Below, piece after piece: positions 1 to 39,114 of a DNA stretch of 39,114 nucleotides. Both the position numbers and the translations under genes were made by a program. The stretch comes from a virus. Location of the stretch: positions 1 through 39,114 of IMG/VR virus record IMGVR_UViG_3300043775_002032; one strand, given 5' to 3'. Positions within the stretch are counted from its first letter, which is position 1, and every line of letters begins with the position of its first letter. The notes under the pieces are model-generated. The model did no database searches. It worked only from the letters and a program-made list of their open reading frames with translations, and was not told the origin of the DNA.

Positions 1-19
1 AAGAACCCCCCCAATACTA

Positions 20-445
20 TTAGAGATAACGAGCAATAGCGTTATATGTGCTAGTGCTAACTGTTTCCTCGTCGGTCATTTTAAGGATACGGATAGCGTT
101 TTCCATTTCCTCTTTCTGCTCACGATAGGTATGAACATGAAGTTGCTCAAACTTACGCTCAGGCTCAGCAGGGAACTGACCTTCCTTAACTGTTAGGTCA
201 AAATCTACATTAAGATTTCCTGTCCATGTGCGGAAGTTAGTTCTAAGGTTTTCTGCCTTATCAACATTAGCGATAGCAAAAGCAAACATTTCTTTTTTCC
301 AAGCGTCTAGTGAGGCTTGATACTTTGCTTCGTTTTCGTCTTGTGTTTTATAGTTAGCCTCTAACTCTACTAATCTATTTTCTAAGGCTGTAATAACCTT
401 AGATGTGGCGATTTTTACATTTATTGCTTTACCTCTTGTTGCCAT
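20..445 (-). CDS. Hypothetical 141-aa helical early protein
   Basis: I do not recognise this protein. It is soluble, with no signal peptide or membrane segment. The Lys/Glu/Ala-rich N-terminal half (residues about 10-50) and the stretch around residues 100-125 look helical. A short beta-prone section with the motif NLNVDFDLTV lies between them. It is the last gene of the minus-strand early block in this window. A 93-nt gap separates it from the 54-aa gene upstream, and no strong Shine-Dalgarno sequence precedes its ATG. Confidence 0.75.
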   Translation of the reverse strand: MATRGKAINVKIATSKVITALENRLVELEANYKTQDENEAKYQASLDAWKKEMFAFAIANVDKAENLRTNFRTWTGNLNVDFDLTVKEGQFPAEPERKFEQLHVHTYREQKEEMENAIRILKMTDEETVSTSTYNAIARYL

Positions 446-538
446 TTGGTTTGTTTCCGTTCTTGTTGGTGGGTTTGATGGGGGTATTAAGTTGAGCAGT
501 TTCTCGTCATGCTCAGGACTTTAGCCACTAGGCTAATT
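446..538 (-). other. Intergenic pair of small hairpins
   Basis: Read on the minus strand, the gap holds two adjacent inverted repeats. TTAGCC/GGCTAA has a 4-nt loop (521-536), just after the stop of the 54-aa gene. TGAGCA/TGCTCA has an 11-nt loop (493-515). There is no U-tract, so neither is a typical terminator. They may stabilise or process the transcript. A self-cleaving ribozyme core was looked for and not found. Confidence 0.3.
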
Positions 539-703
539 TTACTTTGCTGTCCAAGTTGTCCAGCGAGTTGCGCCATTAACATCTAACTTAACACGAACTG
601 TGTTTTTATCTGTTGGCACGATTTCCTTGATTACACCTGTAATCTTAGATTTTTGTGATGTGTAGGTGTCGCCTACCTTGTATGTTGCGTTTGCTACGGA
701 CAT
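539..703 (-). CDS. Hypothetical 54-aa protein, SH3/KOW-like
   Basis: A small beta-rich protein. It starts MSVANATYKVGDTYTSQ, then has ITGVIKEIVP, an alternating Val/Arg/Lys strand, and ends in TRWTTWTAK. The 'KVGD...' opening followed by short strands resembles small SH3- or KOW-like barrels common in phages, but the family cannot be named. The start is well supported by AAGGAG about 6 nt upstream of the ATG and by an extended -10 at 738-746. Function is unknown. Confidence 0.75.
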   Translation of the reverse strand: MSVANATYKVGDTYTSQKSKITGVIKEIVPTDKNTVRVKLDVNGATRWTTWTAK

Positions 704-737
704 GGTTCTCCTTCTTGTTGGTTTTACTTACTATATT

Positions 738-746
738 AGTTTAACA
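738..746 (-). promoter_or_regulatory. Extended -10 promoter, TGt-TAAACT
   Basis: Reads TGTTAAACT on the minus strand and should start RNA near 731. This gives a short leader with AAGGAG for the 54-aa gene. Confidence 0.5.
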
Positions 747-797
747 TTTTTTAGTCAAAAATACAAATTATCTCATGGATAATCTCACATTTTGAGA

Positions 798-813
798 TGT
801 GATATACCTCACA
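798..813. promoter_or_regulatory. CRP/GlxR-type palindrome TGTGA-N6-TCACA
   Basis: TGTGATATACCTCACA is a perfect match to TGTGA-N6-TCACA, including the central TA favoured by actinobacterial GlxR/CRP regulators. It lies between the promoter at 738-746 and the end of the GP88 gene, beside two CGGACAT copies (822-828 and 831-837). Confidence 0.55.
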
Positions 814-911
814 AGACAAAACGGACATTTCGGACATTAGTGTCCCATACCCGCAAATATTAAATAAAGTGATATGAAAAATACTATTAGCAATATATCC
901 AAAACTACCCC

Positions 912-1640
912 TTATTTTTTAGATGATGAGAATACTATATCGCTCTTAGAGTATACACACAAACCGCATGAAACGCAAGCCGAGCCATTGGCAGATATAA
1001 GTGGAATGGCTTTTAGATTCTCAGGACACTTTGCTGCGGGTCTATTGAATAACTCTTTCATATCTGCTTGACCTACCGCAAAATTTTGTGCAAGGTATGC
1101 AAGACGTATTCCATGATCTTTCTTAAGACTAACACCTATCTGCTTATTCTCACTATCTGTTGAATAGTATAAGGATAGATTAGGGATATCTTTAAGTATT
1201 ACCGCTGCGGACTGTACTCTAGTGTATACCCAAAACTTTATATCGCTATGATATTCTATAATTTCTTTCCATGCTTTGGTATAGGTGTCATTAAAAAAAT
1301 CACCGTCCCAGTGAATGCGAAATAGTAGTGGCGCATTTTTCTTTTCACAATCTTTTCTAAAGTCAGCAATCATTGCATATAATAAACTAAGCATAGTCTC
1401 ATGATCAGCGTCTTTTAATAATTCCCAATTGTGTAGGAGATTAGCCTTTACTGCTTTGTAAAGTTTTTCAAGTTTTCCTGCGTAGCAAACGCTCTCACAA
1501 ACACTAGTGGCATTAGGGCATGAATATGCCTTTCCAGCAGGTAATCCAAAGGTGTTAGCAATACTTGCCTTGTCGCCTTTTTTATTAACGGCATTAGCAA
1601 CCTTTCTGTCAAACGATCTTTTTAATTGTGGTGGTGTCAT
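912..1640 (-). CDS. GP88-family phage protein, Cys-rich
   Basis: A 242-aa protein resembling the actinophage 'gene product 88' (GP88) family, known mainly from mycobacteriophages and of unproven function. Family-like blocks are NTFGLPAGKAYSCP (about 29-42), the first cysteine group C41/C48/C52, a central RIHWDGDFF motif (about 108-116) with FWVYTR (136-141), and a C-terminal group C205/C222/C225/C228. Seven well-placed cysteines and the HWDGD motif could hold an Fe-S cluster; a radical-SAM-like fold is my speculation. The ATG lies 6 nt after a TGc-TAGAAT box (1647-1655), so the mRNA is probably leaderless. The family call is from memory of motif order. Confidence 0.75.
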   Translation of the reverse strand: MTPPQLKRSFDRKVANAVNKKGDKASIANTFGLPAGKAYSCPNATSVCESVCYAGKLEKLYKAVKANLLHNWELLKDADHETMLSLLYAMIADFRKDCEKKNAPLLFRIHWDGDFFNDTYTKAWKEIIEYHSDIKFWVYTRVQSAAVILKDIPNLSLYYSTDSENKQIGVSLKKDHGIRLAYLAQNFAVGQADMKELFNRPAAKCPENLKAIPLISANGSACVSCGLCVYSKSDIVFSSSKK

Positions 1641-1646
1641 ATAAAT

Positions 1647-1655
1647 ATTCTAGCA
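1647..1655 (-). promoter_or_regulatory. Extended -10, leaderless promoter for the GP88 gene
   Basis: TGCTAGAAT on the minus strand is followed by exactly 6 nt and then the ATG at 1640. Transcription should start at or next to the A of the start codon. No Shine-Dalgarno can fit. Confidence 0.65.
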
Positions 1656-1727
1656 TTTTATGGAGAAAATATCAAGTGAACGTAAAGTGCAAATGGGATA
1701 AATCGGACATTCGCCCTGGCTGCGCTT

Positions 1728-1967
1728 TTACTGCAACATCATTAAATCAAATTGGTCGTATTCGCCAACTTCAATTATTTCTCTTTCACCAAAATCATTT
1801 ACAACTTCTAAAGTATAACCATCAGGTAATGAAATTATGCTTACAATAGACACAACCTCATCGCCAATTAAAATACAATCATCAACCATTAACTGACCTG
1901 CAGTTAAGACATCAATCTTTACATAGTCCACAATCTGAATAGTATCATCATTTTCTAAGTCAATCAT
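1728..1967 (-). CDS. Hypothetical 79-aa acidic beta-rich protein
   Basis: Not a recognised family. It is strongly acidic with alternating hydrophobic strands (DCILIGDEVVSIVSII, then GYTLEVVNDFGEREIIEV) and a Phe/Met-rich tail, resembling a small SH3-like barrel. I start it at the second possible Met because GAGGAA lies 6 nt upstream of it. A Met four codons earlier would also read through. It follows the 95-aa gene by one base, as the last gene of the operon from 2635. Confidence 0.65.
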   Translation of the reverse strand: MIDLENDDTIQIVDYVKIDVLTAGQLMVDDCILIGDEVVSIVSIISLPDGYTLEVVNDFGEREIIEVGEYDQFDLMMLQ

Positions 1968-1968
1968 A

Positions 1969-2256
1969 TTATTCCTCATCTACTGGGTTAATAAACCACT
2001 CTAAGTGTGCGTGTGATACCAATGCGCTGGCGGTAGTCCAAGTGTTGCCCTTCCAACTAATTTGAAAGCCATCAACAACTGGTAGTTCTATTCTGCGAGA
2101 GTAATCCTCCTCATAGTATGCGTCAATAGCCTCAATGCAAGGTTGTACCATTACTGTTGGTATTGGTGGATAATGATTACCTTGCAAGTGATACTTTAAT
2201 TGTGTTTCTAGGTCTAGCGTTGTGTCTGCTAAACCTATTGCTGTTACTGATCCCAT
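1969..2256 (-). CDS. Hypothetical 95-aa phage protein
   Basis: A conserved-looking but unnamed phage protein. The block LETQLKYHLQGNHYPPIP (residues about 16-33) precedes a central IEAIDAYYEED helix and a C-terminal SHAHLEWFINP motif. It has no signal or membrane segment. Its ATG overlaps the stop of the 71-aa gene as TAATG, so translation is probably coupled. Function is unknown. Confidence 0.7.
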   Translation of the reverse strand: MGSVTAIGLADTTLDLETQLKYHLQGNHYPPIPTVMVQPCIEAIDAYYEEDYSRRIELPVVDGFQISWKGNTWTTASALVSHAHLEWFINPVDEE

Positions 2257-2471
2257 TATTTAATTACGACCTCTCCGTTAGTGTAGAAGGTTTTAGTATA
2301 CATCTTACCTGTCGGGTCTGACAAGTTATAGGTTGCGTATTCTTTAGCAAAGCCATAGTCTACGCATTTATCCCAAGCGTCTACTGCTGTTAGCATATCG
2401 CTAACTCGCAGGGTATTTATTAACTCTCCATCATACGAAGTAGTAAGTGAATAAGTATATTCTTTATCCAT
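2256..2471 (-). CDS. Hypothetical 71-aa protein
   Basis: A small protein with a beta-hairpin-like N terminus (YTYSLTTSYDGELINTLRV), a helix (MLTAVDAWDKCVDYG) and the C-terminal motif NLSDPTGKMYTKTFYTNG. It is the second gene of the operon from 2635, coupled to both neighbours by TAATG overlaps. The family is not recognised. Confidence 0.7.
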   Translation of the reverse strand: MDKEYTYSLTTSYDGELINTLRVSDMLTAVDAWDKCVDYGFAKEYATYNLSDPTGKMYTKTFYTNGEVVIK

Positions 2472-2635
2472 TATAGTCCTTTCAATTCCATTATTTCATC
2501 AGCAGATATAGCGTAAGGATTACACTCGCAAGCCTCACTATCAAAGTCTATACCATTTCCTGAATATAACCAACCATAGCCATAGCATAGTTCATGCTCT
2601 AGTATATCCATTACTGCTTCTTTTACTTTACCCAT
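2471..2635 (-). CDS. Hypothetical 54-aa Cys-containing protein
   Basis: First gene of a four-gene minus-strand operon. It has an N-terminal helix (KVKEAVMDILEHEL), a Tyr/Gly/Trp segment and the cysteines C17, C36 and C38 (CEC), followed by a short helix. A partial zinc site is possible but unproven. The start is supported by GAAGGAA upstream and by a TGa-TAGGAT box at 2661-2669. It ends in a TAATG overlap with the 71-aa gene. Confidence 0.7.
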   Translation of the reverse strand: MGKVKEAVMDILEHELCYGYGWLYSGNGIDFDSEACECNPYAISADEIMELKGL

Positions 2636-2660
2636 TTGTTCCTTCTTTCTTTATGTCTTT

Positions 2661-2669
2661 ATCCTATCA
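2661..2669 (-). promoter_or_regulatory. Extended -10 promoter, TGa-TAGGAT
   Basis: Predicted promoter of the 2635-to-1728 operon. RNA would begin near 2654, giving a leader of about 20 nt with GAAGGAA. Confidence 0.5.
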
Positions 2670-2720
2670 GATTAGACTGACAAAATCCAATTAGACACCA
2701 TAATTTGGGAGGATCTGGGG

Positions 2721-2736
2721 TGTGATCTTAAACACA
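2721..2736. promoter_or_regulatory. CRP-like palindrome with one mismatch
   Basis: TGTGATCTTAAACACA matches TGTGA-N6-TCACA at nine of ten positions. The identical sequence recurs at 4129-4144. Confidence 0.4.
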
Positions 2737-2781
2737 CGTAAAGGTTATGTATAGATTGCGACACGCCGTCTGCGCCTGGGT

Positions 2782-2813
2782 GCCCTCGAACATTTGTTCT
2801 AAGGGCTTTTTAT
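2782..2813 (+). terminator. Plus-strand hairpin terminator enclosing a LexA-type box
   Basis: GCCCT (2782-2786) pairs with AGGGC (2802-2806), and GAAC (2788-2791) pairs with GTTC (2796-2799) around ATTT. TTTTTATTT follows on the plus strand. The inner GAAC-N4-GTTC is the actinobacterial SOS-box core, so it could also bind host LexA. Confidence 0.5.
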
Positions 2814-3080
2814 TTATAAGTTAACGTTATATTTTGTTGAACTTTGTAAATTAGCAAATTGTTTGTGATGTTTATCTTTTCTGCTAATTTCATTATGAAT
2901 TAAACCAATCTCATCAATTCCGCAAGCCTTTTCAAATCTTGCAAAATCAAAATTTTCATTATCTGATTTAAACCACTCAGCAAATTCTTCTACTAAATCC
3001 TCATAGGTGGTTTGTGGAATTTCATCTACAAAGCCAGCCAAAATGTTTGCAGTTTTTACATAGTCTTTTCTAGTCATCAT
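2814..3080 (-). CDS. Hypothetical 88-aa protein, MTRKDY family-like
   Basis: The N-terminal MTRKDYVKTANILAG and the block NFDFARFEKACGI (about 43-55) match a small helical protein common in phages of many hosts, with no known function. The tail is Lys/His/Asn-rich. The start overlaps the stop of the 69-aa gene (TAATG). A second ATG directly follows the first, so the start is uncertain by one codon. It is the last gene of the operon from 3623. Confidence 0.75.
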   Translation of the reverse strand: MMTRKDYVKTANILAGFVDEIPQTTYEDLVEEFAEWFKSDNENFDFARFEKACGIDEIGLIHNEISRKDKHHKQFANLQSSTKYNVNL

Positions 3081-3289
3081 TATTTAACCAACTTTAAGAC
3101 AGCAAAAGAATTGTTTTTATTTAACTTTATTAACTCTTTTTCTATTGTTTCAGATAAAGCAATATAGGCTAATTCAGTTAGTCTAATTTGTTGTGTTTCT
3201 TTAGGTAAAGATAAAAGAGCCTTAGCAGTTATATCGTTTTCGTTAAAAATTTCAGTTTCTAGTGTTATGTAGTGTTTAATTGTTTTCAT
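3080..3289 (-). CDS. Hypothetical 69-aa protein
   Basis: A small mixed alpha/beta protein. It has MKTIKHYITLETEIF, an ENDITAKALLSLPKETQQIRL helix, a second amphipathic helix ending KELIKLNK, and a short terminal strand. It is joined to both neighbours by TAATG overlaps. The family is not recognised. Confidence 0.65.
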   Translation of the reverse strand: MKTIKHYITLETEIFNENDITAKALLSLPKETQQIRLTELAYIALSETIEKELIKLNKNNSFAVLKLVK

Positions 3290-3438
3290 TAGTCAGCCTC
3301 CCCGCTAGTAAATAAAGTTCCAAGAGCAAAATTTTCGCACTCGCATTTTTCTATGGAATAGTCAAGGTTATCTCCCCAAAAGAGTAACCCTACACCACCA
3401 CACTCATTACAGTCAAAACGCATTACATCATTTATCAT
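3289..3438 (-). CDS. 49-aa zinc-ribbon-like microprotein
   Basis: A small acidic protein with two cysteine pairs, C10/C13 (CNEC) and C32/C34 (CEC), split by a Gly-rich turn and LLFWGDNLDY. This is a plausible single zinc site. It has TAATG overlaps on both sides within the operon from 3623. Its exact role is unknown; similar knuckles in phages often bind nucleic acid or host polymerase. Confidence 0.65.
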   Translation of the reverse strand: MINDVMRFDCNECGGVGLLFWGDNLDYSIEKCECENFALGTLFTSGEAD

Positions 3439-3623
3439 TATGCTAACGCCTTTCCTCTAAGAGTGCCACGAATACCAAGCACATCACAAGCAACTTTTAC
3501 AGATACGCCAACAGGTAAAGTGTTAGGGTAAGTGTTTATGAAATCAGCAACTTGACCTTTAGTAGATAAGTTTATTTTTTTAGTAGCACCATTATAGGTT
3601 TCTAGATTTATAGTGTAAGTCAT
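3438..3623 (-). CDS. Hypothetical 61-aa protein
   Basis: First gene of a four-gene operon running down to 2814. The N-terminal strand MTYTINLETYNGATKKINL is followed by a helix (KGQVADFINTYPN) and a Val-rich segment with one Cys. AAGGTGG lies ahead of the ATG and a TGa-TAGAAT box lies about 34 nt upstream. The family is not recognised. Confidence 0.65.
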   Translation of the reverse strand: MTYTINLETYNGATKKINLSTKGQVADFINTYPNTLPVGVSVKVACDVLGIRGTLRGKALA

Positions 3624-3656
3624 TTCTGACCACCTTTCTTTATTGTTTGAATTGTA

Positions 3657-3665
3657 ATTCTATCA
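3657..3665 (-). promoter_or_regulatory. Extended -10 promoter, TGa-TAGAAT
   Basis: TGATAGAAT on the minus strand should start RNA near 3650, driving the operon 3623-2814. Confidence 0.55.
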
Positions 3666-3706
3666 GTTATCGCTGACATTTTCCACTTTAGGGGGGTGTG
3701 TTGGAG

Positions 3707-3722
3707 TGTGAGTTGCCTCACA
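3707..3722. promoter_or_regulatory. CRP-type palindrome TGTGA-N6-TCACA
   Basis: TGTGAGTTGCCTCACA is a perfect TGTGA-N6-TCACA palindrome. It lies about 42 bp upstream of the promoter at 3657-3665 and overlaps the stop codon of the 35-aa gene (3718-3720). Confidence 0.55.
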
Positions 3723-3825
3723 TCTCCGACTTATTAGCCTCATGGTAGGCAAGGTTTATGCCCTCACCATACTCGGACACTAGGTCATTATAGACCTCAT
3801 CTAGATAGTTAAGGTAATCAGACAT
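3718..3825 (-). CDS. 35-aa acidic microprotein
   Basis: A very short acidic, probably helical peptide (MSDYLNYLDEVYNDLVSEYG...). Its ATG overlaps the stop of the 65-aa gene as TAATG, the same coupling seen between other early genes here, which is the main support for it being real. Its last codon and stop lie in a CRP-like palindrome. Confidence 0.5.
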   Translation of the reverse strand: MSDYLNYLDEVYNDLVSEYGEGINLAYHEANKSEM

Positions 3826-4022
3826 TACTCACCAGCCTTAACCGCAATTATGCGATAGTGGTCTTTGTAAGAGTGTGGCGTTCTAACCAAAACTCTATAC
3901 GCTTGTTTATCTGAGCCAAACCAATGGTCGGTTTTTTCACCGTTAATAATTTCTCCATTAAGAGAATTAGATCGATATTGTTTACCTTGTAAAAGGTTTT
4001 CTATTGTGTATAAGTTAGCCAT
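3825..4022 (-). CDS. Hypothetical 65-aa protein
   Basis: A basic, beta-rich small protein beginning MANLYTIENLLQGKQYRS, with HWFGSDKQAYRVLVRT in the middle and YRIIAVKAGE at the end. It is consistent with a small OB- or SH3-like domain, but the family is not named. AAGGAAG lies upstream of the ATG, with a TGg-TAAACT promoter at 4060-4068. The 35-aa gene is coupled downstream. Confidence 0.7.
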   Translation of the reverse strand: MANLYTIENLLQGKQYRSNSLNGEIINGEKTDHWFGSDKQAYRVLVRTPHSYKDHYRIIAVKAGE

Positions 4023-4059
4023 AATTAGCCACTTCCTTTCGTTATTTTCTTACTAGGTA

Positions 4060-4068
4060 AGTTTACCA
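4060..4068 (-). promoter_or_regulatory. Extended -10 promoter, TGg-TAAACT
   Basis: TGGTAAACT on the minus strand gives an RNA start near 4053, ahead of the two-gene operon 4022-3718. Confidence 0.45.
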
Positions 4069-4153
4069 AAAAAATCCCAAGAAAGCAAATCGCCACGCCG
4101 TAAATCTCAGAATATGGACAAAATTTTGTGTGATCTTAAACACATCTCGTAAG

Positions 4154-4162
4154 TTATCCACA
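4154..4162 (+). promoter_or_regulatory. DnaA-box-like 9-mer TTATCCACA
   Basis: Exact match to the bacterial DnaA-box consensus, inside intergenic cassette B. Two more exact copies lie in the control region at 4979-4987 and 5021-5029. Confidence 0.4.
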
Positions 4163-4196
4163 GGCTGTGGACGACACGCCATGGGAGCCTGGGTTT

Positions 4197-4214
4197 TTAG
4201 AACGTTTGTTCTAA
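4197..4214. terminator. Hairpin with LexA-type GAAC-N4-GTTC core
   Basis: TTAGAAC/GTTCTAA forms a perfect 7-bp stem around GTTT, with T-rich sequence on both sides on the plus strand. It overlaps the 3' end of the 44-aa gene. It could end transcription, bind host LexA, or both. Confidence 0.4.
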
Positions 4215-4331
4215 TTTATTTTTATGTTTTATTTTTCTAGAATATTTTTTTTTATTTGGAATTGGAGTTGCCGCATTACTACGGCGCAACTCTTGAATTC
4301 TAATTACTTTATTTTTTATTTTGTTAAACAT
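4197..4331 (-). CDS. 44-aa basic protein, RRSNAATP motif
   Basis: A very basic peptide whose core ELRRSNAATPIPNKKKYSRK resembles a widespread small phage/plasmid protein with the pattern 'RRSNAA.P..KKKY.RK'. Function is unknown; RNA or DNA binding is plausible from its charge. It starts one base after the stop of the 33-aa gene, and its last codons lie in the GAAC-N4-GTTC hairpin. A strong inverted repeat in the DNA (about 4259-4300) lies within the coding region. Confidence 0.65.
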   Translation of the reverse strand: MFNKIKNKVIRIQELRRSNAATPIPNKKKYSRKIKHKNKLEQTF

Positions 4332-4332
4332 T

Positions 4333-4434
4333 TTACTCCCAACAATTAGAGCAAGTGATTATATCTTGCTCATCAAATAAATCGCTAGAGATTTTATTAT
4401 CGCATAAGCGACAATTAAGTGTTATGATATTCAT
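4333..4434 (-). CDS. 33-aa zinc-ribbon microprotein
   Basis: Two CxxC pairs (C8/C11, CRLC; C28/C31, CSNC) flank a 16-residue acidic linker, the layout of a minimal zinc ribbon. It overlaps the gene upstream by TAATG. It is fourth in an operon of five tiny genes from 4849, four of which are Cys-rich. Confidence 0.65.
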   Translation of the reverse strand: MNIITLNCRLCDNKISSDLFDEQDIITCSNCWE

Positions 4435-4541
4435 TAAGACACCTTCCAATTCTTAGCGATACAATTATCGCAAATAGCAGGGATAGAAACTTTAGATACC
4501 ATAGCGGTATCATTACATGATATACATTTTTTAGTTATCAT
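4434..4541 (-). CDS. 35-aa zinc-ribbon microprotein
   Basis: Cysteine pairs C6/C9 (CISC) and C24/C27 (CDNC), 14 residues apart, form a minimal zinc ribbon with a basic N terminus (MITKK). AAGGAG lies at good spacing ahead of the ATG. It overlaps the 33-aa gene by TAATG. Confidence 0.7.
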   Translation of the reverse strand: MITKKCISCNDTAMVSKVSIPAICDNCIAKNWKVS

Positions 4542-4545
4542 TTAT

Positions 4546-4674
4546 TTATCTCCTTCCGTAGATATTATCAAATTTAGATATTGGCATCAAGCCTTTATAT
4601 TCATTACATGAGAAACAAAATTTTGCTTCACTAGATGAAACACTTTCACAAAAACAGCAAATAAGTTTTTCCAT
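4546..4674 (-). CDS. 42-aa zinc-ribbon microprotein
   Basis: Cysteines C6, C7 and C9 (CCFC) and C20/C23 (CFSC) outline a treble-clef or ribbon-like zinc site. A hydrophobic tail ends KFDNIYGRR. The ATG is 2 nt from the stop of the 57-aa gene. The AAGGAG of the next gene lies within its last codons. Confidence 0.65.
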   Translation of the reverse strand: MEKLICCFCESVSSSEAKFCFSCNEYKGLMPISKFDNIYGRR

Positions 4675-4675
4675 A

Positions 4676-4849
4676 TTACTTACCTACCTTCCATGAAGTC
4701 CAATAAGACATGAAGTCATTATCCTCACGATAGTGAGAAGTTATATTCTGCTCACAATTCTCGCAGAAGGTAAATCTTTCGTCATTGACGATAGAGATAG
4801 CATTTTTATTAGGTGTATGCTTACACACTTTATTTAGTAGTGAATTCAT
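4676..4849 (-). CDS. 57-aa zinc-finger-like protein
   Basis: First gene of the 4849-4197 operon. Potential zinc ligands are C9 and H11 (CKH) with C29 and C32 (CENC). The C terminus YWTSWKVGK recalls small phage proteins with a 'CENC...WTSWKV' pattern. GAAAGGAA precedes the ATG and a TGt-TAGAAT promoter lies at 4903-4911. Confidence 0.7.
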   Translation of the reverse strand: MNSLLNKVCKHTPNKNAISIVNDERFTFCENCEQNITSHYREDNDFMSYWTSWKVGK

Positions 4850-4902
4850 TTTGAATTCCTTTCGTTAAGAGATTTACTTATTGTTCAATCTTTATACTTA
4901 GT

Positions 4903-4911
4903 ATTCTAACA
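4903..4911 (-). promoter_or_regulatory. Extended -10 promoter, TGt-TAGAAT
   Basis: TGTTAGAAT on the minus strand starts the zinc-ribbon operon, with RNA beginning near 4896 and a leader of about 47 nt. It forms the leftward edge of the divergent control region. Confidence 0.6.
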
Positions 4912-4964
4912 GACACCACTGACATTTACTGACCAGTAGGTAGGACAAAACGGACATTGTGTCT

Positions 4965-5030
4965 TGTGATGTAGGTCATGTGGATAACTTGAGCGTGAAA
5001 TGGTAGTGTGATCTACGTCATGTGGATAAC
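4965..5030. repeat. Two 24-bp direct repeats joining CRP-like and DnaA-like sites
   Basis: The units start at 4965 and 5007 and differ at only two of 24 positions. Each runs TGTGA-N6-TCATG into TGTGGATAAC, so a CRP-like half-palindrome overlaps an exact DnaA box. The 42-bp spacing is about four helical turns. Confidence 0.5.
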
Positions 5031-5136
5031 GGATCACGAGGTCGGGCGTGTCGAAACCCTGGGCTATGTCCGATATGTCCGATTTTGATGTGGTATAAAT
5101 CACTAATTACAAGCATGTTATTCACGGCGTGTCGTG

Positions 5137-5165
5137 TTGACTTTTTGACTTTTATCTGATAGTAT
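5137..5165 (+). promoter_or_regulatory. Sigma-70-type promoter TTGACT-N17-TAGTAT
   Basis: A -35 box TTGACT (5137-5142), a 17-nt spacer and a -10 box TAGTAT (5160-5165) preceded by TGA. It is one of the few promoters here with a clear -35 element. It would drive the rightward genes from 5322. Confidence 0.5.
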
Positions 5166-5196
5166 TCTACTATAAATAAATATAGAAAACAAGGCT

Positions 5197-5246
5197 TGAG
5201 CCTAGCAAATAAGTGTGATACAAATCACAATGAGCCTAGCAAATAA
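5197..5246 (+). repeat. 16-bp direct repeats flanking a CRP-type palindrome
   Basis: TGAGCCTAGCAAATAA occurs perfectly at 5197-5212 and 5231-5246. The perfect palindrome TGTGATACAAATCACA (5214-5229) lies exactly between them. The block is downstream of the promoter at 5137-5165 and upstream of the extended -10 at 5271-5279, so it is placed to control both. Confidence 0.65.
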
Positions 5247-5270
5247 AGCCCTCAAATTGTCAGACCCCCC

Positions 5271-5279
5271 TGCTAGAAT
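5271..5279 (+). promoter_or_regulatory. Extended -10 promoter, TGc-TAGAAT
   Basis: TGCTAGAAT would start RNA near 5286, about 36 nt ahead of the 51-aa gene. No -35 lies at proper spacing. Confidence 0.5.
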
Positions 5280-5321
5280 AGCGGGTATAAAGAAAGTTAT
5301 CTAACGAAAGGATAAACTAAA

Positions 5322-5477
5322 ATGATAAAGAATAACCCTAACAATAACCTTATTGCGGATATCAGAAAAGCCCAACAGGCTCGCTATGATAGAGAGGATA
5401 AGTCCCTGCTTGACGCACTAAGTCAGGCTAACGCTTACCTTTCTGCTCAATACAATTTAGATGAGGAGGTTAAATAG
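5322..5477 (+). CDS. 51-aa hypothetical helical protein
   Basis: First rightward gene. It starts MIKNNPNNNLIADIRKAQQ, and residues 10-46 form a single charged helix rich in Ala, Arg and Asp, with no Cys or membrane segment. GAAAGGA lies upstream. The next gene starts 2 nt after its stop, and AGGAGG within its last codons serves that gene. Function is unknown. Confidence 0.65.
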   Translation: MIKNNPNNNLIADIRKAQQARYDREDKSLLDALSQANAYLSAQYNLDEEVK

Positions 5478-5479
5478 TT

Positions 5480-5617
5480 ATGGAACTATACCTAGATTTA
5501 AATTCATTCGGTCTATATGCTGACAGCATAGGTTTGCAGATCAATATACCTACATGGTTATTGGTTGGCACTATTGCATTTATCTATTCAGTTAAATTAA
5601 TTAGGAGAGATAGATAA
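5480..5617 (+). CDS. 45-aa membrane microprotein
   Basis: After a short polar N terminus (MELYLDLNSFGLYADSIG), a hydrophobic segment (about 21-39, INIPTWLLVGTIAFIYSVK) predicts one transmembrane helix, followed by a basic end (KLIRRDR) likely to be cytoplasmic. GAGGAGG precedes the start. The following GTG gene starts directly after its stop. The role is unknown; early phage membrane peptides can act in host takeover or superinfection exclusion. Confidence 0.65.
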   Translation: MELYLDLNSFGLYADSIGLQINIPTWLLVGTIAFIYSVKLIRRDR

Positions 5618-5713
5618 GTGGCTGAGTATTCTGCTGAGCAACTAAGACGCAAGGCGCACCTAGACAATGGTGGCAGCATTGCAGACTATGACAGGGCGCA
5701 CTACCAAGAGTAG
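5618..5713 (+). CDS. 31-aa hypothetical microprotein, GTG start
   Basis: A short charged peptide (MAEYSAEQLRRKAHLDNGG...) starting at a GTG directly after the stop of the membrane peptide, with AGGAG about 10 nt upstream. It is too short for family recognition. The tight spacing and ribosome site support it. Confidence 0.5.
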   Translation: MAEYSAEQLRRKAHLDNGGSIADYDRAHYQE

Positions 5714-5825
5714 TGTGCTCACTAATTTTTTATATTTTATTTTTTTTAAACATGTATCGTACATCTAAGAAAAATATTCAGATTTTATGAAAATGAAAAT
5801 TTTTTCAGATTTCTAGGGTATGGGG

Positions 5826-5831
5826 TATAAT
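5826..5831 (+). promoter_or_regulatory. TATAAT -10, leaderless promoter
   Basis: TATAAT is followed by 6 nt and then the ATG at 5838, implying a leaderless mRNA. The upstream triplet is GGG, not TGN. The same TATAATCAATATATG arrangement occurs on the other strand ahead of the gene starting at 7404. Confidence 0.6.
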
Positions 5832-5837
5832 CAATAT

Positions 5838-5996
5838 ATGTGCCAACACGTATATAAATACACAAGTCCTGGTTTGTGCGGGTATTGTGGTTTGGATACC
5901 AATGACCCTAATTGGGATAACATAAACAAGGGCTACTCTGAGTATAGACAAAAGGTTGGCTTCTTCTATAACACCAACCTCTGGTGGACAATCTAG
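5838..5996 (+). CDS. 52-aa zinc-finger-like protein
   Basis: Potential ligands are C2 and H4 (CQH) and C14/C17 (CGYC) in the N-terminal third. An acidic, aromatic tail follows (DPNWDNINKGYSEY, then NTNLWWTI). The 'C.H.Y.YTSPGLCGYCG' pattern looks like a small phage zinc knuckle. Expression is predicted to be leaderless. Function is unknown. Confidence 0.7.
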   Translation: MCQHVYKYTSPGLCGYCGLDTNDPNWDNINKGYSEYRQKVGFFYNTNLWWTI

Positions 5997-6004
5997 CCAC
6001 TATA

Positions 6005-6013
6005 TGATAGAAT
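6005..6013 (+). promoter_or_regulatory. Extended -10, leaderless promoter TGa-TAGAAT
   Basis: TGATAGAAT is followed by 6 nt and then the ATG at 6020. Confidence 0.55.
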
Positions 6014-6019
6014 ATATGA

Positions 6020-6160
6020 ATGCATTTATTAGGACTAGAAATTCGACGGGATCGTAGAGAAAAACAATACTCTATGAAGAACTGTTATGGCTGTGGCAAA
6101 ATACTCTGGGTAGCCAAAGCAAACATCAGAGCATATAACTATTGCGGTAGTTGTAAGTAA
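6020..6160 (+). CDS. 46-aa zinc-ribbon microprotein
   Basis: A basic N-terminal helix (LGLEIRRDRREKQYSMK) precedes C22/C25 (CYGC) and C42/C45 (CGSC), a complete zinc ribbon resembling HNH- or recombination-associated ribbons. An overlapping reading frame starting at 6016 stops after 13 codons, so 6020 is chosen. This start also sits 6 nt after the -10 box. The stop overlaps the next ATG (TAATG). Confidence 0.7.
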   Translation: MHLLGLEIRRDRREKQYSMKNCYGCGKILWVAKANIRAYNYCGSCK

Positions 6161-6336
6161 TGCCATTCTTAGAAAACCTCGAAACCTCCATAGCCGATAA
6201 TGACGGTATGCCTAATAACGAAAAAGTTATAAACAGTGGTTTGGCATTAAAGGTTTTTCAAGAAGAGGTTTGTGACCATTGTTCATGCAAACCAGTAAAC
6301 GATCTACTAGAAACACAAACCTCATTTGAAGAGTAA
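6160..6336 (+). CDS. 58-aa acidic protein with CDHCSC motif
   Basis: An acidic protein with a C-terminal cluster C38, H40, C41, C43 (CDHCSC), similar in layout to the CCDKCIC cluster of the 30-aa gene at 7731. It is translationally coupled to the 46-aa ribbon by TAATG. The family is unknown. Confidence 0.6.
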   Translation: MPFLENLETSIADNDGMPNNEKVINSGLALKVFQEEVCDHCSCKPVNDLLETQTSFEE

Positions 6337-6460
6337 CTGTTATACAGGGGCTAGTAAGTGTTGGGGAGATTACAGTCACTTAAATAGAAGTTTGTTAATT
6401 CTTGCAATTTTGGCGGGTATAACATTAGCAATACACATAATAAAAAAATATCTTATATAA
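6326..6460 (+). CDS. 44-aa membrane microprotein, TTG start
   Basis: The frame encodes a polar N terminus with two Cys (NCYTGASKCWGDY), a clear transmembrane helix (about 22-40, SLLILAILAGITLAIHIIK) and a basic end. The only start codon is a TTG inside the end of the 58-aa gene, and no good ribosome site is seen. The hydrophobic pattern ending in Lys-Lys is the main support. Confidence 0.4.
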   Translation: MKSNCYTGASKCWGDYSHLNRSLLILAILAGITLAIHIIKKYLI

Positions 6461-6461
6461 A

Positions 6462-7169
6462 CTATGAAGGTATTGAATATCCAAGTCTATCACTAAAGGT
6501 ATAAACATACTCATTTATCTTATCTTTGCTCAAATTTGGCAAAGTTGGTATTTGTAAAACATTTTTTTTAAAATGATCATATTCTTTATAAAAATCAATA
6601 TAGGTATCCCATAAGGTTGTAGAGGTATTAAACCCTTCAATACCATAGGCAACCGTAGCATATCTTTGTTCAAATGGCCAAAACCAAAACAAATCATGGT
6701 TTGGAATATTACTTACAATTTTTCTCATATTCCTAACAACCCAGTCAAAATTTTCTTTTTCATAATGATCTAAAAAAACACAATCAAAGTGTTTGTCAGT
6801 TTTATACTCTGAGGCATCGGTAATTATAACAGAAACGTTATTTGGCAATTTATTGTTTAATAAAAAAATATCATAGACATCTTGTGAAATCTCTAAAACC
6901 GTTACAGATTTAACCTCTGGTTTGGATGCTAGCCAACAGGCTGCTAGTCCAAAACCAAACCCAGAAATAAGAATATCCCCATAGGCCATATCATAATGAG
7001 AGTATTGCTCTTTTAATTCTTTGTTTGTATATTTATCAAAATTCATCCATTGCAAACCTTTATTAAAAAGCACATATGTTTCTGGACGAACAGAATCTCT
7101 AACAATGTCAATATTGTTATAATTAATTGTTTTTATAATAACTTCTGGAACTGTATCTAAGTTAAACAT
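6462..7169 (-). CDS. SAM-dependent methyltransferase / spermidine-synthase-like
   Basis: A 235-aa Rossmann-fold protein. GDILISGFGFGLAACWL (about 64-80) carries the glycine-rich SAM motif. VTVLEIS places an acidic residue (E93) at the end of strand 2. ITDASEYKTDKHFDCVFLDHYE (about 116-137) covers motifs II-III. The order recalls phage spermidine-synthase-like proteins, but no clear polyamine site is seen, so a methyltransferase of unknown substrate is the safer call. It faces the 44-aa membrane gene tail to tail. An AGGGGG ribosome site and a TATACT box (7199-7204) lie upstream. Confidence 0.65.
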   Translation of the reverse strand: MFNLDTVPEVIIKTINYNNIDIVRDSVRPETYVLFNKGLQWMNFDKYTNKELKEQYSHYDMAYGDILISGFGFGLAACWLASKPEVKSVTVLEISQDVYDIFLLNNKLPNNVSVIITDASEYKTDKHFDCVFLDHYEKENFDWVVRNMRKIVSNIPNHDLFWFWPFEQRYATVAYGIEGFNTSTTLWDTYIDFYKEYDHFKKNVLQIPTLPNLSKDKINEYVYTFSDRLGYSIPS

Positions 7170-7198
7170 TAAAACAACACCCCCTAAGCATTAAAATA

Positions 7199-7204
7199 AG
7201 TATA
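7199..7204 (-). promoter_or_regulatory. -10 promoter TATACT
   Basis: TATACT on the minus strand, preceded by GTG, lies just after the end of the DUF6171-like gene. RNA would start near 7192 for the methyltransferase-like gene. Confidence 0.4.
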
Positions 7205-7206
7205 CA

Positions 7207-7404
7207 CTACCATTTGCCAATAGGACATTTAGCCTTTTCAAGGGTAGTCTTAAGTTTCATAAAACATCCACACTTAACACACTGGTTTGTACGTTTTCTA
7301 TAGAACTCACAACCCTTACATATTTCAAGGCGGTATTCAGAGATCTCCTCTGGTGTTCTGGCGGAACCATTAAATAGGTCCCAGACCTTAGCATCATCAC
7401 TCAT
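7207..7404 (-). CDS. DUF6171-like zinc protein, 65 aa
   Basis: Six cysteines (C29, C32, C42, C45, C47, C60) spaced C-x2-C-x9-C-x2-C-x-C-x12-C, ending in CPIGKW. The paralogue at 12748-12978 has exactly the same spacing. The pattern fits the DUF6171 group of small zinc proteins in phages and bacteria; the role is unknown. I start at the Met at 7404 because TATAAT lies 6 nt before it, giving a leaderless mRNA. A longer frame to 7458 would include the promoter and overlap the divergent gene. Confidence 0.75.
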   Translation of the reverse strand: MSDDAKVWDLFNGSARTPEEISEYRLEICKGCEFYRKRTNQCVKCGCFMKLKTTLEKAKCPIGKW

Positions 7405-7410
7405 ATATTG

Positions 7411-7416
7411 ATTATA
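7411..7416 (-). promoter_or_regulatory. TATAAT -10, leaderless promoter (leftward)
   Basis: TATAAT on the minus strand lies 6 nt before the ATG at 7404. It is 10 bp from the rightward -10 hexamer at 7427-7432. Confidence 0.65.
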
Positions 7417-7423
7417 CATGATG

Positions 7424-7432
7424 TGGTAAAAT
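7424..7432 (+). promoter_or_regulatory. Extended -10, leaderless promoter TGg-TAAAAT (rightward)
   Basis: TGGTAAAAT is followed by 6 nt and then the ATG at 7439. Confidence 0.6.
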
Positions 7433-7438
7433 AAAGAT

Positions 7439-7558
7439 ATGACCAATAAATTTGACAAGTGCTATTTTTGTGAAGAAGATAGTCTTTACCTACAGCCATA
7501 TGACTATAAGATAGTTGATGTATGCAAAAAACATTTTAGTATGGCGCTATCCTCATGA
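7439..7558 (+). CDS. 39-aa zinc-finger-like microprotein
   Basis: Ligand pattern C8/C11 (CYFC) and C29/H32 (CKKH), 17 residues apart, typical of a small CCCH zinc knuckle. Leaderless expression is predicted. Its last codons overlap the next gene in ATGA. Confidence 0.65.
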   Translation: MTNKFDKCYFCEEDSLYLQPYDYKIVDVCKKHFSMALSS

Positions 7559-7710
7559 CCCAATATAAGGTTTTTGATGAAGCAATAATTTTGACGGTAA
7601 AAACAAAACGACCTGAAAAATGGCTATTGCTAGATAGAGAAACTGGGCAGGTATACCAAGGAAGCCCCAAAGGTCACTGGGACATATTAAAGCCATACGT
7701 CAAAGAATAA
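7555..7710 (+). CDS. 51-aa hypothetical protein
   Basis: A small beta-rich protein (YKVFDEAIILTVKTKRPEKW, then LLLDRETGQVYQGSPKGHW and DILKPYVKE) that looks like a compact three-strand fold. The start overlaps the zinc-knuckle stop as ATGA, so translation is coupled. The family is not recognised. Confidence 0.6.
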   Translation: MTQYKVFDEAIILTVKTKRPEKWLLLDRETGQVYQGSPKGHWDILKPYVKE

Positions 7711-7714
7711 AATA

Positions 7715-7723
7715 TGATACAAT
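7715..7723 (+). promoter_or_regulatory. Extended -10, leaderless promoter TGa-TACAAT
   Basis: TGATACAAT is followed by 7 nt and then the ATG at 7731. Confidence 0.55.
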
Positions 7724-7730
7724 TTATTTT

Positions 7731-7823
7731 ATGAGTACAACTCCAGAAGAAAAGCAATGTTGTGATAAGTGTATTTGTGAAAACCTACACTCATCTATAC
7801 CACCAGTTGAAACTGAATATTAA
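7731..7823 (+). CDS. 30-aa Cys-cluster microprotein
   Basis: A tiny peptide with a dense cluster C10, C11, C14, C16 (CCDKCIC). This may bind one metal ion and resembles the CDHCSC end of the 58-aa protein at 6160. Support comes from the leaderless promoter and the Cys pattern rather than length. Confidence 0.5.
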   Translation: MSTTPEEKQCCDKCICENLHSSIPPVETEY

Positions 7824-7831
7824 AAAATAAT

Positions 7832-8020
7832 TTAGTTTTTAATTATTTCTTTTTCAACTAATTTGTTATAGATATTTTCTATCATATATGCAAGTGATGG
7901 CTGACTCTGATCAATTTGTTTTTCAATTTCATCATTACCCATTCCACCTCTTTCACATATTTCACGGTTATCTTGATTAATACTGTCAATCATTAACTTA
8001 ATAATTTCTTCTTTGTTCAT
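7832..8020 (-). CDS. 62-aa hypothetical acidic helical protein
   Basis: Predicted helical throughout (MNKEEIIKLMIDSINQDN, then NDEIEKQIDQ and AYMIENIYNKLVEKEI), soluble, with one Cys. AAGGGGG precedes the ATG, and a TGg-TATAAT promoter lies at 8050-8058. It is an isolated minus-strand gene between rightward ones. Function is unknown. Confidence 0.65.
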   Translation of the reverse strand: MNKEEIIKLMIDSINQDNREICERGGMGNDEIEKQIDQSQPSLAYMIENIYNKLVEKEIIKN

Positions 8021-8049
8021 TTTATTACCCCCTTAAGTAATTGTTATTA

Positions 8050-8058
8050 ATTATACCA
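8050..8058 (-). promoter_or_regulatory. Extended -10 promoter TGg-TATAAT
   Basis: A consensus TGGTATAAT on the minus strand, with RNA start near 8043 and a leader of about 23 nt. Confidence 0.65.
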
Positions 8059-8075
8059 AAGAAATTTATAGATTG

Positions 8076-8160
8076 CAAACCTTATATCCGATAGGAGGCT
8101 TACTACCCTATATCCAACATATTTGACTGTGTCAGACATTGGTGTTGATAGGGAGGTTTG
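8076..8160. ncRNA. Candidate structured RNA (nested stems)
   Basis: An 85-nt stretch folds on paper into nested helices. CAAACCT (8076-8082) pairs with AGGTTTG (8154-8160), CCCTAT (8106-8111) with ATAGGG (8148-8153), and CAACA (8115-8119) with TGTTG (8143-8147). A TGAC/GTCA hairpin sits at 8124-8134 and a TCC-GATA-GGA hairpin at 8087-8096. It is not a tRNA because no T-arm or anticodon arm can be placed. The strand is unclear, and the helices could be chance. Confidence 0.3.
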
Positions 8161-8209
8161 TTATCTCTATTTTCGGCTTCGTTAAATCCCGTCGAATTTA
8201 AAATAATAA

Positions 8210-8218
8210 TGTTATAAT
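8210..8218 (+). promoter_or_regulatory. Extended -10, leaderless promoter TGt-TATAAT
   Basis: TGTTATAAT is followed by 7 nt and then the ATG at 8226. Confidence 0.65.
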
Positions 8219-8225
8219 TAGACTC

Positions 8226-8492
8226 ATGACACTAGCAGACTGGGCAGCATTAACTTTAACCGTTTTGTCCATTGTGGTATTGGTTGCAGGCGGAATTAGA
8301 TTCCTTGTAAAGAACTACCTGTCCGAACTTAAACCCGACGGAAATGGTGGACATAATTTAGAAGGCCGTATCGCAAGAGTTGAAAATCGAACTGAAAAAA
8401 TGGAATCAAAACTAGATCACATGTATGAAATATTGATCGATTTCGTTGCTAGTCAGAATAGTAAAAAGTCTAAAACTAAAACTAAAGACTAA
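8226..8492 (+). CDS. Membrane/coiled-coil protein, holin candidate
   Basis: 88 aa. One strong transmembrane helix (about 6-28, WAALTLTVLSIVVLVAGGI...) is followed by a linker, a charged coiled coil (about 45-78, GRIARVENRTEKMESKLDHMYEILID) and a Lys-rich tail. Such a layout occurs in actinophage membrane proteins of the DUF2746 type and in some holins. The only lysin in the window is at 13056, several genes away. Holin is a possibility, not a certainty. Confidence 0.5.
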   Translation: MTLADWAALTLTVLSIVVLVAGGIRFLVKNYLSELKPDGNGGHNLEGRIARVENRTEKMESKLDHMYEILIDFVASQNSKKSKTKTKD

Positions 8493-8685
8493 CTATATAT
8501 TATATATAAAAAATATTTTAAAAACCTATTTACAGTAAATTTTTTTCTTTATATATTTTAAGTATACACTATAACTCCTGGATTTTTCAAACTTTACCCG
8601 AAAACTTTATAACAATTTCATAACAATCATTTATATATCTGGCTTATAACGTTTTGTTATAAATATAATGTGTATTAATATATAA

Positions 8686-8694
8686 TGTTATAAT
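8686..8694 (+). promoter_or_regulatory. Extended -10 promoter TGt-TATAAT before the GC-rich hairpin
   Basis: The predicted RNA start near 8701 coincides with the first base of the large hairpin. Confidence 0.55.
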
Positions 8695-8700
8695 TTGATT

Positions 8701-8747
8701 GCTGCCCCTAGGCTGCCCCCACCCCCCCACAGCGCCTAGGGGTTAGC
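8701..8747 (+). other. GC-rich 9-bp hairpin with C-rich loop
   Basis: CCCCTAGGC (8705-8713) pairs perfectly with GCCTAGGGG (8734-8742). It is extendable by GCT/AGC (8701-8703 with 8745-8747). The loop contains runs of five and seven C. It stands out in very AT-rich DNA. No U-tract follows, so it is not a standard terminator. It may be a 5' end structure, a small RNA or a DNA-level site. Confidence 0.55.
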
Positions 8748-8755
8748 ATATTTTA

Positions 8756-8764
8756 TGGTATAAT
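8756..8764 (+). promoter_or_regulatory. Extended -10, leaderless late promoter TGg-TATAAT
   Basis: TGGTATAAT is followed by 8 nt and then the ATG at 8773, the first gene of the tail module. Confidence 0.65.
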
Positions 8765-8772
8765 CAAATATT

Positions 8773-9174
8773 ATGTGCGTATCTACAATTGAAAAATATG
8801 GCGCAACACCAGCCAACATTCAGTGGACAGTCGTCCGTGGAGATAGTGCAACACTTAAGGTAGAATTTTTTGAAGACGATGAATCCACAACTTATGATAC
8901 CTCAGACTGGACCTACAGCGCTACATCATATGACTCTAATGGTGATTTTTTAGATGAACTTACCACTATTTCTGGAGATGGATATGTTGAGATTTTTGCT
9001 CCAGCATCTATTACAGAAAATTGGGGTGGTAACAAATACCGCTCAGTTGTAGCAGAATTACAATTTGACCTACAGGTTGTAATTGAAGGCGGTAGTGGTC
9101 AAGATGTAGATACCGTATGGACCCCAGTAATTGGAACCATTTGTGTATTAGGCGATATAACTCCAGGTTTATAA
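8773..9174 (+). CDS. BppU-N-like tail/baseplate accessory protein
   Basis: A 133-aa beta-sandwich-like protein. The motif QWTVVRGDSATLKVEF (about 17-32) and the final VLGDITPGL match the pattern of two other proteins here (10023 and 14271). It resembles the N-terminal domain of baseplate upper proteins (BppU_N), which anchor receptor-binding proteins in phages of Gram-positive bacteria. It is followed by a coupled 28-aa basic peptide (TAATG) and the collagen-like fibre. The family call rests on the RGD/turn pattern only. Confidence 0.6.
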   Translation: MCVSTIEKYGATPANIQWTVVRGDSATLKVEFFEDDESTTYDTSDWTYSATSYDSNGDFLDELTTISGDGYVEIFAPASITENWGGNKYRSVVAELQFDLQVVIEGGSGQDVDTVWTPVIGTICVLGDITPGL

Positions 9175-9260
9175 TGCCAATAATAAAAATATCAGCAAAA
9201 AAAGACAATCTTCCACCAATTATTAAAATTGGGAAAAAAGTATTTAAAGTAAAGAAATAA
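9174..9260 (+). CDS. 28-aa basic peptide
   Basis: MPIIKISAKKDNLPPIIKIG... has nine Lys and no acidic residue except one Asp. Its ATG overlaps the upstream stop (TAATG), and it ends 6 nt before the collagen-like gene. It could be a small virion-associated peptide or mainly serve translation coupling. Confidence 0.45.
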   Translation: MPIIKISAKKDNLPPIIKIGKKVFKVKK

Positions 9261-9266
9261 TCTACC

Positions 9267-9998
9267 GTGGCTAAAAGCATGGACTTTCCAAATGTTTCAA
9301 AAAAGAAAAAATACTCTGAAGCAATACAAAAAACTCAAGAATCTAGTACCCAGTATATTGCTGTTCCTGGAATCCAAGGAGAAAAAGGTGAGACTGGTCA
9401 AAAAGGTGAAAAGGGTGATCAAGGTCCAGTAGGTCCAAAAGGTGATAAAGGCGATAGAGGTCCTGAAGGTCCACAGGGGCAGCGAGGGGAACCAGGAAAA
9501 GGTGCCGAAGGATATGACAGCGTATCTGGTCAATATCCAGGATGGGCATATTATAGTAATAAAGATTTAAGTGAAGTTAGACTTGGTCCAGAAAGAGGAG
9601 ATGATGGGTGGGTATCTATAAATTTTATAAAAGACGAAAAAACATCTAATGAAACATATATGCCAAAGGGTGCAAATACTTTATGGAATAATGAATCAAA
9701 AAACTTTAACTTTAAAACCTTAAAACTTGGAGCAAAGGTAGATGTAAGATATAATTTTACTCTAACTACCTATATGAATAATACTGAGGTTTGGGCTAGA
9801 CTATTTGTTCCAGATTACGACAACTCTCCAATAGGTTATGTTTCAACTCTTAAATACCAATATTCTTATGATATGTCTTATAACCAAACCATCTATGTAG
9901 ATGCTCAAAGAATTAGAACACTGGGTGGTGCAATTCAATTCAGGGCAGATAATGAAAGTAATATAGTTCTTAATGGTATCTATATTGCTGTTTGTTAA
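9267..9998 (+). CDS. Collagen-like tail fibre protein
   Basis: 243 aa. A Lys-rich N-terminal tail (MAKSMDFPNVSKKKKY) leads into 15 uninterrupted Gly-X-Y triplets (residues 35-79, including GPKGDKGDRG), which should form a trimeric collagen-type stalk. A beta-rich C-terminal domain of about 160 aa follows, plausibly the trimeric head that touches the receptor. The start is a GTG; an in-frame ATG follows four codons later. Phage collagen-like fibres are known. What is unusual is the battery of prolyl-hydroxylase-like genes downstream, for which this stalk is a natural substrate (inference). Confidence 0.8.
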   Translation: MAKSMDFPNVSKKKKYSEAIQKTQESSTQYIAVPGIQGEKGETGQKGEKGDQGPVGPKGDKGDRGPEGPQGQRGEPGKGAEGYDSVSGQYPGWAYYSNKDLSEVRLGPERGDDGWVSINFIKDEKTSNETYMPKGANTLWNNESKNFNFKTLKLGAKVDVRYNFTLTTYMNNTEVWARLFVPDYDNSPIGYVSTLKYQYSYDMSYNQTIYVDAQRIRTLGGAIQFRADNESNIVLNGIYIAVC

Positions 9999-10007
9999 TG
10001 GTATAAT
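9999..10007 (+). promoter_or_regulatory. Extended -10 promoter TGg-TATAAT
   Basis: TGGTATAAT lies directly after the stop of the collagen-like gene. RNA would start near 10014, with AGGAGG before the ATG at 10023. Confidence 0.65.
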
Positions 10008-10022
10008 GAGGTAGGAGGAATA

Positions 10023-10364
10023 ATGGCATTTCCAGGAACATATAATTTTACGTACTACCGTGGCGATACATCTCAATTTGTAATTCGTCCTAAAACAGCA
10101 AACGGATCAGCGTTTGATTTAACAGATTTTGATGCTGCATTTACCATTGCAACAGAGCGTGGCTCTACTGGAATTCAAACTGCTTGTACGGCAGTAGTAA
10201 ATGAATCAACAGACATTGTCACATGTACAATAACACCAGCAGTTGGTAGAACTTTACAGCCTGGAACATATCCCTATGATGTTGAAATAGAAAATGGTAT
10301 AGAAGTTTATACATTGCTTACTGGGACAATTACAATAATAAATGATATTACAGGTGCGGTCTAA
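10023..10364 (+). CDS. BppU-N-like tail/baseplate accessory protein
   Basis: 113 aa. FTYYRGDTSQFVIRP (about 9-23), FDLTDFDAAFTIATERG in the middle and GTITIINDITGAV at the end are the landmarks shared with the proteins at 8773 and 14271. It is a likely immunoglobulin-like domain of the adsorption apparatus. A strong AGGAGG lies upstream. It is coupled by TAATG to the 197-aa gene. Confidence 0.6.
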   Translation: MAFPGTYNFTYYRGDTSQFVIRPKTANGSAFDLTDFDAAFTIATERGSTGIQTACTAVVNESTDIVTCTITPAVGRTLQPGTYPYDVEIENGIEVYTLLTGTITIINDITGAV

Positions 10365-10957
10365 TGCCTGATGTTTTATTAAATAATGATGACATTACCG
10401 TATTAGGCCCACCAGAAACTGTAGAACTTTTGATAGATATTGGACCAGAGGGAACTCGTGGAAGCCAAGTTTTTGTAGGTGTAGGAAATCCAAATATAAT
10501 AGAGATTGGTCAAACCCCACTTTTAAATGATTTATATATTAATACATCTCCAGGTGCAGATTATGGATACTTATACCAATATGTCTCTCAACCTGGATCA
10601 AATACCTGGATAGAAATACTAGAATTAAATCCTACAATTTACTCTAAAAAATTTTTAACAACTTATGTTAATGGTGAGGCTTCTATCACAATTCCTGTTT
10701 CGGATATTGTTATATCTACGGCCACCCCATTAACTGCTGAAAACTTTAGTGTTCAATATAGTATTGTAAATGATAATCCAGTTGCTGCCTCAATGAGTAT
10801 TCCAGCGCTTGTTGGAGATGGAGAAGATCTTGTTATAAACTTTAAAGCAGTAGAACACAGAACCGATGTAGATTCTGGTCCATATGGGGATTGGGCTGTT
10901 TTAGAGGGTCAAGTTACAACACATTTATTTATAACTATAGTGGACGAGGAGTCTTAG
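10364..10957 (+). CDS. Tail-associated structural protein, 197 aa
   Basis: The acidic N terminus (MPDVLLNNDDITVLGPPETVELLIDIGPEGTRGSQ, given here in part) holds a short GPEGTRG element found at the base of phage fibres. A DLYINTSPG...YGYLYQY block resembles fibre carbohydrate-binding-like modules, and the rest is beta-rich. It lies in the tail module between a BppU-N-like and a fibre protein. Exact function is unknown. Confidence 0.6.
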   Translation: MPDVLLNNDDITVLGPPETVELLIDIGPEGTRGSQVFVGVGNPNIIEIGQTPLLNDLYINTSPGADYGYLYQYVSQPGSNTWIEILELNPTIYSKKFLTTYVNGEASITIPVSDIVISTATPLTAENFSVQYSIVNDNPVAASMSIPALVGDGEDLVINFKAVEHRTDVDSGPYGDWAVLEGQVTTHLFITIVDEES

Positions 10958-10970
10958 AATATATCTTATG

Positions 10971-10979
10971 TGATATAAT
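10971..10979 (+). promoter_or_regulatory. Extended -10 promoter TGa-TATAAT
   Basis: TGATATAAT gives an RNA start near 10986 and a leader of about 10 nt carrying a weak GAGG ahead of the ATG at 10996. Confidence 0.65.
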
Positions 10980-10995
10980 TCTAATGAGGTGATCT

Positions 10996-11724
10996 ATGGC
11001 AGCAGAATCAATAGGTAATTTAGTACCGACCAAAATTCCAGGGTATGCAGATGCCGCTGATATACAAGCAGCACTACGTTTATATCACTATGGTGACTAT
11101 GCTTATACTGCGTCAAACTCTAATACGGCAAACCTTGTAAATCCATCTATTGCTTATACAATTAATAATCTACAAAGTCAAATAACTGCTATTGATGTTG
11201 GTGGAACATTAAAATTAACAGATTTTAATGCTAAAGGTGATTTACTTTCTGCTTCAGCAAATGACACGTTATCTGTTTTATCTGTTGGAAGTAATGGAAC
11301 AGTTTTAACTGCTAACTCTGCAGCGGCATCAGGTTTAGCCTGGACAACACCAGAAGTTACACTTATCAATAGCGCAACATTAACCAATAAAACATTAACT
11401 GCTCCAGTTATAAATCTTGCAATTAATCCTCAAACAACTGCTTATGAACTTGTTCTTGCCGATAATGGAAAAATGGTTGAAGTGTCAAGTGCTTCTGCAG
11501 TTACTTTATCAATTCCAACAAACGCCAATCAAGCATTTGCAACAGGTGCACAAATTACAATTTTACAAACAGGTACAGGACAGGTAACAATTGCAGCAAC
11601 TACTCCAGGAACTACAACTGTAAATGGATCTCCAGGGTTAAAATTAAGAGCACAATGGTCATCTGCCGTATGTATTAAACGTGCTACCGACTCTTGGGTT
11701 GTTCTTGGAGACTTAGTTGCATAA
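10996..11724 (+). CDS. Tail fibre protein with TNKTLTAP C-terminal domain
   Basis: 242 aa. An N-terminal segment with IPGYADAADIQAALRLYHYG may be an anchor. A GDLLSASANDTLSVLSVGSNG repeat-like turn and the linker ATLTNKTLTAP follow. The C-terminal domain (about 140-242) ends LRAQWSSAVCIKRATDSWVVLGDLVA. The same linker and C-terminal domain close the 792-aa fibre at 18029, evidence of domain exchange. Its stop overlaps the next start (TAATG). Confidence 0.7.
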   Translation: MAAESIGNLVPTKIPGYADAADIQAALRLYHYGDYAYTASNSNTANLVNPSIAYTINNLQSQITAIDVGGTLKLTDFNAKGDLLSASANDTLSVLSVGSNGTVLTANSAAASGLAWTTPEVTLINSATLTNKTLTAPVINLAINPQTTAYELVLADNGKMVEVSSASAVTLSIPTNANQAFATGAQITILQTGTGQVTIAATTPGTTTVNGSPGLKLRAQWSSAVCIKRATDSWVVLGDLVA

Positions 11725-12293
11725 TGTCAAGACTAGGACCCGTATCATCATCTGCTGGTCGTAAACCAGGAACACCAACAATTGGAACCGCAACTGCTGG
11801 TGATGGTCAAGCAACTGTAACTTTTACAACACCAAGTTATTTAGGTAAGCCTAGTTCTTCTTTAACCTATACCGTAGTTTCATCACCTAGTTCAATTTCT
11901 AATACAGGTTCTGGATCACCAATTATAGTTACTGGATTATCAAATGGAACAACATATACTTTTGCAGTTAAATTAAATAATACAGTTTTAGACTCAGACT
12001 TTTCATCATCAAGTAATAGTGTTACTCCAGTTTCTGCAGCCCCGCCATTTTTCCCACCATTCTTCCCACCATTCTTCCCAGGCTTTACGGGACCATTCTT
12101 CCCACCATTCTTCCCACCATTCTTCCCACCGTTCTTCCCACCGACCTTCACACCACCACCATCAGGATTTACTTGTACATCAACTGATATATCTTTAGCA
12201 ATATGTAATGGTGCTGGTTGTGATAATAGCGGATGTGCAACTGGAGGTTTATGCTTTAATAGTCCACAAAGTCACAGAGGACAAGGATGCTAA
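11724..12293 (+). CDS. Fibronectin-III protein with Phe/Pro tract
   Basis: 189 aa. Residues about 14-100 form one fibronectin type III domain (GTPTIGTATAGDGQATVTF ... GLSNGTTYTFAVKLNN). It is followed by seven FFP units separated by P or Gly-Thr-Gly, then a Cys-rich tail (about 145-189) with six Cys and a His near the end. I place the start at 11724 because TAATG couples it to the fibre gene; a longer frame would start inside that gene. The FFPP tract is encoded by near-identical 12-bp DNA repeats and may be a flexible or sticky adhesion surface, or a hydroxylation substrate (inference). Confidence 0.7.
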   Translation: MSRLGPVSSSAGRKPGTPTIGTATAGDGQATVTFTTPSYLGKPSSSLTYTVVSSPSSISNTGSGSPIIVTGLSNGTTYTFAVKLNNTVLDSDFSSSSNSVTPVSAAPPFFPPFFPPFFPGFTGPFFPPFFPPFFPPFFPPTFTPPPSGFTCTSTDISLAICNGAGCDNSGCATGGLCFNSPQSHRGQGC

Positions 12294-12312
12294 TAAATAT
12301 AAGGAGAAATAA

Positions 12313-12729
12313 ATGCTAAACGATGAAAAAGTGAGCGGACCAGGAGGAGATGCTCTTGTTTGGATAATTGATGAAGACTGCCTTTATGATCTTGCGGTGC
12401 TACCAGAATACGTATCTATGTTTACTGAGTATGATGAAATAGTAGATGTGTCTGAAAATTATGAAGATCATGATGGTATTACCATTAGATTTATCAAAGG
12501 AGATAATACTGAAATAGATTTTCAAACCTCTGAATATTTTGGTAGCATATTATTAAGTAATCCACAAATTAAAAGTTTATTAAAATATCCATACGGTCAG
12601 TATGTTGTGTCTCCAAATGCTAAATTTGATGGAGAAAAGTTTATTATTACAAATAGAGATATTTCTGGATATCCTGCATGGCATTTAAAAAATCCATATA
12701 TTCCAGAAGAATATCTAAACAGTTTATAA
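12313..12729 (+). CDS. 138-aa hypothetical acidic protein
   Basis: An acidic soluble protein with WIIDEDCLYDLAVL near the start, GITIRFIKGDNTEIDFQTSEYFG in the middle and ISGYPAWHLKNPYIPEEYL at the end. No known domain is recognised. An AAGGAG site precedes the ATG. The position between the FN3 protein and the DUF6171-like gene suggests an adsorption or accessory role only weakly. Confidence 0.6.
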   Translation: MLNDEKVSGPGGDALVWIIDEDCLYDLAVLPEYVSMFTEYDEIVDVSENYEDHDGITIRFIKGDNTEIDFQTSEYFGSILLSNPQIKSLLKYPYGQYVVSPNAKFDGEKFIITNRDISGYPAWHLKNPYIPEEYLNSL

Positions 12730-12747
12730 AAATAGTAGGGGGTAAGT

Positions 12748-12978
12748 GTGTCAAAATCAAAATGGCAACAATATAAAGAAAAAAATGGAGTAACTCCATT
12801 AGATCTTCTTAATCCAATGACAAAGCCAGCAAACAAAGAATTGGCAAAATCAAGATTAGATATTTGTTTAAGTTGTCCAGAGTTAATAAAAACCACAAAA
12901 CAATGCAAAAAATGTGGATGTTTTATGGTGGTTAAAGCACAACTAGAAGCGGCAAAATGTCCAATAGGGAAATGGTAA
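12748..12978 (+). CDS. DUF6171-like zinc protein, 76 aa
   Basis: Six cysteines (C40, C43, C53, C56, C58, C71) keep exactly the spacing of the protein at 7207-7404, again ending CPIGKW, after an extra N-terminal segment (SKWQQYKEKNGVTPLDLLNP). The start is a GTG with AGGGGG upstream. It lies at the end of a transcription unit closed by the terminator at 13019-13050. Function is unknown; a zinc-stabilised small adaptor is plausible. Confidence 0.75.
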   Translation: MSKSKWQQYKEKNGVTPLDLLNPMTKPANKELAKSRLDICLSCPELIKTTKQCKKCGCFMVVKAQLEAAKCPIGKW

Positions 12979-13018
12979 AATTTTGAAATAAAACTTAATT
13001 GATTATTATTAAATAAAA

Positions 13019-13050
13019 ACCCTCCAAGACAAAAGCAAGGAGGGTATTTT
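13019..13050. terminator. Bidirectional terminator between convergent genes
   Basis: ACCCTCC (13019-13025) pairs with GGAGGGT (13039-13045) around a 13-nt loop. ATTTTAATT follows on the plus strand and TTTTTATTT on the minus strand. It separates the DUF6171-like gene from the convergent lysozyme gene. Confidence 0.8.
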
Positions 13051-13055
13051 AATTA

Positions 13056-13607
13056 TTAGACTTTACAAGGATACTTGTTGTACCATTCTTGGTACCGTGT
13101 TCCGTTTACAGAACTCCATGCTGACCAGTCTTTCCCGCCCTTGGTCATATAGTGCGTTATTTGTGCATTAACTACTGGGTTAAACAATTCAACATTTGAA
13201 TCTAGATCAAACTTTTCTCTTCGATCAGGTCCCAGTTTTCCTAACATATTTATTTGAAATACCCCATAAGAACTGTCGCCAGTTTCTGAATTACCATTAA
13301 AGGCAAAAGGTCGTCCATTAGATTCAGCCTTAGCAATTGCACATGCTGATCTTAATGAATTACCCTTAAAGCCTACGGTTTTTAATAATTCAACCAACTG
13401 ACCATCACTTAGTTTATGAGCATTTTCATATTTTTCTAGTATTTTTTCCTTAGAAACCAGAAAAGCCCCTTGAGGGGCTGGAACAATTTCTACGGCTTGT
13501 TTAGTCAATAAATTATTTTCTAAAGCATTGGCAGAATTGCTAAAAGGAGCAACCAAACCAACAATAGATAATAACCCCAACCAAACCTTTTTTTCAATGT
13601 TTCTCAT
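13056..13607 (-). CDS. Secreted lysozyme / SLT-like endolysin
   Basis: 183 aa. A Sec-type signal (basic MRNIEKK, hydrophobic 8-21, likely cleavage near SANA at 25-28) precedes a spacer and a goose-lysozyme/SLT-like domain. The catalytic Glu is probably E95 in AIAKAESNGRP. SSYGVFQINMLG (112-123) and NPVVNAQITHYM (143-154) are typical of transglycosylase-like lysozymes. C89 and C181 could form a disulfide. It cuts peptidoglycan and is probably the phage lysin, though a virion role cannot be excluded. It is the only minus-strand gene in the tail module, with its own promoter, leader hairpin and strong AAGGAGGT site. Confidence 0.8.
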   Translation of the reverse strand: MRNIEKKVWLGLLSIVGLVAPFSNSANALENNLLTKQAVEIVPAPQGAFLVSKEKILEKYENAHKLSDGQLVELLKTVGFKGNSLRSACAIAKAESNGRPFAFNGNSETGDSSYGVFQINMLGKLGPDRREKFDLDSNVELFNPVVNAQITHYMTKGGKDWSAWSSVNGTRYQEWYNKYPCKV

Positions 13608-13632
13608 TCGTGTTACCTCCTTAGAAACAAAA

Positions 13633-13648
13633 ACTACCTTTCGGTAGT
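13633..13648 (-). promoter_or_regulatory. 5' leader hairpin of the lysozyme gene
   Basis: On the minus strand, ACTACC-GAAA-GGTAGT is a 6-bp stem with a GNRA loop, followed by TTTTTG and then AAGGAGGT. It begins at the predicted first base of the transcript (promoter 13655-13663). It could stabilise the mRNA 5' end or act as an attenuator. Confidence 0.55.
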
Positions 13649-13654
13649 GTATTA

Positions 13655-13663
13655 ATTATAACA
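13655..13663 (-). promoter_or_regulatory. Extended -10 promoter TGt-TATAAT for the lysozyme
   Basis: A consensus TGTTATAAT on the minus strand, with RNA start near 13648. Confidence 0.65.
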
Positions 13664-13731
13664 TGATTTAGGGATTGAAGTCAACTTTATCAATATACCC
13701 GCACATTTATTAAAAATATTACAGTATGAAG

Positions 13732-13740
13732 TGGTATAAT
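13732..13740 (+). promoter_or_regulatory. Extended -10, leaderless promoter TGg-TATAAT
   Basis: TGGTATAAT is followed by 9 nt and then the ATG at 13750. An in-frame ATG at 13726 lies upstream of this box, so it cannot be on the transcript. Confidence 0.65.
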
Positions 13741-13749
13741 AATAAGATT

Positions 13750-14271
13750 ATGGCTACTGGTGCAACCGCAAATTATGATCTTCCTTATCCACTGTTTAGT
13801 GATCCTGTAAATATTCATGGAGACTTACAAGATTTGGCAGAGCAAATTGAACTTATATTACCTAGTCTTGTAAATCATACTATAGAGGTTAAAAATATAA
13901 GTGGTGCAACTATTGCAAAAGCAACTCCAGTCTATATAACTGGTTTTTCAACAAAGCCAACAATTGGAAAATGTGATTCTGATGATATTACTACATTCCC
14001 AGTTTTAGGATTAACAGATTCAGCAATTGGAAATAATACAGATGGTGTTGTTACTATTTCTGGAGTAATCCTTAATGCAAATACAAATTCATTTACTGCT
14101 GGCAATGTTCTTTATGTAGCAGATGGTGGAGGATTAACAGCAACACAACCAGCAACTGGTTCTGGAGCAGTAGCAATAGTCGGAAAGGCTAATGCAACAA
14201 CTGGAATACTAGTTGTAGGTCAGCCAAAAGGCAACGGTAGTTGGGGATCATTGAAAGCAGGATTATCATAA
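13750..14271 (+). CDS. Fibre/tail protein, 173 aa
   Basis: The N-terminal ATANYDLPYPLFSDPVNIHGDLQDLAEQI segment looks like a phage fibre anchoring helix. It is followed by a beta-rich domain with 'VKNISGATIAKATPVYITG' and GNVLYVADGGGLTATQP, the pattern of phage fibre domains near 'capsid decoration/DUF2190-like' modules. It is started at 13750 because of the promoter position. The stop overlaps the next ATG (TAATG). Confidence 0.6.
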   Translation: MATGATANYDLPYPLFSDPVNIHGDLQDLAEQIELILPSLVNHTIEVKNISGATIAKATPVYITGFSTKPTIGKCDSDDITTFPVLGLTDSAIGNNTDGVVTISGVILNANTNSFTAGNVLYVADGGGLTATQPATGSGAVAIVGKANATTGILVVGQPKGNGSWGSLKAGLS

Positions 14272-14681
14272 TGGCAACACTTAGATCACAGCAACAAAGT
14301 TCTTATTTAGTTGGTTTAAAACCACCAGAGGTAAGTTGGACGGTAGTCAGAGGAGACACAGCAGCATTTAGAGTATATGTAACAGATGACAACAAAGATC
14401 CATTAGTAATTGAAGAATGGACAATTGCAATGGAAATTAAAAGACCAAACACTAAACCTGGAGAATTTACAGATGATGCAGAATTAATTGTAGAGTTAGC
14501 ACCTGCTCCTACAGAATTAGATGGAGATGGTGAGTTTACGGTTTCAATTAGATCAGACGAATCTGTGTTATTAGAAACAGGAGATATCTTTGATATTGAA
14601 CTAAGTGATGAAAGCAGGGTTTGGACAGTTGCTCGTGGTACAGTAATTGTTATTGAAGATGTAACAAATAGCGAGTCGTAA
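14271..14681 (+). CDS. BppU-N-like tail/baseplate accessory protein
   Basis: 136 aa. SWTVVRGDTAAFRVYV (about 22-37), EEWTIAMEIKRP, and RGTVIVIEDVTNSES at the end make it the third member of the family seen at 8773 and 10023. I start it at 14271, overlapping the previous stop; a longer frame would begin inside the previous gene. TAATG joins it to the 73-aa gene. Confidence 0.65.
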   Translation: MATLRSQQQSSYLVGLKPPEVSWTVVRGDTAAFRVYVTDDNKDPLVIEEWTIAMEIKRPNTKPGEFTDDAELIVELAPAPTELDGDGEFTVSIRSDESVLLETGDIFDIELSDESRVWTVARGTVIVIEDVTNSES

Positions 14682-14902
14682 TGGCTTTAGCAATAATTAT
14701 TGATGAAACTACACAAAGAACCAAAAAAGTTGAGTCAGTAGATTACGCAGTTGCTAAAATTATTCCAATAAACACTGGAATAAAAATTAGTGAAATTTTA
14801 CCTTTTAGAATTAGATTTACTACAATTGGAATACCTTCTCCATATTCTGGAGTACCTGGAATTGGACTTCAAATTATTGGAATTAATAACTATATTCTTT
14901 AA
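14681..14902 (+). CDS. 73-aa tail-associated protein
   Basis: A hydrophobic beta-rich protein with ILPFRIRFTTIGIPSPYSG (about 39-57) and IGLQIIGINNYIL at the end. Similar short Ile/Pro/Gly proteins lie near fibre genes in related phages, in my recollection. It is probably a small structural subunit, with no domain named. It is coupled to the BppU-N-like gene. Confidence 0.55.
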   Translation: MALAIIIDETTQRTKKVESVDYAVAKIIPINTGIKISEILPFRIRFTTIGIPSPYSGVPGIGLQIIGINNYIL

Positions 14903-14907
14903 TAATG

Positions 14908-14916
14908 TGATATAAT
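14908..14916 (+). promoter_or_regulatory. Extended -10, leaderless promoter TGa-TATAAT
   Basis: TGATATAAT is followed by 6 nt and then the ATG at 14923. Confidence 0.65.
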
Positions 14917-14922
14917 TCCCTT

Positions 14923-15369
14923 ATGGCTAAGTTATCGCTCTCAGCAGTAAAGTCACTATTTCAAACTGGAGATAGACCAACCCAGGAAAACTATGTTGAT
15001 TTAATTGACACCCTGTCAGCACAAGCAACAGATTTGGGTAGTTCTGGAAATAACGAATCAACAATTAATGGCATTGAAAATTCAACAGTATTTGACAACT
15101 TTTTAGCAAGCGAATTTAGATCAATGAGATATGTAATCTCAATTAAAAAGACTTCTGGAGGCGCAAATAAATATTACGCCACAGAGATGAATATTCTTGT
15201 AGATGGAACAGGTGTTTCAGTTACAGAATATGCAACGATAGACAACGATGGGAATATTGGCACCATCTCTGTTTCACGGGCTGGAGACACAGTTTCATTA
15301 ACTGTTGTTCCAGTGGGAGGACAAACCCCTATAACCCTACGCTACATGCGTATGGGATTAAAGGCTTAA
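14923..15369 (+). CDS. Tail fibre protein, 148 aa
   Basis: A short N-terminal helix (LSLSAVKSLFQTGDRPTQENYVDLID) resembles the head-binding or partner segment of fibre subunits. The C-terminal 90 residues (RYVISIKK...YYATEMNILVDG...VTEYATIDN...LRYMRMGLKA) are homologous in pattern to the last 95 residues of the 707-aa fibre at 15386. This small protein may carry a copy of that terminal domain. Confidence 0.65.
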   Translation: MAKLSLSAVKSLFQTGDRPTQENYVDLIDTLSAQATDLGSSGNNESTINGIENSTVFDNFLASEFRSMRYVISIKKTSGGANKYYATEMNILVDGTGVSVTEYATIDNDGNIGTISVSRAGDTVSLTVVPVGGQTPITLRYMRMGLKA

Positions 15370-15385
15370 CCCAAGGAGATAAAAG

Positions 15386-17509
15386 ATGGCAACCGTAACA
15401 AAAGACTTTAGAGTAAAAGCGGGACTGGTAGTTGAGGGATCAACTGCGACCGTTAATGGAAAGAACATAATCACAGCAGGCACAGTTGATGCTAAGGGTG
15501 ATTTAATTGTTGGTAGCGCAGACGATGCAGTTGCTCGTTTAGGAATTGGCACAAATGGTCAAGTACTTACAGCAAACTCATCTGCTACATATGGTGTTGA
15601 ATGGTCAGCCCCAGCAGCAGTTGGAGTATTTGATACACAGATTACATTTGAAGGTGCAACAGCAGACGCTTATGAGACAACACTTACAGTAGTTGACCCA
15701 ACAGCAGACCGTACAATTACACTTCCAAACGTAGATGGAACAGTTATTACTACTGGAGATACTGGCACAGTTTCAGCAACAATGCTTGCTTCAGATTCAG
15801 TAACCACTGTAAAGATTTTAAACGCTAACGTAACAGCAGCAAAACTTGCTTCAGATTCTGTAGAGACAGCAAAGATTGTTGATGCTAACGTAACTAACGC
15901 TAAACTTGCTACAGACTCAGTAACAACAGCAAAGATTACAGATGCTAACGTAACCGCTGCTAAACTTGCTGCAGATTCAGTAGAGACAGCAAAGATTAAA
16001 GACGCTAACGTAACAGAAGCAAAACTTGCATCAAACTCAGTTACAAATGCTAAGATTGCAGATAGTGCTGTAAATACAGCAGAGATTGCAGATGTTGCAG
16101 TAACCACAGCAAAGATTGCAGACCTAAACGTAACCACTGGCAAACTTGCAGATGGCGCAGTAACTACAGCAAAAATTACAGATGCTAACGTAACTGCTGG
16201 TAAACTTGCTGCAGATTCTGTAGAAACAGCAAAAATTGCAGACGGTGCAGTAACCTCAGCAAAGATTGCTAACGATACAATCGTAGATGCTGACATTAAC
16301 TCAGCAGCAGCAATTGCTCAGTCAAAGATTTCAGGGCTTACAACAGACCTTGCAGCCAAACTAGCACTTGCTGGCGGTACAATGACTGGCTCAATTGCAA
16401 TGGGCACAAACAAGATCACAGGTCTTGGTACACCAACTGACGGAACAGATGCAGCAACAAAGAATTATGTAGACTCAGCAGCACAGGGTATTGATTGGAA
16501 AGCATCAGTACGTGCAGCAACAACTGCAGCAGTAACACTCGCATCTGATCTAGAAAATGGAGATACTCTTGACGGAGTAACTCTTGCTACAGGTGACCGT
16601 GTTCTTGTTAAGAATCAGTCAACTGGTTCAGAAAATGGTATCTATGTAGTTAAGGCATCTGGTGCTCCAGATCGTTCAACTGATGCAGATTCAGGTGCTG
16701 AACTTACTTCAAATTTTGCGGTATTCGTAGAAGAAGGAACTGTAAACGCTGATCAAGGTTATACATTAACTAACAATGGTTCAATTACAATTGGCACCAC
16801 AGCGCTTACCTTTACTCAGTTTACTGGTTTGGGACAAATTGTTGCGGGTACAGGATTAGACAAGACTGGAAACACTCTTGATATTGATTCAACTGTAACA
16901 ACAAACGATGGAACTCAGACACTTACAAACAAGTCAATTAGTGGTTCAGCAAACACTATTACAAATGTTTCCCTAACTTCTAGCGTTACAGGAACACTTC
17001 CTGTTGCTAACGGTGGTACTGGAATAACATCACTTGGAGCAGGAATTGCAACATTCCTTGAAACTCCATCTTCTGCAAACCTTGCATCAGCATTAACCGA
17101 TGAAGCAGGCTCTGGAACAGTAGCATTTACTAATAGTCCAACCTTTACTACACCAACCCTTGGTGCAGCAGCAGCGACAAGCATTGCTCTTCCAGATGTT
17201 CTTCTTGGATCTGCTCTTGCTACCGCTTCAACTTCAGCAACAACAATTGATACATGGTCAGCAACTACATACTCAAGTGCTAAATATATCGTACAGATGA
17301 AAAAAGGTACTGATATTGAAGTAATTGAAGTTTTGGTTACTGTAGATGGATTAAATAACGTTTACTTAACAGAGTATGCAGATGTAATCAGCAATGCTGA
17401 ACTAGGAACAACTAACGCTGTTTACAGCGGTGGAAACGTTCTCCTTCAGGTAACTGGTGCATCAGCAGATACTGCTGTTAAAGTAAGCAAAACTTATATC
17501 GAAGCATAA
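15386..17509 (+). CDS. Long tail fibre with AKI/AKL repeats, 707 aa
   Basis: The N-terminal anchor MATVTKDFRVKAGLVVEG is shared with the 152-aa protein at 17529. One FEGATADAYETTL...GTVITTG unit of the 792-aa fibre type follows. About 16 tandem ten-residue units of the type DSVTTAKIxDANVTAAKLA (about residues 135-300) then form a likely beta-helical or triple-beta stalk. A KNYVDSAAQGIDWKASVRAATT domain, several TLTNK linkers and a C-terminal domain (about 612-707) related to 14923 complete it. AAGGAG precedes the ATG. It is probably a receptor-binding fibre. Confidence 0.8.
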   Translation: MATVTKDFRVKAGLVVEGSTATVNGKNIITAGTVDAKGDLIVGSADDAVARLGIGTNGQVLTANSSATYGVEWSAPAAVGVFDTQITFEGATADAYETTLTVVDPTADRTITLPNVDGTVITTGDTGTVSATMLASDSVTTVKILNANVTAAKLASDSVETAKIVDANVTNAKLATDSVTTAKITDANVTAAKLAADSVETAKIKDANVTEAKLASNSVTNAKIADSAVNTAEIADVAVTTAKIADLNVTTGKLADGAVTTAKITDANVTAGKLAADSVETAKIADGAVTSAKIANDTIVDADINSAAAIAQSKISGLTTDLAAKLALAGGTMTGSIAMGTNKITGLGTPTDGTDAATKNYVDSAAQGIDWKASVRAATTAAVTLASDLENGDTLDGVTLATGDRVLVKNQSTGSENGIYVVKASGAPDRSTDADSGAELTSNFAVFVEEGTVNADQGYTLTNNGSITIGTTALTFTQFTGLGQIVAGTGLDKTGNTLDIDSTVTTNDGTQTLTNKSISGSANTITNVSLTSSVTGTLPVANGGTGITSLGAGIATFLETPSSANLASALTDEAGSGTVAFTNSPTFTTPTLGAAAATSIALPDVLLGSALATASTSATTIDTWSATTYSSAKYIVQMKKGTDIEVIEVLVTVDGLNNVYLTEYADVISNAELGTTNAVYSGGNVLLQVTGASADTAVKVSKTYIEA

Positions 17510-17528
17510 ATAGAAATAGAGGTCGGAA

Positions 17529-17987
17529 GTGGCAACCGTAAATAAGGACTTTAGAGTAAAGCACGGCATTGCAGTAGCCGAAGGCGGTACTTTTGGAGGA
17601 ACTGTTACAGTTGCCACTCCTACTCAAAATACACATGCAACAACAAAACTTTATGTAGATTCAGTAGCAGGAGCCGTATCAATTCCTGTTGGTAGTACAC
17701 CACCTGCTTCTCCAACTAATGGAAAACTGTGGTTTGACACATTAACAGAGCGTATTCATGTTTACTACAATTCTCAATGGGTTGCAATTGCAACACTTGA
17801 AGATGCAGAAAGACTTCAAGACCATATCCACGATACTTCAATTGATGGTAGTGGATTAATAGTAAGTACTTTTGTTAGCGGTGGAGCATACAACGAACCA
17901 GGAGTTCTTGTAGATGCTGGGTTTTACAATACTAACTCATGGGAATATACATGGGTTGGCGGAACGGCAACAGATAATTTTAATTAA
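17529..17987 (+). CDS. Tail fibre protein with shared anchor, 152 aa
   Basis: Starts at a GTG with MATVNKDFRVKHGIAVAEG, nearly the N terminus of the 707-aa fibre. This suggests both use the same attachment site on the virion. ATTKLYVDSVAGAVSIPVG and KLWFDTLTERIHVYYNSQWV (fibre-type 'GKLWFDT' module) follow, with a Gly-rich end. It could be a short side fibre or a paralogue that lost its stalk. Confidence 0.7.
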   Translation: MATVNKDFRVKHGIAVAEGGTFGGTVTVATPTQNTHATTKLYVDSVAGAVSIPVGSTPPASPTNGKLWFDTLTERIHVYYNSQWVAIATLEDAERLQDHIHDTSIDGSGLIVSTFVSGGAYNEPGVLVDAGFYNTNSWEYTWVGGTATDNFN

Positions 17988-17992
17988 TAATC

Positions 17993-18001
17993 TGTTATAA
18001 T
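17993..18001 (+). promoter_or_regulatory. Extended -10 promoter TGt-TATAAT
   Basis: TGTTATAAT is followed by a leader of about 20 nt with AAAGGAG ahead of the ATG at 18029. Confidence 0.65.
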
Positions 18002-18028
18002 ATATACTATACACCAAAGGAGTAACAA

Positions 18029-20407
18029 ATGGCCACCAGAATGCAACAACGCAAAGGAACAGCAGCGCAATGGACAGCAGCAGATCCAATATTAAATGCT
18101 GGAGAAATTGGGTGGGAATCAGATACAAATAAATTTAAAATCGGTGATGGAACAAACCATTGGGACGATTTAACATACTTTTTAGACGCAACAGATACAG
18201 GATTTAACTCTGCAGATTATATTGCAGTAACACAAAAAGGTGTAGCCAATGGCGTTGCTGCACTTGATGCAAATGTCAATCTCTTAACAACAACTGGTGT
18301 TGTTTTTGAAGGCGCTACTGCCGACGCTCATGAAACCACACTTGTGGTAACAGATCCAACAGAAGATCGTACTATTACTCTTCCAAACGCAAATGGTACA
18401 GTTGTTTTGGCTGACGGTAGCGGAAATGTTACTGTATCAGGAAACCTAACTGTAAGTGGTACAACTACTACTATTAATAGCACAACAATTAATGCTACAA
18501 CAGGAATTGTTTTTGAAGGTCCTACAGCAAATGATTTTGAGACTACTTTAGCAATAGACGATCCAACAGAAGATCGTACAATTACCCTTCCAAACGCTAG
18601 TGGATATGTTGTTCTTCGTGATACAAATGAAACCCTTACAAACAAAACATTTACAAGCCCAACAATTTCAGGACTTACACTTTCAGATAGTTCAATTATT
18701 TTTGAAGGATCTACTGCAAATGATTTCGAAACCACTTTACAAGTAACAGACCCAACCGCTGATCGTGTAATCACTATTCCAAATGTTAATGGCACAATAA
18801 TTACAACTGGAAACCTTTCAGACATTACAGATATTGGTGTATTTAGTTCAACAATTAAAATGGAAGGTGCCACAGCGGATGATTATGAACTTACTCTTTC
18901 AGCAGGCAATCCAACAGAAGATCGTGAAATTACTTTCCCAAATGCTAGCGGTACAGTAATTACAACTGGAAATCTTTCAGATATTACCGCTACTGGAATA
19001 TTCTCTGGTCAAATTATACTTGAGGGTACAACACCAAATGAATTTGAAACTACTGTTCAAGCACAAGACCCAACTGCAGATCGTACCATTACTCTTCCAG
19101 ACGTTAGCGGTACAGTAATTACTACTGGAAACCTTTCAGATATTACTGCTGTTGGAGTACTTACTACATCAGTTGTTTTTGAGGGCAGTACTGCAGATGA
19201 TTATGAACTTACTCTTGGTGCAGGAAATCCAACCTCTGATATAACTATCTCATTTCCTGATGCAGCAGGAACACTTGTTGTCGATACTGCTACACAAACC
19301 CTTACTAACAAAACACTAACAAGTCCACTAGTAAGCAATCTACAAATTACCGATGGAAGCATTGTTCTTGAAGGTTCTACACCAAATGATTTTGAAACCA
19401 CATTAACTGTTACCGATCCAACTGCTGACAGAACCATTACAATTCCAGATGCTTCAGGAACAATTGCTTTTACAACTGATATTACAGTTAGCGCAACATC
19501 AACAAATACATTTTCTAACAAATCTATTTCTTTAGCAACAAATACTGTAAGCGGAACAACAGCCGAATTTAATACTGCCCTTTCAGATTCTAACTTTGTT
19601 ACCATTGGAGACACTGGAACAGTTACAAGCACAATGATTGCTGATGGAACTATTGTTGATGGAGATATTAATGCCTCTGCAGCAATTGCTCAGTCTAAAA
19701 TTTCTGGATTAACTACAGATCTTGCTGCCAAAGCACCTCTAGCAGATCCAACATTTACAGGAACAGTATCTGCAGCAAATTTAACACTTAGTGGAGATTT
19801 GACTGTAAGTGGAACTACAACAAACATTAACACAACTAATTTAGTTGTTGAAGACAAGAATATAGTCCTTGGAGATGTAACATCACCAACTGACACAACA
19901 GCAGATGGCGGTGGTATTACACTTAAAGGCGCAACTGATAAAACCTTTAACTGGGTTGACGCTACAGACGCTTGGACATCTTCCGAGCATATTAATTTGG
20001 CATCTGGAAAATCACTTTATCTAAACGGTACATTGTTAAAAGATGTAGCAGAAACCTTAACAAACAAAACTTTAACAGCACCTAAAATTAATTTAGGACT
20101 TAATGCTCAAACTGGAACAACATACACACTTGTTTTAGGTGATGCTGGAAAAGTTGTAACAGCCTCTAATGCTTCAGCAATTACAGTTACTGTTCCACCA
20201 TCAGGTGATGTTGCTTACGCAACTGGATCACAGATAACTGTTCTTCAAAAAGGTGCAGGCCAAGTTACTTTTGCACAAGGCTCTGGAGTTACTATTAGAA
20301 GCACTGGCGCAACCGCTACTGCTCCAAAACTTCGTGCTCAGTATTCTTCAGCAACATGCGTATATGAAGGTTCAGATGTTTGGTACGTTGTAGGAGATAT
20401 TAGTTAG
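18029..20407 (+). CDS. Long tail fibre with Mtd-N-like head and seven repeats, 792 aa
   Basis: The N-terminal 55 residues (MQQRKGTAAQWTAADPILNAGEIGW...FKIGDG...W) match the major-tropism-determinant N-terminal module, which attaches fibres to the tail. Seven imperfect units of about 50 residues follow, each of the form FEGSTADDYETTL...DPTADRTITLPNASGTV. After them come a QSKISGLTTDLAAK segment and a TLTNKTLTAP linker. The terminal domain is shared with the protein at 10996. It is probably a major receptor-binding fibre. No variable C-type lectin domain is seen. Confidence 0.8.
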   Translation: MATRMQQRKGTAAQWTAADPILNAGEIGWESDTNKFKIGDGTNHWDDLTYFLDATDTGFNSADYIAVTQKGVANGVAALDANVNLLTTTGVVFEGATADAHETTLVVTDPTEDRTITLPNANGTVVLADGSGNVTVSGNLTVSGTTTTINSTTINATTGIVFEGPTANDFETTLAIDDPTEDRTITLPNASGYVVLRDTNETLTNKTFTSPTISGLTLSDSSIIFEGSTANDFETTLQVTDPTADRVITIPNVNGTIITTGNLSDITDIGVFSSTIKMEGATADDYELTLSAGNPTEDREITFPNASGTVITTGNLSDITATGIFSGQIILEGTTPNEFETTVQAQDPTADRTITLPDVSGTVITTGNLSDITAVGVLTTSVVFEGSTADDYELTLGAGNPTSDITISFPDAAGTLVVDTATQTLTNKTLTSPLVSNLQITDGSIVLEGSTPNDFETTLTVTDPTADRTITIPDASGTIAFTTDITVSATSTNTFSNKSISLATNTVSGTTAEFNTALSDSNFVTIGDTGTVTSTMIADGTIVDGDINASAAIAQSKISGLTTDLAAKAPLADPTFTGTVSAANLTLSGDLTVSGTTTNINTTNLVVEDKNIVLGDVTSPTDTTADGGGITLKGATDKTFNWVDATDAWTSSEHINLASGKSLYLNGTLLKDVAETLTNKTLTAPKINLGLNAQTGTTYTLVLGDAGKVVTASNASAITVTVPPSGDVAYATGSQITVLQKGAGQVTFAQGSGVTIRSTGATATAPKLRAQYSSATCVYEGSDVWYVVGDIS

Positions 20408-20436
20408 TTTAATTAAAGAACGGAAAGGGTAGGTTA

Positions 20437-21246
20437 ATGGCAACAGATATTCTGGGTACCATTAGTTCCTCTGCGAAGGGTGCTCCTGGCATCCCAACAA
20501 TTGGAACAGCAACTGATGTGGGAACATCTCGTGCATTTAACAATGGTGCTGCCACCGTAACCTTTACCGAAGGAGCAGGAGCACCTGCAACATCTTTTAC
20601 AGTTACATCATCACCAGGAGATTACACAGCAACTGGAGCATCATCTCCAATAACTGTTGAAGGATTACAATCTGATACAGCATATACATTTACCGTTAAA
20701 GGAAATAACTTATCAGGTTCATCACTTGATTCACCTGCTTCTAACTCTATTACAGCAACTACAGTACCAGCAACACCTTCTGCACCAACTGTAACAACTT
20801 CAGCGTTAAGTGATGCTGTTTCTTGGACAGCCCCTGCAACTGGTGGCAAAGCAATTACTGGATATACTTGGGCATCTTCTGATGGAAAAGGCGCTACAGT
20901 AGGTTCAGGAACAACAAGTGTTAATGTTACTCAAGAAGCAAATACTTCACAAACTTATACAGTTTATGCAACTAACGATAATGGTAACTCAGGAACCTCA
21001 AATGCATCAAGCAGTGTAACTACCCCTCCATTCTTTCCACCATTCTTTCCACCATTCTTTCCATTTTTCCCACCATTCTTCCCATTCTTCCCGCCATTTT
21101 TCCCATTTTTCCCACCATTCTTCCCGTTCTTCCCGTTCTTCCCACCGTTCTTCCCGTTCTTCCCACCGTTCTTCCCGTTCTTCCCACCATTCTTCCCGTT
21201 CTTCCCACCATTCTTCCCAGCCTTTGCTGGATTTAGATATCAATAA
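20437..21246 (+). CDS. Two-FN3 protein with long Phe/Pro tract, 269 aa
   Basis: Two fibronectin type III domains (about 15-107 and 108-195) are followed by about 18 FFP units in PPFFPFFPP order (about 198-260) and a short end FAGFRYQ. The tract is about 65 residues of only Phe and Pro, encoded by near-identical 9- and 12-bp DNA repeats prone to slippage. It resembles the C-terminal tract of the protein at 11724. A surface-adhesion role is likely for the FN3 part. The tract ends just before the terminator and the hydroxylase array, so the prolines are possible substrates (inference). Confidence 0.75.
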   Translation: MATDILGTISSSAKGAPGIPTIGTATDVGTSRAFNNGAATVTFTEGAGAPATSFTVTSSPGDYTATGASSPITVEGLQSDTAYTFTVKGNNLSGSSLDSPASNSITATTVPATPSAPTVTTSALSDAVSWTAPATGGKAITGYTWASSDGKGATVGSGTTSVNVTQEANTSQTYTVYATNDNGNSGTSNASSSVTTPPFFPPFFPPFFPFFPPFFPFFPPFFPFFPPFFPFFPFFPPFFPFFPPFFPFFPPFFPFFPPFFPAFAGFRYQ

Positions 21247-21257
21247 TATATAAATAA

Positions 21258-21306
21258 AAATATAGTAAGGAATAATTAAATAAAATAAATATTCCTTACT
21301 ATATTT
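21258..21306 (+). terminator. 17-bp perfect hairpin ending the tail-fibre unit
   Basis: AAATATAGTAAGGAATA (21258-21274) pairs perfectly with the segment 21290-21306 across a 15-nt A/T loop. The stem is AT-rich and symmetrical, so it may work in both directions. It separates the fibre genes from the oxygenase operon. Confidence 0.7.
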
Positions 21307-21321
21307 ACTAACATTGATTTG

Positions 21322-21330
21322 TGATACAAT
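21322..21330 (+). promoter_or_regulatory. Extended -10 promoter TGa-TACAAT for the oxygenase operon
   Basis: TGATACAAT gives an RNA start near 21337 and a leader of about 20 nt before the ATG at 21358. Confidence 0.55.
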
Positions 21331-21357
21331 ATAATAAAAGGGAATAGGAAATTTTAT

Positions 21358-22071
21358 ATGATATATGAAGATGAAAACCAAATACCATGGTTCACTAAAG
21401 ACAGATCAGAAACATCAACAAATAGATATTCAACAAAAACTATAGGAGATAATATTATAGTTGAAAATCCACAACTAGGTATAAATTTATATAAAAATGT
21501 ATTTTCAAAAGAAGATTCTGAAAGATATATAAAAACACTTGAGTCTAATTTAAGTAATGGCGGTAAATATAAATGGTCAGATGCAACAGTTACAAACTCA
21601 GAAAAACCAATTAAAAAAGCAAGAGATTGTGTTGATTTTAAATATAAACAAGAAAATTTAGGTCCAAGAGATCAGCATAATGCCGAACTTATAGATTTAC
21701 ATGAAGAAATATATCAAAAATTAAAATTTTGTGTTGATGATTATGCAAGATATTGGGGAATTAATGTAATTTATTATGAGGCATTTAATTTTGTAAAATA
21801 TGAGGGAGAGGGAAAGCATTTTAATATTCACGCTGACCACGGACCAGCATATAATTGTACAGTTTCTGCCGTAATATATATTAATGATGATTACGAAGGT
21901 GGAGAAATTAGATTCCCTAGATTTAATAATTATACTCACACTCCAAAAGTAGGAGATATTTTACTTTGTCCATCTAATTACATCTATGAGCATGCTTCTT
22001 TGCCAATGAAAAATGGGGTAAAATACTGTGTTGTAGTAATGACAGATATTAATGAATTAGGACACAAATAG
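21358..22071 (+). CDS. 2OG-Fe(II) dioxygenase 1, prolyl-4-hydroxylase type
   Basis: 237 aa. The iron ligands are H158 and D160 (NIHADHG) and H212 (YEHASLP). K222 (GVKYCVV) should bind 2-oxoglutarate. The strand motif YINDDYEGGEIRFP (about 174-187) and PKVGDILLCPS (196-206) are classic for P4H-type enzymes. Such enzymes couple 2-oxoglutarate decarboxylation to hydroxylation of a peptide or free amino acid. It is most similar in layout to oxygenase 2 (22848), sharing RDCVDFK and NCTVS blocks. First gene of the array; its stop overlaps the next start. Confidence 0.85.
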   Translation: MIYEDENQIPWFTKDRSETSTNRYSTKTIGDNIIVENPQLGINLYKNVFSKEDSERYIKTLESNLSNGGKYKWSDATVTNSEKPIKKARDCVDFKYKQENLGPRDQHNAELIDLHEEIYQKLKFCVDDYARYWGINVIYYEAFNFVKYEGEGKHFNIHADHGPAYNCTVSAVIYINDDYEGGEIRFPRFNNYTHTPKVGDILLCPSNYIYEHASLPMKNGVKYCVVVMTDINELGHK

Positions 22072-22838
22072 TGCCTTTAGTTGCTAAATTTAGATCATTT
22101 CGTCCATGGTTAAATAAAGAAAGCATTTCTGTTCCAGTTCCAACACAAGAAGTAATTCCCGAATGGTATAAAGATGCAGATAGATTTGCAAAAATGCCAA
22201 ATGGAGAATATTATAAAGCGCCAAAAGAAGTTTGTCCATTTCCAAAACCAGGAACCAAAGATGATTATGGAAAAATTCCAACATGGAAAGCCTGTCCAGC
22301 AATTTTAGATGCATTTATGACGGGATATACTTTTAAAACTCCATGTGACTTAACATTTTTTAAAAATTCTAAAGGCACAATCGATGTTAAAGTAGATGAT
22401 ATAAAGTTTAAAGATTTTTGTAGTGCAAGGCCAGCAATGCCACAATTTGAACACCCCAAAGGATTTTATAAAGAACATTTTGCTTGGATGCCAGATTGGG
22501 GAGTAGAACTACCAGAAGGCTATAGCGCTTTATTTATGACGCCTATGAATAGATTTGACTTACCCTTTATAAACACTACTGGTATTGTAGATTCAGACAA
22601 AGTTCATCTTTTAGGTAGTTTTCCATTTTTTATTGCAGATGGTTGGGAAGGAACCCTGCCTGCAGGAACTCCTTATCTACAAATTCTTCCATTTAAAAGA
22701 GAAAATTGGCAACATAAAATTGATATTTTAAATCAATCAGAAATGTATGATAAACTGGTAAATAATGCAAGTTTTTATAGACAGCCTGACGGCGGGGTAT
22801 ATAAAAGTAAAGTATGGACAAAAAGAGACTATAAATAG
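22071..22838 (+). CDS. Companion protein, unknown phage family, 255 aa
   Basis: Starts at a GTG overlapping the previous stop (TAGTG). The N terminus PVPTQEVIPEWYKDADRFAK contains the 'P.W.K' motif of a phage family I cannot name. It is followed by CPAILDAFMTGYTF (about 75-88), YSALFMTPMNRFDLPF and a beta-rich end PAGTPYLQILPFKRENW (about 208-224). No 2OG triad is present. The second half resembles the DUF6065-like protein at 23531 in its order of strands, so both may be cupin- or beta-sandwich proteins. Placement between oxygenases suggests a substrate or partner role. Confidence 0.6.
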   Translation: MPLVAKFRSFRPWLNKESISVPVPTQEVIPEWYKDADRFAKMPNGEYYKAPKEVCPFPKPGTKDDYGKIPTWKACPAILDAFMTGYTFKTPCDLTFFKNSKGTIDVKVDDIKFKDFCSARPAMPQFEHPKGFYKEHFAWMPDWGVELPEGYSALFMTPMNRFDLPFINTTGIVDSDKVHLLGSFPFFIADGWEGTLPAGTPYLQILPFKRENWQHKIDILNQSEMYDKLVNNASFYRQPDGGVYKSKVWTKRDYK

Positions 22839-22847
22839 GGGAATAAA

Positions 22848-23531
22848 ATGCAAACATGGACAGAAAAAGAAAGTCTTGGACAAGGAATAACTTGTTATCG
22901 TGGAGTAATAAAAAAAGAATTTGATGTAATTAATAGGCTTGAAAGCACTTTAGGTTCTGTTGCTGGGTATGGAGAATTATCATCAGAGGGAAAAGCATAC
23001 CACTGGATGCCAGCATATGTAGGATATCAACAATTAATGCCTGACTATAGAGATTGTGTAGATTTTAAATTTAAAAAAACTGATATAGAACAAGATAAAA
23101 GTGAAGATTCATTAAAACTGCAGGAACTTTGGCAAGACGTTTACGATGCTCAGGCAGCAGCCGTTGAAGACTATAGACGAGATTACAATATTATGAAATT
23201 AAAATATTGGGAGGCTTTTAATTTTATTAAATATGGTCCAAAACAACACTTTAAAGAGCATCATGATCATGGGTATTCTTATAATTGCACAGTTTCTTTA
23301 GTTGCATATGTTAATGATGACTACGATGGCGGAGAGTTATATTTTAGATTGCAAAATTTAAATATTAAACCAAAGGCTGGAGATCTTTATATATTCCCTT
23401 CTAATTTTATGTATCCACATCAAGCAATGCCCGTTCACTCTGGAACAAAATATTCTATTGTAACAATGTTAGACTACAGCAAAAAATATCATACACCAGA
23501 CATGTATGATCCAAAATGGGATAATGAATAA
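22848..23531 (+). CDS. 2OG-Fe(II) dioxygenase 2, prolyl-4-hydroxylase type
   Basis: 227 aa. Iron ligands H138 and D140 (KEHHDHG) and H191 (YPHQAMPV); K201 (GTKYSIV) for 2-oxoglutarate. VNDDYDGGELYF (155-166) and KPKAGDLYIFPS (174-185) fit the double-stranded beta-helix. It shares RDCVDFK (68-74) and EAFNF (122-126) with oxygenase 1, so these are closest paralogues. A GGGGAA ribosome site precedes the ATG. The stop overlaps the next ATG (TAATG). Confidence 0.85.
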   Translation: MQTWTEKESLGQGITCYRGVIKKEFDVINRLESTLGSVAGYGELSSEGKAYHWMPAYVGYQQLMPDYRDCVDFKFKKTDIEQDKSEDSLKLQELWQDVYDAQAAAVEDYRRDYNIMKLKYWEAFNFIKYGPKQHFKEHHDHGYSYNCTVSLVAYVNDDYDGGELYFRLQNLNIKPKAGDLYIFPSNFMYPHQAMPVHSGTKYSIVTMLDYSKKYHTPDMYDPKWDNE

Positions 23532-24247
23532 TGCTAAAAATTTTAGTAGAAAAGATGCAGGGTAGTGATTTTAATATTAGTCCAATGTCAATAAAAAGGG
23601 ATTGGATGGACCTTACATCTGAAAATCATGCATATAGATGTTTTCCAGTAACACAGGCAAATGTAATTGGGTGGAATCTTACATGCACAGAAAATATTGA
23701 GTTTGAGTGGGATGGAATAAATGATCAGACAGATCAACATGTAAAAATATTTAGCCCCCAAGGTTCTTATGCTGGAAGGGGTCAATCTTCTATAAGTTTA
23801 AACACTGGTTTGGTTTTTAGAACAGACAGTAATACTAGCATCTGGACAATTAATCCAGTAAACTATTTTAGTGAAGACTTTGAAACAATGTCTAATTTAA
23901 TTAGCACATCGTTTTATCCTAATCCACTACCACTAGCCATTAGAGCACGAAAGGCAAATCAAAGAGTAGTTATAAAATCAGGAATACCAATAGCAACCAT
24001 TATTCCTATATCTCTAACAAATTTAAACAACACCACTATAGAACTTGTTGACTATAAAGATGAGGACAGGTCAAAACAAAAAGCAAACATGTCCTACGGT
24101 GAAGCAGCACAAGAAATTAATAAATCTGGACAATGGACAGACTGGTATAGAGATGCTGTTAACGAAAAAGGAGAAAGTGTGGGCTCTCATGAAGTAAAAA
24201 CCTTAAAACTTTCAGTCAAAAATAACATGAATAGTGATACAATATAA
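23531..24247 (+). CDS. DUF6065-like protein, 238 aa
   Basis: The pattern RCFPVTQANVIGWNLTCTENIEFEWDG (about 36-62, quoted in part), FRTDSNTSIWTINPVN and RVVIKSGIPIATIIPI (about 154-169) fits the DUF6065 family as I remember it. That family is found with oxygenases in phages and biosynthetic clusters, and its function is unknown. The fold looks like a beta-sandwich or cupin without the HxD...H triad. It is embedded in the oxygenase operon, coupled upstream by TAATG and 2 nt from the next gene. Confidence 0.6.
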   Translation: MLKILVEKMQGSDFNISPMSIKRDWMDLTSENHAYRCFPVTQANVIGWNLTCTENIEFEWDGINDQTDQHVKIFSPQGSYAGRGQSSISLNTGLVFRTDSNTSIWTINPVNYFSEDFETMSNLISTSFYPNPLPLAIRARKANQRVVIKSGIPIATIIPISLTNLNNTTIELVDYKDEDRSKQKANMSYGEAAQEINKSGQWTDWYRDAVNEKGESVGSHEVKTLKLSVKNNMNSDTI

Positions 24248-24249
24248 AC

Positions 24250-24927
24250 ATGGAAGAATATAAGGTAGTACAAAGAAAACCATCAATGACGCCTTCTGGG
24301 TGGTTTGGAAATAGTAAAAACATGATTGTTGAGTTAGAAAACTTTATGACCCAAGAAGAAATAGATTTTTTAGAAAAGGCTGCCAAGTCTATAACCATAT
24401 GGGATGTAACAGAAACACATGTTAATGAAAATGGCACAGTAGTTTATGATTCTGATTATTGGAAAGATAGAGTAGCAACTTCTCCAACTTTAGATAAAAA
24501 TGATCCTACAATTGCACCAGTTATTGCAGGATTATTTCAAAGGTTAAAGCCAATAGTTGAAGATTTTTATAAAGTTAAAGTTATTCCTACTGGAACGACT
24601 ATTGTTAGGTGGCTTCCAGGCCAATTACAAAATCCTCATGCCGACAAAGAACTACATGAAGGTCCAGATGCTGGATTACCAAATGATTTTCCTAATTATG
24701 ATCTATCTAGTTTATTTTATTTAAACGAAGATTATGAAGGTGGAGAATTATATTTTCCAAATCAAGGAGTTAAATTTAAACCTAAAAAGGGTGCTGCTTA
24801 TTTTTTCCCAGGAGATATGCAATACATTCATGGAGTAACAGAAATAAAAAATGGTATTAGATATACTTGTCCATTTTTTTGGGAAATAGTAGAACATACT
24901 GGAGATCGGAAGCCACAAAATGTCTAA
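24250..24927 (+). CDS. 2OG-Fe(II) dioxygenase 3, prolyl-4-hydroxylase type
   Basis: 225 aa. Iron ligands H130 and D132 (NPHADKE) and H194 (YIHGVTEI); R204 (GIRYTCP) for 2-oxoglutarate, a P4H-like arrangement with Arg instead of Lys. LNEDYEGGELYFP (158-170) and KPKKGAAYFFPG (177-188) are canonical. The N-terminal part (ELENFMTQEEIDFLEKAAKS) is the usual P4H lead-in. It overlaps the next gene by 8 nt. Confidence 0.87.
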   Translation: MEEYKVVQRKPSMTPSGWFGNSKNMIVELENFMTQEEIDFLEKAAKSITIWDVTETHVNENGTVVYDSDYWKDRVATSPTLDKNDPTIAPVIAGLFQRLKPIVEDFYKVKVIPTGTTIVRWLPGQLQNPHADKELHEGPDAGLPNDFPNYDLSSLFYLNEDYEGGELYFPNQGVKFKPKKGAAYFFPGDMQYIHGVTEIKNGIRYTCPFFWEIVEHTGDRKPQNV

Positions 24928-25804
24928 TCTAGATCTTAAGGCAATAGAAATATATCCTAATATTCTTGTTTATAAGAATCTTTTTAAAGATATTGCACAA
25001 TCTTATAAAATTTTAACAGACTCCTTATTAGAAACAGAAGACAGACTTTTTAGCCCTTGGACCAAATGGTCTGTTTTTGGAGATTATTTAAATCCACCAA
25101 TACCTAATTTTGATTTATCAGATAGGTATGGAAATATAAAAAATGTACAAACTAAAACGAAAACACAAGAAAATGAAAAAAATCTTATTATAGAAATGAT
25201 GGAAAACTTTCATTTAGTTACAGAAGACTATATTAAAAGATACAGTATTGATGTAGATTTAAATGCAACGTCTGTTAATGAAGATGGAAATATTGTACCA
25301 ACTTGGCGCTGTACAGGCGGCACAATTGGTAAATATAATGTTAGTACAGATGACTATAAAATTGGAATGAACTATCATTCAGACTATATAAGAGAATCAG
25401 GTTCTGCGCCAGGATATAAATTTGTAATAACGTGTACAATATATTTTAATGATGACTATGAAGGTGGAGAGGTTGATTTTGCAATGGGTGATAAATTTAT
25501 AAAATATAAGCCAGAAGCAGGGGATTTATTAGTTTTTCCATCAGGTCACCCAGACTATCTTACAGAAAATGGAAAACCATACTTGCATGGAGTTATGCCA
25601 TCGTATAACAAAAATAAATTTTTATCAAGACTCTATTGGGAAAAATATCAAAAAGGAACAGATCTTTGGTATGAAAAACAGGCAAGGTTTGGAAAAGATG
25701 TGTGGTATAAGATGCAAAACGATTTACGAAAACAGTTTATGATAGAACACCCTCAAAAGCCCGCATTAGAAAATAATGCAGAGTCAGGAGTAAAAAAATT
25801 ATGA
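24920..25804 (+). CDS. 2OG-Fe(II) dioxygenase 4, prolyl-4-hydroxylase type
   Basis: 294 aa, the longest of the array. Iron ligands H153 and D155 (NYHSDYI) and H223 (YLHGVMP); K233 in YNKNKFLSRLYW is the likely 2-oxoglutarate anchor, with R237 as an alternative. FNDDYEGGEVDF (176-187) and KPEAGDLLVFPSG are conserved. A charged C-terminal extension (about 245-294) is extra. It overlaps the next gene as ATGA. Confidence 0.85.
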   Translation: MSNLDLKAIEIYPNILVYKNLFKDIAQSYKILTDSLLETEDRLFSPWTKWSVFGDYLNPPIPNFDLSDRYGNIKNVQTKTKTQENEKNLIIEMMENFHLVTEDYIKRYSIDVDLNATSVNEDGNIVPTWRCTGGTIGKYNVSTDDYKIGMNYHSDYIRESGSAPGYKFVITCTIYFNDDYEGGEVDFAMGDKFIKYKPEAGDLLVFPSGHPDYLTENGKPYLHGVMPSYNKNKFLSRLYWEKYQKGTDLWYEKQARFGKDVWYKMQNDLRKQFMIEHPQKPALENNAESGVKKL

Positions 25805-26556
25805 ATTTAAAAAATAAAAAAAGAATAACAAAGGATATTTTAATTTATGAAAACTTTATTGATGCAGACACGGCCGCTAAACTTGTAAAGGTTTTAGATA
25901 AACATGCAGAACTTGGATTGATTACATGGATGCCCATATCTTTTTATGAGTCTTACTCGTCAGTATTACCACAAGACAATGACGAGCATGTAGAGAATGA
26001 AGGATTGCCAAACGACATATTTTCACAAATAAAACAAGGCATTATTAATGCTGTTGCAAGTGTTCACGATCTTGATCCAAAAATAATTTCTCAAATTGGG
26101 TACCACACACAAAAGTGGGAACCAGGCGCATATGCAAGAAAACATTCTGACAACACAGACGAGCACGGTCATTCTGGTGCTTTTACAAGAAGTAGATATG
26201 CAGCCTTTTTATATTTGAACGATAACTTTGAAGGGGGCATGTTACAGTTTCCAGATCAAGACATAAGCCTTCAACCTAAAGTTGGAATGCTTGCTGCATT
26301 TGACGGGGGATTTAACAATATGCACGAAGTAACTCTTATTACTAATGGAGTCAGATATACCATTGGTTCATTTTGGGATGATAGAGAAGAGTCTGATTAT
26401 CCTCAAGAACTAAGAGATGCTTGGGCTACAGAAATGAAAGAAACTAGAGCAAAACAAGAAATTGAAAGAGCCGAATGGCAAGAGTTACTTAAACAAGGCT
26501 GGAAATTAGACATAAACGGAAATAAGTATAAGCCAGAAGAGGTTTTAAATGATTGA
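25801..26556 (+). CDS. 2OG-Fe(II) dioxygenase 5, prolyl-4-hydroxylase type
   Basis: 251 aa. Iron ligands H115 and D117 (RKHSDNTDEHG) and H175 (NMHEVTLI); R185 (GVRYTIG). LNDNFEGGMLQFP (139-151) and QPKVGMLAAFDGG carry the fold. The DNTDEHGHSG insertion after the HxD recalls animal P4H-like enzymes. A helical C-terminal tail (about 205-251, rich in Glu/Lys) may mediate contacts. It overlaps the next gene by 8 nt. Confidence 0.87.
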   Translation: MNLKNKKRITKDILIYENFIDADTAAKLVKVLDKHAELGLITWMPISFYESYSSVLPQDNDEHVENEGLPNDIFSQIKQGIINAVASVHDLDPKIISQIGYHTQKWEPGAYARKHSDNTDEHGHSGAFTRSRYAAFLYLNDNFEGGMLQFPDQDISLQPKVGMLAAFDGGFNNMHEVTLITNGVRYTIGSFWDDREESDYPQELRDAWATEMKETRAKQEIERAEWQELLKQGWKLDINGNKYKPEEVLND

Positions 26557-27208
26557 AAATTTTAAAAAAGAATTAATAAAAAATAATTATAAATTTGAAG
26601 AAATAACAGATGAAATATTATTAATTAAAGATTGTTTATTAAAAGAAGAGATGAATTTTTTATGGAATAAAATTAATGAAGCATCTCAAGCAGATTGGGA
26701 AATAGAATATTTGTCAAACCTGCCAAGATTTTGTATGGAAAAATTTGGTAGAGACGACGTTGAAAATCTTGTTGCTGAAGGAAAGTTTGAAATTACTCAC
26801 AACTGGGCTGATAAAAATTTAAATATTGCACAATATGAAGAATATAGAAAATTTCACAAAAGACTTAATGATTTAGTTGAAAATTCAGATTCAAACTTAC
26901 ATTTAAGCGGTTTTGCTACTATTCAAAGAATGCAACCTGGAGTTGAATTAAAATCTCACACCGACCAACACACCGACCCTTCAATTAAGTATGCAACAAT
27001 ATTATATATTAATGATAATTATAATGAAGGAGAACTTTTTTTTAAAAATTTAAATTTAAAACTAAGACCAAAACCAGGAGAAATGTTATTTTTTCCAGGA
27101 GATGAAAAACATGAGCATGGAGTAGAACATGTTGCCGATGGACCAATAAGGTATGTTCTTGTCGGCTTTATCAAAGAAAGCGATCATTATGTTAAAAATA
27201 AATACTAG
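26549..27208 (+). CDS. 2OG-Fe(II) dioxygenase 6, prolyl-4-hydroxylase type
   Basis: 219 aa. Iron ligands H137 and D139 (KSHTDQHTD) and H190 (HEHGVEHV); R201 (PIRYVLV) for 2-oxoglutarate. INDNYNEGELFF (154-165) differs from the usual EGGE by Asn-Glu-Gly-Glu. RPKPGEMLFFPGD is typical. A GLITDEILLIKDCL-type lead-in is shorter than in its neighbours. It is very AT-rich. Confidence 0.85.
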   Translation: MIENFKKELIKNNYKFEEITDEILLIKDCLLKEEMNFLWNKINEASQADWEIEYLSNLPRFCMEKFGRDDVENLVAEGKFEITHNWADKNLNIAQYEEYRKFHKRLNDLVENSDSNLHLSGFATIQRMQPGVELKSHTDQHTDPSIKYATILYINDNYNEGELFFKNLNLKLRPKPGEMLFFPGDEKHEHGVEHVADGPIRYVLVGFIKESDHYVKNKY

Positions 27209-27219
27209 GGGAAAACACA

Positions 27220-27936
27220 ATGAATAAAGAAATGCTAGATTCAAAAGTTTACTACTATACCGATGCAATAGAAAATTTTGATAAATTTCAAAACACATTA
27301 AAAGAATTAGATTCCCTTAATTCAGATATTGAATACAAAGTAAATGTTTGGGATATTTGGACAGCCTCTAATGATAAAAATTTTATTTATGGTGAAACAA
27401 AAACATTTAATATTAATGCAATAAATAGAGTAGGTGGCGAAGTTGGAGAAAAAAGTAAATATATTTATGATTCAGTAATGACTACCTTTTATAATGTTTG
27501 CAAAGACTATGCAACTTCTCTTGGAGATTTTGATGAGCCAAAACTTTTTCCAACATTTAACATAAAAAAATATAATACTGGAATAGGGATGGGCGCACAT
27601 TTTGATCAATTAGATGGAGACAAAACTTTAAAATATTCTCTTGTTATGTATTTAAATGATGATTGCGAAGGCGGAGAAATATCCTTTCAATTAAAAGATT
27701 ATGATGGTGGTTGGACAAGTGCTGATGGATTCTCTAAAGGAACAGCACCATTTGTAGACTTAGATTATGACATATCTGTTGCAAATAAAGTAATTGATTT
27801 TGGAGTAAAACCAAAAGCAAATAGTGTTGTTATTTTCCCAGCATTTCCTCCATATTTTCATACAGCACATACTGTAAAGTCTGGCGTAAAATATATGGTT
27901 CCAGGACACTGGATTTACAATAATACAGGGATATAA
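27220..27936 (+). CDS. 2OG-Fe(II) dioxygenase 7, prolyl-4-hydroxylase type
   Basis: 238 aa. Iron ligands H127 and D129 (GAHFDQ) and H217 (HTAHTVK); K224 (GVKYMVP). LNDDCEGGEISF (145-156) and KPKANSVVIFPAFPPY are conserved. An insertion (about 160-190) between them enlarges the active-site rim. It is clearly a tandem duplicate of oxygenase 8: both begin MNKE.L..KVYYYT and end in a similar WI.NN. AGGGGAA precedes the ATG. Confidence 0.87.
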   Translation: MNKEMLDSKVYYYTDAIENFDKFQNTLKELDSLNSDIEYKVNVWDIWTASNDKNFIYGETKTFNINAINRVGGEVGEKSKYIYDSVMTTFYNVCKDYATSLGDFDEPKLFPTFNIKKYNTGIGMGAHFDQLDGDKTLKYSLVMYLNDDCEGGEISFQLKDYDGGWTSADGFSKGTAPFVDLDYDISVANKVIDFGVKPKANSVVIFPAFPPYFHTAHTVKSGVKYMVPGHWIYNNTGI

Positions 27937-27963
27937 TTAATACATAAGAGATGGAGAATGTAA

Positions 27964-28626
27964 ATGAATAAAGAAGTTTTAGAGGAAAAAGTTTATTATT
28001 ATACTAATGTGTTTGATGATTTACAAAAACTCATGAATGCTGTAGAAGAAAGTTCGCCAAATTGGGAAGAATGGACAGCCTGTAGCGGAGAACACTATAT
28101 TTATGGAACGGGAAAAACCATAGTATCATCTACTGGAAATATTGATGGAGAAATAAATGATTATATTTTTAATACAATAAATGATGCATTTCAAAAAGTA
28201 GCCAAAGACTATGCAATGTCAATGGGGGATAATTCTGATCCTAAACTTTTTCCAGCATTTCCAATTAAAAAATATATGGCTGGAACATTTATGGGGGCAC
28301 ACTTTGATCAACAAGAAGGCGATGAAAGACTTAAATATTCTTTAGTTATGTATCTTAACGATAACTATGAAGGCGGAGAAATTTCATTTACAATAAAAGA
28401 TCCAAATGGTCCCATTAAAAGCGGAACACCTGCAGCAGACTTTACAAATGCCGATTCTGAAACCTATAGTTTTGCTATAAAGCCAAAAGCAGGAAGCATA
28501 ATTATTTTTCCACCATCACCACCATATCACCATACTGCTCATTTAGTAAAAAGTGGCTTTAAGTATATGGTTCCACAACACTGGATTCATAACAATATTG
28601 AACTTAATCGTAATCAAAGCATGTAA
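27964..28626 (+). CDS. 2OG-Fe(II) dioxygenase 8, prolyl-4-hydroxylase type
   Basis: 220 aa. Iron ligands H113 and D115 (GAHFDQ) and H193 (HTAHLVK); K200 (GFKYMVP). LNDNYEGGEISF (131-142) and KPKAGSIIIFPPSPPY are conserved. It is the tandem duplicate of oxygenase 7, with shorter N-terminal and insertion regions. GATGGAGAA precedes the ATG. Confidence 0.87.
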   Translation: MNKEVLEEKVYYYTNVFDDLQKLMNAVEESSPNWEEWTACSGEHYIYGTGKTIVSSTGNIDGEINDYIFNTINDAFQKVAKDYAMSMGDNSDPKLFPAFPIKKYMAGTFMGAHFDQQEGDERLKYSLVMYLNDNYEGGEISFTIKDPNGPIKSGTPAADFTNADSETYSFAIKPKAGSIIIFPPSPPYHHTAHLVKSGFKYMVPQHWIHNNIELNRNQSM

Positions 28627-28654
28627 ATAAGAATAGAAAATTTAATAAAATATA

Positions 28655-29224
28655 ATGTTTAAAATTAATAAAATTTCTAACAATGTTTATGAAATTGAAA
28701 ATTTTTTAACCAATGAAGAGTTAAACGAAGTTTATAAAATAATTAAAAATACTCCAGAAAAAGACTGGTTCGATGAGTCACTTAACAATGAAAATAAAAC
28801 TTCAGATTTTTGGCTTGGTAAAAATTTATATTTTAAAACAAACAATATTTTTAATTTAATAAACGATAAAATGAAAAATCTTCTTGAATCCTATTCATAT
28901 TATCCAGATAAGTTACATTTAAAAAGATATATGAAAGGTGATTTTATAAAGCCTCATACTGATCAATGGATTCCAGATCTTCCCTATTATATTGGTTATG
29001 GGTTTTGTCTATACTATAACAATAACTATAGTGGCGGGGAATTAGACTATCCAGATTTAAAAATTACAGTTAAACCAAAAGCAAATGCATTATATATTCA
29101 TGGCGGAGAAGTTTTGCATGGATCTCTTCCAGTTTTAGATGACAATATCAGATATTTTTCAACCGTTTTTATTCATGGTACAAAAGAATTTCCTACTATA
29201 TTAAAGAAAGAGTTATTTGTATGA
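28655..29224 (+). CDS. 2OG-Fe(II) dioxygenase 9, prolyl-4-hydroxylase type
   Basis: 189 aa, the shortest. Iron ligands H101 and D103 (KPHTDQW) and H155 (VLHGSLPV); R166 (NIRYFST). YNNNYSGGELDYP (121-133) replaces the usual EGGE with SGGE. KPKANALYIHGG is conserved. It closes the oxygenase array and overlaps the methyltransferase gene as ATGA. No ribosome site is evident, so its start is the least certain of the nine. Confidence 0.83.
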   Translation: MFKINKISNNVYEIENFLTNEELNEVYKIIKNTPEKDWFDESLNNENKTSDFWLGKNLYFKTNNIFNLINDKMKNLLESYSYYPDKLHLKRYMKGDFIKPHTDQWIPDLPYYIGYGFCLYYNNNYSGGELDYPDLKITVKPKANALYIHGGEVLHGSLPVLDDNIRYFSTVFIHGTKEFPTILKKELFV

Positions 29225-29802
29225 TACATAATATAACAGAACAAGAACAATTTGTTATTAATATTTTAAATAAAAAGAAAAATGGATATTATGTTGAATT
29301 AGGAGCAGCACACTATAGTAATGGCAACAATACGTACTTATTGGAAAAAGATTATGATTGGTCTGGAGTATCTTTTGAAATAGTTGATTCTATGCGAGAA
29401 GAGTTTAATTTTAATAGAAAAAATCCTTGTATGGGGAATGCGCTATCTTTTAACTATATAAATTATTTTGAAAAAAATAATTTTCCAAAACAAATAGATT
29501 ACCTTCAATTAGACATAGATGCTGGATATGATATATATGGAAGACCAGTAGGAAATAGTCATTGGACGCTACATGGACTTTTAGCAATACCCTTGAATAT
29601 TTATAGGTTTACTTTAATTACATTTGAGCATGACGCTAATATGTATTGGAAAAATATTTCTATACGTGATGCTCAAAGAGAAATTTTAGATTCATTTGGG
29701 TATTCTTTGGTGCACAGATCTTATCATGAGGATTGGTGGGTTGATCCAAATATTATTGATTTAGAACAATATAGAAAATACTTTAAGTGGGATTGTTTAT
29801 AA
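29221..29802 (+). CDS. FkbM-like methyltransferase, 193 aa
   Basis: A small Rossmann-fold protein. YYVELGAAHYSNGNNTYLLEK (about 23-43, given in part) is the SAM-binding motif I/II of FkbM-type enzymes, WSGVSFEIVDS carries the acidic ribose-binding position (E53), and IDYLQLDID (92-100) fits motif IV. FkbM enzymes O-methylate hydroxyl groups, often of sugars. That makes it a plausible later step on a hydroxylated product (inference). It is coupled to oxygenase 9 and 1 nt from the dehydrogenase. Confidence 0.7.
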   Translation: MIHNITEQEQFVINILNKKKNGYYVELGAAHYSNGNNTYLLEKDYDWSGVSFEIVDSMREEFNFNRKNPCMGNALSFNYINYFEKNNFPKQIDYLQLDIDAGYDIYGRPVGNSHWTLHGLLAIPLNIYRFTLITFEHDANMYWKNISIRDAQREILDSFGYSLVHRSYHEDWWVDPNIIDLEQYRKYFKWDCL

Positions 29803-29803
29803 T

Positions 29804-30469
29804 ATGAAAACAGCAATTGTTACTGGAGCAAGCAAAGGTGTAGGCTATGCAACTGTAAAACTTTTATCTGAAAATGGATATAAAGTGATTGCCGCTTCAA
29901 GGGATTTGTCTAAAGTATCTAACCTAGTTTCTGATAATGTTGAAGTTTATTCTTTAGATATAACCAATTCTAGTGAAATTAAAAAATTTTACGAAAAATA
30001 TAAAGATATAACTCTTGATCTGCTTGTCAACAATGCAGGCGGAGGCGCTGGGCCTACCCACATTATTAACGAAACAATGGATAATTTTAGGAAAGCATAT
30101 GATATAAATGTATCTGGGCCAATGTATCTTTCACAACTTTTTGTACCATGTATGAAAAAATCTCAATCTCCAACTATAGTTTTTGTTACTTCCTTCGGAG
30201 GAAAAATTCCTTATCGTGGTGGGGGTAACTATACTAATGCTAAACGTGGAGAAAGAGGCCTTATCGACACTATGAGACTAGAATTTCCAGAGTATGGCAT
30301 TAAAATAACTGAAATTTGTCCCGCTACTATTGATACTCAAGAACAAAAAAGAGACCATGCGCTATCTGCAGAGGATTTGGCCAATGCAATTTATTGGGTT
30401 GGGTCTTTGCCTAAACATTTGAATATAAATCAAATAGAGATGTGCCATATAAATAGTAGTAAGTTTTAA
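29804..30469 (+). CDS. Short-chain dehydrogenase/reductase, 221 aa
   Basis: Classical SDR. TGASKGVG (7-14) binds NAD(P), NNAG (76-79) is the structural motif, and the catalytic residues are S130 (VTSFGG), Y143 and K147 (YTNAK). ASRDLSK after strand 2 suggests NADPH use. It oxidises or reduces alcohol/ketone groups, so it could act on a hydroxylated substrate or a sugar. It is the last gene of the oxygenase operon. A 162-nt gap with its own promoter follows. Confidence 0.85.
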   Translation: MKTAIVTGASKGVGYATVKLLSENGYKVIAASRDLSKVSNLVSDNVEVYSLDITNSSEIKKFYEKYKDITLDLLVNNAGGGAGPTHIINETMDNFRKAYDINVSGPMYLSQLFVPCMKKSQSPTIVFVTSFGGKIPYRGGGNYTNAKRGERGLIDTMRLEFPEYGIKITEICPATIDTQEQKRDHALSAEDLANAIYWVGSLPKHLNINQIEMCHINSSKF

Positions 30470-30509
30470 TAATATATACAACTTTTACTTTATATAAGCA
30501 CCTAACTGT

Positions 30510-30527
30510 AAAGTAAACATTTACTTT
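30510..30527. repeat. 8-bp inverted repeat ahead of the reductase gene
   Basis: AAAGTAAA-CA-TTTACTTT is a perfect palindrome about 34 bp upstream of the -10 box. A related ACTTTA/TAAAG pair lies downstream of it (30576-30593). It is a candidate operator. It is not a clear NrdR box, and no cobalamin riboswitch is present in this 162-nt gap. Confidence 0.45.
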
Positions 30528-30560
30528 GTTATTTACGTGTAAAATTTTGTTTTAGTATTG

Positions 30561-30569
30561 TGATATACT
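30561..30569 (+). promoter_or_regulatory. Extended -10 promoter TGa-TATACT for the reductase
   Basis: TGATATACT, with RNA start near 30576 and a leader of about 56 nt containing an ACTTTA/TAAAG repeat. Confidence 0.55.
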
Positions 30570-30631
30570 AGGGTTACTTTACGATTAGTAAAGCACTAAT
30601 AATATTTTTTAATAGAAAGTTGGAAAAATCA

Positions 30632-32662
30632 ATGTCGGATATCTTTTCTTTTCGTTTGTCAGATGAGTTTGTAAACAAATACTCTACAGTGCCAGCGCCT
30701 TTTGGCTTTACAGACGCAGGGTCTAACTCATTAGGAGAGATTACGTTTATACGAACATACTCCCGAATGAAAGAAGACGGAACAAAAGAAAGATGGCATG
30801 AGGTTTGTAAGCGGGTAATTGAAGGAATGTATTCGGTACAAAAAAATCATGCTAAGGATAATCGTTTACCTTGGAATGACAATAAAGCACAAAAGTCTGC
30901 CCAAGAAGCATTTCAAAGAATGTTTGAATTAAAATGGACACCTCCAGGTCGTGGCTTGTGGGCATTTGGAACTCCCATGACTATGGAGAAACGTAATTCT
31001 GCTTCCCTTCAAAATTGTGCAATGGTCTCTACTCGTGATATTGATCGTAATGATCCAGGTGCCCTTTTTGCTTGGGTAATGGATGCTTTAATGTTAGGTA
31101 TAGGTGTAGGGTTTGATACCATTGGTCAAGACAAAGAAATAGCCATTTATGCTCCAACAGAACCAGAAAATGTATGGGAAATTCCAGATACTCGTGAAGG
31201 CTGGGTAGACTCTGTAAGAATGCTATTAAACTCATATTTGCGATCTAATCAGGCTATTCAAAAGTTTAATTATGATCTTATCCGTCCTCTAGGTGCCCCA
31301 ATAAAGGGCTTTGGAGGGGTTGCTAGCGGTCCAGCACCACTTATTGCACTACATAATAAGATCAATACAGTTATTGGCGGTAGATCAGGAGAAAAACTTG
31401 ACTCTCGTGCAATTGTAGATATTGTTAATCTTATTGGTACATGTGTTGTTTCTGGAAATGTTCGTCGTTCCGCTACCCTTGCTTTAGGCAATGCTGAAGA
31501 TAAAGATTTTATTAATTTAAAAAATGCAGAGGTTTTTCCAGATAGAAACTCCTTTGATTCAGAGAATCCAGGATGGGCTTGGATGTCTAATAATTCTATC
31601 TCTGCAGAAGTTGGAACAAAATATGAAGACTATGTTGATTTAATTGCAGATAATGGCGAGCCAGGATTTATTTGGCTAGATGTTGCTAGAGATTATGGAA
31701 GATTGGCAGACGCTCCAGACTATAAAGATTCTCGTGTTATGGGATTCAACCCTTGCGCTGAACAGCCATTAGAAAGTTATGAATTATGCACACTTGTAGA
31801 AGTTCATTTAAATCGTCATGAAGACAAAGAAGACTTTTTACGTACATTAAAGTTTGCCTACTTATATGGTAAAACTGTTACGCTTATGCCAACACATTGG
31901 CAAACCACAAATGGAATTATGCAACGTAATCGTCGTATTGGAACATCTCTTACTGGTATTGCATCATTTGCAGATACAAAAGGTATGCCAGTAATTCGTG
32001 AGTGGATGGACGAAGGGTATAAAAAGATTCGTGCATACGATCATTCATACTCAGAGTGGCTATGTGTACGTGAATCAATTCGTGTAACTACCGTCAAACC
32101 TTCTGGCTCTGTATCATTACTTTCTGGAGCAACTCCTGGAGTTCATTGGGGTCCTGGAGGAGCATTCTATCTTCGTGCTATTAGGTTTGGTAATACAGAT
32201 CCAATGCTTCATTTATTTAAAGCAGCAGGGTATAAAATTGAAGCAGACCTAGTATCTGCAAACACTTCAGTAGTATATTTTCCAGTAGCATCTGGACATC
32301 CAAGATCTGAAAAAGATGTAAGTCTTTTTGAAAAAATTGGTTTGGCAGCAACTGCTCAAAAGTATTGGTCCGACAATGGCGTATCTGTAACTCTTTCATT
32401 TGATAAAGAGTCAGAGTCTAAGCATATTGCTCCAGCACTTCACATGTATGAAGGTCAACTTAAAGCAGTATCATTTTTACCAATGGGTAACAAAACATAT
32501 CCCCAACAACCATACACACAAATTACAAAAGAAGAATACAATGCGTATGTTGGAACAATTGGCAAAATTGATTGGTCTGCTATTTACGATGGTAAAGACA
32601 ATCTTGATGCTGAATCTGAAAAATACTGCTCAACAGACGCTTGCGAAATTAAACTATATTAG
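30632..32662 (+). CDS. nrdJ: Adenosylcobalamin-dependent ribonucleotide reductase (class II)
   Basis: 676 aa, close to the usual length of monomeric ribonucleoside-triphosphate reductase. Key residues align with the Lactobacillus enzyme: C129 and C386 as the redox pair, C375 as the thiyl radical site in NPCAEQ with N373 and E377, and a C-terminal C666/C671 (CSTDAC) pair for re-reduction. It makes deoxynucleotides for phage replication and needs host B12. I start at the ATG, since a TTG four codons upstream is less likely. It is its own transcription unit. Confidence 0.92.
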   Translation: MSDIFSFRLSDEFVNKYSTVPAPFGFTDAGSNSLGEITFIRTYSRMKEDGTKERWHEVCKRVIEGMYSVQKNHAKDNRLPWNDNKAQKSAQEAFQRMFELKWTPPGRGLWAFGTPMTMEKRNSASLQNCAMVSTRDIDRNDPGALFAWVMDALMLGIGVGFDTIGQDKEIAIYAPTEPENVWEIPDTREGWVDSVRMLLNSYLRSNQAIQKFNYDLIRPLGAPIKGFGGVASGPAPLIALHNKINTVIGGRSGEKLDSRAIVDIVNLIGTCVVSGNVRRSATLALGNAEDKDFINLKNAEVFPDRNSFDSENPGWAWMSNNSISAEVGTKYEDYVDLIADNGEPGFIWLDVARDYGRLADAPDYKDSRVMGFNPCAEQPLESYELCTLVEVHLNRHEDKEDFLRTLKFAYLYGKTVTLMPTHWQTTNGIMQRNRRIGTSLTGIASFADTKGMPVIREWMDEGYKKIRAYDHSYSEWLCVRESIRVTTVKPSGSVSLLSGATPGVHWGPGGAFYLRAIRFGNTDPMLHLFKAAGYKIEADLVSANTSVVYFPVASGHPRSEKDVSLFEKIGLAATAQKYWSDNGVSVTLSFDKESESKHIAPALHMYEGQLKAVSFLPMGNKTYPQQPYTQITKEEYNAYVGTIGKIDWSAIYDGKDNLDAESEKYCSTDACEIKLY

Positions 32663-32671
32663 TCTTCATCC

Positions 32672-32680
32672 TGCTATAAT
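32672..32680 (+). promoter_or_regulatory. Extended -10 promoter TGc-TATAAT
   Basis: TGCTATAAT, with a short leader carrying ATAGGAG before the ATG at 32698. Confidence 0.65.
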
Positions 32681-32697
32681 AAGAGGATAGGAGAAAT

Positions 32698-35600
32698 ATG
32701 ACCAACCCGTCTAATTTATATGCAGAAAAGGTGTTTTCAGAGCACCCCCTAGCATTATGGGCATTAGATAGAGCAGTTGACTATATAAACTTAATAGATT
32801 CAGATTATCAGGATATTAATGAATCTTGGACGGTAACTGGCGGATCTGCATCTTTAGAAACATTAGATGTAGATGCACCATTTCCAGATATAGAAGTAAA
32901 TAAATTAGAGGGAGATGTACCACCATCTGGAACCTCAGACATTATTTGTATTAGTCCAGACTTAGTAAACTTTGAAGATTTAAATGCAAGCCTTGGCACC
33001 TTTTGTGTTGGTGGTCATGTTTATATTAATAGTGAATATGTAAAGTCTGTTGCTATTGGATTTGAATATACAGATACAACAACTTCATCTACAGTTCAAA
33101 AATTAAAAACTTATGAGATTGAAACAGGCAATACGGACTCTTGGATATTTGTTTCTCAGACATTCGAAATTGAAAGTGAAAACACAAACCTTAGAGCGGT
33201 AGTAAAAATAACATCTTATACTGGCGGATCTACACCATCTGATTATTTATATTACGTTAACGGTATTACCGTTGGTCAATGGTCAGAAGAGTTTAATACT
33301 CAATCACTTGGTCTTACTCCAATTACCATGCCAGCAAATATTGCTCTAGAATCAGAACAGGTTGTGGCATCTCCAGCATATGGAATATCTGGTGATTTAG
33401 CATATTACATTGTTTCAGATAATAAACTTTTTGCAAAAAATACAAGCATTCCATTGGTGTATGGAGCATCAAGTGTAACAACGCTTAAACCAAATCCTAA
33501 TGGTGAGCCATCATTAATTATTCCAGGAAAAGGATTTTTAAATAAAGTTGGTCAACATAGAGAATATACTGTAGAATTTTGGACAAGAATAAATTCAGAC
33601 TCAAGTGTTTCAAGAAAGATCTTTGGTCCTATAGCATCCGATGACGGGCTATATGTAGATAATGGATTCTTAACTTTAGTAATTGGTAAAACCTTTTCAT
33701 CTCATTTCGTTGGAGAATGGTTTAGACCAATGCTTATTCAGATTAGGTTAATTAGAAATGCCGCAACATTAATATTAAACGGTGAAGAGGTAGCATCTTT
33801 AATTATAGAAACAGATAATTTAGAACTTCCAGAAGAGTATGATGAATATAATAAAAGTCAAGACTGGCTTGGCTTCTATTCATATTCAGATATAACTCCA
33901 ATAGATATTGACTGTGTAGCCATTTATTCTTATCAGGTTCCATTAACAGTTGCTAAGCGAAGATGGGTTTATGGTCAGGGAGTTATTTCTCCAGAAGGAA
34001 TTAACTCTGCATATGGCGGTGTTTCTGCTTTTATTGACTACCCGTTTGCAGATTACACAGCAAACTATACCTATCCAGATTTTGCTGAATGGCAACAAGG
34101 ATCATTTGATAATTTATCTACAACAACCAAAGTTTTAAGAACTCCAGAATACCAACTTCCAACAATTTATTTAGATGATAAAACTATTAAAAACCTGTAT
34201 ACCGATAATCAAACAATACAAAGTTTAGAATCTGGTCCAGAAAATGATTACAAATTTGTTACATTTAGACCAAATAACTCCTGGAATGCTAAAACATGTT
34301 ACTTTAACTTTAATAGTTTTAATCTTTTAAATAGTCAGGTAGACGCATTTTATGGTGTTTTTAGCAATCACAACCTAGATTCCGAACAAGTACTTTTTAA
34401 AATATACAACAATTTAAATAGCAACTATTTTTTAATTAAACAAATTGACGACACTATTTCTTATGTTTTAAACTATAATAATACAGAAGAAGAAATATAT
34501 ACTTCTGAAGCAATTGAAAGTCATCAACTATTTTCTGTTGGTATTAAGATCGACTCTTTAGTCGATACATATGGAGGAAATATTGCTGCATTTTTTGGAA
34601 ATAGAAACTCGTTAAAAATTTATGTTGGAGGAGATGGATCTTTAGGCGGGACATTTTTAGGAAGAATATACTCCATAGGATTTTGCACAACAAAAAATAC
34701 TTTATTAATATCTGACTATTTTAATGTTGATGGAATAGCAACATTTGATGATTTATCTATAGAAGGGGTAACAGAAGAAGAAAATGCACTTAGTTTATTT
34801 GAACACCTAGCAAGTTATACTTTATTGCCATTAGAGTCATATGGCACTTATTTCTTAGATATAGGCGTTTCTGGATCTTGGCAAGACTATTTACCATTAT
34901 CCTACTTTGGACAATACGTTACAAATGATGTTGGCGATCAATTCTATGATTTAGATTTTTTACAGTTTAATGTAGGTTCTCCCTCCCCAACAACCCTAAT
35001 AGAAGATGAGGTTACTTCATCTTGGAATTATCAAGATGTTTACCAAGCATATTTTCAACCAGTTCAAAGAACATATTATGATTTTGATAACCAGTTACTT
35101 ACTGGATGGAACAACTATGAAGATGCTGAACAACAGGCTATAAAAACATATAGGTATGATACTAGTAATTCTGTTATAAAAAGTTATGTAACATTTCAAT
35201 ACATTGAAGATGGAGCAAACCTTATTGATAGTAATTTTACTACTACTCAACCAGTCCTTCGTGATTCAATTATTGATATAAATGAATATTCAGATTGGGA
35301 AACAACAAAGTTTGAAGTTATTAATAATGCTTTAATATATCCAACAAAAACAATTGATTTTAATGATTTGGCAATAGTTTATCATCTAGAGTTTAATGTT
35401 CGTGGAATTCTTAATAGACCAGTATTATTGCGTAATTTAGAGTTTGCATCTCAGGCTTTTAACGATAATTCTTTTAATCCAATTGGAACAAGATTTGGTG
35501 TAGATCTATTTCCATATAAACGGTCTGGCATTTATTTTGATTATAAGTCTAAAAATCCATATACAATTTATAAAGGAAGCACCCCATATTTATATTTAAC

Positions 35601-36339
35601 TAAAGACTCAGGAATACAGGTTCGTGGAGACATCTTATCATTAGAAAGTCGTGGTATTTCTTTTCCAGTAAATCAGGCTTTGGCTTCAGATTATTTAGTT
35701 AGTGCTGTTCAATTATGGCTAAGATATTCAGAAGATGAGTTTCCAGCAGTTCCAACTGAGTTATTTGAAATTGTTTATAAAGGAGATACTATAAAGTTTT
35801 ATTTAACAGCAGATAGCGACACTGGCCTTAGAGCAAGAGTTTTTGCAAAAAACCTATCAGACAATAGCACTCTTGATAATGTTATTTATTATTGGAATGG
35901 TCTTGTAGTTAGAGAGCCAATCCTTACCTCTAAAGAGTGGGGCGTCCTTGGAGTATCATTTGAGTCAGCCTTAGACTTTGACGAATTCCTTGGATCTATT
36001 AATATTAATGGTCCAGTATTATTTAATAACGTAGCCTACTATCAAGCAAATAATTTACAACAAATACAAAAAACAATTACTAGACCTTGGATTAGAGTAA
36101 AAACTGACGGGGTAACAAACTTTGACTGGGCATACTATAATAATAACTTTACTTGGAATCGAGCATTAATTATAGGATCATCAGACTTATATGGCGTAAA
36201 CCCATCAGATGTTTATAAAACGTACTTAGGAACTAATAAAATAATATTTGATGATGATAATGGCTTGACTGTAGATTCAGATAAAATAAAAATATATCAG
36301 GATGTGACTTGGTCAATAAATACCGCTTCAGCCCTATAA
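32698..36339 (+). CDS. Large virion protein with LamG/ConA-like domains, 1213 aa
   Basis: No signal peptide or membrane segment. At about 295-430, YTVEFWTRI...KIFGP...LTLVIG...WFRPMLIQIRLI...LILNGEEVASL is the pattern of a laminin-G/concanavalin-like jelly roll that often binds glycans. Similar sandwich blocks recur (about 650-690, and 1060-1140 with VQLWLRYSEDEFPAVPTELFEI). The opening SNLYAEKVFSEHPLALWALD is typical of large actinophage minor tail proteins. It probably forms part of the tail tip or fibres. It lies just upstream of the head genes, with its own promoter. Confidence 0.7.
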   Translation: MTNPSNLYAEKVFSEHPLALWALDRAVDYINLIDSDYQDINESWTVTGGSASLETLDVDAPFPDIEVNKLEGDVPPSGTSDIICISPDLVNFEDLNASLGTFCVGGHVYINSEYVKSVAIGFEYTDTTTSSTVQKLKTYEIETGNTDSWIFVSQTFEIESENTNLRAVVKITSYTGGSTPSDYLYYVNGITVGQWSEEFNTQSLGLTPITMPANIALESEQVVASPAYGISGDLAYYIVSDNKLFAKNTSIPLVYGASSVTTLKPNPNGEPSLIIPGKGFLNKVGQHREYTVEFWTRINSDSSVSRKIFGPIASDDGLYVDNGFLTLVIGKTFSSHFVGEWFRPMLIQIRLIRNAATLILNGEEVASLIIETDNLELPEEYDEYNKSQDWLGFYSYSDITPIDIDCVAIYSYQVPLTVAKRRWVYGQGVISPEGINSAYGGVSAFIDYPFADYTANYTYPDFAEWQQGSFDNLSTTTKVLRTPEYQLPTIYLDDKTIKNLYTDNQTIQSLESGPENDYKFVTFRPNNSWNAKTCYFNFNSFNLLNSQVDAFYGVFSNHNLDSEQVLFKIYNNLNSNYFLIKQIDDTISYVLNYNNTEEEIYTSEAIESHQLFSVGIKIDSLVDTYGGNIAAFFGNRNSLKIYVGGDGSLGGTFLGRIYSIGFCTTKNTLLISDYFNVDGIATFDDLSIEGVTEEENALSLFEHLASYTLLPLESYGTYFLDIGVSGSWQDYLPLSYFGQYVTNDVGDQFYDLDFLQFNVGSPSPTTLIEDEVTSSWNYQDVYQAYFQPVQRTYYDFDNQLLTGWNNYEDAEQQAIKTYRYDTSNSVIKSYVTFQYIEDGANLIDSNFTTTQPVLRDSIIDINEYSDWETTKFEVINNALIYPTKTIDFNDLAIVYHLEFNVRGILNRPVLLRNLEFASQAFNDNSFNPIGTRFGVDLFPYKRSGIYFDYKSKNPYTIYKGSTPYLYLTKDSGIQVRGDILSLESRGISFPVNQALASDYLVSAVQLWLRYSEDEFPAVPTELFEIVYKGDTIKFYLTADSDTGLRARVFAKNLSDNSTLDNVIYYWNGLVVREPILTSKEWGVLGVSFESALDFDEFLGSININGPVLFNNVAYYQANNLQQIQKTITRPWIRVKTDGVTNFDWAYYNNNFTWNRALIIGSSDLYGVNPSDVYKTYLGTNKIIFDDDNGLTVDSDKIKIYQDVTWSINTASAL

Positions 36340-36341
36340 TA

Positions 36342-36350
36342 TGCTATACT
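36342..36350 (+). promoter_or_regulatory. Extended -10, leaderless promoter TGc-TATACT
   Basis: TGCTATACT is followed by 7 nt and then the ATG at 36358. A second TATAAT overlaps the previous stop codon. Confidence 0.6.
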
Positions 36351-36357
36351 GATGGTT

Positions 36358-36729
36358 ATGGATAACGAGATTCTTAAAAAAGTTGGCAATGTCCGACGCA
36401 AAGTAATAGAAAAAGACTACAATTGGGGTCTTTACGTGTACAAAAAGTCAAGCGGAGCATGGTTTACTGACGGTACTGGTAGTATATTAAACATACCATC
36501 AGAACGTGGAGATATTACAAAGATTGCAGAACTACGAAAAGTTGCTATGCACTACGGTGATGATGGCGAAGGCAAGGCAGTGTTTGTTCCTGGATTAACT
36601 AGAATTAGCGAGGAAGAGCATTCTGAACAACTAGATAGAATGAAGAATGGCTTAATTCCTTCCATGAATGATCATGGTGCTTGGGTAGCAGCACGACAAA
36701 CCTATGATAAGTATGGTAGCGATGAGTGA
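36358..36729 (+). CDS. Conserved protein upstream of the portal, 123 aa
   Basis: A soluble protein with WGLYVYKKSSGAWFTDGTGSILNIPSERGD (about 22-51, in part), KIAELRKVAMHYGDDGEG, VFVPGLTRISEEEHSEQLDRMKNG and IPSMNDHGAWVAA. It resembles a small conserved protein next to portal or terminase genes in actinophages, with no known function. I start at 36358 because an upstream ATG (36352) would lie within the predicted promoter spacer. It overlaps the portal start by 8 nt. Confidence 0.7.
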   Translation: MDNEILKKVGNVRRKVIEKDYNWGLYVYKKSSGAWFTDGTGSILNIPSERGDITKIAELRKVAMHYGDDGEGKAVFVPGLTRISEEEHSEQLDRMKNGLIPSMNDHGAWVAARQTYDKYGSDE

Positions 36730-38317
36730 AGATTACGTAAGGGTTGGATTAAATACACAAGAAAAGGATAACAATCCATTTTCTGAGCAAGATCCTTTTA
36801 ATAAATCTTGGGATGCATTAAAAGATTTCACTGGATTAAATCAAAACTTCCGCAGAAAAACTGCAAGGAATGTTACAAAAGCAATGACATATGCAACAAA
36901 TGAATATTTAGATTCTGCTAATGCAACACCATCTGGTACAGACGCAGGATCAAAGGCTATTAATCCTGGAACGGTATATAGAAATGGTTACGGACTATTT
37001 GATGTAATTACTCCTCCATATAACATGTATGAGTTAGCAAACTTCTACGATACATCATTTGCTAATCATGCTGCTATTGATGCTAAAGTAGAAAACGTTG
37101 TTGGTCTTGGCTACCGTTTTGATATTGCAGATAGAACCATGCTAAGGTTTGAAATGAACGAAGATCAAGCAGCAGTTGATCGTGCTCGTAATAGAATTGA
37201 AAGAATGAAACTTGAGTTAAAAGATTGGCTAGAAAACCTTAATGATGATGACTCATTTACTAAAACTATGGAAAAGTTTTATACAGATGTTCAGGCAACT
37301 GGCAATGGCTTTCTAGAAATTGGTAGAACCGTAACTGGTGAAATTGGATATGTTGGACATATACCAGCGACCACAGTTCGTGTTCGTCGTTTACATGATG
37401 GCTTTGTTCAAATTATTGGAAACTCCGTAGTTTATTTTAGAAACTTTGGGGCTAAAAATCCAAACCCAATGACTAATGATGCACGTCCAAACGAGATTAT
37501 TCACTACAAAGAATACTCTCCATTAAACACATTTTATGGTATTCCAGATATTGTTGCTGCCATGCCATCACTTATTGGTGATCAACTAGCCTCACAATAC
37601 AACATTGATTATTTTGAAAATAAGGCAGTCCCAAGATATATTGTGACCTTAAAGGGTGCAAAACTATCCTCAGATGGTGAAGATAAAATGTTTAGATTCT
37701 TGCAAACTGGACTTAAGTCTCAGTCACACAGAACACTCTATATTCCCCTTCCTGGAGATACTGAGAACAACAAAGTTGAGTTTAAGATGGAGCCAATTGA
37801 GAATGGTATACAAGAAGGATCATTTAAAGAATATCGTAAACAAAATCGTGATGATATTCTAATTGCACATCAGGTTCCAATCTCTAAACTGGGTGGAGCA
37901 GATTCTGGAATCGCAGCAGCATTATCTCAAGATCGTACCTTTAAAGAGCAAGTATCTCGTCCAGCACAAAAACATCTTGAAAAGGTTGTTAACAAAATTG
38001 TTCGTGAAAAAACAGATATTCTTGAACTTAGGTTTAATGAGTTAACTCTTACAGACGAAATTGCTCAATCTCAGATTATTGAGCGTTATGTAAAGACACA
38101 GGTTATGACTCCAAATGAGGCTCGTGAAAAGTTAGATCTTCCACAAAGAGCCGATGGAGATGAGCCTTTTGTTATGTCTGCAAGACAGGCAACTGATACC
38201 AGAGCCAATGTGGCAGGGAATCGTCAAAGAGATGCAGAACGAACAAACAACAACTCTGACTCTACAACAACCATTTCTGGTCGTAATGCACAGGGTGAAG
38301 GTAGATCATCTCAATAA
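36722..38317 (+). CDS. Phage portal protein, 531 aa
   Basis: Forms the dodecameric ring at one capsid vertex through which DNA is packaged. Landmarks are the tail-side domain (GNGFLEIGRTVTGEIGYVGHIPA, in part), HYKEYSPLNTFYGIPDIVAAMPSLIGDQLASQYN (about 260-293, in part; typical 'YGIPD' portal block), and DILIAHQVPISKLGG with a helical C terminus ending in an Asn/Ser/Gly-rich tail. It is closest to the HK97/PBSX-type portal family (Phage_portal). I use the ATG at 36722. Earlier in-frame ATGs exist, and no strong ribosome site distinguishes them. Confidence 0.9.
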   Translation: MSEDYVRVGLNTQEKDNNPFSEQDPFNKSWDALKDFTGLNQNFRRKTARNVTKAMTYATNEYLDSANATPSGTDAGSKAINPGTVYRNGYGLFDVITPPYNMYELANFYDTSFANHAAIDAKVENVVGLGYRFDIADRTMLRFEMNEDQAAVDRARNRIERMKLELKDWLENLNDDDSFTKTMEKFYTDVQATGNGFLEIGRTVTGEIGYVGHIPATTVRVRRLHDGFVQIIGNSVVYFRNFGAKNPNPMTNDARPNEIIHYKEYSPLNTFYGIPDIVAAMPSLIGDQLASQYNIDYFENKAVPRYIVTLKGAKLSSDGEDKMFRFLQTGLKSQSHRTLYIPLPGDTENNKVEFKMEPIENGIQEGSFKEYRKQNRDDILIAHQVPISKLGGADSGIAAALSQDRTFKEQVSRPAQKHLEKVVNKIVREKTDILELRFNELTLTDEIAQSQIIERYVKTQVMTPNEAREKLDLPQRADGDEPFVMSARQATDTRANVAGNRQRDAERTNNNSDSTTTISGRNAQGEGRSSQ

Positions 38318-38339
38318 ATGAGATAATCATAAAATAGTT

Positions 38340-38348
38340 TGGTATAAT
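38340..38348 (+). promoter_or_regulatory. Extended -10 promoter TGg-TATAAT before the protease gene
   Basis: TGGTATAAT is followed by 10 nt and then the ATG at 38359. An ATG at 38347 overlaps the box and is unlikely to be used. Confidence 0.6.
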
Positions 38349-38358
38349 GGATAACGAT

Positions 38359-39114
38359 ATGTTAATAAATAAGGCTTCCTGGGAAACTAGTGGCGACAGC
38401 GTTCGCTTATCAATGCCTATTGGCAAAGTTGATATAGAGCGTCGCATGGTTTCTGGTTTTGCTACTTTAGACAATGTTGATAAACAAGGTGATATTGTAA
38501 CAACAGAGTCAAGCGTTGAAGCATTCAAAAATTTTAGAGGTAACCTACGTGAGATGCATCAGCCATCTGCAGTTGGAAAAATTGTATCATTTAAAGAAGA
38601 TCGATATTTTGATCCATCAGTTAAAAAGTTTTATAGTGGAGTATATGTTTCAGCATATGTTTCAAAGGGTGCACAAGATGCATGGGAAAAGGTTTTAGAT
38701 GGAACATATAAAGGTTTTTCTATTGGCGGTAACATTAAGAATTGGGATGATGCATATAACGAAGAACTAAGTAAGACCATTCGTATAATTAAAGAATATG
38801 ATTTATTTGAGTTGTCATTGGTAGATAATCCAGCAAACCAATTTGCAAACATTGTATCTATTGAAAAAGTAGATGGTAAAAATGTTGTTGGTGGATATCT
38901 TTCAAAGGCAGAAATTGAAAACGTATTCTGGGATTCAGAAACTGGAATTGTTATGGTTTCAGAGTCTGAAAACGAAACAAGCCCTACATCAGGAAAAGCA
39001 ATGCAAAACATTGGCTTTATTGAAAAGGGAGACAAAAATAATACAGAAACACTAAAGTTCTTAGTTGATAGTGCTAAAGGCATTAGTACAATTAAGATTA
39101 CAAAGGAGGTTAGT
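38359..39114 (+). CDS. Prohead protease, partial (runs off the right edge)
   Basis: At least 252 aa with no stop inside the window. VSGFATLDNVDKQGDIV opens the fold. The catalytic triad is probably His in REMHQPSAVGK, Ser in YKGFSIGG, and Glu in DLFELSLVDNPANQ, the XkdF/S78 prohead-protease arrangement. It processes scaffold and capsid during head maturation. In this gene order the major capsid gene should follow just outside the window. Confidence 0.85.
   Translation, partial: MLINKASWETSGDSVRLSMPIGKVDIERRMVSGFATLDNVDKQGDIVTTESSVEAFKNFRGNLREMHQPSAVGKIVSFKEDRYFDPSVKKFYSGVYVSAYVSKGAQDAWEKVLDGTYKGFSIGGNIKNWDDAYNEELSKTIRIIKEYDLFELSLVDNPANQFANIVSIEKVDGKNVVGGYLSKAEIENVFWDSETGIVMVSESENETSPTSGKAMQNIGFIEKGDKNNTETLKFLVDSAKGISTIKITKEVS

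Follow-up and report, generated by a model that had tools for sequence, protein, structure and literature searches.

What is the function of some 65 consecutive phenylalanine and proline residues at the end of a phage protein? This question is raised by the gene at positions 20437–21246 (plus strand) of a 39,114-base viral record with a G+C content of 34.9%, which was analysed over its full length and is referred to here as the window. The gene encodes a protein of 269 amino acids that starts with an N-terminal leader (MATDILGTISSSAKGA, 20437–20484), followed by two FN3/PKD-like β-sandwich domains (20485–21024), the F/P tract (residues 197–261; 21025–21219) and the short C-terminal tail AFAGFRYQ (21220–21243), which is replaced by other tails in the related loci L132, L133, L134, L135 and L137. 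An initial sequence-only reading had described about 65 residues of pure Phe/Pro in roughly 18 units behind two FN3 domains, and both points were confirmed. The tract comprises 36 Phe and 29 Pro, which form 18 units, nine of the FFPP and nine of the FFP type, with PP in front; the units differ in synonymous codons only, and charged residues as well as Gly are entirely missing. Pfam matches to fn3 (PF00041; E 1.1e-8, 35.6 bits versus a gathering cut-off of 25) and PKD_6 cover the preceding part. In an AlphaFold model (one chain, 28 sequences) the FN3 domains are folded with pLDDT values mostly above 90, residues 1–12 of the leader have low pLDDT, and the tract is unstructured, with pLDDT values of 50–57 and without secondary structure.

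Chance or a low-complexity artefact as origin of the tract is ruled out, since the longest run composed of F and P only reached 6 residues, in any frame, in 60 second-order Markov shuffles of the window, as compared to the 65 residues observed. The same tract also occurs in L129 and L130, two further records of this phage obtained independently (99.96% identity over 9.7 kb and 99.99% over 11 kb, respectively), and is identical base for base in L131; it therefore does not represent a one-off assembly error. Among the matches listed, the tract lies at or near the contig end in 21 of 120 contigs, and one record of the window phage, 90.9 kb long, starts within the second F/P tract described below; short-read assemblies may thus misjudge tract length, and collapse is possible. 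Two antisense open reading frames overlap the tract (21007–21381 and 21020–21211). They were set aside, since the sense amino acids are conserved despite codon drift, which points to the sense frame as the coding one.

The view that no domain of this composition had been described was borne out. No match covering the tract was found in Pfam, PHROGs or the PDB sequences; in the literature, FFPPFFP did not occur in the papers searched, and FFPP combined with tail and phage gave only unrelated work among the matches listed. The sole composition-level match in the PDB, the aromatic-proline repeats of the RNA polymerase II CTD (heptad YSPTSPS), has no homology to the tract. To our knowledge, the nearest natural composition is that of prophenin and PR-39, cathelicidins among the Pro/Phe-rich host-defence peptides. 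These are cationic and contain Arg, whereas the window tract is uncharged and thus lacks the cationic character of Pro/Phe-rich antimicrobial peptides. A tblastn search of cultured phages with the proteins of the window, L160, L221 and L041 revealed no homologue, apart from one weak match at the FN3 level (E 6e-3); since BLAST masks the tract, this search tests the flanking domains only.

Among uncultured phages, in contrast to cellular genomes, the tract is widespread. Searching for FFPPFFPPFFP in any codon yielded at least 120 stretches in viral contigs, as compared to 17 matches in bacterial and archaeal genomes totalling 257 billion bases. The latter are mostly single short runs in frames unlike genes; four of them (L210, L214, L221, L222) look like phage, and only phage-like ones are clearly coding. 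A cellular origin of the tract was rejected on these grounds. One cultured bacterium, Marinithermofilum abyssi (L219), has a 108-residue reading frame on the minus strand ending ...NIFFPPFFPPFFPIFPFFGPPFFGPFWW, a small protein that is apparently independent of phages. More than 100 uncultured phages carry the tract. In total, 164 distinct tracts were gathered, with a median length of 59 and a maximum of 179 residues; a nearly pure Phe/Pro peptide of this size would be an unusual material. The repeat unit is xFP or xFPP, and F at position 2 is almost without exception. Position 1 is mostly aromatic: about nine out of ten units have F there, the others Y, S, H, W or D.

The genomic position of the tract gene suggests where its product might act. 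Adjoining its 5′ end is a fibre gene (18029–20407, plus strand; 792 amino acids), the product of which has an Mtd_N N-terminus (Pfam, 3e-11), a PHROG match to tail fiber and a C-terminal domain (20102–20404) ending in ...PKLRAQYSSATCVYEGSDVWYVVGDIS. The same arrangement occurs a second time in the window, at a gene that had escaped the sequence-only reading. Located at 11724–12293 (plus strand), this gene encodes a protein of 189 amino acids composed of a leader, one FN3-like domain (fn3 with E=0.0035 and 17.9 bits, below the Pfam cut-off), an F/P tract interrupted by GFTG (12042–12143), which is shorter than the 65-residue tract, and a Cys-rich tip (TFTPPPSGFTCTST...RGQGC; 12144–12290). Directly upstream lies another fibre gene (10996–11724, plus strand), and the C-terminal domains of both fibres are related. 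In 81 of 107 distinct tract loci the upstream gene ends in this one fibre C-terminal domain, with the consensus ILQTGAGQVTIA..GVT.NATPGLKLRAQWSSATL.KRA.DTWVV.GDL.A, and the distance between fibre and tract gene mostly ranges from a 1-bp overlap to 35 bp. This conserved position agrees with the earlier proposal of a receptor-end tail protein.

A separate receptor-recognising fibre-tip protein is known from T2-type phages, S16 and PP01, where the constant N-terminal part of gp38 docks on the fibre and a glycine-rich PGII repeat element is found beside hypervariable receptor loops (PMC12892980). Like gp38, the tip gene of the window is situated directly downstream of a fibre gene (the fibre role being assigned by PHROG similarity). 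Unlike gp38, its product combines FN3/Ig-like domains with F/P or, in relatives, other Pro-rich repeats and has no glycine-rich PGII sandwich. No sequence relation to gp38 was found, and the PHROGs gave no gp38-type match. Conserved leader and variable end are compatible with a gp38-like logic of N-terminal docking and distal receptor binding; the leader, which aligns with GxKSxASNDFLEP in relatives, might be the docking peptide for the upstream fibre. A second parallel is offered by the adhesion devices of streptococcal phages, in which collagen-like linkers of variable length follow an Ig-like domain and space exchangeable binding modules, the latter being CBMs in Tal proteins (PMC9437275). 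The order of Ig-like domain, repeat linker of variable length and exchangeable end is shared with the window protein, whereas Gly at every third position, as in the Gly-X-Y repeat of collagen (PF01391), is missing from the FFP/FFPP tract.

Cultured phages share the fibre domain. The second window fibre matches 247 cultured-phage records, mainly of Gordonia phages, in its C-terminal part. Four Gordonia phages were inspected at this locus. In each of them the following gene overlaps the end of the fibre gene, and its product, a minor tail or hypothetical protein (RiverRaider 41, JKSyngboy gp38, Phinally gp39 and Powerball 27), has the same position relative to the fibre domain and a short basic leader, but differs from the window tip protein in that it contains no F/P or Pro-rich tract. 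The portal of the window phage is 45% identical to that of the Streptomyces phage Yaboi group, and its reductase is 60% identical to those of Actinomycetia phage DSL-LC01 and Mycobacterium phage Gaia. Since both proteins relate to actinobacteriophages, the host probably belongs to the Actinobacteria. The freshwater actinophage DSL-LC01, close by its reductase gene, is devoid of such a tract.

Comparison of close orthologues revealed that the tract itself is replaceable. For the second tip protein, orthologues with FN3 domains of 84–91% identity were found in L232, L234, L237, L238, L239, L240 and L241. In place of FFPP, these carry PPPF (L232, L240), PPPAT (L234), PPPIIAT (L237) or PAPTPTPP (L241), and L238 has another FFP pattern in front of a tip that is almost the window's own. 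At the DNA level, homology with these relatives amounts to 78–89% over about 3 kb. It stops at the tract start or inside the tract, at 12030 (L234, L237), 12062 (L241) or 12109 (L239), and returns at 12763–13048 in downstream genes. As homology in the clearest cases ends just before the tract and comes back in a later gene (at 12763–12772 for L234 and L237), stalk and tip are exchanged as a cassette, which spans 12031–12752 (plus strand) in the window. At the first locus, the tail behind the tract varies between relatives of the window clade while the neighbouring genes can still be aligned, and more distant relatives (about 54–64% identical in the aligned part) have FGFSPF or YSFVP repeats in the corresponding place. 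In order to sample the position independently of the tract, 66 distinct loci were picked by the upstream fibre domain, and the next gene region was scored in three frames. A repeat stalk of some sort was present in 50 of the 66: xFP(P) in 27, FxPF/FVPY in 8, P/T/I/A-rich repeats in 7, xFFxPP in 4, PPPF in 3 and YN/FN in one; the other 16 had none of these types. In L244 the gene behind the fibre domain contains YYNYYNFYNFYN repeats (YYNYYNF) without proline where FFPP would stand, and FGFSPF is proline-poor as well, so that a proline-rich stalk is not universal.

FFPP is thus probably one of several alleles of a stalk that is mostly rich in proline and can be swapped in a fibre-tip adhesin. 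According to this model, the tract would be the stalk, or spacer, in a small protein at the receptor end, the gene of which directly follows the tail-fibre gene. In its constant zone, the leader would dock on the fibre end and the Ig-like/FN3 domain or domains form a neck. The low-complexity, mostly proline-rich repeat would follow as an extended, non-globular stalk, presumably polyproline-II-like and acting as a spacer more than a binder. The hypervariable end would be a Cys-rich knob, an S74 or Hint processing domain or just a few residues. Stalk and end would move between phages as one cassette with its left boundary at the FN3/tract junction, and whole repeat units would sometimes be gained or lost in frame, so that reach and tip could be altered with the rest of the fibre untouched. 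An architecture of constant fibre and Ig-like part with swappable stalk-plus-tip appears to be common in uncultured phages and undescribed so far.

Within the window lineage the tract is conserved. Its first 61 residues are identical in L132, L133 and L134 despite 17, 6 and 13 silent differences, respectively, and 55 residues are identical in L098 with 15 silent differences. Each comparison halts where the first amino acid differs, and what is counted are the consecutive silent changes up to that point; neutrality would yield 17 in a row with a probability of about 3e-12, the relatives not being mutually independent. Judged by these codon comparisons, the tract amino acids are under purifying selection, and homogenisation between units could add to the silent-change pattern. 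Since the pattern, including the order of three- and four-residue units, is kept despite silent drift, tract length is stable in this lineage.

The change of repeat number by slippage that had been envisaged is therefore not seen over the 55–61 compared residues of the window lineage; elsewhere, length differences do occur, for which slippage or collapse during assembly may be responsible. Tract length is equal in the window, L129, L130 and L131, whereas variants occur in other clades. The near-identical loci L044 and L053, which have a common tail, are set apart by a single clean 45-bp block in frame, and L100 and L183, likewise near-identical and with a common tail, by one of 69 bp, with zero other mismatches in the compared tract and tail of either pair. 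Units measure 9 and 12 bp and length differences are multiples of 3, so that the frame is retained and no phase-variable frame switch results. Length variants of this kind, together with cassette boundaries at the tract start and the tails swapped 3′ of the tract, would fit a contingency locus, in which the repeat would persist for its use in recombination or slippage at the DNA level and the protein would be incidental. A further point in its favour is the mosaic L131, which over window positions 20047–22056 agrees with L133 without a mismatch as far as about 20.9 kb, from there on agrees equally fully with the window, and is either a recombinant phage or a chimeric assembly. However, the switch point in L131 lies in the FN3 region before the tract, the exchanges join unrelated repeat DNAs, and the codons of the tract drift while its amino acids do not. 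Moreover, Phe codons in the tracts are 86% TTC versus 31% in the rest of those genes (higher in 153 of 164 loci) and thereby shifted away from slippage-favouring T-runs; in the window, TTC accounts for 30 of 36 tract Phe codons but for 20 of 189 in a set of nine other genes or parts of genes. This excess might mean that T-runs are avoided or that the better-read codon is preferred. A contingency locus is accordingly considered very improbable.

While a stalk is the favoured role, what follows the tract is not always a tip. When sorted by simple sequence patterns, the 164 tracts are followed by short tails (44), Cys-rich mini tips (35), FK (30), Hint-like domains (22), S74-like starts (8) or other sequences (25). 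Peptidase_S74 (PF13884) exceeds the Pfam cut-off in L051 and in the open reading frame behind the tract gene of L133; matches to Hint_2 (PF13403) in L171 and L092 are weak and below the cut-off. For about 74 of the 164 tracts, including that of the window protein, the C-terminus is at most 14 residues away, and 30 of these end in ...FK. With little or nothing behind it, the tract is no spacer for a folded tip there; it may be the terminal contact, the tip may be lost, or the tip may come from a different protein. S74 and Hint domains are as a rule removed by self-cleavage. The tract would then become the mature end in those variants as well, which makes an aromatic binding role a live rival: the F/P tract would be a functional C-terminus that binds membrane lipid or a hydrophobic envelope polymer. 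In line with this, position 2 of the unit is nearly always F and position 1 mostly aromatic, non-FFPP relatives often retain aromatic repeats (FGFSP, YSFVP, YYNF), and the exclusive use of Phe is costly for a plain spacer, yet kept under strong selection. Against an adhesive end, the repeats of close orthologues contain few or no aromatics (PPPAT, PPPIIAT, PAPTPTPP), and the apparently actinobacterial hosts have no outer membrane for insertion. Aromatics are thus non-essential at this position, and the sticky aromatic brush or envelope contact of the sequence-only reading, like Phe-specific adhesion in general, is possible but not required; an adhesive end appears rather unlikely overall.

The near invariance of F at position 2 and the exact pattern kept under silent drift might alternatively reflect an ordered aromatic-proline rod, a trimeric fibre fold unseen before, in which three chains pack their Phe side chains against each other. 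S74 trimerisation chaperone domains behind the tract in several members would suit such a rod. Spacings of three and four residues are mixed, however, with the neighbours 44, 43, 34 and 33 all common, so that no single face arises in a polyproline-II helix or β-strand; a regular face of either type was set aside, and the AlphaFold monomer model is unstructured. An ordered rod is regarded as unlikely. More broadly, we only tentatively entertain that (xFP/xFPP)n is a new phage-fibre element, be it a trimeric rod of aromatic residues and proline or a hydrophobic end in contact with the host, and that uncultured aquatic, probably actinobacterial phages employ it widely at their receptor-binding tips. 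Under the stalk model, the interchangeable repeats, with FFPP as the strangest, offer a natural test of stalk chemistry versus length alone. Since host choice of phages is decided by tail-tip proteins, the stalk-plus-tip layout could moreover serve as a recognisable signature of receptor-binding genes in metagenomic phages.

Several further features were observed around the tracts. In L133 (2850–4012), L098, L137, L141, L145/L069 and L076, and hence across several divergent phages, S74 is apparently split over two open reading frames: a YSSxRFK start ends the tract protein, and the remaining 93 or so amino acids form a separate downstream frame, in another frame or after stops, which matches PF13884 in L133. 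Hint/intein-like domains directly follow the F/P tract in L048, L147, L171, L191, L015, L092 and L097; several of them end in HNK, and they might cleave themselves off or link the tract end covalently. In the window, the same tail module contains a collagen-like fibre gene (9267–9998, PF01391 match), and tandem repeats are located inside two large fibre genes (15785–16244 and 18752–19233, with 60/120-bp and 159-bp units). Downstream of the tip gene, two related genes (21358–22071 and 22848–23531) encode HxD...H-like motifs suggestive of 2-oxoglutarate/Fe(II) oxygenases, and many tract genes have genes of a similar kind downstream of them.
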